Assembly (NCBI GenBank): GCA_903900705.1
Contig: CAIUOG010000110.1
Coordinates: 62,001-126,000 of the forward strand
Length of the DNA stretch: 64,000 bases
DNA from: an uncultured Acidobacteriia bacterium
GTDB lineage: Bacteria; Acidobacteriota; Terriglobia; Bryobacterales; Bryobacteraceae
Direction of reading: 5' to 3'
How positions within the stretch are numbered: the stretch's first letter is position 1; each line of letters begins with the position of its first letter. Below, piece by piece: positions 1 through 64,000 of the stretch. The translations under genes were made by a program, and so were the position numbers. The notes beneath the pieces were generated by a model, which saw only the letters and a program-made list of their open reading frames with translations, searched no databases and had not been told where the DNA came from.

Positions 1-1
1 C

Positions 2-214
2 GACGACCACAACATCGTCGTCTTCACCTCCGCCACCCCCATCGGCATCTGGGCCGCGCTCGGCCTGGACGTGGAAGACCACCGCGCCATGCGCCTTGCG
101 GGTGTGGTCATGAACGCCTCCATCACCATCATGCGACTGCGCGCGGACCAGATCCGCCTGCACGTGTTCAACAGCGTGCCGCATCTGGAACCCGCCCTCT
201 GCACCTACCGGTAG
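2..214 (+). CDS. C-terminal fragment of a histidine phosphatase (phosphoglycerate mutase-like) family protein, truncated by window start
   Basis: Frame-2 translation DDHNIVVFTSATPIGIWAALGLD...NSVPHLEPALCTYR* resembles the end of histidine phosphatase proteins; open to window edge. Confidence 0.5.
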   Translation, partial: DDHNIVVFTSATPIGIWAALGLDVEDHRAMRLAGVVMNASITIMRLRADQIRLHVFNSVPHLEPALCTYR

Positions 215-232
215 CGATACAAAGGAGCACCC

Positions 233-1435
233 ATGTATTTCGAATTCTCAGACAAAGTGACCGATCTTCAGAACCGCCTCCGCGACTTCATGGATCAGTA
301 CGTCTACCCGAACGAGTACAAGTTCCGCGAGCACACCAGCGGGCCGGATCGCTGGCTGCCCGTCCCAATCATCGAAGAGCTCAAGCCCAGGGCGCGCGAA
401 GCCGGGCTTTGGAATCTCTTCCTCCCGGCCAGCGAGCATGGCGCTGGTCTGACGAATCTTGAATACGCCCCGCTGTGCGAAATCATGGGCGCTTCCCCCA
501 TCGGCCCGGAGGTCTTCAACTGCTCCGCGCCCGATACCGGCAACATGGAAGTCTTCGAACGCTACGCCTCGCCGGAGCTCAAAAAACAGTGGCTCGAACC
601 CCTGCTGGCCGGCGAAATCCGCTCCTGTTTCGCCATGACGGAACCGGCCGTCGCCTCGTCAGACGCCACGAACATTGAGGCCAGTATCGTGCGTGATGGC
701 GACGATTACATCCTCAACGGCCGCAAGTGGTGGACCTCCGGCGCGGGCGACCCTCGCTGCAAGGTCGCCATCTTCATGGGCAAGACCGACCCGAACGCCG
801 CCAAACACAAACAACAGTCGATGATCGTGGTTCCCATGGACGCGCCCGGCGTGAAGATCGTCCGCATGCTGCCCGTCTTCGGCTATGACCATGCGCCCCA
901 CGGCCACGGCGAGGTGCTGTTTGAAAACGTGCGCGTGCCGGCGGGCAACATCCTGCTTGGTGAGGGGCGCGGTTTCGAAATCGCGCAGGGGCGTCTGGGC
1001 CCCGGGCGCATCCATCACTGCATGCGGCTCATCGGCGTGGCGGAACGCGCGCTCGCCGATATGTGTAAACGCGTGAAGGCCCGCACAGCCTTCGGCAAGA
1101 CCATCGCTGAACAGGGCACTATCCGGGCGGACATCGCGCAATCGAGAATCGAAATCGAACAGGCGCGCCTGCTGACATTGAAAGCGGCCTGGATGATGGA
1201 CACCGTCGGCAACAAGGCCGCCAAAGCGGAAATCGCCATGATTAAAGTGGTGGCCCCGAACGTCGCGCTCCGTGTGCTGGACCGCGCCATTCAGGCCCAC
1301 GGCGGCGCGGGCGTTTGCGACGATTTTGAACTCGCCTGGGCATGGGCGAATTCCCGCACGCTGCGGCTGGCCGATGGTCCCGATGAGGTCCACCTGGAGT
1401 CCCTCGCAAAACTGGAACTGAAACGGATGGCATAG
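233..1435 (+). CDS. Acyl-CoA dehydrogenase family protein
   Basis: 400 aa; [49 protein letters not shown] motifs. Confidence 0.9.
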
Positions 1436-1444
1436 AATCGCTAG

Positions 1445-2260
1445 ATGCGAATTCTGGCCGCCCTGGCGCTGCCTCTGCTGCTTTCCGCGCAACATGACGT
1501 CTCCGCCGGAGCGTCAAAGAATCCGGCGATTCAGGACCCGGTCGCCATTGCGGCGGGCGCGAAACTTTACGCCACGTCGTGCGGCGGCTGCCACGGGCCG
1601 GACGGCATCGGCGGCCGCGGCCCCAACCTGGTGCGCCAGTTGCAATCGCATCAACTCAAAGACGACGAACTTTTCGCCGCCATCCGCTACGGTGTCCCCG
1701 GTACGGACATGCCGCCCACCCGCCTGTCCGACGCGGAAACCTGGCAGCTGACCGCTTACATCCGCGCCCTCACCGGCCCCGCCAGCGACAGCAAAGTTCC
1801 CGGCGATGCGGCGGCCGGCGAACGCCTCTACTGGAGCGCAAAGGCCGCCTGCGCCGACTGCCACGCCATCCTCGGCAAAGGCAGCCGCATGGGGCCCGAC
1901 CTCAGCAACATCGGTGGCAGCCGTCCGCTCACCTACATCCGCCAGGCGCTGACGCCGCCGAAGAACGATCCCTCCCGCAACTTCGCGCTCATGGGCAAGG
2001 AAGGCGTCACGGTCACGATGAAGAACGGCGTCGTGCTCACCGGCATTGCGCGCAATCGCAGCAATTACTCGCTGCAACTGGTGGATAAACAAGGCGATCT
2101 GCACCTCATCAACATGGCCGACGTGAAGGCCCTCACCGTGAAAGACCACTCCATCATGCCGGAAGACTACGGCACTCGTTTCACCGCCGGTGAAATGCGC
2201 GACCTGCTCGCGTACCTCGCAACGCAGACCATCCGCCCTTCCGAAACAGGTGCAAAATAA
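1445..2260 (+). CDS. Di-heme c-type cytochrome with TIGR02603-like heme-binding C-terminal part
   Basis: Two CxxCH motifs (CGGCH, CADCH), N-terminal signal peptide; MKNGVVLTGIARNRSNYSLQLVD segment; stop overlaps next start (TAATG). Confidence 0.85.
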   Translation: MRILAALALPLLLSAQHDVSAGASKNPAIQDPVAIAAGAKLYATSCGGCHGPDGIGGRGPNLVRQLQSHQLKDDELFAAIRYGVPGTDMPPTRLSDAETWQLTAYIRALTGPASDSKVPGDAAAGERLYWSAKAACADCHAILGKGSRMGPDLSNIGGSRPLTYIRQALTPPKNDPSRNFALMGKEGVTVTMKNGVVLTGIARNRSNYSLQLVDKQGDLHLINMADVKALTVKDHSIMPEDYGTRFTAGEMRDLLAYLATQTIRPSETGAK

Positions 2261-3855
2261 TGAGAATCATTCTCCTCGCCCTTCTCACCGTGACAGCCCT
2301 CGCCGCCCAGGTGCGCGATGAAGACATCCTCAAAGGCGCCGGCGAAAACTGGACCACCTACGCGGGCAATTTCGAGGGCTGGCGCTACAGCCCGCTCACG
2401 CAGATCAATCTGCAAAACGTCGCGAACATGGTGCCCAAATGGACCTATCACGTTCCGGAGTCGAACGGCCTGCGTACCTCGCCCATTGTTTACAACGGGG
2501 TCCTGTACATCACGAATTCGAACTCCGTGCATGCCATGGATGCCCGCACCGGCCGCCTGATCTGGCGCTATGACGACGGCCTCGCGAAGCGCAAGGGCGT
2601 GAATCGCGGCGCGGCCATTTACGGCGACGCCGTCTACTTCACCACCACCGACAATTACCTCGTCGCGCTGGACCGCCGCAACGGCGCGCTGCTTTTTAAC
2701 AAAAAGTTCGCCGACGCCGAAACCGGCACCATCTCCACCTCCGCGCCGCTGATCGTGAAAAACAAGGTGCTGGTGGGCAGCGCGGGCGGCGACACCGGCA
2801 TGCGCGGTTTCATCGCCGCGCTCGACCCTAAAACCGGCAACGAAATCTGGCGGACCTGGACCGTGCCCGGCAAAGGCGAACCGGGTTCCGAAACCTGGAG
2901 TGATCTGCACGAATGGGGCGGGGCGGCCACCTGGCTTTCCGGCACCTACGACCCCGCGAGCAATACCCTCTTCTGGACCACCGGCAACCCCTGGCCCGAC
3001 TACGCCGGCAAGCCCCGCGAAGGCATTGATCTCTATTCGTGCTCCGTCATCGCGCTCGATCTTGAAACCGGCAAGCTCAAGTGGTACTTCCAGTTCACCC
3101 CGCATGACCTGCATGACTGGGACGCGCAGAGCTGGCCCGTGCTGCTCGAAATCCCCTGGAACGGCGCGATGCGCAAAGTGGTGGCGCATGCCAACCGCAA
3201 TGGCTTCTTCTATATCCTGGACCGCGAGACCGGCAAGTTCCTCAAGGCCACCAAACTGATCGACAACATCACCTGGGCCTCCGGCATCGACGACAACGGC
3301 AAGCCTGTCATCATCCCCGGTAAGGAGCCCACCGTGGAAGGCAACTGGGTCTGCCCAGGCGTCAAAGGCGGCACCAACTGGATGGGCCAGAGCTACAACC
3401 CGGGCACCGGCCTGCTCTATATCCTCACGCAGGAAGAGTGCGGCATGTTCACGCTTTCCACGCAGAAGCCGGTTCCCATGAAGAATTTCGCGGGCGGCGC
3501 GGCCACCGAACCCGGCGGCCCCGTGCTCATCCGCGCGGTGGACCCGAAGACCGGCAAGCGCGTCTGGGAATACCCGGTGGGCAACTATTCCCGCATGTGG
3601 ACCGGTACCGTCTCCACCGCCACCGGCGTGCTCTTTTCCGGCGATGATGACGGTCACATGATCGCGCTCGATGCGAAGACCGGCAGGCACCTGTGGCACT
3701 ACAACGTGGGCGACACCCTGACGGCCTCCCCGATTATTTACTCGGTGGATGGCAAAGAGTACGTCGCCATCGCGGCGGGTACGAATGTCTTTTCCTTCGG
3801 CCTGTTCGAACCGGCGCAGCCCATGGCGCTGCCCGCCATCACGATGGAAAAATAG
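2260..3855 (+). CDS. PQQ-dependent alcohol dehydrogenase-type beta-propeller protein
   Basis: Signal peptide; GENWTTYAGNFEGWRYSPLTQIN, repeated ALDxKTGxxxW blades, DLHDWDAQ. Confidence 0.9.
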   Translation: MRIILLALLTVTALAAQVRDEDILKGAGENWTTYAGNFEGWRYSPLTQINLQNVANMVPKWTYHVPESNGLRTSPIVYNGVLYITNSNSVHAMDARTGRLIWRYDDGLAKRKGVNRGAAIYGDAVYFTTTDNYLVALDRRNGALLFNKKFADAETGTISTSAPLIVKNKVLVGSAGGDTGMRGFIAALDPKTGNEIWRTWTVPGKGEPGSETWSDLHEWGGAATWLSGTYDPASNTLFWTTGNPWPDYAGKPREGIDLYSCSVIALDLETGKLKWYFQFTPHDLHDWDAQSWPVLLEIPWNGAMRKVVAHANRNGFFYILDRETGKFLKATKLIDNITWASGIDDNGKPVIIPGKEPTVEGNWVCPGVKGGTNWMGQSYNPGTGLLYILTQEECGMFTLSTQKPVPMKNFAGGAATEPGGPVLIRAVDPKTGKRVWEYPVGNYSRMWTGTVSTATGVLFSGDDDGHMIALDAKTGRHLWHYNVGDTLTASPIIYSVDGKEYVAIAAGTNVFSFGLFEPAQPMALPAITMEK

Positions 3856-3931
3856 CTCGGGGGAGAGGATTGCGGCACCCACCGCTAAACTGTAAGCGGC
3901 AGTACATCCGCGAAAGTGGACATCCGCGAAA

Positions 3932-5158
3932 ATGGACACCCGCGACACCCTCAGCCTCGCGATCGACGCGATCCGTGCGCATAAACTCCGCGCGGCGCTG
4001 ACCATCCTCGGCCTCACCATGGGCGTCGCCACGCTCATCACGGTCATGACCATCGTGCAGGGCGCGAATACTTACGTCGAAACCAAAATCGCCAACCTCG
4101 GCACCAACGTCTTCCGGGTCGCCAAAACCCCGTTCGCCGTCGTCGATTTCACCGTCGTCGTGAAGGCGCTGAAAAACAAAAACATCCACCCCGAAGATCT
4201 CTACGCCGTCCGCGAGCTCTGCAAAGCCTGCGAACTTGTGGGCGCATCGGCCAGCGGTTCGCTCTCCGTGCAGTTCGGCAACAAGCAGGTGGACGACACC
4301 AGCATCATCGGCTACACGCCCAACATGGTCGATATCGACACGCGCACCGTCGACCAGGGCCGCTACTTCACCGAAAGCGAAGACCGCCACGCGGCCTACG
4401 TCTGCCTCATCGGTTCGTCCGTCGTCGAGCAACTCTTTCCCGGCCAGAACCCCATCGGCAAAAACATTCGGACCGGCAGCCAGGAGTTCCTGGTCATCGG
4501 CACTTTTGAAAAGCTCGGCGCAGTGCTCGGGCAGGATCAGGATAATTACGCCATCATCCCGCTCAACACTTACCTCAAGGTTCGCGGCACGCGATCGTCC
4601 CTTACCCTCGAAATCAAAGCCTCCGGCGGCGACAAGAATTTCAATGACGCGCAGGGCGAAGTCACCGGCATCATGCGCACGCGCCGGCAGGACCAGCCTG
4701 GCAAGGAAGAGAGCTTCTTCGTCGGCACCGCGCAAAGCTACATCGCGCTGTGGCAAAGTATCAGCGGATCTTTTTTTGCGGTCTTCGTGATGGTCAGTTC
4801 CATCTCGGCCGTGGTGGGCGGCATCGTCATCATGAACGTCATGCTGGTGAGCGTCAGCGAGCGAACCCGCGAGATCGGCGTCCGCCGGGCTCTTGGCGCA
4901 ACGCAGCAGGACATCCTGACGCAGTTCCTCACCGAGAGCCTGATCCAGTGCGTCATCGGGGGCATTTTCGGCATCAGTATCGGTTTCGCCTGCGCCTCCG
5001 CCTTGCGAAACTTCACTTCCTTCCCCGCGGACGTGCAACTCTGGGTGGCGATCCTCGGCGTGATCCTGAGTTCCGTCATCGGCCTGTTCTTCGGCATTTA
5101 TCCGGCCCGCAAGGCCGCGCAACTCGACCCCGTCACAGCTTTGCGGAAGGAGACTTAG
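3932..5158 (+). CDS. MacB/FtsX-like ABC transporter permease
   Basis: N-term ALDAIRAHKLRAALTILGLTMGVA, MNVMLVSVSERTREIGVRRALGA, FGIYPARKAAQLDPVTALRKE. Confidence 0.9.
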   Translation: MDTRDTLSLAIDAIRAHKLRAALTILGLTMGVATLITVMTIVQGANTYVETKIANLGTNVFRVAKTPFAVVDFTVVVKALKNKNIHPEDLYAVRELCKACELVGASASGSLSVQFGNKQVDDTSIIGYTPNMVDIDTRTVDQGRYFTESEDRHAAYVCLIGSSVVEQLFPGQNPIGKNIRTGSQEFLVIGTFEKLGAVLGQDQDNYAIIPLNTYLKVRGTRSSLTLEIKASGGDKNFNDAQGEVTGIMRTRRQDQPGKEESFFVGTAQSYIALWQSISGSFFAVFVMVSSISAVVGGIVIMNVMLVSVSERTREIGVRRALGATQQDILTQFLTESLIQCVIGGIFGISIGFACASALRNFTSFPADVQLWVAILGVILSSVIGLFFGIYPARKAAQLDPVTALRKET

Positions 5159-5161
5159 CCG

Positions 5162-6418
5162 ATGCGCCGGGATGAATTCGTGGAGAACATCGTCGTCGCC
5201 CTCGATACCCTGCGCGACCGCAAAGTCCGCTCCGCGCTGACGATTCTGGGCATCGTGATCGGCGTCACGTCCGTCATCTCCGTGGCCGCGATTATCGACG
5301 GTCTGAACGGCATCATCAAAGAGCGCGTTTCGCGCCTGGGTTCGAACACACTGTTCGTCACGCGTATCCCGGCCGGCCAGGGCGCGAACCGTCTGCCCGC
5401 GAAGGTTCGCACCCGGAAATATCTGGAAGACGGCGATGAGAAGTTCATCGAGGAAACTGCGCCCGGCGTCAGCTACGCCACCATCTTCGGGCAGCGCATC
5501 AACTTCGCCGAACAGAACGACGAAATCCGTTTCGGAGACAACCGCGTGCAGCGCTTCTTCCTGCGCGGCACGCAGCCCAACTACGCCCAGGCGCTGCCCC
5601 TGTTTGCCATCGCGGAAGGCCGCTTCGTGTCGCAGTACGACGAGGAACATGCCCGCAACGTGGTGGTGATCGGGCGCTCCATCGCCGAATCCCTCTTCCC
5701 GCATTCCGACCCCATCGGCAAAGAGGTGCGCGTCAACGGTCGTCTGTACGAGGTCATCGGAACCTTCCAGCCCGACCAGGGCCTCTTCTCGAACTTCGGC
5801 GTGGACCAGTTCGCCTGCATCCCGATGAGCAACTTCCGCAAAAGCTTTCCCGAAATCAAGGAGCGCTTCATCGCCGTCGCAGCCAAAGACGAGGTCTCGC
5901 TCGACGTGGTGCATGACCAGGTGGAGGAAGCCATGCGCCGCAAACGCCACGTCCCCCACAACGGCGAGAACGATTTCGAAATCTCCAGCCCGGACTTCCT
6001 CAGCGCCCTCTGGAATCAGCTCACCGGCGCGCTGGTGCTGCTCACCGGCATCATCAGTTCCATCGGACTGCTGGTGGGCGGCATCGGGGTTATGAATATC
6101 ATGCTGATCTCCGTCACCGAACGCACCAGTGAGATCGGCATCCGTAAGGCGCTGGGCGCGCGCAAATCCGATATCCGCGTGCAGTTCCTCACCGAAGCCA
6201 TCACGCTCTCCTGCATCGGAGGCATTCTCGGCATCGTTTGTGGCGGCTTCATCGCGTTTATCGTGCGCACGCTGGTTCCGGATGTCCCGGCCGCCGTTTC
6301 TCCGCTGTGGATCGCGCTGGGCGTCGGAATCTCGGTCGGCGTCGGCCTGTTCTTCGGCTACTACCCGGCGAACCGCGCCGCCAATCTCGACCCCATTGAA
6401 TGCCTGCGCTACGAATGA
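5162..6418 (+). CDS. MacB/FtsX-like ABC transporter permease (paralogue of preceding gene)
   Basis: LDTLRDRKVRSALTILGIVIGVTSVISV, MNIMLISVTERTSEIGIRKALGARKSDI, YPANRAANLDPIECLRYE. Confidence 0.9.
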   Translation: MRRDEFVENIVVALDTLRDRKVRSALTILGIVIGVTSVISVAAIIDGLNGIIKERVSRLGSNTLFVTRIPAGQGANRLPAKVRTRKYLEDGDEKFIEETAPGVSYATIFGQRINFAEQNDEIRFGDNRVQRFFLRGTQPNYAQALPLFAIAEGRFVSQYDEEHARNVVVIGRSIAESLFPHSDPIGKEVRVNGRLYEVIGTFQPDQGLFSNFGVDQFACIPMSNFRKSFPEIKERFIAVAAKDEVSLDVVHDQVEEAMRRKRHVPHNGENDFEISSPDFLSALWNQLTGALVLLTGIISSIGLLVGGIGVMNIMLISVTERTSEIGIRKALGARKSDIRVQFLTEAITLSCIGGILGIVCGGFIAFIVRTLVPDVPAAVSPLWIALGVGISVGVGLFFGYYPANRAANLDPIECLRYE

Positions 6419-6424
6419 CGGGGC

Positions 6425-6856
6425 TTACTTCCTCTTTTTGGAAGGCCGCTTTTTGGCAGCCGGTTTCGGGGCTTCAGCCATGGGTTCTGCAGCCTCTGGC
6501 TCCGCCTCCGCACTCATCTCCGACGCCGCTTGCGGAACCACAGGCTCAGGCGTTACCGGCATCATCGGCTCCGCATCAGCCATCATCGGCTCCGCATCAG
6601 CCACCGCGGGTTCCGGCGCCATAAAAGGGACGTCTGCCTCCCGCACCGGTGCAGCCGGCACGGTCTTCGCCGGCATCACCGAAGGCGGACGCGGCTGTTT
6701 CGGTTTGTTCCGTTCCCGCTTTTCTTCCGCCGCCCACTTAAACCGGAATTTGTATTGCCGGTGCCCGCAGTGTTCGCACCGAACCGGCACAAACAGTGGA
6801 GATACGAACTGGTCCAGAACACCCTTGGACCTCGACCGGTGAAACTCCGTGGACAT
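6425..6856 (-). CDS. Hypothetical protein with N-terminal zinc-ribbon-like CxxC and Ala/Pro/Glu-rich, Lys-terminal tail
   Basis: Start assigned to internal Met (MSTEFHRSRSKGVLDQFVSPLFVPVRCEHCGHRQYKFRFKW); tail ...AKKRPSKKRK. Confidence 0.55.
   Translation of the reverse strand: MSTEFHRSRSKGVLDQFVSPLFVPVRCEHCGHRQYKFRFKWAAEEKRERNKPKQPRPPSVMPAKTVPAAPVREADVPFMAPEPAVADAEPMMADAEPMMPVTPEPVVPQAASEMSAEAEPEAAEPMAEAPKPAAKKRPSKKRK
6561..6602. repeat. Perfect tandem duplication of 21-bp unit atcatcggctccgcatcagcc (2 copies)
   Basis: Direct reading; encodes ADAEPMM repeat on minus strand. Confidence 0.9.
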
Positions 6857-6953
6857 TCTGCAGAAGCTACAAATAAGAGAAAACAGCATGCCTTGCAGAT
6901 GTAGTATACGATCTTTCCCCTGTAGATCGTATGAATTCGCGAGACTCAGGGTA

Positions 6954-8246
6954 CTACTGCCAGGCCACTCCGGAAGGGTACTCGTGCTCATCGAGAGACG
7001 CCTTTTTCATCTCGATGCTGTAGCCCGGCAAACCCGGCGGCATGTAGCGCCCGTTCTTCATCCGGACCGGGTCCAGAAAGTGCTCATGCAGATGGTCCAC
7101 AAACTCCAGCAGGCGGCTTTCGAGTGATGCGCTGACGCACACATAATCGAAGATCGAAAGGTGCTGCACGTATTCGCACAGCCCCACGCCACCCGCGTGC
7201 GGACAGACCGGCACACCAAACTTCTTCGCCATCAGCAGCACCGCCAGAATCTCATTCACGCCGCCCAGCCGGCAGCTGTCAATCTGGCAAAACTGAATCG
7301 CATTCGCCTGTAACAGCTGTTTGAACATCACCCGGTTCTGGCAATGTTCGCCCGTCGCCACGCCGATGGGCGCAATCGCCCGCGCAATGGCTGCGTGTCC
7401 CAGCACATCATCCGGGCTTGTCGGCTCTTCAATCCACCACGGATCGAACTTCGCCAGGCGGCCCATGTTCGCGATCGCCTCGCCCACATCCCACCGCTGA
7501 TTCGCGTCCATCATCAGCTTCCGGTCGCCAATCTCTTCGCGGATGATGCCGCAGCGCCGGATGTCGTCCTCGATATCCGCTCCCACCTTGATCTTGAAAT
7601 GCGTCCAGCCTTCCGCCAGCGCATCCTGGCAGAGCTTGCGCAACTGCTCATCGGTGTAACCCAGCCAGCCGGCTGACGTGGTGTAGGCCGGATACCCGTC
7701 GCGCTCCATCTCCGCGATGCGAGCCTGCCGCGTGGGTTCGGCCGCGCGCAGAATGTCGAGCGCCTCGGCGGGCGTCAGCGCATCGGTAATGTAACGGAAA
7801 TCGAGACAGCGGACAATCTCTTCGGGCGTCATGTCGCAGAGCAGCCGCCAGACCGGCTTGCCTTCCGCCTTCGCCCACAGGTCCCAGACCGCATTGACCA
7901 CCGCGGCCGTCGCCAGATGGATCACACCCTTTTCCGGCCCCACCCAGCGCAACTGGCTGTCGCCCGTGATCATGCGCCAGAACGCGCCCATATCCGCCGT
8001 CAGCGATTCCAGCGTCTTGCCCAGCAGCAGGGGCTTCAGCGCTTCCACCGCCGCCACGCAAAGCTCATTGCCGCGCCCGATCGTGAACGTCAGCCCGTGC
8101 CCTTCGAGGCCCTCCTGCGAGGTCTTCACAATCACGTAGGCGGCCGAATAGTCGGGGTCCAGGTTCATCGCATCCGAGCCGATCTTCTGCCGGGAAGTGG
8201 GGAAACGGATATCGCGCGCTTCGAGCGCAGTAATGGTAATGGGCAT
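6954..8246 (-). CDS. Enolase-superfamily sugar acid dehydratase, L-fuconate dehydratase-like
   Basis: [88 protein letters not shown]. Confidence 0.85.
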
Positions 8247-8267
8247 AACGTAAACGATTTAGTAAGT

Positions 8268-9773
8268 CTATCGCGAACCTTGTGTGGATGCGAGAAAACC
8301 GGCCAGCGGATTCTCCGGCAGCGCCCGCAGCGCCTCAATCACCACGCGCGCATTCAGTTCCGCCCCGGCGCGACTGGTGTGCGTGTGCGGGTCGGCAAAC
8401 AGCGGGTCCACCTTTTCCGGACCCAGCTTGTCATACTCCCGGGCAATGCGTTCATTCAGGTCGAGAAACGGCGTGTGCTCCGTTTTTGCCACCTCCGCCG
8501 CCCAGCCGGCATAGGTTGCCTGGTTCCGCTCAATCCCGCCGTCTTTCCAGATCTTGCGGGGCACCAGCGAACAGATAATCGGCGTGGCGCCCTTCGCGCG
8601 CGCCTCCCGCACATATTGCCGCAGATACCAGCCAAACGTGTGGACGTCCTCATCGCCGGCCTTCTTCGTCTCCGGGCCCGTGCCCGGCAGACTTGACCGG
8701 TACCCGGTCGCGCCATCGAGCGACCCGCCGTCATTATGGCCAAACTGCAGAATCACGAAGTCCCCGGGCTTCATCATCTCCAGAACCTTCTCCCAGTACG
8801 GACCCGTGTAAAACGAGCGGCTGCTGAGGCCGCCGACCGCGCGGTTCACCAGGTTCACCTTTGCTGCATCGAACAGCGGGAAGATCGGCTCGCCCCAGCC
8901 CCATTGACCGTCCGCGCCATCGCCATGCCCGTTGCGGACCGTGGAATCGCCAATCAGAAAGACCGTCGGCAGATCGGATCGCGCGGGCGAGGGCAGATGC
9001 AGCACCGCGAGTGACGGAGCCGCCGGAACCGCCGTGCCTTTGGCGGACAGGAACTGCGCGAGCGGCGAACGAATCCCCTTCAGACCGGCCACCACCAGAC
9101 GGGCGTTCAGGTCCGCGCCCTCCGGGCTGGTGTGCGTGTGATCCACCGGGAACAGCGGCTTCACTTTTTCCTCGCCCATCTTTTCGAAGGCGTCGGCAAT
9201 GATGTTGGTCTGGTCCACGAACGGCACCTTCTCGGCTTCGGCAACCTGTTGCGACCACAGGGCGAACTGGCCGGAACCGCGCTCCACCCGGCCATCCTTC
9301 CAGATGTTCCGCACCGTCAGGGACAGCACAATGGGATGCGCGCCCTTCGCCTTCGCGTCATGAATAAACTTCCGCAGATACCAGCCGAAGGTGTAAATGG
9401 TCTCCCTCTTCCCGTCCGGCATGGTGAATTCCTGCGATTCCTCGCCGATCCCCGGCAGATCGCCCCGCGCCGGCGGTTTATCGGGTGCGCCGCCATCGTT
9501 ATGCCCGAACTGGATCAGCACGTAGTCGTCTTTCCGCAGGTCCGCCGCGATCTTGTCCCAGAGCCCTTCGTTGAGGAACGTCCGCGCGCTGCGTCCGGCC
9601 CGCGCCCGGTTCACGACGTTGATCTTCGCGGCATCGAAATAATCGGCAAACGGGTCGCCCCAGCCTGTGTGTTCCGTGTTGTTCGCCGTGGAATCGCCCG
9701 CGATGAAGACGGTGGGCAGGGCAAGGGCCGGAGCGGCCAGAGACATAGCAAGAATGATTCGCGTCAGCAGCAA
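8268..9773 (-). CDS. SGNH hydrolase with two rhamnogalacturonan acetylesterase-like domains
   Basis: Two copies of PTVFIxGDST...WGxxF....NRAxxGxSxRxF...LIQFGHNDGG...DHTHTSxxGA; TTG start preceded by AAAGGAGG. Confidence 0.88.
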   Translation of the reverse strand: MLLTRIILAMSLAAPALALPTVFIAGDSTANNTEHTGWGDPFADYFDAAKINVVNRARAGRSARTFLNEGLWDKIAADLRKDDYVLIQFGHNDGGAPDKPPARGDLPGIGEESQEFTMPDGKRETIYTFGWYLRKFIHDAKAKGAHPIVLSLTVRNIWKDGRVERGSGQFALWSQQVAEAEKVPFVDQTNIIADAFEKMGEEKVKPLFPVDHTHTSPEGADLNARLVVAGLKGIRSPLAQFLSAKGTAVPAAPSLAVLHLPSPARSDLPTVFLIGDSTVRNGHGDGADGQWGWGEPIFPLFDAAKVNLVNRAVGGLSSRSFYTGPYWEKVLEMMKPGDFVILQFGHNDGGSLDGATGYRSSLPGTGPETKKAGDEDVHTFGWYLRQYVREARAKGATPIICSLVPRKIWKDGGIERNQATYAGWAAEVAKTEHTPFLDLNERIAREYDKLGPEKVDPLFADPHTHTSRAGAELNARVVIEALRALPENPLAGFLASTQGSR

Positions 9774-9788
9774 GTAGAAGATCCTCCT

Positions 9789-10847
9789 TTATAGTCGCCC
9801 GGTGCGCCAGTTCCGGTGGCGCAGTTGCCCCGCCGTCACCCAGAAAAGGCTGGCCAGCCGCCGCGCGGCATCGGCGGGCGTGTCCGTCACCTGAAGGTCC
9901 AGAAACCGGCCCCGGAGCCGTTTCGCAAGCGGCTGCTCCTGGCCGAGCCCCGCCGCGCCCGCCATTTCGCGATACAGTCCCTCCGTGAGGCGGCTCTGCA
10001 GCCAGGTAGGTGGCAACGGCGCCTCGGGGTCCACCAGTCGGCGGCCCCAGACCACCTGCATGGAGATGTCGCACAAACGGAACACCCCGACAAAGCGATG
10101 CCGCGTAATCCTTTCGACCACGCTCCGCCGCGTGGTCGACGACGCCGCATCCCACAGCCGCAGGACTTCATAGGAATGGAAGAGTCTGGCGAAGCGGTCA
10201 TTGACCATGTGCAGAATCAGCCCGAAGAGTTCATCGGGCGGATCGAGCGTCAGAACGGAAGGGCCGTTCGGAATCTGGTAAGGCCGGGCCGCAGGAAAGA
10301 ATTCTTCCACCGGCACGCCGAGTACACCGTGATTCAGCCGGAAATGCAGTTCCACCCGGTATCGGCGCTCATGCCCGAAGACCAGATGGTGCTCCGTTCG
10401 AAGTGCCTCCGTCACCGAAGATCGCAGCGTATAGCCGGCCTCCCGCAGAGCCCGCCCGGCGGCATGCAGATCCGCCGTTCGAACCGCGAGGTCGAGATCC
10501 CCCGAGGGCTTCCGCAGAAATGGCGGCGAATAATGCCGGCGAGCCAGCACGGGCCCCTTCAGCGCGAGACACGGCACACCGGCGCGATCAAGCAGCGTGA
10601 CCAGTTCGGCAACCTCTCCCAGCGCCCGGTCGTGCAGGCGCCAGCTGGAAGTCAGGACTTCATCGCACCAAACCCGCTGCTCCGCCGTCGCGTGCCTGCG
10701 CGCAAGAAAGGCGACCATGGAGCGCAAACCTTCCCGGTCTGAATCCTCCCGCAACCGCTGCCAGGTGGATGGCGCGCAAAGCCGCTGCCAGTCGGGGCTG
10801 CCGGAAAGGACTTCGACAAGAAGATCGTGAGAAGGCTTTGACGGCAT
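9789..10847 (-). CDS. Nucleotidyltransferase family protein (PF14907-like)
   Basis: LALKGPVLARRHY, RKPSGDLDLAVRTADLHAAGRALREAGY, VELHFRLNHG; alternative start at 10868. Confidence 0.75.
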   Translation of the reverse strand: MPSKPSHDLLVEVLSGSPDWQRLCAPSTWQRLREDSDREGLRSMVAFLARRHATAEQRVWCDEVLTSSWRLHDRALGEVAELVTLLDRAGVPCLALKGPVLARRHYSPPFLRKPSGDLDLAVRTADLHAAGRALREAGYTLRSSVTEALRTEHHLVFGHERRYRVELHFRLNHGVLGVPVEEFFPAARPYQIPNGPSVLTLDPPDELFGLILHMVNDRFARLFHSYEVLRLWDAASSTTRRSVVERITRHRFVGVFRLCDISMQVVWGRRLVDPEAPLPPTWLQSRLTEGLYREMAGAAGLGQEQPLAKRLRGRFLDLQVTDTPADAARRLASLFWVTAGQLRHRNWRTGRL

Positions 10848-10899
10848 GCGCGGGACGCTAAGTTCCATACTAGCTACACCGAACGGCTACACTGAAGCA

Positions 10900-12141
10900 G
10901 TGGCGGCCAATCTCTTTCCCGCGGCCGCGGCAGTCGGCGAACTGGCCGAGCGCCCCGGCATCCGCGAGGCGCTTCAATGGTTTACGCGAGAAAAGCAGTG
11001 GGTGAACGACATTCATCTGCAGCTTTGCCGCGTCCCCGCGCCTACCTTCCTTGAACAGCAGCGCGCGGAGTGGATGGCTTCGAATTTTCGTGCGCTCGGC
11101 TGGCACACCGGCATCGACCGCGCCGGTAACGTGCTCGCTTCGCTGGACGCCGATCCCGTTGGTCCGCTCATCGCCGCCACCGCCCATCTCGACACCGTTC
11201 TCGCGCCCCGCACGAAAGAGGATATTTCCGTGGATCGCGACGGCGATTTCCGCGGCCCCGGCGTTTCCGACAACGGCGCGGGCCTGGCTGGTCTGCTCGC
11301 CCTCGCCAAAGCCATCAAATCCACGCCGCAGACGCCCCAAATTTGGCGGCGGCTCCTGCTGGTCGCCAACGTCGGCGAAGAGGGCGAAGGCAATCTGCGC
11401 GGGATGCGCCACCTCTGCAGTCAGCCGGACCTGTTGCGGCGCATCAAAACGTTTTTGATTCTGGACGGCGCCGCCATTGACCACATCACCTGCCAGGCGC
11501 TCGGCAGCCGCCGCTTCGAAGTCACCGTCTCCGGCAACGGCGGCCACAGCTGGAGTGATTTCGGCATCGGCAACCCCGTCCACGCCCTGAGCCGCGCCAT
11601 GGCGTCGTTCGTGGACACCCGTCCGGTGGATCCCCGCGCCACGCCAAAGGTGGCCGTCAACGTGGGCATCATCGAAGGCGGCACCAGCATCAACGCGATT
11701 CCGGCCACCGCGCGCGCCAAAGTCGATATCCGGTCGGAGAGCAACGAGCGCATTGACGATCTGGTCGCCGCGCTGCACGCCGCCGTCAGCCGCGCCGAAG
11801 ATATTGAAAACAATCGCGCGGTTTCCTGCCGCGTCAGCGCGCGGGTGAAGGAAATCGGCAGCCGGCCGGCGGCGCGCCTCGCCCCGGATGCGGCGGTGCT
11901 CGGCTTCCTGCGGGCCGTGGATTCTCATCTCGGCATCCGCGCCCGCCTCGACTGCGCTTCGACCGACGCCAATATTCCCCTGTCCCTGGGTGTTCCCGCC
12001 GTCTCCATCGGCGCGGGCGGCCAGGGCGGCGGCGCGCACACCACCGGCGAATGGTACCGGCCTGATGGCCGCGACCTGGGCCTGAAACGTATCTTCCTCA
12101 CGGCGGCGCTGCTGCTCGGGAGCACTGAAACACCCGAATGA
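10900..12141 (+). CDS. M20-family metallopeptidase
   Basis: ATAHLDTVLAP, GPGVSDNGAGLAGLLALAKAI, NVGEEGEGNLRG, VNVGIIEGGTSINAIPATARAKVDIR; GTG start at 10900 preferred over ATG 10846. Confidence 0.85.
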   Translation: MAANLFPAAAAVGELAERPGIREALQWFTREKQWVNDIHLQLCRVPAPTFLEQQRAEWMASNFRALGWHTGIDRAGNVLASLDADPVGPLIAATAHLDTVLAPRTKEDISVDRDGDFRGPGVSDNGAGLAGLLALAKAIKSTPQTPQIWRRLLLVANVGEEGEGNLRGMRHLCSQPDLLRRIKTFLILDGAAIDHITCQALGSRRFEVTVSGNGGHSWSDFGIGNPVHALSRAMASFVDTRPVDPRATPKVAVNVGIIEGGTSINAIPATARAKVDIRSESNERIDDLVAALHAAVSRAEDIENNRAVSCRVSARVKEIGSRPAARLAPDAAVLGFLRAVDSHLGIRARLDCASTDANIPLSLGVPAVSIGAGGQGGGAHTTGEWYRPDGRDLGLKRIFLTAALLLGSTETPE

Positions 12142-13031
12142 AGCCCCGTCTGCGAGCCGAACTCGCGCTGGCCGTTGTCACAGTCATCTGGGGCTCGACG
12201 TTCGTCCTGGTCAAATCGGCCCTTGCCGAAATCTCGACGTTTCTTTTCCTCACGCTGCGGTTTGCCGTGGCGGCGCTCGCGCTTTTCGCGATCTATCGCG
12301 GCTCCCTGAAGCGCAACGGAATCCTGCCGGGCATCTTCGCCGGCTGCCTGCTTTTCGCCGCTTACGTCTTCCAGACGCTGGGCCTCGAACTGACCACGCC
12401 TTCGAAATCAGCCTTTCTCACGGGACTTTCGATCCCGATGGTACCTTTGGCCAGTTCGCTCGTCTACAGGGTTAGACCAAGGCTCCCGGAGGTCCTCGGG
12501 ATCCTGACAGCCACGTTCGGTATGGCGCTCATGACACTGCCCCCGGGCAGATTCGAAATCAGCCACGGTGACTTTCTCAGCTTTCTCTGCGCGGTGGTTT
12601 TCGCCCTGCACATTGTGGTGGTGAGCCATTACTCCTCGCCCGCGACCGGGCAGGAGAGCGGCTTCCGGACGGTGGCGGTATTACAGGTGGCGACGGCGGC
12701 GGCGCTCGGATTGGGTTCGCTTTTTCTTTTTGAGCCGGTCCGGTTTCACCCGACGCCCCGTGTGGCAATCGCCGTGCTGATTACAGGCCTTTTCGCCACT
12801 GCGCTGGCCTTTACAACCATGGCCTGGGCGCAGCAGTACACCACGGCCACCCGGTCCGCGCTGATCTTTTCGCTGGAACCGGTGGTCGCCTGGTTCACCT
12901 CCTGGGCGTTGACGGGGGAATCGCTGGCCCTCCGCGGACAACTGGGAGCCGCCCTGATTCTGGCGGGTGTCCTGATGGTGGAACTCCGTTTCGGCGGAAA
13001 TGAAACGGTGGGCGGGAGTACGGCATCTTAA
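12138..13031 (+). CDS. EamA/DMT family transporter
   Basis: VIWGSTFVLVKSAL and multiple hydrophobic TM segments; ATGA overlap with upstream stop. Confidence 0.88.
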   Translation: MKPRLRAELALAVVTVIWGSTFVLVKSALAEISTFLFLTLRFAVAALALFAIYRGSLKRNGILPGIFAGCLLFAAYVFQTLGLELTTPSKSAFLTGLSIPMVPLASSLVYRVRPRLPEVLGILTATFGMALMTLPPGRFEISHGDFLSFLCAVVFALHIVVVSHYSSPATGQESGFRTVAVLQVATAAALGLGSLFLFEPVRFHPTPRVAIAVLITGLFATALAFTTMAWAQQYTTATRSALIFSLEPVVAWFTSWALTGESLALRGQLGAALILAGVLMVELRFGGNETVGGSTAS

Positions 13032-13114
13032 TGTTGGACCGCGGAATCCTGACAGCGGCGTCAGGGTATACAATTTTGGTAACTGCGCAAATTTACAGGA
13101 GTTAGTCAACAACC

Positions 13115-14758
<1,644 letters not shown>

Positions 14759-14779
14759 CAGACCGAACGCGTACAATAA

Positions 14780-14824
14780 CAGGGGCCGGGTTGTTTTTCC
14801 ACAACCCGGCCCCTGCTTCGTTTT
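14780..14824 (+). terminator. Rho-independent-type terminator after the Do-like protease
   Basis: Perfect 15-bp stem caggggccgggttgt-ttttcc-acaacccggcccctg followed by a T-rich stretch. Confidence 0.8.
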
Positions 14825-14828
14825 CACT

Positions 14829-15383
14829 ATGAAATTCCCGCACTGGATCCTGATCTTCGGTCTGTTTACCGGCTGCTTTGCCGCCACGCCGGCTAACCAG
14901 CCCGCCGCGAAGAAGACGAACGCACCGAAGGCAACTCCCAAATCAGCTCCGAAGGCAGCCCCCAAAACCGCCACTAAAGCCGCCGGCAACACGAAGGCGG
15001 CCCCGAAAACGGCGGCACGTAAACCGGCCGCGAAGCCCGGCGTGAAAACCGCCGCCAGAGGCAAGGGTCCGGCCCGCCCGGTCGCGTCGACCTGGCGCAG
15101 CCGGCAGGCGGTCCCCACCCCGGAGCGCTACAAAGAAATCCAGGAAGCGCTGGCTTCGAAGGGCTACCTGAAATCCGAGCCGAACGGCGTCTGGGACGCG
15201 CAGTCGCAGGACGCCATGAAGCAGTTTCAGAACGACCACCAGCTCACGCCCACGGGAAAACTCAGCGCCGCGTCCCTCATCGGGCTCGGACTCGGTCCGA
15301 AGAACAGCTCCGACCCGGCGGTGCTCCCGCCACCGACCAGCCCAACCTCAACCAACCCGCCCGCCGAAACACCCCGCCCCTGA
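14829..15383 (+). CDS. Secreted peptidoglycan-binding domain protein with Lys/Ala/Pro-rich linker
   Basis: Signal peptide [40 protein letters not shown]... linker; [35 protein letters not shown]. Confidence 0.8.
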
Positions 15384-15430
15384 TCCCGAAGTTTCCCCCA
15401 TCCACCCTCCCCCGGTGGGAACATAGAAGT

Positions 15431-16549
15431 ATGGTCATTGGCGTTCCGAAGGAAATCAAAGATCACGAAACGCGCGTCGGACTTGTTCCGAGCGCAGTCG
15501 CGGCATTGTGCGAGGCAGGCCACACCGTCCTCGTCGAAACCCAGGCTGGCGAAGCCAGCACGCTCCACGATGAGGAATACTCTCACGCCGGAGCCCGAAT
15601 CGTCACCAAAGCGGCCCAGGTCTGGAATGAGGCCGAACTGGTGGTCAAAGTGAAAGAACCCCAGTCTGCCGAATATCAGTTCTTCCGGCCCGGCCTCACC
15701 CTTTTCACCTACCTGCACCTTGCGCCCCTGCCCGACCTCACCGAACAACTGGTGAAGTACGGCGTGAGCGGCGTGGCCTATGAAACCATCGTGGAGCGCG
15801 ACGGTTCCCTGCCTCTGCTCACCCCGATGAGCGAAGTGGCGGGTCGAATGTCCGTACAGGTGGGCGCGCAGTATCTGGAGCGTCCGAACGGCGGCCGCGG
15901 CATCCTGCTCGGCGGCGTGCCGGGCGTGGCCCCGGCCAACGTTGCCATCATTGGCGGCGGTGTCGTGGGTACCAACGCAGCCAAAATCGCCCATGGCATG
16001 GGCGCGCACGTCACCATCATCGATAAAAACCTCAATCGCCTGCGGGAACTGGACGACATCTTTAACGGCATGGTCGTCACGCTCGCCTCGAATACCTACA
16101 CCATTGCCGAAACGCTGCGGCATGCGGACCTCGTGATCGGCGGAGTCCTGATTCCCGGCGCAGCGGCGCCGAAGCTGGTACGCCGGGACATGATCGCGAA
16201 GATGAAGCGCGGCTCTGTGGTGGTGGACGTGGCAATCGATCAGGGCGGCTGCTTTGAAACCTCCCACGCCACTACGCACACCGACCCCATCTATTTCGTC
16301 GACAAAGTCCTGCACTACTGCGTTTCCAATATGCCCGCCGCGGTGCCGCACACCTCCACCTTCGCCCTCACCAATGCGACGTTCCCGTACCTGCAGGCGC
16401 TGGCCAATCTGGGCCTCGGGAAGGCCTGTCTCGCACACAAAGGGCTGGCGGCCGGTGTGAATACCTACAAAGGTGAGATCACCAACGAAGCGGTGGCTGA
16501 ATCCCAGGGCCGCGCGTGGAAATCACTGGAATCGCTGCTCGAAAACTGA
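15431..16549 (+). CDS. ald: Alanine dehydrogenase
   Basis: [58 protein letters not shown]. Confidence 0.95.
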
Positions 16550-16550
16550 C

Positions 16551-17690
16551 ATGCCGCTGACTCATCTGAATGAGGACGAACAACTCTTTCGCGATACCGT
16601 CCGGCGGTTCGCGAAAGAGCAGATTGTGCCCCTCGTCCGCGAAATGGACGATGCCGCCCTGCTCAACAAAGCCCTGCTCAAACAGCTTTTCGAACTGGGG
16701 CTGATGGGGATTGAGATCCCGGAGGAGTTCGGCGGCCAGGGTGGGAATTTCTTCCAGTGCGTACTCGCCATTGAGGAACTCTCGGCGGTCGATCCCGCCG
16801 TTGGCGTGGTGGCGGACGTGCAGAATACCATCGTCAACAACGCGATTGTGCGCTGGGGCTCCGGCGACCTGCGGTCCCGTTATCTGCCCCGTCTGGCCGC
16901 CGACACGGTGGGCGCGTACGCGCTTTCGGAGGCGGGTTCCGGGTCAGACGCCTTCGCGCTCGCCACCACGGCGACCGATGACGGCGACCACTACCTGCTG
17001 AACGGGCGCAAGCTCTGGATCAGCAATGCGGCCGAAGCGGGCATCTTCGTTCTGTTCGCCAATGCGAACCCCGCTGCCGGATACCGCGGCATTACCGCCT
17101 TTCTGGTGGATCGCGGCCTCCCCGGCTTCCGTGTGGGCAGGAAGGAAGACAAGGTCGGGCTGCGCGCGTCTTCCACCTGCGAACTGATTCTGGATAACTG
17201 CCGGGTTCCCAAAGCAAACGTACTCGGCGAGGTTGGCAAGGGCTACAAGATCGCGATTGAAACGCTCAACGAGGGGCGCATCGGCATTGGCGCGCAGATG
17301 ATCGGGCTGGCCCAGGGCGCGCTTGACCATGCCATCCGCTACGCGAAACAGCGGAAGCAGTTCGGCCAGCCGATTGCCTCGTTCCAGGGCGTGCAGTTCG
17401 ACCTCGCGAAGATGGCGACCGAACTCGAAGCGGCAAGGCTGCTGGTGTATAATGCCGCGCGGCTGCGCGACGCCGGTCTGCCGTTCCTCAAGGAAGCGGC
17501 GATGGCCAAGTGGTTCTCGTCGGAAGTGGCGGAGAAGGTGGCGTCGAAGTCCATTGAGATCCACGGAGGCGTGGGCGTGACAAAAGACTACCCCGTGGAG
17601 AAGCTCTGGCGCGATTCCAAGATCGGCCGGATCTACGAAGGAACCAGTAACATTCAACTGCTGACAATCGCTAAGAAACTGATAGGCTGA
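16551..17690 (+). CDS. Acyl-CoA dehydrogenase
   Basis: AYALSEAGSGSDAFAL, RKQFGQPIASFQ, EIHGGVGVTKDYPVEKLWRDSKIGRIYEGTSNIQ. Confidence 0.95.
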   Translation: MPLTHLNEDEQLFRDTVRRFAKEQIVPLVREMDDAALLNKALLKQLFELGLMGIEIPEEFGGQGGNFFQCVLAIEELSAVDPAVGVVADVQNTIVNNAIVRWGSGDLRSRYLPRLAADTVGAYALSEAGSGSDAFALATTATDDGDHYLLNGRKLWISNAAEAGIFVLFANANPAAGYRGITAFLVDRGLPGFRVGRKEDKVGLRASSTCELILDNCRVPKANVLGEVGKGYKIAIETLNEGRIGIGAQMIGLAQGALDHAIRYAKQRKQFGQPIASFQGVQFDLAKMATELEAARLLVYNAARLRDAGLPFLKEAAMAKWFSSEVAEKVASKSIEIHGGVGVTKDYPVEKLWRDSKIGRIYEGTSNIQLLTIAKKLIG

Positions 17691-17718
17691 TTCGAACGTC
17701 TTTTTGAGGAGATTTCCT

Positions 17719-18483
17719 ATGCGCACTCTGCTGATCCGTTCTCTTTTGCTTGCCACCCTGGGCGGCGCGCTCCCGGCTTTTGCGGCCGACCCCGGGCCGG
17801 ACGAGATCATCCGCAGATTCGCGGCCAAGGAAGCCGAATTCCGCAAGGCGCGCGAAAACTACACCTACCGCCAGTCGCTCAAGTTCGAGGAACTGGACCC
17901 CGATGGGCGCATGGTGCAGGGCAAGTGGGAACTCACTTCGGACATCATTTTCGGCCCCAATAAGCAGCGCGTGGAAAAGGTGGTCTACGCGCCGATGATG
18001 ACGCTGCACCTGGCGATTACTCCTCAGGACGAACAGGATCTGCGCAGCGTGCAGCCCTTTGTGCTCACCACCGAGGACATCGGCAAGTACAACATCGACT
18101 ACATCGGCAAGGAAAACGCCGACGAAATTCCCTGCTACACCTTCAACGTGCGGCCCAAAACCATGGTCAAGGGGGAACGCTACTTTGAAGGCAAGATCTG
18201 GGTGGACGACCGCGATTTCCAGATCGTGAAGACCTTCGGGAAGGGCGTGGGGCTGCTGAAGAAGAACGAGGACAACCAGTTCCCGAAGTTCGAAACCTAC
18301 CGCCAGCAGATTGACGGCAAATACTGGTTCCCCGTCTACACTCATGCCGATGACGTCCTGCACTTCCGCGACAGCGACCAGCGCATCCGGATGGTTGTCA
18401 AGTATCAGAACTACAAACGGTTCGGCGCGGAGACGAGCGTCACATTCGGCGACGAAGTGCCGGAAACGCCCAAAAAGCCTTAG
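17719..18483 (+). CDS. Outer membrane lipoprotein-sorting (LolA-like) family exported protein
   Basis: Signal peptide; DRDFQIVKTFGKGVG, FPKFETYRQQIDGKYWFPVYTHADD. Confidence 0.65.
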   Translation: MRTLLIRSLLLATLGGALPAFAADPGPDEIIRRFAAKEAEFRKARENYTYRQSLKFEELDPDGRMVQGKWELTSDIIFGPNKQRVEKVVYAPMMTLHLAITPQDEQDLRSVQPFVLTTEDIGKYNIDYIGKENADEIPCYTFNVRPKTMVKGERYFEGKIWVDDRDFQIVKTFGKGVGLLKKNEDNQFPKFETYRQQIDGKYWFPVYTHADDVLHFRDSDQRIRMVVKYQNYKRFGAETSVTFGDEVPETPKKP

Positions 18484-18506
18484 CCGGGACGGTACAATCA
18501 ACAGAC

Positions 18507-18740
18507 ATGGCTGCTACGAAAATTACGGTAAACAACAACGGTTCCATCCGCGTGGAAGGCGACTTCGAGATCTGCGACCCGACGGGCGCGGCATTTGGTC
18601 TGGGGGGACGCACGGTGATCGGTCTCTGCCGCTGTGGCCTTTCCGCCAACAAACCTTTCTGCGACGGCGCGCATGCCCGTCAGGGCTTTCAGGATCCGGT
18701 AGTCGCGCGCGACCTGCCGGAACCCAAACCCAAAGCCTGA
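18507..18740 (+). CDS. CDGSH iron-sulfur domain protein
   Basis: 77 aa with LCRCGLSANKPFCDGAH. Confidence 0.93.
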   Translation: MAATKITVNNNGSIRVEGDFEICDPTGAAFGLGGRTVIGLCRCGLSANKPFCDGAHARQGFQDPVVARDLPEPKPKA

Positions 18741-18770
18741 AGTCCGGCGGATGTCAACCCGCCGTTTTTG

Positions 18771-18803
18771 AGAAGCCCGGCCAATGGGGCCGGGCTTCTT
18801 TCG
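18771..18803 (+). terminator. Rho-independent-type terminator
   Basis: agaagcccggcc-aatgg-ggccgggcttct then ttcgtt. Confidence 0.7.
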
Positions 18804-18966
18804 TTAGAGCCATTACTTCTGGTACCGTGTTAACCTGATTTTAAAGTTACTCCGCCACGCCCGCGGATCCCCCGGGTTCCCCTCCCCGTCCCGAGGAAAA
18901 TTGCCCCACCTGGTTGTTTCTGTACCGCACCGTATTCGAGGTGACCGTCGAGGAGACAAAATACAC

Positions 18967-21900
18967 ATGAATATTCGAAAACTGGCAATTTCCGCCATCC
19001 TGCTGACATTCGCCGGCAGTCCCGGCTTTTCTCAAACATTCCGCGGCAGCATCGCGGGCACTGTCGTCGATTCCACGGACGCAGTGGTAGCCAAAGTAAC
19101 CCTCCAGGCATCGAACGCCGAAACAGGCCTGAAGCGCGAGACCGTTTCCACGGCGTCCGGCGAATTCTCGTTCCTGGACCTGCCCCCCGGCAAGTACAAC
19201 ATTCTTGCCTCCCAAACCGGTTTCGACAAAGTCAAAATCGATAACGTTTCCATTGAGGTGGGCAAAGTCACCACGCTCAAAGTGACGCTGCGCGTCGCCT
19301 CGCAATCGCAGACCGTGGAAGTGGCCGCCGAAGCGGTCACTATCGACAGCGAAACTTCCACCATCAATCAGGTGATTCCCAGCAAAGCCGTGCAGGACGT
19401 GCCGCTCAATGGCCGCGACTTTACGCAGCTGGTGAAACTGGCGCCTGGCGTAAACGGCGCGGGCTCCATCAACGGCACGCGCACGTCCCAGAACAACTGG
19501 CAGATTGACGGCGCCGACAACAACGACAACTGGCACAACGCGGCCGCGGTGAATCAGGGTGGCGTTTCCGGCGTGGCCGGGACTCTGCTCCCCATCGACG
19601 CGATTGATCAGTTCTCCGTCCAGACCAATGCGAACGCGGAAGCGGGACGCAACGGTGGCGGCTCCATCAACATGGTGATCAAGTCCGGCACCAACTCGCT
19701 GCACGGCTCGGTCTACTACTTCAACCGCAACGACGCGCTGGCCGCGACCACGCCCTTTGCCCCGGCGGGCGCGCCCCGTCCGAAGATCAAGAACAACCAG
19801 TTCGGCGCGTCCGTGGGCGGCCCGATCATTAAAGACAAGCTGTTCTACTTCGTCACCTACGAACGGCAGAAGTTCATCGTCGGCAACGGCAGCAGCGCCA
19901 CGGAACCCTCGGCTGCATGGGTGACCGCCGCTACCGCGGTGCTGAATAAATACAGCATTCCCGTGAACCCCGTCGCGACCAACCTGCTTTCGTTCTGGCC
20001 GGCGCGCGGACGTCAGGGTCCCGCCACCACGAACAACTTCTTCAGCTCCGATAACAGCGACAACTTCAGCGACAACGGCATCGCCAAGCTGGACTACGTG
20101 ATCAATTCGAAGAACACCGTGGCCTTCCGCTGGTTCGTGGGAACCGGCGCGCAGACGGCTCCCGTTGGCAGCCCCTATCGCGACTACTATCAGGTGGCTC
20201 CGAGCCGGATGCAGAACTATTCGGTGGTGTTCAACAACGTGATCTCGCCGAAGTTCGTCAGCCAGACGCTGCTGGGCGTGAACTATTTCAAACAGACCTT
20301 CAACGATTTCAACACCGGCTTCAACCCGGTTGCCGCGGGTCTCAACACCGGCGTCACCAGCCCCGGTCTGCTCGGCTCGCCCGACATCGCCATCAGCGGC
20401 TTTGACGAAATCGGTCTGACGCCGCCTCTCGGCCGTATCGACACCACCGGCCACATCACCGAGACCGCTTCGTATACCACCGGGAAACACCAGTTCCGTT
20501 TCGGCGGCGAGTACCGCCGCGCGGTGCTTGATGTCTTCTATCAGCGCAATGCACGCGGCACTTTCTCGTTCGACGGCACGCAGGGCCCCTGGGCCAATGA
20601 CAGCACCGTTTCGAGCAACCTGAAGAGCCTGGCCGACTTCCTCTCCGGCATGGTTTCCTCCTCGTCGCTTTCAGTCGGCCTCGCCGAAGACACCTATTAC
20701 TCGAACTCGCTTTCGTGGTTCGCGCAGGATGCCTTCAAGGTCAGTTCGAAGCTCACGCTCAACTACGGCGTCCGCTGGGAATACTTCGGACCCTATTACG
20801 ATCACAACAAGCGCTTCTCGGTGTTCCTGCCGAACAAGGGCATTACCCAGATTCCCGACGGACTGTCCTCGCTCTATCCCGCCCGGAAGAACGACTTTGC
20901 TCCCCGTTTTGGCTTCGCTTATTCGCCCACCGCGAAATGGGTGGTACGCGGCAACTACGGCATCTATTATGACTCTCCGAACCTGAATGGCTTCGGCGAT
21001 AACCGTCCGCCCAACGCGGGCGCGACCGGCGTGATCTACAACCCGGTCGGATCCAGCCCGATCTTCTCGACCACGCGCAGCAACTACGCCATCGTTTCCG
21101 GCCAGCCGATCTTCGGCAACCCGGCGCTGCCGCCGCCACCGTATGGCGTCTTCTCGGTCGATCAGGGCTTCAAGAACGCCTCCGTGCAGAACTTCTCGCT
21201 GAACACGCAGTATCAGCTTGGCGCGGGGATCGTCGCGGAAGCCGGCTTTATCGGCAGTTCCAGCCATCACCTGCTGAGCACGCTCGATATCAATGAGCCG
21301 CTCACCTCTACGCTGGGTACCGCGGCCACGCGCGCGGCGCAGAACATGACGCGCCCGTTCTACTCCGCGTTCCCGAACTACGCCACCATCAACCAGGTGA
21401 GCACGGGCGCCAACGGCAACTACCAGGGCCTCGTGGCGAGCATCCGCACCCAGGCCTATCACGGGCTGACGGCGAAGTTCAACTACACGTTCGGCCATGC
21501 GCAGGATGACGCTTCGGCAATCCGCGGCACCAATCCGACTGACAGCCGCAATCTGCGGTTCGATTTCGGTGATTCCTCGTTCGACGTGCGCCACACCTTC
21601 ACCAGCTATCTGGCCTACGAAGTCCCCGTCTATTCGAAGGGACCGAAGTGGCTCTTCAGCGGCTGGCAGCTGAACTCGCTGCTCTCGGTCTACTCCGGCC
21701 TTCCGTTTACGGTTTTTGCCGGCAAGAACGTGAGCGGAACGTTTGAAGGCAAGGACCGAGTGATCGTCACCGGCAACCCCTACGCGGGCAACGGCCAGAC
21801 CATCACCAATGGCTACGTGCAGTGGCTGAACCCGGCGGCGTTCTCGTTTGCGCCGAACGGCACCTTCGGCACGGAAGTGCGGAACTCGCTGCGCGGACCC

Positions 21901-22143
21901 AAATTCGCGGACGTCGATCTCTCCGTCTTCAAGACCAACAACATCACGGAAAAGGTGAAGGCGCAGTTGCGCATTGAGATGTTCAACATCTTCAACCGCA
22001 CGAACCTTCCCACCCCGAACGGGACGCTCACGTCCGGCAGCTTTGGCCGGATCAGCGACACCATCGGCGATGCCAACGGCGCGACCGGCATCGGCGCCGG
22101 TGAACCGTACAACATGCAGCTCGGCATGAAGATCATCTTCTGA
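18967..22143 (+). CDS. TonB-dependent receptor-like outer membrane protein with N-terminal carboxypeptidase regulatory-like domain
   Basis: 1058 aa; signal peptide; RGSIAGTVVDSTDAVVAKVTLQASNAETG; plug-like NGRDFTQLVKLAPGV; C-terminal GEPYNMQLGMKIIF. Confidence 0.9.
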   Translation: MNIRKLAISAILLTFAGSPGFSQTFRGSIAGTVVDSTDAVVAKVTLQASNAETGLKRETVSTASGEFSFLDLPPGKYNILASQTGFDKVKIDNVSIEVGKVTTLKVTLRVASQSQTVEVAAEAVTIDSETSTINQVIPSKAVQDVPLNGRDFTQLVKLAPGVNGAGSINGTRTSQNNWQIDGADNNDNWHNAAAVNQGGVSGVAGTLLPIDAIDQFSVQTNANAEAGRNGGGSINMVIKSGTNSLHGSVYYFNRNDALAATTPFAPAGAPRPKIKNNQFGASVGGPIIKDKLFYFVTYERQKFIVGNGSSATEPSAAWVTAATAVLNKYSIPVNPVATNLLSFWPARGRQGPATTNNFFSSDNSDNFSDNGIAKLDYVINSKNTVAFRWFVGTGAQTAPVGSPYRDYYQVAPSRMQNYSVVFNNVISPKFVSQTLLGVNYFKQTFNDFNTGFNPVAAGLNTGVTSPGLLGSPDIAISGFDEIGLTPPLGRIDTTGHITETASYTTGKHQFRFGGEYRRAVLDVFYQRNARGTFSFDGTQGPWANDSTVSSNLKSLADFLSGMVSSSSLSVGLAEDTYYSNSLSWFAQDAFKVSSKLTLNYGVRWEYFGPYYDHNKRFSVFLPNKGITQIPDGLSSLYPARKNDFAPRFGFAYSPTAKWVVRGNYGIYYDSPNLNGFGDNRPPNAGATGVIYNPVGSSPIFSTTRSNYAIVSGQPIFGNPALPPPPYGVFSVDQGFKNASVQNFSLNTQYQLGAGIVAEAGFIGSSSHHLLSTLDINEPLTSTLGTAATRAAQNMTRPFYSAFPNYATINQVSTGANGNYQGLVASIRTQAYHGLTAKFNYTFGHAQDDASAIRGTNPTDSRNLRFDFGDSSFDVRHTFTSYLAYEVPVYSKGPKWLFSGWQLNSLLSVYSGLPFTVFAGKNVSGTFEGKDRVIVTGNPYAGNGQTITNGYVQWLNPAAFSFAPNGTFGTEVRNSLRGPKFADVDLSVFKTNNITEKVKAQLRIEMFNIFNRTNLPTPNGTLTSGSFGRISDTIGDANGATGIGAGEPYNMQLGMKIIF

Positions 22144-22176
22144 TCTTTGTCTGCCGGCTTCCAGCCGCAAATCAAG

Positions 22177-22206
22177 AAAGGCCGCTCTCACGAGCGGCCT
22201 TTTTTA
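22177..22206 (+). terminator. Rho-independent-type terminator
   Basis: aaaggccgctc-tcac-gagcggcctttttta. Confidence 0.85.
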
Positions 22207-22227
22207 TTGTTGGTTCACGGTGGAAGA

Positions 22228-23058
22228 TCAGTCGGAAATCGTCATGGTCGGCCCGGTGACGTTCGCCGCTTCCCGGGCATTCATCACCACCAGCGCCGCG
22301 AGTTCGTAGAAATCCTTCGCCCGCGCATCATCCGGACCGTAGGTCGCCACAGGACGCCCGGTATCACCGCCGATCCGAACCTGGGGGTCCAGCGGCAGCG
22401 CACCGAGGAACCGTACGCCCATCTGCTGCGCCGTGCGCCGTCCGCCACCGGTGCTGAAGACGTCGATGCGTTCACTGCAGTGCGGGCACTGCAGGTAGCT
22501 CATGTTTTCCACGATTCCCAGCAGCGGCACACGCACCTGTTCGAACATATGGACGGCCTTGCGGGCGTCTTCGAGCGAAACATCGGAAGGAGTGGTGACG
22601 ATCACCGCGCCCGTGATGGGGGCCGTCTGCACGAGGGACAACTGCACGTCGCCGGTACCGGGAGGCAGATCGATCACGAGGTAGTCGAGTTCGCCCCAGT
22701 CCACGCCGCGGAGAAACTGCTGGATGACGCTGTGCAGCATGGGTCCGCGCCAGACCAGCGGCTTATCGCCGGGGTTCAGGAAGCCCATCGACATCAGCTT
22801 CACGCCGTACTGTTCGAGCGGCTGAATGCGTTCGCCAATGGCGGAAGGCGTCTGATTCTCGCCCATCATCAGCGGCACGTTGGGGCCGTAAACGTCGGCA
22901 TCCATCAGGCCGACGCTGTACCCGAGTTTCGCCAGCGCGATGGCGAGGTTCACGGATACGGTGGTTTTGCCCACGCCGCCCTTGCCGCTTCCGACGGCAA
23001 TCAGGTTCTTCACGCCCGCAATGGGCAGCTTCGGCTGCGTCTGTTGTCCAGGACTCAT
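22228..23058 (-). CDS. Mrp/NBP35-family Fe-S cluster carrier ATPase
   Basis: GSGKGGVGKTTVSVNLA, GLMDADVYGPNVP, CPHCSERIDVF. Confidence 0.95.
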   Translation of the reverse strand: MSPGQQTQPKLPIAGVKNLIAVGSGKGGVGKTTVSVNLAIALAKLGYSVGLMDADVYGPNVPLMMGENQTPSAIGERIQPLEQYGVKLMSMGFLNPGDKPLVWRGPMLHSVIQQFLRGVDWGELDYLVIDLPPGTGDVQLSLVQTAPITGAVIVTTPSDVSLEDARKAVHMFEQVRVPLLGIVENMSYLQCPHCSERIDVFSTGGGRRTAQQMGVRFLGALPLDPQVRIGGDTGRPVATYGPDDARAKDFYELAALVVMNAREAANVTGPTMTISD

Positions 23059-23127
23059 GTGTATGTTTCTATCTTAACGATCCGGTTACGCTGCGTTGCC
23101 GGCGGCCCGCGCCATTGCGGGAACGGC

Positions 23128-23895
23128 TCAGAGCATTAGCTGCCCGCCGTTGACTTCGATGGTTTCTCCCACCACGTAGGCCGCCGCATCGGACGCGAGG
23201 AACGCAATCACTTTCGCGCATTCGAGGGATGTGCCGGTGCGGCCCAGCGGGATGCCGGCGACGAAGTTCCGGATCATTTCCGGCGTCGAAAAGACCTCAT
23301 GAAACGGCGTGTCAATCACACCCGGCGACACCGCATTCACGCGCACGCCATGCGGGGCCATCTCTTTCGCGAGGCCTTTGGTCAGCGTGATGAGAGCGCC
23401 CTTGGCGGTCGCGTACGCGAGCGCCCCCGGACCGCCGCCGTTCCGCCCGGCAATGGAAACGATGTTCACGATGGAGCCCGATTTCCGCTCCACCATGGAA
23501 GGCGCCACCATCTGCGAGCAAAGCAGAGCGCTCGTCAGATTCAGGCTCATGATGTCATTCCAGCGCTCTTCGGTGATCTGCGCCAGCTTCTGGCGTTCCA
23601 CCAGCGAGCCCGCATTGTTGATGAGAATATCGATAGGCCCGAATGCCGCAACAGTCTGATCGACCAGAGTACGGATGTCAGCCGTCTTCCGCACATCCCC
23701 TTTGATGGCGATGATCTGCGCGCCGGTGGCGGCAACGGCGTCGCGCACGGCGAAAGCGCCTTTTTCATTGTTGTAATAGCCGATGGCGACCTTCGCGCCC
23801 AGGTCGGCAAACACGGCGGCGGCTGCCGCGCCGATGCCTGAGGATGCGCCCGTGATGAGCGCGGTTTTGCCGGTCAGATCCAGATAATTGGTCAT
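23128..23895 (-). CDS. SDR family oxidoreductase
   Basis: TGASSGIG, INNAGS, YATAKGAL, GGQLML end. Confidence 0.93.
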   Translation of the reverse strand: MTNYLDLTGKTALITGASSGIGAAAAAVFADLGAKVAIGYYNNEKGAFAVRDAVAATGAQIIAIKGDVRKTADIRTLVDQTVAAFGPIDILINNAGSLVERQKLAQITEERWNDIMSLNLTSALLCSQMVAPSMVERKSGSIVNIVSIAGRNGGGPGALAYATAKGALITLTKGLAKEMAPHGVRVNAVSPGVIDTPFHEVFSTPEMIRNFVAGIPLGRTGTSLECAKVIAFLASDAAAYVVGETIEVNGGQLML

Positions 23896-23904
23896 GGAGC
23901 CACT

Positions 23905-24252
23905 TTACCGCGCGAGGGTAAAGTTCACCGTCACCGTCGTGATCACGGCCACTGGCTGGCCGTTCAGCAGAACGGGCTTGTAGCGCCATTCCTTCACGGC
24001 ATCAATCGCGGCGCCGGAAAACACCTTGTTGACGTCCGCGCTCTGCACGTTGATGGATTCCGGTACACCTTCGGCGGATATCCGCACTTCCAGCACGACG
24101 GCGGCTTCGAGGCCCTGCGCCTTCATCTCCGACGGATAAGCCGGCGCGACTTTCTTCAGCAGGCTGGCCTGCATCACGTTGCCGCCAATCCGCATGGGCG
24201 CCTGGGCGCTGAGGCCAAGCGTCAGCACAAGACCGAGCAGAATCGTCTTCAT
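23905..24252 (-). CDS. Secreted TonB C-terminal domain protein
   Basis: 115 aa; signal peptide MKTILLGLVLTLGLSAQ; KVAPAYPSEMKAQGLEAAVVLEVRISAEG...AAIDAVKEWRYKPVLLNGQPV. Confidence 0.88.
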   Translation of the reverse strand: MKTILLGLVLTLGLSAQAPMRIGGNVMQASLLKKVAPAYPSEMKAQGLEAAVVLEVRISAEGVPESINVQSADVNKVFSGAAIDAVKEWRYKPVLLNGQPVAVITTVTVNFTLAR

Positions 24253-24277
24253 GAAGGGGATCTCCTGTTCAAACAGC

Positions 24278-25849
24278 TTAACGCCTTCTGCTGCCAAAGC
24301 CACGCGGCGCCATGCGGGGCGCGGACGGACGCGGCGAACTTCCACCACTGCCAAACCGGCGACCCGCCGGAGGTTCCGAAGCACCCCCGCCGCTGCCGAA
24401 ACGCCTGCCCTGGGAAGAAGGGGGCTCCGCGCTGCCGCCAAATCGTTTGCCCTGCGAAGGATCCGAAGTCGGCGCGGACCCGAACCGCTGTGCCGGCGCG
24501 GCGGCCGGAGCGGACGGACTCGAAGCATAGCCGGAACTCTTGTACCCGCCCGACTGCACATACCGGCTGCCGCTATACCGCTGCTGCGTGAACGTGCCGT
24601 GGCTGCCGTACTTTGGCGGCGCCTGCGGGCTTTCCTGCCCGTAGTACGAGCGCCCCGCGCGCTGGGCCGTGTAATAGCTGTTGTACTCGTTAATGACGAT
24701 CGGCTGATACCCGCCGCGGCCCCACAGCAGTTCCCGCATGATCAGGTATTCCGGCAGGAAGGTCCAGAAGCTGCCGGATTCGTTGTGCGTCCAGTAGCCG
24801 TACTGATTGCGCCCCACTTCGGGCGGCGCGATGTAGGCGAACCCGGCGGGCTGCGCGACGTTCTGCGCTTCAGAATCGTAAAACCCGGCATCCTTATGCG
24901 AGATCGCCATGCCGAGATCACGCTCCACGGAACGATACGCGGAGGGCGAGACATCCACCCATTTCTCGTCGCTCGTGGTCTCCGTCTTCTTCGACGGCAC
25001 ATCGATGTAGTGCGTACGGACGGTCTTCAGCTTCTCCCGATAAACCGCATTCCGGCCCTCGCCCGTGGCATCCAGATCTTCCAGAATTTTGTCCCACGAG
25101 TCATACAACTGGCCACTCAGAGCCTGGAGATTCCGCGCATTGGCATTGGTATCCGCGGCGGCGTCAGAAAGCACGGTATCGGCCTCAATGAGCGTCGCAA
25201 GCTGCGCGCCGGTAGCCTTGCCGGCCGCGGCCGCGGCGCGGACGTCCGCCGTCGCCTGCCACTGCTGTTCCGCTTTGTCCGGCGCGGAACGAATGGCGTT
25301 GAGTCGGCTTTCGAGATCGGCCTTCTTGGCCGGCCAGTCCCGCTCCGCCTTCTCCACCGCGAGCGCCACGGGCCCCACGTCGACGGATTTGATGCGATCA
25401 TGCGCCTGCTGCATCATCGACAGATGCTGTGGCAGGTTCCTCTGGAAATCCAGCCAGCGGTCCGCCTCACCCTGCACGCGGGCCACTTCATTCACGGCCG
25501 CGAGGCGCTGCTCGCGCTCGTCGGCGATCATCCGCTCGGCTTTCATGAGCGTGTCGCGATCCGCCGAATGCAGCCGTTCCAGATCTTTACGGGTTTCCCC
25601 GGCGCGATCCAGCTTCGTTTTCGCGGCGTTCAGACGCGCGGGCCATTCCGCCACCACGGGCGTGCCATTGAACAGGTCGCCATTCTTCGCGATGGCATCC
25701 TGAATGGCTTTCCGCGTGTTCTGTAACTGCTTATTCGCCTGATCAAGCTTGTCGCTTTCCGTGGCGATGTCTTCTTTCACGGAGCGCGGCAACCCCGCGC
25801 ATCCCGAGAGAAGCAGGGCTGCGGCAACCAGTAGTTTGAGAGATTTCAT
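24278..25849 (-). CDS. Hypothetical lipoprotein: coiled-coil-like N-terminal half, aromatic/Gly-Tyr segment, C-terminal RFGS repeats
   Basis: Lipobox LLLSGCAG; charged helical region; FWTFLPEYLIMRELLWGRGGYQPIV...; ends RFGS...RFGG...RFGS...RFGS...FGSRRR. Confidence 0.75.
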   Translation of the reverse strand: MKSLKLLVAAALLLSGCAGLPRSVKEDIATESDKLDQANKQLQNTRKAIQDAIAKNGDLFNGTPVVAEWPARLNAAKTKLDRAGETRKDLERLHSADRDTLMKAERMIADEREQRLAAVNEVARVQGEADRWLDFQRNLPQHLSMMQQAHDRIKSVDVGPVALAVEKAERDWPAKKADLESRLNAIRSAPDKAEQQWQATADVRAAAAAGKATGAQLATLIEADTVLSDAAADTNANARNLQALSGQLYDSWDKILEDLDATGEGRNAVYREKLKTVRTHYIDVPSKKTETTSDEKWVDVSPSAYRSVERDLGMAISHKDAGFYDSEAQNVAQPAGFAYIAPPEVGRNQYGYWTHNESGSFWTFLPEYLIMRELLWGRGGYQPIVINEYNSYYTAQRAGRSYYGQESPQAPPKYGSHGTFTQQRYSGSRYVQSGGYKSSGYASSPSAPAAAPAQRFGSAPTSDPSQGKRFGGSAEPPSSQGRRFGSGGGASEPPAGRRFGSGGSSPRPSAPRMAPRGFGSRRR

Positions 25850-26413
25850 TTAAGCCCCCCGAAAGAGGGTGATGTCGTTGGGTTCCACCAGAGTCCAGAT
25901 GGAGCCGATGAAGGGTTCGCCTTCAAACTTGCGGATATTGAGGAAGCGTTTGCCTTCCTGTTCGCGGAACTGCCAGGCATAAAAACCCCGCCCGGTGTCG
26001 TGGCCCTCAGAGAAGACGCCCATCTCGCGGCTGAAGCGATAGAGCCAGAACTTGCCTTCAAAATCGAGGAAGTCGGAGACGTTCTGCCGGGCGTCGAGTT
26101 CGCCCATGTCCTCTTCGCTGAGCCCCAGTTCATCGAGCGTGACGCGCCGGCCATCGAAGTTGCCAAAGACCTCCACCACGTCGCCCACATGGACTTCGAG
26201 GAAGACGCGCCTGGTCCGCCACATGCCGCTGACTTCGAACCACTGGGCGCTGCCGGCTTCATAGATGTCGCGGCGGTCCACCGTGAAATCAATATCGCTG
26301 AAGTCTTCGGCGGCGCCCTGCACGGAGAGCGTATCCCGAACCCGCGCATCCTGAATCTTCAGGTTCGCGAGATCTTCCTGCGGCGCGGGTTTGGGTTTGC
26401 GGTCGAAAAACAT
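25850..26413 (-). CDS. Hypothetical protein, DUF4178-like (sits where DUF2491/YjfK occurs in the E. coli yjf operon)
   Basis: 187 aa; VGDVVEVFGNFDGRRV...FYAWQFREQEGKRFLNIRKFEGEPFIGSIWTLVEPNDITLF; between PspA and lipoprotein genes. Confidence 0.55.
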   Translation of the reverse strand: MFFDRKPKPAPQEDLANLKIQDARVRDTLSVQGAAEDFSDIDFTVDRRDIYEAGSAQWFEVSGMWRTRRVFLEVHVGDVVEVFGNFDGRRVTLDELGLSEEDMGELDARQNVSDFLDFEGKFWLYRFSREMGVFSEGHDTGRGFYAWQFREQEGKRFLNIRKFEGEPFIGSIWTLVEPNDITLFRGA

Positions 26414-26416
26414 AAA

Positions 26417-27154
26417 CTAGGATCGTCCCGAAGCCGGCGGCAGCTCTTTCTGGAATTCCACGCTGGGCAAACGGCGCGCGCGCTTCATTTCTTCCAGTTC
26501 CGCGTCCACGCTGTGGCCGCCCAGTTGCGCGAATTCCGCTTCGAGGTTGTCGTCTTTGCCGGCGCTCGTCAGTTCGCCAAACGCCTTCGCGGTGGCTTCC
26601 TGCTTCGCAACCGACTTCTCGAAGTTCGAGAGCGTGGCAAACGCGTTATCGGCCTTGCCGACGCCGGCCAGCGCTTCAGAAACCTTCTGCTGCGCCATGG
26701 CCGCGTTCTTGCGGGCGACCAGCGTGGTGGCGGTGCGTTCGCCTTCTTCGATCTTGTGCTTGAGTTCGGTGACCTGCGCCTTGAGCGCATCGCTCGCCGT
26801 GCGGGCCGATTCGATGGCGGCCTGCATGGACGCCACCTGCTTATCGGACTCGGCTTTCTTCGCCAGCGCCTTCTTTGCCAGATCCTCGTTGCCGGCGTCA
26901 AGCGCCTGTCCCGCGCGGGCCTTCCATTCAGCCGACTGTTTCACGTACTTCTGATACTCGGCATCAAGCTGATTGTAGTTGCTCATCGCCATGGCGGAGG
27001 CGCGCACCACATTGTTCAGCTCGGTCTTCATGTCGGCCACGGTCTGGCGGACGGTTGTCTCAAAATTCGCGTCTTCCAGAGCGCTGACGGCGTCGTTCGC
27101 CTGTCCGCGGGCCACACGCCCGGTGCGGGTAAAGAGATCGGAGAAGAAACCCAT
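26417..27154 (-). CDS. PspA/IM30 family protein
   Basis: MGFFSDLFTRTGRVARGQANDAVSALEDANFETTVRQTVADMKTELNNVV; long coiled coil. Confidence 0.85.
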   Translation of the reverse strand: MGFFSDLFTRTGRVARGQANDAVSALEDANFETTVRQTVADMKTELNNVVRASAMAMSNYNQLDAEYQKYVKQSAEWKARAGQALDAGNEDLAKKALAKKAESDKQVASMQAAIESARTASDALKAQVTELKHKIEEGERTATTLVARKNAAMAQQKVSEALAGVGKADNAFATLSNFEKSVAKQEATAKAFGELTSAGKDDNLEAEFAQLGGHSVDAELEEMKRARRLPSVEFQKELPPASGRS

Positions 27155-27184
27155 TGTCGTAATTCCTCTTGTCCTGTAAGTCGA

Positions 27185-27592
27185 TTAAAGAAGATCGGAA
27201 GCCAGCAGATCGCGGGCGTGCAAAACGTCGGTCAGCAGGAAGCTCACGCAGGAGAGAATGTCGTCCTCATCGTCAGGCCCCATTTCCTGCAGCTTGCAGA
27301 AGTTATTGAGCGTGACGGTGGTGTGGCCATTGCCATTATTGAGCTGAAAGTGCGAGGTGGAAATCCCGCTGCCGGCGTCCAGCATCTTGTGCATGACCGC
27401 GGCGGTGATCTTCTCCGTCGGCACGGTCGCACAGACCATCGAGAAGAAGAGGATTTCGCCCTGCAGGTTGGCATGCAGCGAAAGACCGCTGTCGACTTCT
27501 TCGATTCGCAGGCCGCTCTCGCTCGTCTCTGTGACGGCATAGCGCCTGTTGGCCAGCAGTTCGTGGATTTGCGAAAGTACGTTTTGGCTCAT
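27185..27592 (-). CDS. DUF2170 (YjfI-like) family protein
   Basis: 135 aa; VDSGLSLHANLQGEILFFSMVCATV...LNNFCKLQEMGPDDEDDILSCVSFLLTDVLHARDLLA; directly upstream of PspA as yjfI-yjfJ. Confidence 0.65.
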   Translation of the reverse strand: MSQNVLSQIHELLANRRYAVTETSESGLRIEEVDSGLSLHANLQGEILFFSMVCATVPTEKITAAVMHKMLDAGSGISTSHFQLNNGNGHTTVTLNNFCKLQEMGPDDEDDILSCVSFLLTDVLHARDLLASDLL

Positions 27593-27696
27593 GATTGTCG
27601 TTCCTGGATGAAAGTACGCATACGGAGCAGTGCTTGTTCGGAAACCATCCGTAGTATACCGAGTCTTCCGCCGGGAGCGGGATCAGGGCAGGTGGA

Positions 27697-28017
27697 TCAG
27701 GCGAGATGGAAGATCTCTTCGAGGCGGAACATGCCCTCGTCCGGTCGCCGCCCGTCGAGTTGCTCAAAAAACGGCGCCATGGAGGTCTGCCAGCGGGCAT
27801 TCACTTCGCGTTCCGCCATGCCGGCCAGCGCCGCGGCGAAATCCGGCGTTTCGAGATACCCCACCAGCAAACCATCCGGACGCAGGAACAACGAGTAGTT
27901 GTGCCAGCCGGTCTCTGACAGCGCCTGTTGCATATCGGCCCAGACGGACTGGTGACGCTCCCGATACTCATCGAGCTTTTCCGCCCGGACTTTCAGGAGA
28001 AAGCAGACTCTCTCCAT
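27697..28017 (-). CDS. rhaM: L-rhamnose mutarotase
   Basis: MERVCFLLKVRAEKLDEYRERHQSVWADMQQALSETGWHNYSLFLRPDGLLVGYLE; TAATG overlap with upstream gene. Confidence 0.92.
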   Translation of the reverse strand: MERVCFLLKVRAEKLDEYRERHQSVWADMQQALSETGWHNYSLFLRPDGLLVGYLETPDFAAALAGMAEREVNARWQTSMAPFFEQLDGRRPDEGMFRLEEIFHLA

Positions 28018-29210
28018 TACGCGTAAGACGACACGGCCTGGGCGCGACCGGCGCGTTCCTCAATCACACGCTTCAGATAACCGCTCTCCCGGAAGGCCGC
28101 CAGCGGATTGGCCGCCAGACCCTTCGAACGACGCCATTCCTCAATCACCGGGCGGACGTCGCTCTGGAATGCCGACTGCAGACACTCCTCGGCGTCGATC
28201 AGGTTGCACTTGCTCTGTTCCGCCGCGAGCGTTGCGTGATCCACAATCGCGGCTTTGGCAAACAGCATCTGCGCCCGCATCACGGTCTGGATCATCTCTT
28301 CCGCCTTCGGCTTCAGGTTGTGGCTCTGGTCCACCATGAACGCGATGTCGGCGGGGCTGCCGGTCTCAAACTGATAGAGGCAGATCTCGTGGAAGATGCG
28401 GAAGATCTGATAGGGATCGATGGAGCCCAGCGTCAGATCGTCGTCCGCAAAGCGGCGATCGTTGAGATGGAAACCGCCCAGCATCCCGTCGTCGAGCAGC
28501 CAGGCAACAATCTGTTCGATGTTCTGGGTCTGATAATGATGCCCGGTATCGACGAGGACCTTCGCCTGGGGCCCGGCCGACTTCGCAAGCTGCAAAGCCA
28601 TGCCCCAGTCCGCAATATCGGTGTGATAGAAAGTGGGCTCAAACGGCTTGTATTCGATCAGCAGACGCTGATCGGGGGCGAGTGTGGCGTGTGCTGCGCG
28701 CAGCCCTTCTTCGAACCAGCGCTTGTGCTGCCGCATGTTGGCGGTGCCGGGATAGTTCGAACCGTCCGTGAACCAGGGAGTGATGTCCCGACTGCCGGCG
28801 GCCCTGGCCATTTCAATCGAATCGAGGATGTGGTCGAGTGACCGGGTCCGGATCGCCGCTTGTGGATTCGCGAGTGATCCGTACTTATAGTCCTGATCCT
28901 GAAAAACGTTCGGGCTGACGGAGCCGATGCGCACACCCAGGTCGCGCGCCTTTTGGGCCGCCGGGGCAGCGCTGGCAACACCGTCCGGAAAATCCCACAG
29001 GACATGGACCGCAACGGAGGGGCAGCAGCCGGTGAAGCGATTCACCTGTGCCGCGTCGGCCAGTTTCTCCTCAATGTTGCTGGCGGCGGAGGGATCGAGG
29101 AACTTCCCGAAACGCGTGCCGGTGTTGGCGAAAGCCCAGGAGGGGAGCTCAATCTGGAAGGTGTCCAGCGTGCGGAAGATGGCTTCTTCCTGCCGGTTTG
29201 TAAGAGACAT
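28017..29210 (-). CDS. rhaI: L-rhamnose isomerase (RhaI type)
   Basis: FQIELPSWAFANTGTRFGKF, GSVSPNVFQDQDYKYGSLANP, IEYKPFEPTFYHTDIADWG, HLNDRRFADDDLT; next to rhaM. Confidence 0.88.
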   Translation of the reverse strand: MSLTNRQEEAIFRTLDTFQIELPSWAFANTGTRFGKFLDPSAASNIEEKLADAAQVNRFTGCCPSVAVHVLWDFPDGVASAAPAAQKARDLGVRIGSVSPNVFQDQDYKYGSLANPQAAIRTRSLDHILDSIEMARAAGSRDITPWFTDGSNYPGTANMRQHKRWFEEGLRAAHATLAPDQRLLIEYKPFEPTFYHTDIADWGMALQLAKSAGPQAKVLVDTGHHYQTQNIEQIVAWLLDDGMLGGFHLNDRRFADDDLTLGSIDPYQIFRIFHEICLYQFETGSPADIAFMVDQSHNLKPKAEEMIQTVMRAQMLFAKAAIVDHATLAAEQSKCNLIDAEECLQSAFQSDVRPVIEEWRRSKGLAANPLAAFRESGYLKRVIEERAGRAQAVSSYA

Positions 29211-29378
29211 AAGCGGAGGTGTTACTGCCAGCTTAACCGATAACCGTCCGGGTGAGCGGCGCAATCGGGGTGAAGTGGGATGTTTTTTATAGCAAGACGC
29301 AAAAACAAGTTTGAAGAGGATTTCAGGCCCGTGAAACGCATACATTCCACGGCTGGAGTTTTGCAGAGCAACACGAAA

Positions 29379-29417
29379 ACAAAAACGCCGCCCGCTTGCG
29401 CGGACGGCGTTTTTGGG
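29379..29417 (-). terminator. Rho-independent-type terminator downstream of TonB-type receptor
   Basis: aaaaacgccgcccgc-ttg-cgcggacggcgttttt inverted repeat. Confidence 0.75.
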
Positions 29418-29438
29418 TGTAACCGGTTGACCTCTGGC

Positions 29439-32400
29439 TTAGAACCGGAAGCGCAGGGTCATGGCCGCGTGACGCGCCTGAACCTGAGCACTGGTGATGG
29501 TGCCGAAGGTGGTGTTGGTGTAGTCCTTCAGCGCCGGAGCGGTGCAGGCACCGTTCACAGCGTTGCAGTTAATCGAGAGCGACGTATTCGGGTTGCCCGG
29601 ATTGAAGTGGTTGAAGACGTTGAAGGCATCCACTTTGAAGCTCAGGGTCCGAGGATGACCTTCACTGCCCAGGTTGATGCTCTTTTCCAGGCTGAGATCG
29701 AAGTTGATCAGGCCCGGGCCATAGCCAACGGTCGGCTGGGTGTTGCCGATACCGAGGGAGTTGACGCCCGGCAGGGTCCAGGCGGCAGGGTTGAAGTTGT
29801 ACCACAACTTCGGATCGGCGACGGCGAGAGAGGAGTTCGCACCGGTCCAGACCGAAGCCGGGGTGGCGTTGGCATCGAGGAACTCGTTGCCGCTCTGCTG
29901 GCAACGGAACGGCACGCCGCCGGTCGGAGTACCAGTCCAGTAGCCAATGGGAGCACCGTTGGCGCTGCAGCTGATGCCGTAACGCGCGCCGGAGTACATG
30001 GTCGTCACACCGGCGAAGTGCCAGTCGTTGAAGACCGTGCGGGTGACCAGGTTGTTCGCCCACTTGGTGATACCGGGGATGTCATAACCATAGTTCAGGT
30101 TCAGGGCGTGGGGACGGTTGCTGGTAACGTCTTTCAGCAGGTAATCGTTCACGAACTGGTTGCGGTTATAGGTGATGGTCTTCGACCAGGTGTAGTTTGC
30201 GCCCACCTGCAACTGCTTGCTGAAGCGGCGGTTAACGGAAACCTGGAGGGCGTTGTAGTTGGATTCGCCGTCCAGCGTGTAACCCTGGATGGCGCCCCAG
30301 TTGTAGCCGCCGGAGAGAGCGCGGATGAGGTTGGTCGAGTAGAAACCAGCCGTACCGCCGCTGCCGCTGGTCGGGTCAAGATACTTGCTGACCGGTCCGG
30401 GCGAGCCGTTGTTGGCGGTCGGGCTCCAGTCGGTGTAGGGCTTCACGGCGTTGAAGTCGATGCGGCCCTGGTTGAACTGGTTGTGCGCCACGTTGCCAAT
30501 GTAGGAAACGTCCATCACGAAGCCATGGCCAAGATCCTGCTGGACGCCGAAGCTCCAGTTGTAGGTGGCCGGGGGCTTGAGCGCGAGCGAACCACCGGTG
30601 GTGGCCTGCGGAGTGTAGACGGCCGGCGAACCGACGATGCTGGCGATGGAGGTATTCAGAATGATCGGCGCAACGAAGTTCGGAGGAGCGGCGATGGGGC
30701 CAACGCCGGCGCCGGTGGCGCCGATGGTGTCGACCGTGAACGAGCGACCGTAGAAGATGCCGAAGCCGGTGCGGATGGCGGTCTTACCGTTGCCGAACAC
30801 GTCATAGGCGAGACCGATACGGGGGGCAACCACGACGTTCGGGTTTCCGAACAGCATGGTCTGGGCAGTCTTGATGCCGGAGAACGGCAGACCGTTCTTC
30901 GGATAAGAAGCGGGGTCAAACGTGCCCTGCTGCGCGTACGGGTAGATTTTGCCGGTGATGGGGTTGATGGAAGCCTTGTTGGCGACCGGGCAGCTCACGC
31001 TGCCGCCGACAGGAACGGTGCAAGTCGGGTAAAGAAGCTGACCCGAATTGGCGCTGTAGGAAGCGGTGTCAAAGCTGCCGAGGGTCGCGCCCTGCGAACG
31101 AAGGGTTCCGATGAACTGGAACCGGACGCCGGCGTCGACAGTGAGCCGTTTGTTGAACTTCCAGGTATCCTGCACGAACCATTCCACCTGCGTATAGCGG
31201 GCGTGGTTGATCTGCTTCTTGTTGTCTTCGCCGTAGCCGTAGAGGTTGCCGGTGAGGAGGTTGGAGAAGGGATTGCCGGTGTCCACCGGGTTGCCAAGAT
31301 CGGAACCCACGTAGTAGGTGCCGGCCGTGTTGTACACGGAGTACACCGACACGTTGCGGGCTTCTTTTTCGATGTAGATGCCGCCCTTGACGGTATGCGC
31401 ACCCTTGATCCAGGTGAGGTTGTCGTTCAGGTTCTGCGCTTCGTCGGTACCGTCAAACGGCCAACGGCTGTCGAAGCCGAAACCGGGAAGGTTCGGGATA
31501 CCGGTCGGAGCAGACTGTGCACTGAAGCCGGAGGGCAGGCCAAAGTTGATCTGCGGCAGCAGGTTCAGGTAGTTGGCGCCGAAGAGGTTCGGCAGCTGCA
31601 GGGTGTTGCCGCCGGCGTCCTTCAGGGGCAACTGGCTGGCGGAGAACAGGCTCTGGTCAGTCGGGGAGTTGCCCTGATGGTTGCGGTTGATTCCCATGGT
31701 CAGTTCGTTGATCAGATTCGGACGGAAGGTGTGCACATAGGTCATGGCAGCGCCGGCCGAAGGATTGTGATAGCTGTGCGGGAACTGGCCCCAGCCGTCG
31801 CCGATCGCACCGAGGATGGCGCCGTAGCCGGCGTTCTCAAAGCGGTCCTGAATCAGGCGGACAAACATGGTGTCACGGGAGGTGACGTTATAGTCGACGC
31901 GCAGAATGCGGTCTTCGCGGGGCTGCGTGTTGGTGAACTGGAACTGCGAGTTGTACTGACGCGCGCCGGTCGGGTCATTGAAGTTCGGCAGCGGGAAGCG
32001 GGAGAGGAACGCAGCGCCGATGGGGCTGATGCGGCTGGTCGGAACTTTGTTGCCCGCGAAGCAGCCGGGGCCGCCGGCCGAGGTGCAGGCCGCGCCGGTG
32101 TTGGGGTCGCGGATCAGAATCGGAGTCCCATTGGTGTTGAAGGACTGCGAGAAGTCGCCCGCGCGTTCGAGGGCGGTCGGCATGGTGTAACGGTTCGGAC
32201 CGGCTGTGCCGTGGTTGTTCAGCTTGTCATAGGAGAAGAAGAAGAACAGGCGGTTGCGGTCTTTGTTGAAGCGGACGCCGGGAATGAGTACCGGGCCACC
32301 GATGGTGCCGCCGGGGTTCTGGTAGCGATACTTGGGCTTCACAACGCCGGTCTTGTTGTTGAAGAATTCGTTTGCGTTGAATTCTTCGTGGCGGAAGTCA

Positions 32401-33170
32401 TAGTAAGCCGAACCGTGGAACTGGCCCGTGCCGTTCTTGATGGTGACGTTCATCTGGCCGCCGTTGCGGGCACCGTATTCAGCGGTATAGTTCGAAACGA
32501 GCAGTTTCACTTCGCCGATTGCATCGGGGCTGGGTGAGAGCGTGCTGTTCATGGAGTAGTTGCCGGAGTCTTCGCTGACGATACCGTCGAGCGTCACGAC
32601 AACCTGGCCGTTCTGTCCACCGTTGACGGTCGGCGTGTCACCGCCCCATCCGCGGGAATCGTGATTGTTGAGATCCTGCACGCCAGGAAGCGTCTTAACG
32701 ATGGCCTTGAAGTCGCGGCCACGAATCGGCGTGTCGGCAATCTGCTGCAGGTTGACGTTCTGCGCGCGATCCGAGCTGTCCGTCGCAACGTGAGCCGCTT
32801 CCGCAGCCACTTCGATGGAGGTGGTTACATCACCGACCGTGAGCTTGATGGTGTGAAGATCGACGCGCTCCTGAGAGCTGATGGTGACGTTCTTCTGTTC
32901 GTAAGTCTTGAAGCCGGGCTGAACGATCTTGAGGCTATAGCCGCCGGGGATCATTGCGATAAATTCAAACTCGCCGTTCGCGCCGGTCTTGTATTCGCGG
33001 ACCTGATGCGAAACGTCGTTGGTGAGCTGGACAGTTGCTCCGACGATTACGGCGCCGCCGGAATCGACGACAGTACCGGACGCGGAGCCGGTCACAGATT
33101 GAGCGTTGGCCGCTGGCATCAAGGCCAGCAGCAGAAACATGAGAGAGAGAGCGATTCTGGTTAATTTCAT
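29439..33170 (-). CDS. TonB-dependent receptor-like outer membrane protein with carboxypeptidase regulatory-like domain
   Basis: 1243 aa; MKLTRIALSLMFLLLALMPAANAQSVTGSASGTVVDSGGAVIVGATVQLTND; terminal AAMTLRFRF. Confidence 0.9.
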   Translation of the reverse strand: MKLTRIALSLMFLLLALMPAANAQSVTGSASGTVVDSGGAVIVGATVQLTNDVSHQVREYKTGANGEFEFIAMIPGGYSLKIVQPGFKTYEQKNVTISSQERVDLHTIKLTVGDVTTSIEVAAEAAHVATDSSDRAQNVNLQQIADTPIRGRDFKAIVKTLPGVQDLNNHDSRGWGGDTPTVNGGQNGQVVVTLDGIVSEDSGNYSMNSTLSPSPDAIGEVKLLVSNYTAEYGARNGGQMNVTIKNGTGQFHGSAYYDFRHEEFNANEFFNNKTGVVKPKYRYQNPGGTIGGPVLIPGVRFNKDRNRLFFFFSYDKLNNHGTAGPNRYTMPTALERAGDFSQSFNTNGTPILIRDPNTGAACTSAGGPGCFAGNKVPTSRISPIGAAFLSRFPLPNFNDPTGARQYNSQFQFTNTQPREDRILRVDYNVTSRDTMFVRLIQDRFENAGYGAILGAIGDGWGQFPHSYHNPSAGAAMTYVHTFRPNLINELTMGINRNHQGNSPTDQSLFSASQLPLKDAGGNTLQLPNLFGANYLNLLPQINFGLPSGFSAQSAPTGIPNLPGFGFDSRWPFDGTDEAQNLNDNLTWIKGAHTVKGGIYIEKEARNVSVYSVYNTAGTYYVGSDLGNPVDTGNPFSNLLTGNLYGYGEDNKKQINHARYTQVEWFVQDTWKFNKRLTVDAGVRFQFIGTLRSQGATLGSFDTASYSANSGQLLYPTCTVPVGGSVSCPVANKASINPITGKIYPYAQQGTFDPASYPKNGLPFSGIKTAQTMLFGNPNVVVAPRIGLAYDVFGNGKTAIRTGFGIFYGRSFTVDTIGATGAGVGPIAAPPNFVAPIILNTSIASIVGSPAVYTPQATTGGSLALKPPATYNWSFGVQQDLGHGFVMDVSYIGNVAHNQFNQGRIDFNAVKPYTDWSPTANNGSPGPVSKYLDPTSGSGGTAGFYSTNLIRALSGGYNWGAIQGYTLDGESNYNALQVSVNRRFSKQLQVGANYTWSKTITYNRNQFVNDYLLKDVTSNRPHALNLNYGYDIPGITKWANNLVTRTVFNDWHFAGVTTMYSGARYGISCSANGAPIGYWTGTPTGGVPFRCQQSGNEFLDANATPASVWTGANSSLAVADPKLWYNFNPAAWTLPGVNSLGIGNTQPTVGYGPGLINFDLSLEKSINLGSEGHPRTLSFKVDAFNVFNHFNPGNPNTSLSINCNAVNGACTAPALKDYTNTTFGTITSAQVQARHAAMTLRFRF

Positions 33171-33196
33171 TAGCGGACCCCCTGAGATCCGGTTCC

Positions 33197-33208
33197 TGAA
33201 GCGTTTCA
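33197..33208. promoter_or_regulatory. Candidate LacI-type operator TGAAGCGTTTCA upstream of the TonB-type receptor
   Basis: Near-perfect palindrome 27 bp upstream of start; second half-like TTTAACGTTTCA at 33238-33249. Confidence 0.4.
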
Positions 33209-33405
33209 ATCCGGCGACAGACATGCCGACACGAAATTTTAACGTTTCAACATGCGTTCAGTTATATCACTTTTGTAAAGCTGTGTGAATCCCTCGGATC
33301 ACTTTTTTTCATGAGGCCTATCCGGAGACTGTTGGTATAAGGTAAATGGCGGACTTGCGGACGTGCGTTTTCGCACGGAGGGTCACACCAGTGGTTGAGG
33401 CCGCG

Positions 33406-33669
33406 TTACCGGGACTTTTTGGGGAAGGCTTTGGCGAGGTAGTCGATGATCTCTTTGATCTGCTTCTCGTCCGCGGTGGCGCCCTTTTCCAGCATCTGGT
33501 CGACGATTTCCTTCCAGCCCTGCCGGTCATGGGCCATACCCGTTACCACCTCTGCGCCGTGACAATCTGTGCAGACTTTGATGAGCGTGGCTTTGCCCGG
33601 TCCGTCCGGAAGCTGATCCGCCGCCCAGGCGGAGGAACTCAGAAGCAGAACGGCGAGAAAAGTCTTCAT
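33406..33669 (-). CDS. Small secreted mono-heme c-type cytochrome
   Basis: Signal peptide MKTFLAVLLLSSSAWA; CTDCHG; IIDYLAKAFPKK. Confidence 0.88.
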   Translation of the reverse strand: MKTFLAVLLLSSSAWAADQLPDGPGKATLIKVCTDCHGAEVVTGMAHDRQGWKEIVDQMLEKGATADEKQIKEIIDYLAKAFPKKSR

Positions 33670-33715
33670 GAAAGGGATTATCACATGAGCCGTTTTCACG
33701 GGAAATGGAGGAAGA

Positions 33716-34333
33716 TCACCCGACGATGATTACGTCCAGAGTACGAGGGCCGTGGACGCCTTTGACTCGGATCATCTCGATATCGGCGGTGGCGGAAGGA
33801 CCTGAAATGGTGGTCAGCGGGCGGGTGCGGTATCCGGACAGAGCACGGATACCCTCGGGCACGGTATCGACGACCTGATCGGCCCGTACCAGGCACAGGT
33901 GGTAGTCCGGAATCAGCGAGATGGCCCGGCGGCCCTCGTTCTTTCCGTGGCTCAGGATGATGGTGCCGGTGAACGCGATGGCCGCCGTGCAGGCGGTGAG
34001 CGCGCCTTCCGATCGATCGATCACCTGATAATCGAGCGCCTCATCCGGGATGAAGCGGAATCCGGCGGGCAGCCAGGCGGGTTCGATGGCCGGCGGCACA
34101 ATCAGACTCTGCTTGCCGCGGGCGTTAAGGGCGGCGGCGATGGCGTCGGGAATGCCCGCCTCGGTGCAGCGCGAAACGGTGGCGTTGTAGTCGACCAGAC
34201 GATCCGTGAAGAGTTCCAGGCGCTGCTCGCGGTCAAGCCCGAGCGTAGTGCGGTAGGCACGCGGCGGCGCGGGCGGGTCGACGGTCGCCTTGGCGCGGCG
34301 GATGTCGCGGAGGATTTCATTTTTCGCGCTCAT
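33716..34333 (-). CDS. lutC: LutC/YkgG family lactate utilization protein
   Basis: MSAKNEILRDIRRAK; GTIILSHGKNEGRRAISLIPDYHLCLV; GPSATADIEMIRVKGVHGPRTLDVIIV. Confidence 0.9.
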   Translation of the reverse strand: MSAKNEILRDIRRAKATVDPPAPPRAYRTTLGLDREQRLELFTDRLVDYNATVSRCTEAGIPDAIAAALNARGKQSLIVPPAIEPAWLPAGFRFIPDEALDYQVIDRSEGALTACTAAIAFTGTIILSHGKNEGRRAISLIPDYHLCLVRADQVVDTVPEGIRALSGYRTRPLTTISGPSATADIEMIRVKGVHGPRTLDVIIVG

Positions 34334-34334
34334 G

Positions 34335-35729
34335 TTATTTCCGCCCCCCGGCCCACCATTCCCGGAAAGTCTCTTTCGGGACCACAGGCATGTCGCGGGC
34401 AGCGGACCACCCTGGCAAAGCGATGGCCTCCATGGGCTTATTGCCCAGCTGTACCAGCTTCTGCGCGACGCCGAGACGCTTTGAATCGGCAAACGTGAAG
34501 GCAGCCATGTTCATGCCGATGCGTTCCGTTTGCGGCGCATCGCCATTCTCCACGATCCGGCGGCGCAGATGGATCAGGATTTCCGGGATATTGATCTTCA
34601 CCGGACAGACTTCATAGCATGCGCCACACAGCGACGAGGCGTAGGGCAGTGATTGCGAGTGCTCCATGCCCTGCAACTGCGGGGTCAGGATGGCCCCAAT
34701 GGGACCGCTGTAAATGGAGCCGTACGCGTGACCGCCGGTCTGCCGGTAGACCGGACAGGTGTTCAGGCAGGCGGCGCAGCGAATGCAGTGCAGCGTCTCG
34801 CGCGACTCGCCGTCTGCCAGAACTTTGGTGCGGCCGTTATCGAGCAGGATGACGTGGAACTCTTTCGGCCCATCGCCGGGGGTGACGCCGGTCCAGATGG
34901 AGTTGTACGGGTTCATGCGCTCGCCGGTGGCGGAGCGCGGCAAAAGCTGCAGGAAGACTTCCAGATCGTCGAACGAGGGGATGATCTTCTCGATGCCAAG
35001 CATGGTGATCATCACGTCCGGCAGCGTAACGCACATGCGCCCGTTGCCTTCCGATTCGACCACGCAGACCGACCCGGTTTCCGCCACCGCAAAGTTCGCG
35101 CCGCTGAAGCCCACCTTCACGCGCAGGAAGCGCTCCCGCAGGTACTGGCGGGCGGCGGCGGCCAGGTCTTCCGGTTTGGAGCCCAGTTCCGTCAGCCCCA
35201 TGGTCCGCATGAAGAGTTCGCGGATTTCCGTTTTGTTCTTGTGCAGCGCCGGGACAACGATGTGCGACGGCTTGTCGTGGCCGAGCTGGATGATGAGGTC
35301 GGCGAGATCCGTTTCCCAGGGTGTAATGCCGGCGGCTTCGAGCGCCACGTTGAGCCGGGTCTCATCCGAGGTCATGGTTTTGACCTTGATGATTTCGGTC
35401 TGCTGATGACCCTGAATGATGCCGATGCTGATGCGGTTGGCTTCGTCCGCGTCACGCGCCCAGTGGACTTTGCCCCCGGCTTTCGTGCAGGCCGCTTCGA
35501 ACTGTTCGAGATAGGTATCGAGGTTGCGGAGAACGTTTTGCTTGATGGCGGCGGCGGAGTTCCGCAGGTCTTCCCAATCCGGCATCTCGCCCACCACGTT
35601 GGCGCGCTTGTTGCGAATGGTTTCCGTGGCGCGACGCACATTGGCGCGAACCTGTTTGTTGCCCAGCAGGACGTGCGCGGCCTTTTTGAAATCCGGCGCT
35701 TCGGCGGCTTCCCCGACGTGGATGCTCAT
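34335..35729 (-). CDS. lutB: LutB-type iron-sulfur lactate oxidation protein
   Basis: CIRCAACLNTCPVYRQTGGHAYGSIYSGPIGAILTP, SLCGACYEVCPVKINIPEILIHLRR. Confidence 0.95.
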   Translation of the reverse strand: MSIHVGEAAEAPDFKKAAHVLLGNKQVRANVRRATETIRNKRANVVGEMPDWEDLRNSAAAIKQNVLRNLDTYLEQFEAACTKAGGKVHWARDADEANRISIGIIQGHQQTEIIKVKTMTSDETRLNVALEAAGITPWETDLADLIIQLGHDKPSHIVVPALHKNKTEIRELFMRTMGLTELGSKPEDLAAAARQYLRERFLRVKVGFSGANFAVAETGSVCVVESEGNGRMCVTLPDVMITMLGIEKIIPSFDDLEVFLQLLPRSATGERMNPYNSIWTGVTPGDGPKEFHVILLDNGRTKVLADGESRETLHCIRCAACLNTCPVYRQTGGHAYGSIYSGPIGAILTPQLQGMEHSQSLPYASSLCGACYEVCPVKINIPEILIHLRRRIVENGDAPQTERIGMNMAAFTFADSKRLGVAQKLVQLGNKPMEAIALPGWSAARDMPVVPKETFREWWAGGRK

Positions 35730-36454
35730 GATGTCCCCTGGGAGGCGAGAATCTCCGCAATGTGGACGCACCGCACCCCGGCGTTGTTCCGGCTGAGGCC
35801 CCCGCCGATATGCATCAGGCAGGAGTTGTCACCGGCGGTGCAAATGGTGGCGCCGGTCTCCGCGATGGCCTGCATTTTTTCGTTGAGCATGGCGGCGGAA
35901 ACTTCCGCGTTCTTGATGGCGAACGTGCCACCGAAGCCACAGCACTGGTCGGCGTTCGCCAGCGGAATGAGTTTGATGCCTTTGACGGCTTCGAGCAGGC
36001 GCTGCGGGCGGTCGCCAATATGCAGCGCGCGAATGGAGTGGCAGGGCGTGTGGAGCGTGACGGTATGCGGGTAGGTTGCGCCCACGTCCGTGACGCCGAG
36101 CTTATCGATCAGCAGTTCGGTGAACTCGTAGACGCGCGGCAAAACTTCGGCCACGGCGGCTTCGAGCACGGGGTCGCCCGCGGCCATTTTCGGGTAGTGA
36201 TCGCGCATCATGGCCACGCAGGAGGCGGAGGGGACACAGATCACTTCGGCGTCTTTGAACGTATCGAGGAAGTGGCGCATAATGCCGACCGCCTCCGGGT
36301 AATAGCCGGTGTTGTAGTGCATCTGCCCGCAACAGGTCTGCGCCTGGCGGAACTCGATGGTGTGACCAAGGCGTTCCAGGACCGTGACGACGGCTTTCCC
36401 GGTTTCCGGAAAAAGCGAGTCGTTGTAGCAGGCGATGAAAAGCGAGATCAGCAT
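35726..36454 (-). CDS. lutA: LutA-type (Fe-S)-binding lactate oxidation protein
   Basis: QAQTCCGQMHYNTGY, CVPSASCVAMMRDHY, ADQCCGFGGTFAIKN; ATGA overlap with lutB. Confidence 0.95.
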   Translation of the reverse strand: MLISLFIACYNDSLFPETGKAVVTVLERLGHTIEFRQAQTCCGQMHYNTGYYPEAVGIMRHFLDTFKDAEVICVPSASCVAMMRDHYPKMAAGDPVLEAAVAEVLPRVYEFTELLIDKLGVTDVGATYPHTVTLHTPCHSIRALHIGDRPQRLLEAVKGIKLIPLANADQCCGFGGTFAIKNAEVSAAMLNEKMQAIAETGATICTAGDNSCLMHIGGGLSRNNAGVRCVHIAEILASQGTS

Positions 36455-36457
36455 GGC

Positions 36458-37918
36458 TTACTGCCCGACAAACTGACGGAAGCGCTGGTACTGCGCGCTC
36501 CAGAGATCAGCCTCTTGGGGTTCGAAGCGATCGGTGGGGAAAGACCGATCGATAACGGCTCTGGCTTCGGCCAGAGAGGGGACTGCGCCTGTGGCAAGCA
36601 TCTGCATCGCGATATTACCAAGCGCGGTGGCTTCGACCGGCCCGGCGAGGACGGGACGCCCGGTGGCGTCGGCGGTGTACTGATTCAGCAGGCTGTTTTT
36701 CGCGCCGCCGCCAATGATGCGGATCTCTTCGAGGCGGTGACCGATGAGTTCTTCCATGGAATCCAGAACGTAGCGGTATTTGAAGGCCAGGCTCTCGAGG
36801 ATTGCCTTCGTGTAGGCCCCGGGGGAATCCGGCGCGGGCTGGCCGGTGCGGCGGCAGAACTGGTCGATCTCCGTAATCATGTTGTCCGGGCTGTGGAAGG
36901 CCGGGCAATCGGGATCGACGAGTGAAGTGAAGGAACGGGTCTGGGCGCGCGCGGCGGCCAAAAGCTCGTCGTAGGAGTATTCGTTGCCCGCTTCGGCCCA
37001 CTTGCGCCGGCAGGACTGCAGCAGCCAGAGGCCGCCGATGTTCTTGAGCAGGCGCGTGGTGCCGCAGACGCCGCCTTCGTTGGTGAAGTTGAGTTCGAGC
37101 GCCCGGGGATTGATGATGGGCTCGGGGACTTCGGTGCCCAGCAGCGACCACGTTCCGGAACTGAGGAACGCCGCCCTGCCTTGGGTGGCGACGGCGGCGA
37201 CCGCCGAGCCTGTGTCGTGACAGGCGGGCGTCACCACCGGAGTACCGGCGAGCGCGTGGGACGCTCCGTGGCGTAGATGGCCGATCACCGCGCCCGGCTC
37301 GAAGATCGGCGGCAGCAGGCGGGTCGGCATGCCGAGCGCATCGAAGATTTCGGTGGCCCAGCCGCGCGTGCGGGCATTCATGAACTGGGTGGTGGTCGCG
37401 TTGGTGTACTCGGCGCCCAGATTGCCGGTCATCCAGTAGTTAAAAAGATCAGGAATGGTGACGATCTTGTCGGCGGCGGCTACCAGGCGGGGCGTGCCCT
37501 GGCAGGCGGCATAGAACTGGTAGAGGGTATTGATCGGCATGAACTGAATGCCTGTCAGTTCGTAGATCTTTTCGCGGCCCGCGATGTTGCAGACGGCCTC
37601 CACCATGCCTTCGGTGCGATGGTCGCGATAGTGATAAGGGTTTTCGAGCAACTGCCCCTTTTCCCCGATCAGAGCGTAGTCGACACCCCAGGTGTCGAAG
37701 CCCACGCTGGCGACGCGGGGGACGGGCGGGTGTTCGAGCGTCTTGCGAATCTCTGACCAGAGGCGCAGGACGTCCCAGCGAAGCGAGCCCGGTTCCGAAA
37801 CCGGAAGGTTTTGGAACCGGGAGACTTCTTTCAGTTCGAGGACGCCGCTGGTCAGGCGTCCGAGGATGGCCCGGCCGCTCTCGGCTCCGAGGTCGAAGGC
37901 CAAAAAGTCGGCGTTCAT
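36458..37918 (-). CDS. rhaB: Rhamnulokinase
   Basis: FLAFDLGAESGRAILGRL, SVGFDTWGVDYALIGEKGQLLENPYHYRDHRT, IIGGGAKNSLLNQYTADATGRPV. Confidence 0.95.
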   Translation of the reverse strand: MNADFLAFDLGAESGRAILGRLTSGVLELKEVSRFQNLPVSEPGSLRWDVLRLWSEIRKTLEHPPVPRVASVGFDTWGVDYALIGEKGQLLENPYHYRDHRTEGMVEAVCNIAGREKIYELTGIQFMPINTLYQFYAACQGTPRLVAAADKIVTIPDLFNYWMTGNLGAEYTNATTTQFMNARTRGWATEIFDALGMPTRLLPPIFEPGAVIGHLRHGASHALAGTPVVTPACHDTGSAVAAVATQGRAAFLSSGTWSLLGTEVPEPIINPRALELNFTNEGGVCGTTRLLKNIGGLWLLQSCRRKWAEAGNEYSYDELLAAARAQTRSFTSLVDPDCPAFHSPDNMITEIDQFCRRTGQPAPDSPGAYTKAILESLAFKYRYVLDSMEELIGHRLEEIRIIGGGAKNSLLNQYTADATGRPVLAGPVEATALGNIAMQMLATGAVPSLAEARAVIDRSFPTDRFEPQEADLWSAQYQRFRQFVGQ

Positions 37919-37921
37919 AGG

Positions 37922-39121
37922 TTAGGAGAGTTTCTTGTTGGGCGCGTCTGGGTTGCCGGGGCCGAAGTGCTTCAGCATGACCAGGTTTTCCGTGGCGCTC
38001 CTGTTCTGGACGACGACGCCCTTCTTTGCGGCCTCGGCGGTGACGAAGAATTCATCCTGCGTCATCTGGCCGTAGCGAATCAGGCTCGGGGTTTCGGCGA
38101 CGTGGTTGCCGATCATGCCCCAGCCGGAGGTGAGGATCATGCCGTACGCGGCGGAGTCCTTCACGGTGACGGTCTGGCCGGGCTTGATGGTGAGTTCCTT
38201 GGCCGAGTAGCTCGGGGTGGAGTAGACCACCCAGCGATCAATATGGGTGTCGTCTTCGAACGCGGTATAGGGGTGGAAGAGGCGGTTGGCTGCGTAGTCG
38301 GGATCGACGTTCGCATCCCAGTCCATCATGTCGATGAGGTAGTCGAGATCGTGGTGGTGTTCGACGGGAACGTCCTTGACAAGCAGTTCATACGGAACGC
38401 CGCGGCCTTCCACCAGGGATTGGTACATGGCGAACACGTCCGAATTCACCTGCGGCTCATAGGTGACCAGGGAGCCGGGGGCGTGCAGAATGCCGGGGTC
38501 GACCTGCCAGCCGGTGCCGGGCTTGAGTTTGTAGGCGCGGGAGAGATAAAGGATCTCATTATCGCCTTCGTTCCAGCGTTCCAGGCAGCGGCGGATATCG
38601 TCCTTCGTGGTGCCGGGATTCAGGCCCATGAAGGTGTAGGGGAAGTTGTTGTCCTTGAAGTTGTACTGGGGCGGGAAGTAGTAGGCTTCCGGCTTGCCTT
38701 TCTGGCCCACGCGCGCGGCGAACTCGTTGTTCTGGTGCAGGTGGTGGGGAATGGGGCCCAGGTTATCAAAGAATTTGCACAGCAGATTCCAGCCGCCGTG
38801 CTGCGACATGACGTCGGCGCCCAGGAAAAGGTCGCCCACGGTTTCGATGGCTTCCTTGAGAAGCGCCTTTTTGCCTTTGAACTCGATGTAGCTGAGGCCT
38901 TCGTCTTCAGCGGTCAGCGGGCCGTTGGCCGCTTTGGTGGTGGAGGAGAACCAGCGTTCGTCGATACCGCCGCGGTGGGCGCCAAGCGCGTAAAGATCAC
39001 GCGGGTCGAGCTTGAGGCGGCCTCCGGGCATCAGGAAAGAACGGGGCACCCAACAGGGGGCGAGACGGACGACACCGTCACCGGCGAGCAGGGCGTCCTT
39101 GATGAATGAGGTATTCGACAT
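37922..39121 (-). CDS. Cupin, class I mannose-6-phosphate isomerase-like protein
   Basis: HHLHQNNEFAARVGQKGKPEAYYFPPQYN, GTGWQVDPGILHAPGSLVTYEPQ. Confidence 0.7.
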   Translation of the reverse strand: MSNTSFIKDALLAGDGVVRLAPCWVPRSFLMPGGRLKLDPRDLYALGAHRGGIDERWFSSTTKAANGPLTAEDEGLSYIEFKGKKALLKEAIETVGDLFLGADVMSQHGGWNLLCKFFDNLGPIPHHLHQNNEFAARVGQKGKPEAYYFPPQYNFKDNNFPYTFMGLNPGTTKDDIRRCLERWNEGDNEILYLSRAYKLKPGTGWQVDPGILHAPGSLVTYEPQVNSDVFAMYQSLVEGRGVPYELLVKDVPVEHHHDLDYLIDMMDWDANVDPDYAANRLFHPYTAFEDDTHIDRWVVYSTPSYSAKELTIKPGQTVTVKDSAAYGMILTSGWGMIGNHVAETPSLIRYGQMTQDEFFVTAEAAKKGVVVQNRSATENLVMLKHFGPGNPDAPNKKLS

Positions 39122-39201
39122 TTGCTGGTTTGGTTCCTTTTTGAAAGAGAGGCAGGCGCAACCGCCTGCCTCATCCGGGCGCTGATTACCTTAAAGCTGA
39201 T

Positions 39202-41415
39202 CTACCTTAAAAACGCTTCGTGCAGACCGCCGTCCACGGGGATGATGTGGCCAGTGGTTTTGGCGCTTTCGTCGCCGGCGAGCCAGACGATGGCGGCCGC
39301 GCAGTCCTTTGGCAGGATCGGCCGTTTCGTCAGGGTCCGCTGAGCGTAGAAGTCTGCAAGCTTATCACGCAGCTCTTCGGTGGATTCCGATTCGCTGTAG
39401 GCGATCTTATACTTGCTGAGAGACTGCATGACGCGGTCGCGCGGGAACATGGTGGAACCGGCGACGACGGTGGCGGGCGCAATCCCGTTCACCCGCAGCA
39501 GGGAGTTGAAGCCCACGGCGAGTTCGCGGATGAGGTGGTTGAGCGCCGTCTTGCTGATGTCATAGGCTTCGCTGCCGAACTTCGAAACCACGGCGTTGGC
39601 GGAACTGGTAAGCACCATGGTGGAGGGCAGACCCTGATCCTGGAGGACCGGTTTGGCGACCTCGGCCAACAGGTAGTTTCCGGTCACGTTGACCAGGAAG
39701 GTGAGGTTCCACTGGGCATCTGTCAGCTTGCCGCCCGGGCCGGCGCCCACGGGGAAGATGGCGGCGGTGTTGATGATGCTGTCGATACCGCCGAACTCAG
39801 CGATGGTGTGGTTGATGGCGGCGGCTAGGCTCTCCGAAGAGCTGAGGTTCGCTGCCACAGATGAAACCGTCTCGGAAGAAGTGAGTGCCGCCACTTCCTT
39901 CGCGACATCCGCGGCGGCTTCCGCGTTGACGTCCGCCACTACCAGATGCGCGCCGCGCTTCGCCAGCATAAGGGAGACTTCGCGGCCAATGCCACTGCCG
40001 CCACCGACCACCAGCACGATCTTGCGGCTGAACTCGGCTTCGGGAGGCATGCGCTGCAGCTTGGCTTCTTCAAGCGCCCAGTATTCGATTTTGAAAGCTT
40101 CCGGACGGGGCAGCGCGACGTAGTTGTGCGCCATGGCGAAGTGCTGCGACTGTTCCGGACGGCGGGCCTGCGCCAGCGGATTCGGAATCTCACCGTCTTC
40201 CAGAGCCGCCGCGCCGGACATCACGTGGATGGCGTTGATGAAGAACTCCGTGGTGATGCGGGCTTCCTTCTTGTTCTTGCCGAAGCCGAAAATGCCGAGG
40301 CCGGGGATTACGACCACCGAGGGGTTGGAGTCACGGAGTTTAGGGGATTCCGGAGTGGCCCAGTCGTTGTAGTAATCGGCGTATTCCCTGCGATAGATCA
40401 CGGCCTGATCAGCGATGCGCTTCTTCAGGACGGCCAGACCTTCTTCCGGCTTCCAGTCGATGAACATCGGGCAGATGCGGGTGCGGAGGAAGTGGTCCGG
40501 GCAGGAGGTGCCGAGGGCGCAGAGTTCTTTGGCCCAGGCGGAACCGGAGAAGACGAGAGCGTCTTCATGATCGGCATAATGCGCGATCTGGCGGCGGTTG
40601 GAAGAGCAGATGCCGCGCAGGGCGGGCAGAATGGCGGTGGCGACGGTCTTGCGGTCTTCGACGGGCGCCTGTTCCAGACCACCAAAGATGGCGCCTTTTT
40701 TCGCCTGGTGGGCATTGATGAAGCGGCCCATCTGGTCAATGGTTTCGATGGAGTTGACGTAGCATTCGCGCTGGGTATCGCCCCAGGTGAAGAGGCCATG
40801 GCTGCCGAGGATCAGGCCGTTGGCGTTCGGGTTTTCCTTCACGCCCTGTTCGAGCATGAGAGCGAGTTCAAAGCCGGGGCGCTGCCACGGAATCCAGATG
40901 ATATTGGCGCCGAATTCCTGATTGTATTCGCGCATCTTGCGCTCGCCGTTGGCGCTGGCGGCGATGGCGATGGCCCAGTCGGGGTGGAGATGATCCACGT
41001 GATCCCAGGGGAGGAAGCCGTGCAGAGCGGTGTCGATGGAGGCGGCAACCTTGTTGTGGCCGAACGCGGAAAGCGGATAGTAGGAAACCATCTCGTCTTC
41101 GAACGCTTCGCCGCGATAGATGTTTTTGAGCTGGTTGAGGCGATCCATATAGAGGATCGCGAAACCGGATTCCTTGATGGAGCCGATGTCACCACCAGAG
41201 CCTTTGACGGCCATGACCTTGGTCTGCTGGCCGGTAAAGGGGTCGGACTGGAGGTACTTGGAACTGGTGTTGCCTCCGCCGAAATTCGTGATGCGCAGGT
41301 CTGCGCCGAGGAGGTTGGAACGGTAGCGAAGCAGGGCTAACGGGTTGGAGGCGAGCTTTTCGGCCTCGGAAGCATTCCAGAGATCTTTTAAGAGTTCGGT
41401 TTTGGCGGTAGACAT
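39202..41415 (-). CDS. rhaEW: Bifunctional rhamnulose-1-phosphate aldolase / lactaldehyde dehydrogenase-type SDR (RhaEW)
   Basis: N-terminal class II aldolase (GSGGDIGSIKESGFAILYMDRL, WDHVDHLHPDWAIAIA) fused to C-terminal SDR (VGGGSGIGREVSLMLAKRGAHLVVADV). Confidence 0.93.
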   Translation of the reverse strand: MSTAKTELLKDLWNASEAEKLASNPLALLRYRSNLLGADLRITNFGGGNTSSKYLQSDPFTGQQTKVMAVKGSGGDIGSIKESGFAILYMDRLNQLKNIYRGEAFEDEMVSYYPLSAFGHNKVAASIDTALHGFLPWDHVDHLHPDWAIAIAASANGERKMREYNQEFGANIIWIPWQRPGFELALMLEQGVKENPNANGLILGSHGLFTWGDTQRECYVNSIETIDQMGRFINAHQAKKGAIFGGLEQAPVEDRKTVATAILPALRGICSSNRRQIAHYADHEDALVFSGSAWAKELCALGTSCPDHFLRTRICPMFIDWKPEEGLAVLKKRIADQAVIYRREYADYYNDWATPESPKLRDSNPSVVVIPGLGIFGFGKNKKEARITTEFFINAIHVMSGAAALEDGEIPNPLAQARRPEQSQHFAMAHNYVALPRPEAFKIEYWALEEAKLQRMPPEAEFSRKIVLVVGGGSGIGREVSLMLAKRGAHLVVADVNAEAAADVAKEVAALTSSETVSSVAANLSSSESLAAAINHTIAEFGGIDSIINTAAIFPVGAGPGGKLTDAQWNLTFLVNVTGNYLLAEVAKPVLQDQGLPSTMVLTSSANAVVSKFGSEAYDISKTALNHLIRELAVGFNSLLRVNGIAPATVVAGSTMFPRDRVMQSLSKYKIAYSESESTEELRDKLADFYAQRTLTKRPILPKDCAAAIVWLAGDESAKTTGHIIPVDGGLHEAFLR

Positions 41416-41491
41416 CGTGGTTTAGTCCCAGTGTCTCAGAGGGTTTTTGGCGGTTCCGCAGAGCGAAACAAAACGTTCTGAAACGGCACTT

Positions 41492-41503
41492 TGAAACGTA
41501 TCA
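41492..41503. promoter_or_regulatory. Candidate LacI-type operator TGAAACGTATCA upstream of rhaEW
   Basis: One mismatch from palindrome TGAAACGTTTCA; second TGAAACG half at 41479. Confidence 0.45.
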
Positions 41504-41582
41504 GACAGACGTGGTCAGGATATCCTTTAGGTTCGGCGGAGTCAAGGAGAATCGGGGCACCGATAGGATTTCCAGGGTGGAT

Positions 41583-42179
41583 TCAGTCCGCGCGGGCCGC
41601 AACCAGAGAGGCGGCGAGGGCGATTTTGTGGTCCTGAGTCCACGGCGGACCCATTTGACGCCGGAGTTCCGGGCAATGCGCGTCGAGGTTCCCGCCGGCG
41701 ACGAATTGGTTCGCTTCGACCAGCACTTTCTTTGCGTCGAACCAGTGAACGCGCCAGCCGCGGGCTTCGGCGGCGCCGGCCAGGGCCTGACGGTACATCA
41801 CCCAATCGGCATTGTTCCGGGCGTGGTAGTCGGTGATGCGTTCGGCAATGGTGGGCGGCAGCGGCGGGCAGCGACGGAGCGCAATGCCCCGAATGCGGCC
41901 GGGAAAGTCTCCGGCAAGCGCATCCAGAGCGAGCACAGAGTGCCGTTCCGCGGAGGCACGCACGCGTTCCACCAGGGCGACGGCTTCGGGAAGCGGCAGC
42001 GACTGCGCTTCGGAATGGTGGGGAATCTTCGGAAGGTCCGCGTCCACCAGTTCGATGCGGCGGCGGTCAGGAAGCGCGCCCTCCGGCGAGGCGGTGACCA
42101 CCACAGCCCAGCCGCCGTGGTCGGAGATTCCGGCAAAGACGCCGCGGGCTTCACGTTGTGATATGTTTGCGGGCATCAT
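41583..42179 (-). CDS. Hypothetical protein
   Basis: ~198 aa (MMPANISQREARGVFAGISDHGGWAVVVTASPEG...); no recognised family; head-to-head with next gene. Confidence 0.6.
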   Translation of the reverse strand: MMPANISQREARGVFAGISDHGGWAVVVTASPEGALPDRRRIELVDADLPKIPHHSEAQSLPLPEAVALVERVRASAERHSVLALDALAGDFPGRIRGIALRRCPPLPPTIAERITDYHARNNADWVMYRQALAGAAEARGWRVHWFDAKKVLVEANQFVAGGNLDAHCPELRRQMGPPWTQDHKIALAASLVAARAD

Positions 42180-43317
42180 GGTCCGTTCCCTCGTAATCAC
42201 ATTATTGAGTATTTGTGCGGCATTTGGGCAGACGCCCCCTCCGTCACCGCTGACGCCCCCGGCCGCGGGTCCGGCGCGCGGCGCGCGTCCGCCGGCTCCC
42301 ACACGCGACCCGCACACGCCCGGTTATGTGGACGCAAAGGAATTGCCGGATGGCGAGAATGCCCCGCTGAAGGCGGAGGGCAACTTTATTCTGGGACCCA
42401 CGCACAACCCCGCGCCGGAGATGTCTGAGATGCCGGGCGTGCCGCAGGGAACCATCTACAACTTCACGATGGAGTCCAGGGACAGCAAGATCTATCCGGG
42501 AATCGCGCGGGATCCGTTTACGCCGCCCGCACCAGGCGCGCCCCCGGTTGCGCCGGGAACGATGACGGTCAGCAGCCATGCGGCGGCTTATACGCGGAAA
42601 GTGGCGGTTTATGTGCCGAAGCAGTATGTGCCGGGCACGATTGCGCCGTTTATTGTGGGCGCGGACGGGCCGGATCCTTCCCTCTTTAAGGCGCTGGACA
42701 ATCTGATCGCGCAGAAGCGGGTGCCGGTGATGATCGCGGTCTCCATCGGGAACGGGTCGGGCGATGGCCAGGGGAGCGAACGCGGGCTGGAATACGACAC
42801 GATGTCGGGCCTGTATGCGGAGTTCGTGGAGAAGGAAGTGCTGCCGCTGGTGGAGAAACAGGCGAACGTGAAACTGACGAAAGATCCGGACGGGCGGGCG
42901 ACGATGGGCGGCAGTTCCGGCGGTTCGGCCGCGCTCGAGATGGCGTGGTACCGGAATGATTTGTATCACCGGGTGCTGACGTATTCGGGGACTTATGTGA
43001 ATCAGCAGTGGCCGGTGAATCCGGAAACGCCGCACGGGGCGTGGGAGTTCCACGAGCATATTATTCCGTCGAGTCCGGTGAAGCCGATCCGCATCTGGAT
43101 GGAAGTTGGCGACCGCGATAACTACATGAACCGGGACAACTACCACGACTGGGTTCTGGCCAATGAACTGATGGCGAAAGTGCTGGCGGAGAAGGGTTAT
43201 CACTACCAGTTCGTGTTCGCAAAGAATGCCGGGCACACGGACCGCACGGTGAAGGCGCAGACGCTGCCCGAAGCGCTTGAGTGGGTCTGGCAGGGATATA
43301 AACCGGTAACGAAGTAG
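42178..43317 (+). CDS. Secreted alpha/beta-hydrolase esterase (Esterase D-like)
   Basis: Signal peptide MVRSLVITLLSICAAFGQ; RKVAVYVPKQYVPGTIAPFIVGADGP, ATMGGSSGGSAALEMAW, FAKNAGHTD. Confidence 0.88.
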   Translation: MVRSLVITLLSICAAFGQTPPPSPLTPPAAGPARGARPPAPTRDPHTPGYVDAKELPDGENAPLKAEGNFILGPTHNPAPEMSEMPGVPQGTIYNFTMESRDSKIYPGIARDPFTPPAPGAPPVAPGTMTVSSHAAAYTRKVAVYVPKQYVPGTIAPFIVGADGPDPSLFKALDNLIAQKRVPVMIAVSIGNGSGDGQGSERGLEYDTMSGLYAEFVEKEVLPLVEKQANVKLTKDPDGRATMGGSSGGSAALEMAWYRNDLYHRVLTYSGTYVNQQWPVNPETPHGAWEFHEHIIPSSPVKPIRIWMEVGDRDNYMNRDNYHDWVLANELMAKVLAEKGYHYQFVFAKNAGHTDRTVKAQTLPEALEWVWQGYKPVTK

Positions 43318-43324
43318 GTCCCTC

Positions 43325-44200
43325 ATGCGGCTACTCCTGCTGGTTTTACTGCCGCTTGCCGCGGCATTCGGGCAGGGGCGCGTCAATCCTGTCGCCCCTC
43401 TGCCACCCGTGCTGACGCCCTGGGAAATCACGCCGACGACCGGCGATAACGATCCGTTTCCGGCCTACAAGGTAATCGGCAACATTTACTACGTGGGCAC
43501 GCAGGAGTATGCGTCGTTCCTGATCACCTCACCCGAGGGGCATATTCTCATCAATCCGGATTTTGAGGATTCGGTGGATCTGATCAAAGCCGGCGTGGAG
43601 AAACTGGGCTTTCAGTTCCGCGATATCAAGGTGATTCTGATCAGCCATGCGCATGGGGATCATGCGGCGGGCGTGGCGAAGATGAAGGAGATGACCGGGG
43701 CTCAGTTCATGGTGATGGACGGGGATGTTACGGCGACGGAGCATCCCCCTGCGGGGCGGACCCCGTATCCGGCGGCGAAAATCAGCCGCGTGCTGCATGA
43801 TCTGGATGAGGTGAAGCTGGGCGGGAATACGCTGGTGGCGCATCTGACGCCGGGACACACGAAAGGCAACACGACCTGGACTCTGAAGGTGGACGACGGC
43901 GGGCGGATGCTGGACGTGGTGATCATCGGGAGCGCGGGCGTGAACAGCGCCATCACGCTGGTGAATAACCCCGCCTATCCGGACATGGTGGAAGATTACC
44001 AGAAGACCTTCAAAGTGCTGAAGGCTCTGCCGTGCGACGTCTTTCTGGCGTCACACGGCAAGTTTTACGGCATGAAGGCGAAGTACGCGCGGCTGGGCCA
44101 GGGCGCGAATCCATTCGTGGATCCGACCGGGTATCAGGCGCACCTCCGGCTGATGGAGCAGGCGTTCTATTACAAGCTGGACTGGGCGAAGCGGCAGTAA
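43325..44200 (+). CDS. Subclass B3-like metallo-beta-lactamase fold hydrolase
   Basis: Signal peptide; SHAHGDHAAG, TPGHTKGNTTWTLKV, LASHGKFYGM zinc-ligand motifs. Confidence 0.85.
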   Translation: MRLLLLVLLPLAAAFGQGRVNPVAPLPPVLTPWEITPTTGDNDPFPAYKVIGNIYYVGTQEYASFLITSPEGHILINPDFEDSVDLIKAGVEKLGFQFRDIKVILISHAHGDHAAGVAKMKEMTGAQFMVMDGDVTATEHPPAGRTPYPAAKISRVLHDLDEVKLGGNTLVAHLTPGHTKGNTTWTLKVDDGGRMLDVVIIGSAGVNSAITLVNNPAYPDMVEDYQKTFKVLKALPCDVFLASHGKFYGMKAKYARLGQGANPFVDPTGYQAHLRLMEQAFYYKLDWAKRQ

Positions 44201-44202
44201 GG

Positions 44203-44535
44203 CTAGCGCCAGAGCGTAATCACGAGTCCGCCCGCCACAATCAGCGCGCCGCCGGTGAGAATCTGGACCGTCATCTTGTCGCCGAAGACAAAATAACCCA
44301 GCGCCTGGGCCACCACGAAGAAGAGCACAACGTAGATCCCCAGCAGGCTGCCGAAGGACCACGGCGGCCGGTTGACAAGCCAGCCATAGGCAAAAAGGAC
44401 GACCGCGGCGGCGAAATAGAGCGCCAGGCGGTTGGTCATGGAGGCGGCGTGCATGCCTTTGCGAACGAGCGCGTCGCCGCCCGCTTCGAGCAGCGCACAG
44501 ACCGCCAGGATGGCGAACGCGGTTACTTTGCTCAT
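44203..44535 (-). CDS. Small four-TM EamA/SMR-type transporter
   Basis: 110 aa; MSKVTAFAILAVCALLEAGGDALVRKGM..., YFVFGDKMTVQILTGGALIVAGGLVITLW. Confidence 0.75.
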   Translation of the reverse strand: MSKVTAFAILAVCALLEAGGDALVRKGMHAASMTNRLALYFAAAVVLFAYGWLVNRPPWSFGSLLGIYVVLFFVVAQALGYFVFGDKMTVQILTGGALIVAGGLVITLWR

Positions 44536-45692
44536 GAGCGGGCCACCGCGTACTTCACGCTGTCCAGCAGCCACTCGCCATTTTTCTGCACAGCCGTTTT
44601 CAATGTCTCCACCAGTTTCTCCCTGTTTTCGTAGAGGCGATGCGGCTCGCGCGTGCCGTGCTTTTCCATCAAAGCTTTTACAACAAAGGGCATCATCATA
44701 GAGTAGTCCGCCGGGAGGCTCTCTGTCGATTGGAGGTAGGTATCTTTGTCGACCTTGCCCCAGGTGACGGCTTCGGCGGGCGGGCAGGAGGAAAGCGAGC
44801 CATCGGTGACGGGCGCGGTGGTGATCTGGACGTCGAACTCATACCCGCGGACGTCCGGCAGGCCAAGCACCTGTCCAAGCGCGGGTTCGGGCTGCAGGTT
44901 GAAATTCTTGGGGACGCCGCCGCCCAGAATCAGGGTGGCGATGCCTTTCGCTTCACTTTCGAACAGGCCCCAGTGGTGGTAGGCGCAGGCTTCGAAGACT
45001 TCGGCATGCAGGTCGAGGTCGAAGGCGTAATCGGGAATCAGGCCGGCCTGTTTCATCGCCCACAGCTTCATGGAATTCAGGAAAACGCTGCCGTCTGAGG
45101 GCGCGCCGACGAAGACCGGAATGCCGAGGCGGGTACAGGTGGAGAGCAGGCCGGGCTCAACGCCGTTGCGCTTTTCCTGCTCGCCGTAGAACGCTCCCAG
45201 GCGATTGCGCAGTTCGGTGCCGGTCATCCTCTTCTGGAATTCGGGCCGCAGCAGGACGGCGGCGAGGAACTTATCCTGGTCGAGCAGCACCTCTTCGTCG
45301 AAGCCCATGTCGGTGACGCGGATGACCTTTTCATCGCGCAGCGCGCCGTCGTCGCCGAAGATGGGCACCTCGTAGATGGGGTCTTTGGTGTGGGCGTTGA
45401 GGGAACGGTGGCCGTCGTGGTAACAAACGGCGTCAGTGGTGCTGATGTAGGCGACCCAGCCCGTTTCGAGCAACGGGATGAGCCACGCCTGGTGCTGACC
45501 GGACACGGTGACAGGGCCGGCGATGGAAAGCGTGATGGGGCAGCCCATGCCGATGGCGCGATCAAGAATGGAATAGACGCGGCGGAGAATGGCGCCTCCG
45601 AATGCGGGCAGGCAGTTCTCAAAGATTTCGTGGACGGAGTTGCACTGGTCAACGCGGCGGACGCGGACCGGTTTGCGGGAGCTGGGAACCAT
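44532..45692 (-). CDS. Deoxyhypusine synthase-family protein
   Basis: LSIAGPVTVSGQHQAWLIPLLETGWVAYISTTDAVCYHD, TLILGGGVPKNF, PAEAVTWGKV; ATGA overlap with SMR-type gene. Confidence 0.88.
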   Translation of the reverse strand: MVPSSRKPVRVRRVDQCNSVHEIFENCLPAFGGAILRRVYSILDRAIGMGCPITLSIAGPVTVSGQHQAWLIPLLETGWVAYISTTDAVCYHDGHRSLNAHTKDPIYEVPIFGDDGALRDEKVIRVTDMGFDEEVLLDQDKFLAAVLLRPEFQKRMTGTELRNRLGAFYGEQEKRNGVEPGLLSTCTRLGIPVFVGAPSDGSVFLNSMKLWAMKQAGLIPDYAFDLDLHAEVFEACAYHHWGLFESEAKGIATLILGGGVPKNFNLQPEPALGQVLGLPDVRGYEFDVQITTAPVTDGSLSSCPPAEAVTWGKVDKDTYLQSTESLPADYSMMMPFVVKALMEKHGTREPHRLYENREKLVETLKTAVQKNGEWLLDSVKYAVARS

Positions 45693-45749
45693 GTTCTTTG
45701 AGTTTAGACGACAGGCGAAACTGCCCATCGGCGCGGTGGACCGGCCGGG

Positions 45750-46517
45750 TTATTGTATGCGGAAGTCCCAGATGCGGGCGTCGATTTTGCCCTCGTTGTA
45801 CTCGATCACCGCGTACTCGCCTTTTTCCAGATCCTCCTGCGGCCAGATCTTGTAAAGGCCGCTATCGGTGAGTTGTTTGGAGAAACTGGGGACGAGGTCG
45901 CGCTCTTCCACGATTTCATTCACCACGGGCGCAACGGTGATGCGTTCCACGATGCGGACTCCCTTTTGCGACGTGAGTTTCACGATGGCGTAGCTGTCTT
46001 CGAGCGAGAGTTGCAGAAAGAATTCCGGGCGCGGGTCATGAAGGACATTTTCGGAGTGTTCGCCCTGCGTTTCAAGAGTGGATTTGCCGGCGACAAGGGG
46101 GATGGGCGTGACGTACTTGAGGACCTGGCGGCCTTTGTTGGTTTTCACGGCGGCGTCGGCCAGTTTGAAGATGCGGAGTTCGCCATTTTCCAGCATGTAG
46201 ACACCGGAATCGCGGGGAATTTTGCGAATTTCGGCGCGCTCCTCTTTGGCGGCGGCCTCCTCATCGGCCAGTTGCTGTGCCTGTTTATCGAAACTCTGTT
46301 TCTTCGTGGCGGCTTCGGCTTCGGTGCGTTTGAGGTCGGCCAGGTCGGAGGGAATCTCCTCCCAGTCGCTCCGTTCCACGCTGTAGTAGCGGAGGTGATC
46401 GCCTTCTACTTTGTATTCGCGGACGAGTTGCCAGGAACCGTCTTTCAGATAGAGCTTGAAATTGGCGGCGGCGAGCGTGAGGGCGAAGGTGAGGAAGAGC
46501 GGGAACAGCTTGCGCAT
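45750..46517 (-). CDS. Hypothetical exported protein
   Basis: Signal peptide MRKLFPLFLTFALTLAAA; FKLYLKDGSWQLVREYKVEGDHLRYYSVERSDWEEIP. Confidence 0.65.
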   Translation of the reverse strand: MRKLFPLFLTFALTLAAANFKLYLKDGSWQLVREYKVEGDHLRYYSVERSDWEEIPSDLADLKRTEAEAATKKQSFDKQAQQLADEEAAAKEERAEIRKIPRDSGVYMLENGELRIFKLADAAVKTNKGRQVLKYVTPIPLVAGKSTLETQGEHSENVLHDPRPEFFLQLSLEDSYAIVKLTSQKGVRIVERITVAPVVNEIVEERDLVPSFSKQLTDSGLYKIWPQEDLEKGEYAVIEYNEGKIDARIWDFRIQ

Positions 46518-46568
46518 TGCGACTCTGCCACCAGTTTACGGGGTTTTGGGCTCCTATAATGGGGACAC

Positions 46569-47540
46569 ATGAAATATCGCAAGTTGGGCAGGACCGGGCT
46601 GGAAGTCAGCGAGATCGGGTACGGCGCGTGGGGCATCAGCGGGAAGCAGTGGATTGGCGCGACCGATGACGGGTCGCTGGCCGCCCTGCGGAAAGCAATC
46701 GACAGCGGACTGAATTTTATTGACACGGCGCTGGCTTATGGCGACGGCAAGAGCGAAGAACTGGTGGGTCAGGCGGTGGCGGAAGCGGGCGGGAGGATCC
46801 ACATCGCGACGAAGGTGCCGCCCATGAACCGCGTGTGGCCCGCGAAACCGGAGAGCGCGCTCGAAGACGTGTTTCCGTATCAGTACATCATCGACTGCAC
46901 AGAGACCAGTCTGCGGAATCTGAAAGTGGAATCGATTGATCTGCAGCAGTTGCACGTCTGGAATCCGGCGTGGGTGGGGCGTGAGGAATGGCGGCGGGCG
47001 TTTGAAGATCTGAAGGCGGCGGGCAAGGTTCGGTATTTCGGAATTTCGATCAATGACCACCAGCCGGAGACCGGCGTGGGGATGATTGAAACCGGGTTGA
47101 TTGATACCGTGCAGGTGATTTATAACGTGTTCGATCAGACGCCGGAGAAGGCGCTGTTTCCGGCGTGCCTGGCGCACAACATCGGGGTGCTGGCGCGCGT
47201 GCCGTTCGATGAGGGTTCGCTCACGGGGAAGATTGACGAAAGCACCGTGTTTCCCGAAGGCGATTTCCGGAATTACTATTTCCGCGATGACCGGAAAAAG
47301 CAGGTGGCGGAGCGGGTGGCCGCCATTCTGAAGGACCTGGGAATTGTGGAGACCAGCGCGATGGCCGCGGTCGCAATGCGTTTTTGCTTGTCGAGCCCGG
47401 CGGTCTCTACCGTGATTCCTGGAATGCGGTCCATCGCAAGCGTGGAATCGAACGTGCGTTCATCGGATCTGGGTGGCCTGACAGCGGCGGAGTTGCTGGT
47501 CCTGAAGAAGCACGCGTGGGACCGGAATTTTTACGCCTGA
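46569..47540 (+). CDS. Aldo/keto reductase
   Basis: MKYRKLGRTGLEVSEIGYGAWGI, FIDTALAYGDGKSEELVG, VSTVIPGMRS. Confidence 0.95.
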   Translation: MKYRKLGRTGLEVSEIGYGAWGISGKQWIGATDDGSLAALRKAIDSGLNFIDTALAYGDGKSEELVGQAVAEAGGRIHIATKVPPMNRVWPAKPESALEDVFPYQYIIDCTETSLRNLKVESIDLQQLHVWNPAWVGREEWRRAFEDLKAAGKVRYFGISINDHQPETGVGMIETGLIDTVQVIYNVFDQTPEKALFPACLAHNIGVLARVPFDEGSLTGKIDESTVFPEGDFRNYYFRDDRKKQVAERVAAILKDLGIVETSAMAAVAMRFCLSSPAVSTVIPGMRSIASVESNVRSSDLGGLTAAELLVLKKHAWDRNFYA

Positions 47541-47553
47541 TGCCGGCAGCCGC

Positions 47554-48498
47554 TTAGCAGGTCGCGAGGAATTCGAGGTCGGCATTGCCGCCGGAGATGA
47601 TTACGCCGGCGCTGCGGATGCCGGGCGGGAGCTTGCCGAACAGCACAGCGGCGGCGGCGACGGCGCCGCTGGGCTCGACCAGGATCTTCATGCGTTCCAG
47701 GAGGAAGCGCACGGTGGCGCGGATTTCGTCTTCCGTGACCAGCAGCATTTGTTCGACATGTTGCTGAATCACCGGGAAGGTGAGCTTGCCGGGGCAGGGC
47801 GAACGCAGACCGTCGGCAATCGTATCGGGCGGAGCGATGGTGACGCGCTCGCCCTTCGCGAAGGATAGCCAGGTATCGTTGCCGAGTTCGGGTTCCACGC
47901 CAAAGACGCGGATGCCGGGACGGACGGACCTGGCCCAGGTGGCGGAGCCGGCGAGCAGACCGCCGCCGCCAACGCAGACGACGAGGGCGTCGAATTCCGG
48001 GGCATCCTCCATCAGTTCCTTGGTCGCGGTTCCCTGCCCCGCGATGATGAGTTCGTGGTCGAACGGCGGAACGAGCGTGCCGTTGGTTTCGGCGAGGACG
48101 GCGGCGGCGATGGCTTCGCGGTCATCCGTAAAGCGGTCGTAGGTGACGATGCGCGCACCGGCGTCCCGCGTGGCCTGCATTTTGGCGCGGGGCGCGTCAT
48201 GCGGCATGACGATGGTGGCGGGGGCGCCGACATGGCGCGCGGCGATAGCCGTGGCCTGGGCATGGTTACCGGAGGAGAAGGCAACAACACCGCGCGAGAG
48301 ATCGGCGGGCGGAATGGAAAGGACCAGGTTGGCTGCGCCCCGGATTTTAAAGGCTCCGCCACGCTGCAGATTTTCGCATTTGAAGTACGCGGAGAGACCG
48401 GCGCGGGTGTCGATGCTGCGCGAAGTCATGACCGGGGTACGGCGGGCGAGGGGCAGGATGCGGTCGGCGGCTTCGCGGATATTTTGGGCGGTAACCAT
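47554..48498 (-). CDS. Threonine/serine dehydratase-family PLP enzyme
   Basis: KCENLQRGGAFKIRGA, SSGNHAQATA, VGGGGLLAG. Confidence 0.92.
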   Translation of the reverse strand: MVTAQNIREAADRILPLARRTPVMTSRSIDTRAGLSAYFKCENLQRGGAFKIRGAANLVLSIPPADLSRGVVAFSSGNHAQATAIAARHVGAPATIVMPHDAPRAKMQATRDAGARIVTYDRFTDDREAIAAAVLAETNGTLVPPFDHELIIAGQGTATKELMEDAPEFDALVVCVGGGGLLAGSATWARSVRPGIRVFGVEPELGNDTWLSFAKGERVTIAPPDTIADGLRSPCPGKLTFPVIQQHVEQMLLVTEDEIRATVRFLLERMKILVEPSGAVAAAAVLFGKLPPGIRSAGVIISGGNADLEFLATC

Positions 48499-48504
48499 TC
48501 TTTT

Positions 48505-49515
48505 TTAGTTTACGGCCCGCGCCGGAGCGAGCGCCGGCAGAAAGACGTCGACCACGTTGCGCGGGGGACGGGTAAGGCCGAGTTGGGCTTTGACGGATTC
48601 CAGAGCGGTTTGCCACTCTTCGCGGGTGGTGGGGCGAATGGGGTCCCCGGTGAAGCAGAGGTTGACCAGCCAGGCCGGAGTGCGAACCTGATCGAGCAGG
48701 AAACAGAGATGGGCAAGGCGGTTGGCCGACTGGTAGAGGGGTCCGAGCCAGTCCGCGGTACCGGACACGCCGCACCAGGACTTGGCTTTGGCAAGGGCCG
48801 CCTCGATTTGGGGGAGTGAAGCGTCACCGGCCTGGCAGCCATTGCCGTAGATTTCAGGGATATGGCTCTTGGCCTCCAACAGGATGACGCCGGGTTTCAT
48901 CGCGCCCGCTGGGTCGGAAATGATTCCGAGGGCGTCCCAGGATGGCCCGCCGGACGGCCAGAAGGCGGCGAGGGCGGTGGCGTGGGCTGATAGCCCGACT
49001 CGTGCGAGAAATTCAGCGTCCCGGAATTCCTGATACTGATCAGCGGCGAGTGGCGAAACCCAGTGGATGCGCGCGCGGAGTTCCCGGACACGGGGAGGAA
49101 ACTGCTCCAGAATGGCGTTGCTGAGAGTTTCGGGCTGGAGATTGACGTATTGCTGGATCTGGCGCTGGCTTCCTTTGGCTGCCAGACCGGCGGCGGCCAA
49201 ACCGGGCGACGGGAGAGTTCGGGAAACAGCCTGGACCGGGTTGCCACCGGAAAGATAACGGCGGTTTAACTCCTGCGTCTTGTGGTACCAGAAGCCATGA
49301 TCGTCGGTTTTGTGCGGTTCGCACTCGTGGCGGGAGGTGCCGATCTCCGTGGCGCGGAAAACCTCTTCCGCCGACGGCTGCCCGATAACTTTGGCCCGTC
49401 CGGAAGCGTAGCTTCGAAGCTTCGTCGCCCCGGCGGGGTTGTGGACAAAAAGCAGGAAGTTCGAGGAATCCACTTCCGGGAGCAAAACCATCCAGTACTG
49501 GAATCCAAAGGGCAT
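48505..49515 (-). CDS. Hypothetical protein with possible PD-(D/E)XK nuclease-like core
   Basis: SWDALGIISDP...GVILLEAKSHIPEIYGNGCQAG; otherwise uncharacterised. Confidence 0.6.
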   Translation of the reverse strand: MPFGFQYWMVLLPEVDSSNFLLFVHNPAGATKLRSYASGRAKVIGQPSAEEVFRATEIGTSRHECEPHKTDDHGFWYHKTQELNRRYLSGGNPVQAVSRTLPSPGLAAAGLAAKGSQRQIQQYVNLQPETLSNAILEQFPPRVRELRARIHWVSPLAADQYQEFRDAEFLARVGLSAHATALAAFWPSGGPSWDALGIISDPAGAMKPGVILLEAKSHIPEIYGNGCQAGDASLPQIEAALAKAKSWCGVSGTADWLGPLYQSANRLAHLCFLLDQVRTPAWLVNLCFTGDPIRPTTREEWQTALESVKAQLGLTRPPRNVVDVFLPALAPARAVN

Positions 49516-49550
49516 AGGGTGCCCCTATCATACAGTTGCCGTGAGACGCT

Positions 49551-51158
49551 TTAGCGCGCGGTTTCGAATTCGAGGCGGCTCTGGCGGTCGTGACGGAGAC
49601 GATCCTGATATTCCTGCCAGAGCGTGGCGATGCCAGCCCAGAAGTAACCGCCGACGAACAGCGACAGGAACGGCAGCGTCAGGTAGTTGTTGGTCTCAAT
49701 CGCGAACCAGCACATGTAGGTGAAGTAGCAGCCGCAGGCCAGTTCCAGATAAGGCAGCATGCCGCTCCTGCGCTTGTACTTCTTCACGGCCATGCGCTTC
49801 TGGGCAGTGCCTTCGATCGCATATTTCGGCGTGCGGACGAAGCTGCTCTGCACGCCGCGCAGAGCCTCAATCACGGCACGCGTATTGTTCAGCGTGAGAG
49901 CGACGCCAATGGCCATCAGCTTCGGCAGAATCCAGAACGTGCGCTTCCAGTTTTTGGGATCCAGTTCACGCTGGGCGATCACGTAAAATGCCGAGAGGGA
50001 CCAGAACGAAGCGACGATGAGGGGGAAATCGAGCAGCACCATCTCCCAGGCGCCCATGTAGAAGCGCACGATCATGACCGGCAGCATCAGGATGGAAATG
50101 ATCACCATCAGCGGGTAAGAGATATTGGGCGTGAGGTGCATGAAGGCTTCCGCCTTCACGCGAAGCGGAATGTCCGCCTTCACGATCATGGGCAACAGTT
50201 TCTTCGCGCACTGCGTGAGGCCCTTGGCCCAGCGGAACTGCTGGACCTGAAAGCCGTGCATTTCGACGGGCAGTTCGGAGAGGCATTCCACGCCCGGCAC
50301 GTAGACGAATTTCCAGCCCCTGACCTGAGCGCGGTAGCTGAGGTCGGAATCTTCAGTCAGCGTGTCATGCTGCCAGCCGCCGGCGTCCGCGATCATCGAT
50401 TTACGCAGGATGCCCGCCGTGCCGTTGAAGTTGAAGTAATAACCGGCGCGGGAGCGTGCGCCGTGTTCCAGGATGAAGTGGCCGTCGAGCAGCACCTTCT
50501 GCACTTCAGTGAGCGAGTTGAAATCGCTGTTGAGGTAGGTCCAGCGGGTCTGGACCACGCCCACGGTGGGATCGGAGAAGTGGTGGATGGTGCGGGTGAG
50601 GAAGTCTGAGGGCGGGAGGAAGTCGGCGTCAAAAACGGCGACGAATTCGCCGGTGGCGGTTTCGAGACCTTCCTGGAGTGCGCCGGCTTTGTAGCCTTCG
50701 CGATTGGTGCGGTGCTTGTACTGCACGTTATGGCCGATGTTGCGGTAACGTTCGCAGAGCGCTTCGGCGAATTCGTGCGTATCGTCTGTGGAATCGTCCA
50801 GCACCTGGATCTGCAGCAGGTGGCGCGGGTAATCCATCTTCACGGTTTCGTCAATGAGACGTTCGAGCACGTAGCGCTCGTTATAAAGAGGCAGCTGGAT
50901 GGTGACGGGCGGGAGATTTTCGAACGGGATGGGGTCGCCGGTGGCTTTTTTGCGGTGCTTGAAGTAGGTGTGAATGGTGTCGAAACGGTGGAGACCGTAG
51001 ACCGAGAGGATGGCGAGAATGCCGAAATACGGGATGAGCAGCGCCCAGTCGAACCAGGCGAGACGGTGAATGCCGGCGAACGTGTCGTCGAACATGCCGC
51101 GGGAGATCTTTGTCAGGGCCGATGTCGCGAGTAGAGCGGGCAAAGGTGAAAGATACAT
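49551..51158 (-). CDS. Membrane glycosyltransferase family 2 (cellulose synthase-like)
   Basis: VTIQLPLYNERYVLERLIDETVKMDYP, VFDADFLPP, TEDSDLSYRAQ, QVQQFRWAKG; C-terminal TM segments. Confidence 0.93.
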   Translation of the reverse strand: MYLSPLPALLATSALTKISRGMFDDTFAGIHRLAWFDWALLIPYFGILAILSVYGLHRFDTIHTYFKHRKKATGDPIPFENLPPVTIQLPLYNERYVLERLIDETVKMDYPRHLLQIQVLDDSTDDTHEFAEALCERYRNIGHNVQYKHRTNREGYKAGALQEGLETATGEFVAVFDADFLPPSDFLTRTIHHFSDPTVGVVQTRWTYLNSDFNSLTEVQKVLLDGHFILEHGARSRAGYYFNFNGTAGILRKSMIADAGGWQHDTLTEDSDLSYRAQVRGWKFVYVPGVECLSELPVEMHGFQVQQFRWAKGLTQCAKKLLPMIVKADIPLRVKAEAFMHLTPNISYPLMVIISILMLPVMIVRFYMGAWEMVLLDFPLIVASFWSLSAFYVIAQRELDPKNWKRTFWILPKLMAIGVALTLNNTRAVIEALRGVQSSFVRTPKYAIEGTAQKRMAVKKYKRRSGMLPYLELACGCYFTYMCWFAIETNNYLTLPFLSLFVGGYFWAGIATLWQEYQDRLRHDRQSRLEFETAR

Positions 51159-51258
51159 TGTTGTGGTGGTGAAAAGAGATTCGCTCTTTCTATTTTACAC
51201 CGGGGATTGTTACAACGGGGCGTGGTACGGTACTGGCGTTGAAGCTTTCGGCTATACT

Positions 51259-53292
51259 ATGGCGGCGAACGTGCCGAATACGATCGATTACGAACGGTTG
51301 TTTCCCGCGCGGAACCCCGGACCGGAACACTGGACCGCGGTGGCCTCGGTCCGTGAGCGTGTCGCGGGCGGCCCAATTCCGCTGGAACTGACCATCGGGC
51401 TGTTTCCCGGCGATGTGCGGGATTACGAGGCAGGACTGCTATTGATGCCGTCCGAAGCGCGCGCCACGGCAATCGCGGCGGTGGAGACGGCAATCGAACT
51501 TCCACCGGAGCAGATTCGGGAGGCGGCCCGCGCGCTGGCATGTGTGATGGTGCGGGACACAACGCTGGCTGCTGAGAGCCTCACCAATGCGGTGGAACCC
51601 TTGTTGCGTCGTGATGATGCTCTGCCGCCTGGCTCACGACCTTCCGAACCACTGGTTCGAAGGCGTCTGGATCTGATCGCGAACCTGCGGGCCGGTGTAC
51701 TGCCGCCGGAAACGGAGGGCGCGCGCACGGAGACCATGGCGATGTATCTGCCGCCGCAGACCGTGCCGGAGATTCCCGTGGAGTGGGGCAGGTTCCGCGA
51801 TCTGCGTCCGCTCGGGGAAAAGGTGGAGGCAAGGTCCTGCTTTCGGGCGCTCGACCCCGAAACGGGCCAGGAAGTCGCCTTGCAACTGGTTCGGCCCGGC
51901 TATGAAGCGTGGTCATCGGAACCGGCACTTCTGCACCGGGCGCGGATTCTGGCGGGTGTACGGCATCCGGGCCTGATCCCGATTCTCGGCGCGGAGGCCA
52001 GAGACGGACTCGTGGGCTGGTGGTGCGAGTGGGTGGAGGGAGCGGGTTGCGTCCGGGCGGCGGATCCGTTTCAGGCGGCCCGGATGGTGGCGGAGATTTG
52101 TTCCGCCGTATCGGCGATTCATGCCACGGGCCTGCCACATGGAGAGATTCGGGCGGAGACGTTGGTCGCGCGGGGCGCTTCGGAAGCGCCGTTGCTGATG
52201 CCATTTTTCGCGGGGGGTGAGCAGACCGATTATGCCGTACCGGAGTTCCGGACAGGAGGCAAGCCATCGAAAGCTTCCGATATTTATGCGTTGGGTGCCC
52301 TGTTGGGGTTGCTAACGCCGTCGGGCGCGTGGCCGGCAGACCTGGAAGCGATTGTGCGTCGGGCAACCGCCTATCTGCCCGAGGCGCGGTATGCGGACGT
52401 GGAGGAAATGCGTCAGGCACTGCGGAACTTCGTCGCGGCGACCGGCACGAAAGCCACCGCCCGGCGCCGGCTCTGGCCGGCCGTTGGCGTGTGCGTGCTG
52501 CTGCTGGGAGGCGGCGCGGCGGTCACGCGATGGCAGGGGGGGACTGAGGCGGCCTACCGGAACGCTGTGGATCGGAATCCGAACGACTGGCGGAACTACG
52601 ACGCCTGGGCCCGATTTCTCGTTCAATCTCACCGGACAGCGGAAGCCCGGGAGCAGTTCGGGAATGCGCTGCGCGTGTCACCGGAAAACCCGGTGGTGCT
52701 GAGCGGACTGGGCGCTGCGCAGGTGCTTGATGGAGACATTTCGGGAGCCGTCACGACCCTTCGGCGGGCCAGTGAAGCCGCGCCGGGCGAGGCCTCAATC
52801 TGGCGGGAATTGGGCGAGACGTACACGCTGCTGGGGGAATTCGATCCGGCTGCGGAGGTCCTCGAAAGGGCAGCGCGGACCGGCCCGCGGGACTATCGAA
52901 ACTGGGCCGCATTGGCGATCGCGCTGCAGTATGGCTCCGGGGGGCAGGCGCAGGCGCAAACCGCCAGGAGAAAGGCTCTGGAAATGGCCGAGGCGGACGC
53001 GCGGGACGGAAAGGCGGACGCGGAAAGTCTCGCCGACCGGGGAATTCTCGAGGCCGGGACCGGGAATCCGGCTGCAGCCCGGCGTTTGCTGAACCAGGCA
53101 GCGGCGCTACGGCCCAGTTCGGCGGAGGTATTGTTCCGCGCAGGCCTGGGGGATGAGATTCTGGGTGACCGCGATCTGGCGCTCCGTCTGATTTCGGAAG
53201 CGGTCCGTCGAGGATTTCCGGCGGAGGTGGTAAAGCGCCGCCCGGAACTGGCCCGCCTGCGCGCCGACCCGCGGTTCCGGATGCCAGAGTGA
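51259..53292 (+). CDS. Pseudokinase-TPR membrane protein (protein kinase-like domain lacking catalytic residues)
   Basis: FRDLRPLGE...VALQLV...IHATGLPHGEIRAETL...KASDIYALGALLGLL; TM RLWPAVGVCVLLLGGGAAV; C-terminal TPRs. Confidence 0.8.
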   Translation: MAANVPNTIDYERLFPARNPGPEHWTAVASVRERVAGGPIPLELTIGLFPGDVRDYEAGLLLMPSEARATAIAAVETAIELPPEQIREAARALACVMVRDTTLAAESLTNAVEPLLRRDDALPPGSRPSEPLVRRRLDLIANLRAGVLPPETEGARTETMAMYLPPQTVPEIPVEWGRFRDLRPLGEKVEARSCFRALDPETGQEVALQLVRPGYEAWSSEPALLHRARILAGVRHPGLIPILGAEARDGLVGWWCEWVEGAGCVRAADPFQAARMVAEICSAVSAIHATGLPHGEIRAETLVARGASEAPLLMPFFAGGEQTDYAVPEFRTGGKPSKASDIYALGALLGLLTPSGAWPADLEAIVRRATAYLPEARYADVEEMRQALRNFVAATGTKATARRRLWPAVGVCVLLLGGGAAVTRWQGGTEAAYRNAVDRNPNDWRNYDAWARFLVQSHRTAEAREQFGNALRVSPENPVVLSGLGAAQVLDGDISGAVTTLRRASEAAPGEASIWRELGETYTLLGEFDPAAEVLERAARTGPRDYRNWAALAIALQYGSGGQAQAQTARRKALEMAEADARDGKADAESLADRGILEAGTGNPAAARRLLNQAAALRPSSAEVLFRAGLGDEILGDRDLALRLISEAVRRGFPAEVVKRRPELARLRADPRFRMPE

Positions 53293-53310
53293 TGACGGTC
53301 GACACCAGGC

Positions 53311-53420
53311 TATACTGAATGGTTAGCTGATCGTATTTGGTGCTTGACCTCTAATCGCAATCATCGAGGCGTCACGCTTCGCGAGGGGATGCGCGGTATG
53401 TGCTGCGTCAGCCCCTTTTT
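53311..53420 (+). other. Intergenic infA leader or small-RNA candidate
   Basis: TATACT at 53311-53316; imperfect GC-rich hairpin aggggatgcg...tgcgtcagcccct followed by TTTTTT before infA. Confidence 0.3.
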
Positions 53421-53468
53421 TGTTGTTGTGCGGCGTTACAGCAGGTAATCCAGGAAGAGTGAGGTGGA

Positions 53469-53687
53469 ATGAGTAAGGAAGACAGTATTGAAGTTACAGG
53501 AACCGTCCTCGAAAAATTTCCGAGCGGTTTGTTCAGTGTTCAGCTGGAACATGAGCGCGTGGTTCTGGCGCATCTGGCTGGCCGGCTTCGCCGCAATCGC
53601 ATTCGCGTGCTGGCGGGTGACAAGGTCACGCTGGAGCTTTCCCCCTACGATCTGACCAAGGGCCGGATCACGTTCCGCCATCGCTAA
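53469..53687 (+). CDS. infA: Translation initiation factor IF-1
   Basis: [72 protein letters not shown]. Confidence 0.95.
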
Positions 53688-53735
53688 CAAAAATTTCAGA
53701 GAATATTCCGCGCTCCGCGCACTGGTTCAGAAGAG

Positions 53736-54854
53736 ATGCTGAAAACTCTTTTCGTTTTTGGGACCCGGCCGGAGGCCATCAAGCTCTGCCCCATCGTTCT
53801 TCACATGAAGGCGAGGCCACGGGATTTTTCCGTTTGCGTCGCCGTCACTGCGCAGCATCGCCAAATGCTCGACCAGGTACTGGCTGCCTTCCGAGTCATC
53901 CCCGATTTCGATCTCAACCTGATGACGCCGAATCAGACGCTCACCGCGTCTTCTTCGCGTATGCTGGCCGCGCTGGAACCGGTGATGACCGAGGTGCGCC
54001 CTGACATGGTATACGTCCAGGGCGATACCGCCACCACTCTTTGCGGCGCAATGGCTGCTTTCTACGCGCGAATTCCCGTGGGACACGTGGAAGCCGGCCT
54101 GCGCACGGGCGACATGGCTCAGCCGTTTCCGGAAGAAATGAACCGGGTGGTAACGGCCCGGCTGGCGGCCATTCATTTTGCCGCCACAGCAGGCGCGCGC
54201 GACAATCTGCTGCGCGAGGGGGTGGCGGCGGATACCATCCATGTGACCGGTAATTCAGGAATTGATGCCGTACTGCATGTGCGGGACCGCCTGATTTCGG
54301 GCGAACTGCAGGGCTCCGACTGGAGCTTCCTGGACCCTTCGAAGAAGCTGATTGTGGTGACGGCCCACCGTCGGGAGAGCTTTGGGCCGGGCTTTGAGAA
54401 TATCTGCCGGGCGATCCGGCGGTTGGCCGGACGCGGGGATGTGGAGATTGTGTGGCCGGTACACCGGAACCCGAACGTGACGGGGCCTGTGCAGATACAT
54501 CTGGCGGGGCTGGCCAACGTTCATCTGATCGAACCGCTGGACTACGTGCCGTTTGTGGACCTCATGCGGCGGGCGTATCTGCTGCTGACCGATTCCGGCG
54601 GGATTCAGGAAGAGGGGCCATCGCTGGGGAAACCGGTGATCGTGATGCGGGAGAAGACAGAGCGGCCCGAGGCGGTGGAAGCCGGGACAGTGCGCCTGAC
54701 CGGGACGGATGAGGAGCGAATCGTGAATGAGGTATCGCGCCTGCTTGACGACGCCGGAGCGTACGGAGCGATGGCCCGGGTACATAATCCTTACGGGGAT
54801 GGGCGGGCGAGCGAGTGGATCGCCGGGGCGACTCTGCGGTATTTCGGGCTGTAG
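53736..54854 (+). CDS. wecB: UDP-N-acetylglucosamine 2-epimerase (non-hydrolysing)
   Basis: FVFGTRPEAIKLCPIV, VQGDTATTLCGAMAAFYARIPVGHVEAGLRTGD, DSGGIQEEGPSLGKPVIVMREKTERPEAVEAGT. Confidence 0.95.
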   Translation: MLKTLFVFGTRPEAIKLCPIVLHMKARPRDFSVCVAVTAQHRQMLDQVLAAFRVIPDFDLNLMTPNQTLTASSSRMLAALEPVMTEVRPDMVYVQGDTATTLCGAMAAFYARIPVGHVEAGLRTGDMAQPFPEEMNRVVTARLAAIHFAATAGARDNLLREGVAADTIHVTGNSGIDAVLHVRDRLISGELQGSDWSFLDPSKKLIVVTAHRRESFGPGFENICRAIRRLAGRGDVEIVWPVHRNPNVTGPVQIHLAGLANVHLIEPLDYVPFVDLMRRAYLLLTDSGGIQEEGPSLGKPVIVMREKTERPEAVEAGTVRLTGTDEERIVNEVSRLLDDAGAYGAMARVHNPYGDGRASEWIAGATLRYFGL

Positions 54855-54860
54855 GCGGCT

Positions 54861-55730
54861 TTACCGCAGAAGATCGTCGAGCGTCGTGCAATGAAAGATG
54901 CGGGCGAGAGCCTGGTCCACATCGGCAATTCTCATAGAAGCGAAACGCTGGGATTGCGCAGCCGGGATCGGGCCAAAACGCATTTCCACCAGTCGAATCA
55001 GGGCTTGGCGCTCGCCCTCTTCGCGACCTTTTTCGAGGCCCTTCTCCAGCCCCTTTTCCAAGCCCTTTTCCAGCCCCTGTTCCATGCCAAGGGCCAGGCC
55101 TTTCCGGTATTCGCGGCCCAGAACTTCGTTTTCCAGAATGTCGATATGCAGTGGCATGCGTTTTGTCTCCTCTTCCACTACCCCGGCCAGTCTCCGCAGA
55201 CCGGCCATCGTCATCAGAGCCGTGAGCGATTTTTCCCGATCCACCGGAGTACATTTCCCGATCCGTTCCAGGATCTCCCGAACAGCGGCTCGCTCATTCC
55301 GCAGCCGCCCCAGCACCGCTAATATATTGTCGCCCAACTCCGGGCTTTCGAGCAAAGCCTCGCCATCGAGGTCTCTGGCATCGACCAGACGGAATTGAAA
55401 AGTGAGATGGGGTGTTTCAATCCGGTCAGCCATCCGCACTGGTTCGTAGCCGACATACAAGAGCACCTGGTCCGGAACCTGCTTATAACCGATCTGGATG
55501 GTGACGTTGTATTCCAGCATCCGGGCTGGAGCGAGGGGTTCATTTTTCGTCATGAGTTCCAAGTGGAACAGACCACCTGCCCGCAGTTCTCCCACCAGAT
55601 CAGGACGCAGGGCCTTCACCTGCGCCATGTCCACGTTCAACCAACGCACGACCGGCGAGCCCCCTAATTCCGTGATCGCTCTGACTGCGTTCTGAAACAT
55701 TTCCTTCAGAACGACATCATTGTGCTGCAT
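54861..55730 (-). CDS. Rpn-family PD-(D/E)XK nuclease/transposase-like protein with C-terminal DUF4351-like region
   Basis: RPDLVGELRAGGLFHLELMT; LEKGLEKGLEKGLEKG repeats; ERQALIRLVEMRFGPIP...TLDDLLR. Confidence 0.82.
   Translation of the reverse strand: MQHNDVVLKEMFQNAVRAITELGGSPVVRWLNVDMAQVKALRPDLVGELRAGGLFHLELMTKNEPLAPARMLEYNVTIQIGYKQVPDQVLLYVGYEPVRMADRIETPHLTFQFRLVDARDLDGEALLESPELGDNILAVLGRLRNERAAVREILERIGKCTPVDREKSLTALMTMAGLRRLAGVVEEETKRMPLHIDILENEVLGREYRKGLALGMEQGLEKGLEKGLEKGLEKGREEGERQALIRLVEMRFGPIPAAQSQRFASMRIADVDQALARIFHCTTLDDLLR
55026..55073 (-). repeat. Four degenerate 12-bp tandem repeats encoding LEKG
   Basis: Minus strand: CTGGAAAAGGGC TTGGAAAAGGGG CTGGAGAAGGGC CTCGAAAAAGGT. 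Confidence 0.9.
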
Positions 55731-55774
55731 CACCGATATAGTGGGCCCGCCGGCGAATTTTCTTCGGTATTTTT

Positions 55775-58429
55775 CTAACTGGAACGGGACATGTCGCTGG
55801 ACGTTCCGCCCGCCGCCGGCACGTAACACTTCAACGTGTAGTCCATCACCATGCGGTCGGCATTGAAACGCCAGCCAAGCGTACGGATGGTCCGCTTCAT
55901 ACGTTTGATCCAGCCGCGCGGCAGACCGTCGCGATCCCGCTGGTAGTAAAGCGGAATCACTTCGTCCTTCAGGGTGCGGTAAAGATCCTCGCTGTCCCGC
56001 TTATCGTGGACATCCAGATTGCTGTGCGTGCGCCCTGTGCCAATGGTGAACCCATTCAGACCGTCATAAGCCTCCGCCCACCAGCCGTCCGGCACGCTGA
56101 GGTTGAGTCCACCGTTGAGAACCACTTTCTGGCCGCTGGTGCCGGAAGCTTCGAGCGGGCGCCGGGGGTTATTGAGCCAGACATCGACGCCCTGCACCAA
56201 GTGACGCCCGACGTTGATGTCATAGTCCTCAACAAAGACGAAGCGGTCAGCGAACTGGGAATCCCGCATCAGTTCAGCAATCTGCTGCAGCACCCGCTTG
56301 CCGGGCTCATCCCGGGGATGGGCCTTGCCGGCAAACACGAACTGTACGGGCCGCTTGGGATCGTTCACCATATTGCCGAGCCGCTCAATATCGCTGAGCA
56401 GCAGGTTCGCGCGCTTGTAAGTCGCAAAGCGTCGCGCAAAGCCGATGGTCAGGGCATCCGGGCTGAGTACCTTGCTGAGCCGGGCCAGAGATTCCGCGGA
56501 TTCCCCACGGACCTTCGACTGTTCCACCGCGCGGCGGCGGACGAAATCCAGCAGGCGGGCCTTGAGGCTGAGGTGGGTTTCCCAAAGTTCCGCATCATCA
56601 ATGTCTTCAATGCCTTCCCAGATGCGGCTCTCTCCGGAATGTTCGCTCCAGCCGGCGCCGAGGTGTCGATCGTAGAGCCGGAACATCTGCGGCGCGAGCC
56701 ACGACGGCACGTGTACGCCGTTCGTGATATGGCCGATCGGCACCGAGTCCTCACTGCGACCGGGGAAGAGACTGGTCCACATGGAACGGGAGACCTCGCC
56801 GTGCAGCGCGGAGACGGCATTGGCGCGGCGGGAAAGCTTCAGCCCGAGCACCGTCATGCAGAACTCATGCGGATTGTGATCGTGCTCGCGACCCATGCTC
56901 ATGAGGTGCTCGTGGGAAATACCCAGGGCGTCACGGAGAGGGCCCAGATGTTCCTCAATCAGGTCGGCATGGAAGCGGTCATGGCCGGCGGGTACGGGAG
57001 TATGCGTGGTGAAGACGACCTCGCGGGTGACCACAGGAGCCGCCTGGTGGAAGTTGAGACCTTCATCCGCCATCCGGGTGCGGATGGCTTCCAGCACCGC
57101 GAAGCCCGAGTGGCCTTCATTCATGTGATAGACACCGGGGGTGACGCCCATGGCGCGCAACGCGCGGACGCCGCCAACACCAAGCAGCAATTCCTGCCGG
57201 ATACGGACCCGTCCATCGCCACCATAGAGCTGGGAGGTGAGTTCGCGATCTTCCGGGGCATTGCCGTCGACGTTCGAATCGAGCAGCAGCAGGTCGATGC
57301 GGCCCACTTTCATACGCCAGACCTTGGCGCGGATGGACCCGCGACGGGTGTCGATCTGAATGGTGACCGGCGCGCCATTCGCCCCGATGGCGGGCTCCAT
57401 GGCAAGTGAGTTCACGTCAGTCGGGAGGTAGTCTTCCAGCTGCCAGCCCTCGCCGTTCAGGCGCTGGCGGAAGTAGCCCTGCGCGTAGAACAGCCCGATG
57501 CCGATGAGCGGGATGTCCAGATCCGAAGCGCTCTTGATATGGTCGCCGGCGAGGACGCCGAGACCGCCGGAATAAATCGGCACGGATTCGTGAATACCGA
57601 ATTCCGCGGAGAAGTAAGCCACCGGGCGCGGGCGAAGAACGCCGGCGTGCGTTCCACCCCAGGTGCGATCCGTCCGGAGATACTCCTGCAGCCGGCGATA
57701 CGCGTAGTTGATGCGGCTGTGCAGCATCAGTTCGCCGCAGCGGCGTTCGATGGTGGCGAGGGGCATCCTCGAGAGCATCGTGATCGGGTTGTGGTTGAGA
57801 TCACGGAACAGGACCGGGTCCAGGTCGCGGAAGATGCTGGTGACTTCGTGATCCCAGCTCCACCAGAGATTGCGAGCCAAAGCCCAGAGGCGCTCCTGGG
57901 TGGGAGCGATGAAACGGGCCAGATTGCGCGCTTCGCCGATGACGGGAGCCACTTCGGTGGCCGCCTCCGTCAACATGCGGATTTCCTCGTTCTGGAAGAT
58001 GCGGATGTCACTGGTCTGCAGCACCAGAACGCCCTGCAGAATGCCGCGCTCGATCACCGGCACGCCGAGGAACGACTGATAGCCTTCTTCGCCGGTCTCC
58101 GTAAAGAACTTAAAGCGCGGATGATTATTCGCCGGGCTCACCGCAACCGGGCGTAATTCTTCCGCCACAAGCCCGGTGAGGCCTTCATGCAGGCCGAGTC
58201 GCAGGGTTCCGATGCACTCTTTGCGCAGACCCACGGTTGCGGCGAGTACGAGGTTGGCTCGGTCCGGCTCCAGCAGGTAGGCGGAGCAGACTTCCGTCTG
58301 GAATCGCTTCGCGATGAGCGCGACAACGTTCATCAGAGTCTCCGTGGGCTGGCCGCCCTCCTGGGTCAGATTGGCGATCTCCTCAAGAGTCAGGACGTGA
58401 TTTTCCGCATTGGAGGCGGTGGCGCTCAT
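55775..58429 (-). CDS. GAF domain fused to alpha-glucan (glycogen/starch) phosphorylase
   Basis: N-terminal GAF-like VVALIAKRFQTEVCSAYLLEPD...FLGVPVIERGILQGVLVLQ; then ARNLWWSWDHEV, VAYFSAEFGIHESVPIYSGGLGVLAGDH. Confidence 0.92.
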   Translation of the reverse strand: MSATASNAENHVLTLEEIANLTQEGGQPTETLMNVVALIAKRFQTEVCSAYLLEPDRANLVLAATVGLRKECIGTLRLGLHEGLTGLVAEELRPVAVSPANNHPRFKFFTETGEEGYQSFLGVPVIERGILQGVLVLQTSDIRIFQNEEIRMLTEAATEVAPVIGEARNLARFIAPTQERLWALARNLWWSWDHEVTSIFRDLDPVLFRDLNHNPITMLSRMPLATIERRCGELMLHSRINYAYRRLQEYLRTDRTWGGTHAGVLRPRPVAYFSAEFGIHESVPIYSGGLGVLAGDHIKSASDLDIPLIGIGLFYAQGYFRQRLNGEGWQLEDYLPTDVNSLAMEPAIGANGAPVTIQIDTRRGSIRAKVWRMKVGRIDLLLLDSNVDGNAPEDRELTSQLYGGDGRVRIRQELLLGVGGVRALRAMGVTPGVYHMNEGHSGFAVLEAIRTRMADEGLNFHQAAPVVTREVVFTTHTPVPAGHDRFHADLIEEHLGPLRDALGISHEHLMSMGREHDHNPHEFCMTVLGLKLSRRANAVSALHGEVSRSMWTSLFPGRSEDSVPIGHITNGVHVPSWLAPQMFRLYDRHLGAGWSEHSGESRIWEGIEDIDDAELWETHLSLKARLLDFVRRRAVEQSKVRGESAESLARLSKVLSPDALTIGFARRFATYKRANLLLSDIERLGNMVNDPKRPVQFVFAGKAHPRDEPGKRVLQQIAELMRDSQFADRFVFVEDYDINVGRHLVQGVDVWLNNPRRPLEASGTSGQKVVLNGGLNLSVPDGWWAEAYDGLNGFTIGTGRTHSNLDVHDKRDSEDLYRTLKDEVIPLYYQRDRDGLPRGWIKRMKRTIRTLGWRFNADRMVMDYTLKCYVPAAGGTSSDMSRSS

Positions 58430-58644
58430 GAATTTGTTCTCCTTTAGTCGACTACGACGGGGCGTTGGACGCGCTGACTGGGCGGGAAACCCTATTTTAG
58501 CGGACGGTGATCGGCCAGACGAGATTTGTCCGGATTTTCACGCGAACCAGTCATCCGAACCGGAGCGTGGCAACAGGCGCAACCAAAACGTAATACTTCC
58601 GTTGCCCCTGTGTGACATTGGCCTGTTAGTTCTTGGTGAATACG

Positions 58645-60819
58645 ATGAGAACTACCACGTTTATCCTCACCCTGCTGACTTCCGCAGGGTTGATTTTTGC
58701 GCAGACGGCGACGTTTTCCGGCTTCACGCCGAACAACATTGTCGTGACCCGCAGCGTTTATACCGGCACAGCTTCCACCGTGACGGTCGGCCAGACGCTG
58801 CCCCCGAACTGCCCTTCCACCGCGGCCTGCGGCACGGCCAAGGCGACCGATAACGGCTCGTTTCCGGCAGTTGGCAGCACAAACAATGTTTTCAACAACA
58901 ACAAGGTGGATGGCAGCTTTGGCGTCACCAGCCCGATCTTCCTCGACCAGCTGACGCCGGCAGGCCTTCTCGTGAGCACGCTGCCGGTTCCGGGCAGTGT
59001 GGTCAGCACCAGCTTCCCTTCAAAATCGGAGCTCGCGATTAATCTTTCGACAGACGGCGCCGCGCTGACGTTTATGGCTTACGCCGCGCCGCCGAATACG
59101 CTCGACGTATCAAATTCGAACACCCCGGGCGTATATGACCCGACCAACCCGGTCGGCAGCAGCTACTTCCGCGATGTGGTGCAGGTCAGCGCGGCGGGAA
59201 CCATTCAGGCCACTCCGACGAACGCTTACAGCGGTAACAACGGCCGGGCGGCGATTCTCGCCAACGGCTTTTATTACATGGTGGGCAACGACAATAACGG
59301 CGCCGGCACTCCCACCAACCTGGTTACCTCAACCGGTGCGGAAATCGCCACACCCGGGCAGCCCGGCACCACGGTTCCGACGCAGATCGGAACCTTCTCG
59401 GTCACACAGTACAACGACCCGGTGACCGGCAAGCCCTATGCCGCCGACAAGGCAGGCAAAGACAACAACTTCCGCGGCCTGACGATCTTTAACAACACCA
59501 TGTACGTCACCAAAGGCAGTGGCAGCAACGGTTTCAACACGGTGTATCAGGTTGGCACGGCGGGAACGCTCCCCACCCTGGCCAATGCGACCTCGACGCC
59601 CATCACAGTACTGCCCGGCTTCCCCGCCACTCCCGCGAAGAACGCGGATGCCCAGAACCCGTTCGGAATCTGGTTCGCGAACGCGACCACTCTCTATGTC
59701 GCCGATGAAGGCGATGGCACCCTGCTGAATGCGACCACCAGCAAAAACTCCGGCCTGCAGAAATGGGTTCTGACCAATGGCGTCTGGAACAAGGTCTACG
59801 TTCTGCAGAACGGGCTCAACCTCGGCCAGCAGTACGGCGTGGCCAACTATCCCACCGCCCTCAACCCGGCGACCGACGGTCTCCGGAACATCGCCGGCCG
59901 CGTCAACGCGGATGGCACCGTGACGGTCTGGGCGACGACCTCCACCGTCAGTTCCAATGGCGATCAGGGCGCTGACCCGAACAAACTGGTGGCGATTAAC
60001 GACATTCTGGTGAATACGGACCCCGCAATTGCCGCCGCCGAACAGTTCTGGACGGTGAAAACCGCTGGTTACGCCGAAGTGCTGCGCGGCGTTTCACTCA
60101 CTCCCGGCAGCACCCCGGTCGCCGCTCCGGCGATGGCTGTGGTTTCTTCCGCGAATCCGAGCGGTGGCGCCGTTGCGCCGGGCTCCACGGTTTCCGCTTA
60201 TGGCACGAAACTGGCCACCAGCGCTGTAACCCGTCTTCCCCTGCCCTTCCTGCCCACCAATCTGGGTGGTACCACCGTCACCGTCACGGATTCCACCAAG
60301 GCGGTTTACACGGCGTCTCTTCTGGCGGCGTCGCCTTCGCAGGTGAACTTCGTGATGCCTTCTGTCGCAACCGGTCCCGCTCTGGTGACAACCCAGGCTG
60401 GCGACGGCGCCATCTCCACGGCGACCGTGCAGGTGAACGCTGTGGCGCCCGGTGTCTTCACGCTGGGCGCGTCCAACGTTGCGGCCGCCGGCGTTTCGGG
60501 CGGTTCGGGTCCGGCCCCCTCGGTTTACGGCATGAACAGCGACGGCACGATTGTGGCGACGCCGATTAACGTCGGTTCGGGCAACGTGACTCTCTCGCTT
60601 TATGGCACAGGTCTGCGGGCGGCTGGTCTGGCAAACGTCACGGCAACGGTGAACGGCGTTTCGGCGCCGGTGACCTACGCGGGCGCGCAGCCGAGCTATC
60701 CCGGTCTGGATCAGGTCAACATTTCTCTGCCCGCGTCACTTGCGGGCAGCGGCATGGTGCCGGTGGTCGTGACCGCTGGTGGCGTGGCGGCGAACACCGT
60801 GTGGATCGCGATTCAGTAA
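58645..60819 (+). CDS. Secreted protein with TIGR03437-type C-terminal region
   Basis: Signal peptide MRTTTFILTLLTSAGLIFAQ; NPSGGAVAPGSTVSAYGTKLA...LPTNLGGTTVTVTD...ASPSQVNFVMPS...LSLYGTGLRAA...YPGLDQVNISLP. Confidence 0.8.
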   Translation: MRTTTFILTLLTSAGLIFAQTATFSGFTPNNIVVTRSVYTGTASTVTVGQTLPPNCPSTAACGTAKATDNGSFPAVGSTNNVFNNNKVDGSFGVTSPIFLDQLTPAGLLVSTLPVPGSVVSTSFPSKSELAINLSTDGAALTFMAYAAPPNTLDVSNSNTPGVYDPTNPVGSSYFRDVVQVSAAGTIQATPTNAYSGNNGRAAILANGFYYMVGNDNNGAGTPTNLVTSTGAEIATPGQPGTTVPTQIGTFSVTQYNDPVTGKPYAADKAGKDNNFRGLTIFNNTMYVTKGSGSNGFNTVYQVGTAGTLPTLANATSTPITVLPGFPATPAKNADAQNPFGIWFANATTLYVADEGDGTLLNATTSKNSGLQKWVLTNGVWNKVYVLQNGLNLGQQYGVANYPTALNPATDGLRNIAGRVNADGTVTVWATTSTVSSNGDQGADPNKLVAINDILVNTDPAIAAAEQFWTVKTAGYAEVLRGVSLTPGSTPVAAPAMAVVSSANPSGGAVAPGSTVSAYGTKLATSAVTRLPLPFLPTNLGGTTVTVTDSTKAVYTASLLAASPSQVNFVMPSVATGPALVTTQAGDGAISTATVQVNAVAPGVFTLGASNVAAAGVSGGSGPAPSVYGMNSDGTIVATPINVGSGNVTLSLYGTGLRAAGLANVTATVNGVSAPVTYAGAQPSYPGLDQVNISLPASLAGSGMVPVVVTAGGVAANTVWIAIQ

Positions 60820-60841
60820 CTCAGCGAATCGGAGAGAAAGG

Positions 60842-60866
60842 GGCGGCCTTCGGGCCGCCTTTTTAT
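60842..60866 (+). terminator. Rho-independent-type terminator with TTCG tetraloop
   Basis: ggcggcc-ttcg-ggccgcc-tttttattt. Confidence 0.9.
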
Positions 60867-61645
60867 TTGGGCTGCAGGAACGAAAGCACCGCGTAGAGCA
60901 CGGGGAAGGTAAACAGCGAACTGTCAACGCGGTCAAGCATGCCGCCATGGCCGGGCAGCAGCCTGCCACTGTCTTTCACGCCGGCGCTGCGCTTGACGGC
61001 GGATTCCGCCAGATCCCCCAGTTGCCCCGCAATGTTCGCGAGCAGAGAGATCAGACCGGCTTTCAGAAACGAAGTTCCGGGAATGGTGAGCGGCAGGAAA
61101 ATCAGGCCGAAGATCATGGCGGCGCAGAGGGATGCAATGGCGCCCTCCCAGGTTTTCCCCGGGCTTACCATGGGCGCGAGCTTGCGGCGACCGAACCTCC
61201 GCCCAATGTAGTACGCGCCGGTATCCCCCGCCCAGTTCACCACCAGCGCAAACATCAGCCAGTAATGCCCCGAGTTCAGCTGCGGAGAGTTCAGATCGTG
61301 GATCAGAATCGCGGACTTCCACGCGCCGAAGATATAGAGGATTCCCAACACCAGCGCCCCTGCCCGCGGCACGGACTCCTCGAGCGAGGCGGAGGCAAGC
61401 GGCAGGCACATGGCCGCGATGGAGGTGAGAAACAGAATCACCGTGGCCTCGGCGGGAGGAGCGATCAGCAGCAGAAGTCCGGCTACAAAACCGAGGGGAG
61501 CAAAGGAACGGGTGATCGCCGCATATTCATGAAAGCAAAGCAGCGACACCATGGCGACCATGGCCAGAAAAACAGCCCACGGCGCGAAGATGACGGTATA
61601 GACGGTGGCCGGAACCAGGACCAGAGCCGTAAGAATGCGCTTCAT
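60863..61645 (-). CDS. cdsA: Phosphatidate cytidylyltransferase
   Basis: Multi-TM; VNWAGDTGAYYIGRRFGRRKLAPMVSPGKTWEG, KRSAGVKDSGRLLPGHGGMLDRVDS. Confidence 0.95.
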   Translation of the reverse strand: MKRILTALVLVPATVYTVIFAPWAVFLAMVAMVSLLCFHEYAAITRSFAPLGFVAGLLLLIAPPAEATVILFLTSIAAMCLPLASASLEESVPRAGALVLGILYIFGAWKSAILIHDLNSPQLNSGHYWLMFALVVNWAGDTGAYYIGRRFGRRKLAPMVSPGKTWEGAIASLCAAMIFGLIFLPLTIPGTSFLKAGLISLLANIAGQLGDLAESAVKRSAGVKDSGRLLPGHGGMLDRVDSSLFTFPVLYAVLSFLQPK

Positions 61646-62490
61646 TGCGGAACGGCGATTTCCTGAATTTCCTCATCCGGCAGCGGCTCTTCATCTTGAG
61701 ATGCCATCTCCGCCGCAGCTTCGGGCAGGCCGCCAAAGCGGCGCTCCCGCTTCTGGAAGTCCAGAATGGCGCGCAGCAGTTCCTCGCGATTGAAGTCGGG
61801 CCAGAGGGTGTCCGTCACGTAGAGCTCGGCATAGGCAATCTGCCATAGCAGGAAATTCGAAATCCGCATTTCTCCGGAGGTGCGGATCAGCAGATCCGGT
61901 TCCGGAAGGCCGGCCGTGTAAAGGCGGCGCGAAATCATCTCTTCGTCCACAACCAGACCAGCGAGCGAGCCGGCGATACGCGCTTCATCGATGATTGCGT
62001 TCACCGCATCCACCAGTTCGTTGCGCGCGCTGTAGTTGATGGCCAGGTTCAGGCACATGCCCGTATTCCGGGATGTCGCCCGTTCCACCGAGCGCAACTC
62101 TTCGTAAACGCGGGGGGGCAGGGCCTCCACCCGACCGCTCGATTGCAGGCGGATGTTGTTGCGCTGCAGATCCTGCAGCTCGTGGCGCAAATAAAACCGG
62201 AGCAGACGCCAGAGCATATCCACTTCAGTCCGGGGGCGCTTCCAGTTTTCCGCTGAAAAAGCGTAGAGGGTTAGAGCACGGACTCCCAGCCGGGAGCAAT
62301 CTTCCACAACGCTGCGAACCATCTGTACGCCAGCCCGATGCCCGGCAAAACGGGGCAGGCCGCGACGCTTCGCCCAGCGCCCGTTCCCATCCATAATGAT
62401 GGCAATGTGCGCGGGGATTCTGGCGGGGTCGAGGGCCAGCGCGAGCTCGCGTTCCTTACCGTCCGGCGAGAGCGCTTCGAGGAGCTTCAT
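61642..62490 (-). CDS. uppS: Isoprenyl (undecaprenyl-diphosphate) synthase
   Basis: HIAIIMDGNGRWAKRRGLPRFAGHRAG, LTLYAFSAENWKRP, DLLIRTSGEMRISNFLLWQIAYAELY; ATGA overlap with cdsA. Confidence 0.95.
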   Translation of the reverse strand: MKLLEALSPDGKERELALALDPARIPAHIAIIMDGNGRWAKRRGLPRFAGHRAGVQMVRSVVEDCSRLGVRALTLYAFSAENWKRPRTEVDMLWRLLRFYLRHELQDLQRNNIRLQSSGRVEALPPRVYEELRSVERATSRNTGMCLNLAINYSARNELVDAVNAIIDEARIAGSLAGLVVDEEMISRRLYTAGLPEPDLLIRTSGEMRISNFLLWQIAYAELYVTDTLWPDFNREELLRAILDFQKRERRFGGLPEAAAEMASQDEEPLPDEEIQEIAVPQ

Positions 62491-62598
62491 CAGCGTTCAA
62501 TTCGTAGCTTCCTTCCCATGGTACACCGTGGCGCAAAGCTCTGGCGAACGCAAAGGAGACCGGAGTTGAGCGGGCGCGGCGGGGGTTGGCTCGCGGGC

Positions 62599-63024
62599 CT
62601 ACCCTTGTAGCAGGGCAACTGTCCGTTCATCCTGACGTCCGCGAAAGTACTTGCGCAAAGCGGCCAGAAACGGCTCGTTATTGGTGGTAATCAGGAAGAA
62701 CAGCGTCATGCAGGAGTGGAACTTCAGGTGATCCGGCCAGGGAAATATCTGCCCCACAGAGAGCCCTTCCACCTCATTCACCAGAGCGGTGCACCGGATC
62801 AGCCTCGGCCCCAGCACCGGATGACTGAGGTACGCCGTGGCTTCGGCCTGGGATGCGATCCCGTAAAACTGTGCCTTTTCGCTCACTCCGAGACCCCGGA
62901 GTTGCGGAAAAACAAACCACATCCAGTGAGTCTGTTTTTCTCCCGCTCGCAGTTCCCGCAGCACCTGATCCATGCATGCATCCTGCGCTTCAACAAAACG
63001 CTGCAGATTGTACCGATCATTCAT
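62599..63024 (-). CDS. DUF1810 family protein
   Basis: LQRFVEAQDACMDQVLRELRAGEKQTHWMWFVFPQLRGLG, LKFHSCMTLFF. Confidence 0.88.
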   Translation of the reverse strand: MNDRYNLQRFVEAQDACMDQVLRELRAGEKQTHWMWFVFPQLRGLGVSEKAQFYGIASQAEATAYLSHPVLGPRLIRCTALVNEVEGLSVGQIFPWPDHLKFHSCMTLFFLITTNNEPFLAALRKYFRGRQDERTVALLQG

Positions 63025-63043
63025 GGCAATCTACAGACAATAA

Positions 63044-63078
63044 CAAAAAAAGGGGCCCGCCATGTCCGGCGAGCCCCT
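63044..63078 (-). terminator. Rho-independent-type terminator for the minus-strand PQQ-propeller gene
   Basis: Minus strand aaggggctcgcc-ggacat-ggcgggccccttttttt. Confidence 0.7.
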
Positions 63079-63097
63079 TTTCCAGACCAAAGCAGTT

Positions 63098-64000
63098 CTA
63101 TTTGGTACCAGGCAGTCCGAAACAGTACAAAATACTGTCGTAAGTCCCCAGATAAACCCGGCCATTCGCGACGGAAAGGCCACCGAAGTGCACCCAGCTC
63201 TTGATCTGATCGCCGCTGGAGTAAAGCTCCTTGCCGGTCTCGCCATCGAGCGCATACAGAGTGGCGTGTTTGGAAGCCGCAATGCGCAGCTTGCTCGAAT
63301 CACGCAGCCCGACGTCCGCATAAGCCTGCGTGGTGTTTTCGCCGCTGGCAAAACCATAAACCACGCCGTTTGCGATCACCGGCGGTTCCGCCTGATCCAT
63401 ATCGCGGGAAATCCAGGCCGGAGTCAGCTGCAGTTTGCCACCCTTTTCTTCCACCTTGAACGCGATCACCGCGCCGTGGGTGACGGGGCCGTTGGTGATG
63501 GGCACCTTCAGCTTGGGATGCACCGGTCCCCAGAAGGGCGTGAGCACCCAGCGGGTGCCTTTCGAGTCTTCCCAGCTCGCCATGGAACCCCAGATTCCGG
63601 CCGAGGCGAAATTCACTTCCTCATTGCAGAGAAGCGGGGTGCGGTCGAGCGGAGTCTGGTGGTCATCACCGCCGGGGTTCTTCGGATCCATCAGGTAAAC
63701 GCGGCATTCCTTGCTTGCCGTGACCATCAGTTCGCGCCCTTTATAAGTGAAGATCGCGGGGGTAACCTGGAAGTCCAGATCGCGTTTCTGCAGCCACGAC
63801 CAGTTGGAGGGAATGAAATAATCGGCAATTTTCAGTTCATCGCCGAAAATCTTGGCTCCCACCAGGCCGTTACCGTAGGTCTGCGTGTCTTTGTCATAGC
63901 GACCGTCACCGGTCGGCGCCCACGCGATGCCATTCGAGTCGATGGCGGCGCCGGTGCGACCCCAGAGTCCGCCGGACTTCGGGCTGGCGGTCAGAACTTT
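63098..64000 (-). CDS. PQQ-binding-like beta-propeller protein, 5' end outside window
   Basis: Frame stays open to 64000 ([37 protein letters not shown]...); [37 protein letters not shown] blades. Confidence 0.8.

What the first reader, a model, noticed from the sequence alone, without database searches (positions are those of the whole stretch)
24278..27592. PspA/IM30 envelope-stress-type operon with an unusual lipoprotein partner
Four minus-strand genes sit tightly together: DUF2170 (YjfI-like), PspA/IM30, a DUF4178-like protein, and a 523-aa lipoprotein. The first two match the order of E. coli yjfI-yjfJ. PspA-family genes are known to occur with DUF2170, DUF2491, DUF4178, DUF350 and DUF1190-type partners. 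Here the third and fourth genes look divergent, and no ATPase, PspBC or ATP-grasp gene is visible. The four genes may form a lineage-specific membrane-protection module. This is my strongest candidate for an under-described system.
Basis: partly seen in the sequence, partly recalled or inferred. Interest (0 to 1): 0.72.

Follow-up and report, generated by a model that had tools for sequence, protein, structure and literature searches.

The report
Trimmed-down PspA envelope-stress operon
Four neighbouring genes in a soil acidobacterium form a conserved membrane-stress operon, a stripped-down relative of a known seven-gene PspA system, which has lost all its membrane-spanning parts and has what looks like a stress-sigma-factor promoter shared by every relative examined in its clade.

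Summary
The four genes are real, tightly packed and a true unit. Of 56 related loci from other genomes with enough sequence, 53 carry all four in the same order, while flanking genes differ. The first protein has the CesT/Tir-chaperone fold; its closest solved structure is the Pseudomonas YjfI homologue BacA, although the DUF2170 model does not match by sequence. The second is PspA, the only one in the genome. The third is DUF4178, shown through relatives. The fourth belongs to a family found as far as Alteromonas, also between DUF4178 and DUF350 genes.
The operon is a reduced form of the published CesT/Tir-PspA-DUF4178-lipoprotein-DUF350-spermine-synthase operon (Ravi 2024), not a new system. 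New here: (1) a GAAC-N16/17-CGTA element, read as an ECF sigma-factor promoter, upstream of all 54 loci of this clade and none of 19 others; (2) one loss of DUF350, absent from the whole genome; (3) one or two switches of the fourth protein from a transmembrane anchor to a lipobox; (4) loss of the DUF4178 transmembrane helix in every lipobox locus. The window's clade keeps no transmembrane helix in the operon. Likely role: envelope-stress PspA module; function untested.

The parts
27615..27639 (-). Putative ECF sigma-factor promoter GAAC-N17-CGTA (GAACAAGCACTGCTCCGTATGCGTA), 22 nt from the end of CGTA to the first start codon
   Evidence: Same element upstream of all 53 other loci of the clade and none of 19 distant loci; Markov shuffles give 0.57 of 73 on average; 0.9% of 8242 control windows
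27185..27592 (-). YjfI-like protein with CesT/Tir-chaperone fold (135 aa)
   Evidence: AlphaFold2 mean pLDDT 93.8; Foldseek top 8q8o BacA, then YbjN, ExsC and other class I chaperones; no Pfam DUF2170 match
26417..27154 (-). PspA/IM30 (ESCRT-III superfamily), only PF04012 copy in the genome
   Evidence: PF04012 6e-36; PDB Vipp1/PspA chains to 1.1e-20; genome search; amphipathic N-terminus
25850..26413 (-). DUF4178 protein (187 aa), without the N-terminal transmembrane helix of its relatives
   Evidence: PF13785 in 10 of 17 relatives, best 2.5e-10; transmembrane loss; resembles Alteromonas DUF4178 in hhalign
24278..25849 (-). Lipoprotein partner (523 aa)
   Evidence: Family shared with an Alteromonas lipoprotein between DUF4178 and DUF350, hhalign E 2.6e-15; 14-18 homologues aligned
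25799..25810 (-). Lipobox LSGC (Cys17, Ala at +2)
   Evidence: Read from sequence; lipobox confined to the window's clade, transmembrane anchor in the other loci fetched
25109..25786 (-). Predicted periplasmic alpha-helical bundle of the lipoprotein, residues 22-247
   Evidence: AlphaFold2 model, pLDDT mostly 85-96 here; no significant PDB fold match
24893..25102 (-). Small beta domain of the lipoprotein, residues 250-319
   Evidence: AlphaFold2 model
24281..24637 (-). Disordered basic tail of the lipoprotein (residues 405-523) with R-x-F-G repeats
   Evidence: pLDDT below 50; the last 123 residues have pI 11.3 and net charge +13

Best explanation
This is an envelope-stress operon of the PspA type: a reduced descendant of the known CesT/Tir-PspA-DUF4178-DUF2617-lipoprotein-DUF350-spermine-synthase operon. 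Proposed working: envelope damage frees an ECF sigma factor, which starts transcription at GAAC-N17-CGTA. PspA then polymerises on the cytoplasmic face of the damaged inner membrane and seals or supports it, as other PspA/Vipp1 proteins do. The small YjfI-like protein acts as a CesT/Tir-type chaperone that holds PspA, or another partner, in an unassembled state until needed. DUF4178, an acidic beta-rich cytoplasmic protein, acts as an adaptor. The lipoprotein is the periplasmic arm: a long helical bundle with a basic disordered tail that senses or binds anionic envelope polymers. In the window's clade every transmembrane part has gone, so the periplasmic arm can act only from a lipid anchor, perhaps on the outer membrane. 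Shown: gene set, folds, conserved order, conserved upstream element, loss and anchor pattern. Inferred: sigma-factor binding, protein contacts, location and function.
For: 53 of 56 loci keep the order YjfI-PspA-DUF4178-LP with short gaps, while flanking genes differ. Larger 5-, 6- and 7-gene versions occur in other Bryobacteraceae, Gemmatimonadota, Planctomycetota, Myxococcota and other Acidobacteriota, with DUF350, spermine synthase and DUF2617 confirmed by Pfam. CesT/Tir fold. PspA certain. GAAC-N16/17-CGTA upstream of 54 of 54 clade loci against 0.57 of 73 in shuffles and 0.9% of control windows. In B. subtilis the pspA operon is in the regulon of an ECF sigma factor, SigW (PMC3498285). E. 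coli yjfIJKL up-regulation is associated with heat tolerance (PMC12492005), and P. aeruginosa BacA/BacB is an osmotic-shock and biofilm operon (PMC10948618).
Against: No expression, interaction or phenotype data for any member in this clade. The ECF sigma factor was not found; one candidate was rejected. No functional study of DUF4178 turned up in the papers searched, and the lipoprotein has no known function. Outer-membrane sorting rests on the E. coli +2 rule, which may not hold in Acidobacteriota. Two congeners over 95% complete (G213, G279) gave no PspA match, so the module is dispensable.
Confidence: 0.7

Rival explanations
1. The YjfI-like protein is mainly a regulator: it binds and titrates a transcription factor or anti-factor (as ExsC binds ExsE), and PspA is one output of a regulatory switch for surface life or biofilm, as proposed for P. 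aeruginosa bac.
For: Closest folds are BacA, described as a possible regulator, then YbjN/AmyR and ExsC (PMC10948618).
Against: No regulator gene sits in the conserved cassette; the partner conserved immediately downstream is always PspA.
Confidence: 0.15
2. The four-gene form is a decaying remnant of the seven-gene operon, with little function left.
For: Loss of spermine synthase, DUF2617 and DUF350; loss of two transmembrane anchors; absence from some congeners.
Against: PspA is 78-93% identical across the congeners whose cassette was found; the upstream element is kept in all 54 clade loci; order and spacing are kept; no stops inside the matched frames of the cassette.
Confidence: 0.08
3. 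The lipoprotein is the working part: a peptidoglycan- or LPS-binding envelope strut, and PspA with its partners only helps to insert or look after it.
For: It is the largest protein, with a long predicted helical bundle and a basic tail, and is present in nearly every locus; in Alteromonas DUF4178-LP-DUF350 occurs with TelA instead of PspA.
Against: PspA has a well-supported membrane-remodelling role in other organisms; no fold match gives the lipoprotein a function.
Confidence: 0.2

Closest known systems
CesT/Tir-PspA operon with DUF4178, DUF350, a lipoprotein (Ctha_1186 domain) and 7TM-spermine synthase, second group of Ravi et al. 2024 (PMC11237479)
   Same: CesT/Tir-type protein next to PspA; DUF4178; a lipoprotein; relatives of this cassette carry DUF350 and the 7TM-spermine synthase as well
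   Different: The window form lacks DUF350, spermine synthase and DUF2617; its DUF4178 has no transmembrane helix; it has a clade-wide ECF-type promoter. The Ctha_1186 domain itself was not compared, because no model or sequence was at hand.
E. coli yjfIJKLM-yjfC
   Same: CesT/Tir-type protein then PspA as first two genes; lipoprotein-type and cytoplasmic partners
   Different: Third gene is DUF2491, not DUF4178; lipoprotein is DUF1190, with no detectable relation to ours; has DUF350 and peptide-spermidine ligase
P. aeruginosa bac operon (bacA-bacF)
   Same: YjfI-type BacA is the best structural match (8q8o, TM about 0.72); followed by the PspA-type BacB
   Different: Other partner genes; putative sigma-54 promoter rather than an ECF-type one
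B. subtilis pspA-ydjGHI (SigW regulon)
   Same: PspA operon in the regulon of an ECF sigma factor (PMC3498285); the -10 CGTA of SigW promoters is from my own knowledge
   Different: Unrelated partners (ydjG, ydjH, ydjI); no CesT/Tir protein or DUF4178
E. coli pspF-pspABCDE
   Same: PspA family
   Different: No PspF, PspB or PspC in the operon; the upstream element is ECF-type, whereas psp is sigma-54-driven (own knowledge)

Membership tests
PspA/IM30 (PF04012) | Profile match over the full domain | tested here: met
   6e-36, 124.6 bits against cut-off 33.9
PspA/IM30 (PF04012) | Amphipathic N-terminal membrane-binding helix | tested here: met
   MGFFSDLFTRTGRVARGQ, hydrophobic moment 0.42; a calculation, not a binding assay
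DUF2170 (PF09938) | Pfam profile match | tested here: not met
   No hit for the window protein; best 0.049 in one of 27 relatives; hhalign to E. coli YjfI negative
CesT/Tir chaperone superfamily | Alpha-beta chaperone fold | tested here: met
   Foldseek 8q8o 1.6e-5, ExsC 1.7e-4, SpcU 2.2e-4
CesT/Tir chaperone superfamily | Dimer that binds a client peptide | not testable with these tools
   No biochemical data
DUF4178 (PF13785) | Pfam profile match by the window protein itself | tested here: not met
   No hit up to E 1
DUF4178 (PF13785) | Homology through close relatives that match | tested here: met
   10 of 17 aligned orthologues match, best 2.5e-10; hhalign to an annotated Alteromonas DUF4178 E 9.3e-5 but probability only 59%
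Ravi second-group operon | CesT/Tir-PspA dyad with DUF4178 and a lipoprotein | tested here: met
Ravi second-group operon | DUF350 (8TM) gene | tested here: not met
   No DUF350 in the whole genome or in 15 congeners
Ravi second-group operon | 7TM-spermine synthase gene in the operon | tested here: not met
   Absent from the locus; spermine-synthase-like proteins only elsewhere in the genome
Ravi second-group operon | Lipoprotein carries the Ctha_1186 domain | tested here: inconclusive
   Same neighbours and family shared with Alteromonas, but no Ctha_1186 sequence to compare
DUF1190 lipoprotein (YjfM/YgiB) | Profile similarity | tested here: not met
   hhalign probability 0.8%; no Pfam hit
Canonical Psp operon | pspF, pspB and pspC next to pspA | tested here: not met
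   Locus content; PspC-domain proteins only on other contigs

The most novel reading that the evidence does not exclude
In the window's clade the PspA module runs with no transmembrane protein of its own. An ECF sigma factor switches it on, PspA works on the inner membrane from the cytoplasm, and its periplasmic partner has moved from an inner-membrane anchor to an outer-membrane lipid anchor, giving a two-membrane stress tether instead of an inner-membrane complex.
Probability: 0.25. Interest if true: 0.65.

Novelty: new variant of a known kind. Interest (0 to 1): 0.45.

Why it matters
PspA systems vary greatly in their partners, and why is an open question. This cassette gives a stepwise series within one bacterial order: loss of the polyamine arm, with a new ECF-type promoter on the same lineage, then loss of DUF350, then loss of the remaining transmembrane anchors. 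It suggests that CesT/Tir protein, PspA, DUF4178 and the lipoprotein form a minimal core that can persist without DUF350 or polyamine synthesis, which narrows what the core must do. It also makes a testable prediction: PspA in these common soil bacteria belongs to an ECF envelope-stress regulon.

Tried and rejected
1) DUF2170 by sequence for the first gene: not supported; the fold comparison settled it instead. 2) The lipoprotein as a DUF1190 (YgiB/YjfM) relative, suggested by a similar SFW / G-rich C-terminus: profile comparison negative. 3) DUF4178 against E. coli YjfK (DUF2491): no similarity. 4) The ECF sigma factor at C108:18467-19123 (L170) as regulator: it has a GAAC-N16-CGTA upstream, but the site is not conserved in its orthologues. 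5) Genome-wide counting of GAAC-N17-CGTA as a regulon: 126 sites against 35 for the reversed pattern, but too short a motif to call a regulon. 6) A statistical test that the lipobox and DUF4178 helix loss are linked: only one independent pair, so no power. 7) Fold search for the lipoprotein in PDB: nothing significant. 8) Sigma-70 and terminator scan of the locus: no more than chance.

Full report
WHAT IS THERE. The window holds four minus-strand genes, read in the order YjfI-like (27185-27592), PspA (26417-27154), DUF4178 (25850-26413), lipoprotein 'LP' (24278-25849), with gaps of 30, 3 and 0 bp. Only PspA is recognised directly by Pfam (PF04012, 6e-36); NCBIfam gives only sub-threshold matches for LP and PspA and none for the other two. 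PspA is the only PF04012 protein in the 6.1-Mb genome, which is 99.9% complete. The other three needed relatives or structure.

THE UNIT IS REAL. Searches in related genomes and one scan of the species-level genome collection gave 73 named loci plus unnamed ones. Among named loci with at least 3 kb after the first gene, 53 of 56 carry all four genes in the same order and strand. Median gaps in those loci are 25, 60 and 42 bp. Neighbouring genes differ: the flanking rhaM, sugar isomerase and NUBPL genes are shared only with the closest relative, G267.

FIRST GENE. DUF2170 does not match, nor does E. coli YjfI by profile comparison. An AlphaFold2 model built on 27 orthologues is very confident (mean pLDDT 93.8). 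Foldseek puts P. aeruginosa BacA (8q8o), a published YjfI-family protein (PMC10948618), first. It is followed by YbjN/AmyR, ExsC, SpcU, SicP and other type-III-secretion chaperones. So it has the YjfI/CesT-Tir fold but is a sequence family distinct from the Pfam DUF2170 model. Ravi et al. 2024 also report a second CesT/Tir family next to PspA (PMC11237479).

THIRD GENE. The window protein misses DUF4178, but 10 of 17 aligned orthologues match it, best 2.5e-10.

FOURTH GENE. No Pfam or PDB family. The model shows a helical bundle (residues 22-247), a small beta domain (250-319) and a disordered end, and no solved fold matches. The last 123 residues have pI 11.3 and net charge +13, and all nine homologues checked have similarly basic tails. 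A tblastn search in plasmids found a relative in Alteromonas mediterranea, where the order is spermine synthase, speD, hypothetical, TelA, DUF4178, lipoprotein, DUF350. Profile comparison confirms homology (E 2.6e-15). The 'unusual' lipoprotein is thus an old partner of DUF4178 and DUF350. Similarity to DUF1190 was tested and rejected.

RELATION TO KNOWN OPERONS. Seven-gene operons with DUF2617, DUF350 and a 7TM-spermine synthase occur in another Acidobacteriota family. Six-gene forms occur in Planctomycetota and Myxococcota. Five-gene forms with DUF350 occur in some Bryobacteraceae and in Gemmatimonadota. This is the second CesT/Tir-PspA group of Ravi et al.. DUF350 is absent from the window's whole genome and from 15 congeners, so its loss is not an artefact of locus boundaries. 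Spermine-synthase-like proteins exist elsewhere in the genome. The direction, loss rather than gain, is inferred from the wide presence of DUF350 in distant lineages.

NEW OBSERVATION 1: A CLADE-WIDE ECF-TYPE PROMOTER. The element GAAC-N15..18-CGTA lies within 200 bp upstream of the first gene in 54 of 54 loci of this clade, window included (27615-27639, minus strand). The spacer is 17 in 50 loci and 16 in four, with CGTA a median 25 nt before the start codon. None of the 19 non-clade loci examined has it; Markov shuffles give 0.57 of 73 on average, at most 3. Elsewhere in the same loci 0.9% of 8242 windows of 200 bp carry it. The form is that of ECF sigma-factor promoters (own knowledge of the family), and B. 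subtilis pspA is in the regulon of the ECF factor SigW (PMC3498285). That a sigma factor reads it here is inferred. The five-gene Bryobacteraceae loci have it too, so it appeared before DUF350 was lost. One candidate sigma factor was tested and rejected. The motif was noticed by eye in these same sequences before it was counted, so the counts describe it rather than test an independent prediction; the 0.9% control rate is the safeguard.

NEW OBSERVATION 2: ANCHOR CHANGES. In the other relatives fetched LP is held by an N-terminal transmembrane helix; in the window's clade it has a lipobox. On a tree of YjfI plus PspA this takes one change; on the tree that also includes DUF4178 it takes two. 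The Alteromonas relative also has a lipobox, so this anchor type has arisen elsewhere in the family. DUF4178 has an N-terminal transmembrane helix in all larger operons and most four-gene ones, but in none of the lipobox loci. It is also missing in L117, and in L106 and L114 (three changes on the tree). L117 has a soluble DUF4178 with a transmembrane LP, so helix loss may have come first. With DUF350 and the 7TM enzyme gone, no transmembrane helix is left in the window's operon. By the E. coli +2 rule (Ala after Cys) LP would go to the outer membrane; this is inference. With one or two origins of the lipobox, no correlation between the two anchor changes can be claimed statistically.

HOW IT PROBABLY WORKS. 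See Best explanation. Steps resting on established knowledge: PspA/Vipp1 proteins are ESCRT-III-like and bind and remodel membranes; CesT/Tir proteins hold client proteins. Related operons have stress links: E. coli yjfIJKL up-regulation arose in heat-adapted strains (PMC12492005), and P. aeruginosa BacB rises in osmotic shock (PMC10948618). Steps that are guesses: which protein the chaperone holds, what DUF4178 contacts, what LP senses.

LIMITS. Most loci are metagenome-assembled genomes and two carry doubtful names. Start codons of several loci were chosen by rule, so some N-termini may be off. Trees are quick searches with SH-aLRT support only, and several deep branches are weak. The Ctha_1186 domain named by Ravi et al. 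was not available for comparison. 'Not described' for the promoter and anchor changes rests on searches of an open-access library only.

VERDICT. Observation largely right; interpretation partly supported; a new variant of a known kind, made interesting by the conserved ECF-type promoter and the loss of all membrane-spanning parts.

Noticed in passing
window 23905 to about 24252 (minus): A small TonB C-terminal-domain protein with a signal peptide follows the lipoprotein gene closely, same strand; no counterpart was detected in the closest relative G267.
   Followed up: partly
L158:763-7421 (Alteromonas mediterranea plasmid pAMCP48-600): TelA (toxic anion resistance) sits next to DUF4178, the lipoprotein family and DUF350, with spermine synthase and speD upstream and no CesT/Tir-PspA pair: TelA may stand in for PspA.
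   Followed up: partly
L062:6390-7062 and L127, L130, L131, L135, L137, L138, L149: A DUF2617 gene lies between DUF4178 and the lipoprotein gene in these operons; the PSP survey text mentions DUF2617 only in another operon group.
   Followed up: partly
L088 and L117: Contigs filed as Betaproteobacteria and Nevskia soli carry the Bryobacterales-type cassette and upstream element; probably mis-binned or mislabelled.
   Followed up: no
L047, L050, L053-L061 (congeners): Several congeners hold a second, distant PspA (about 27% identical) at another locus without these partners; the window's genome does not.
   Followed up: no
L132 and L134: Two loci (one filed as Cyanobacteria, one as Phycisphaerales) have a YjfI-like gene followed by a short, divergent PspA-like gene and none of the other partners.
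   Followed up: no
L127, L130, L135, about 45-80 bp upstream of the first gene: In the seven-gene operons the upstream region reads TTGATA-N17-CATAAT, a sigma-70-like promoter, in place of the ECF-type element (sequence); few and closely related loci.
   Followed up: no
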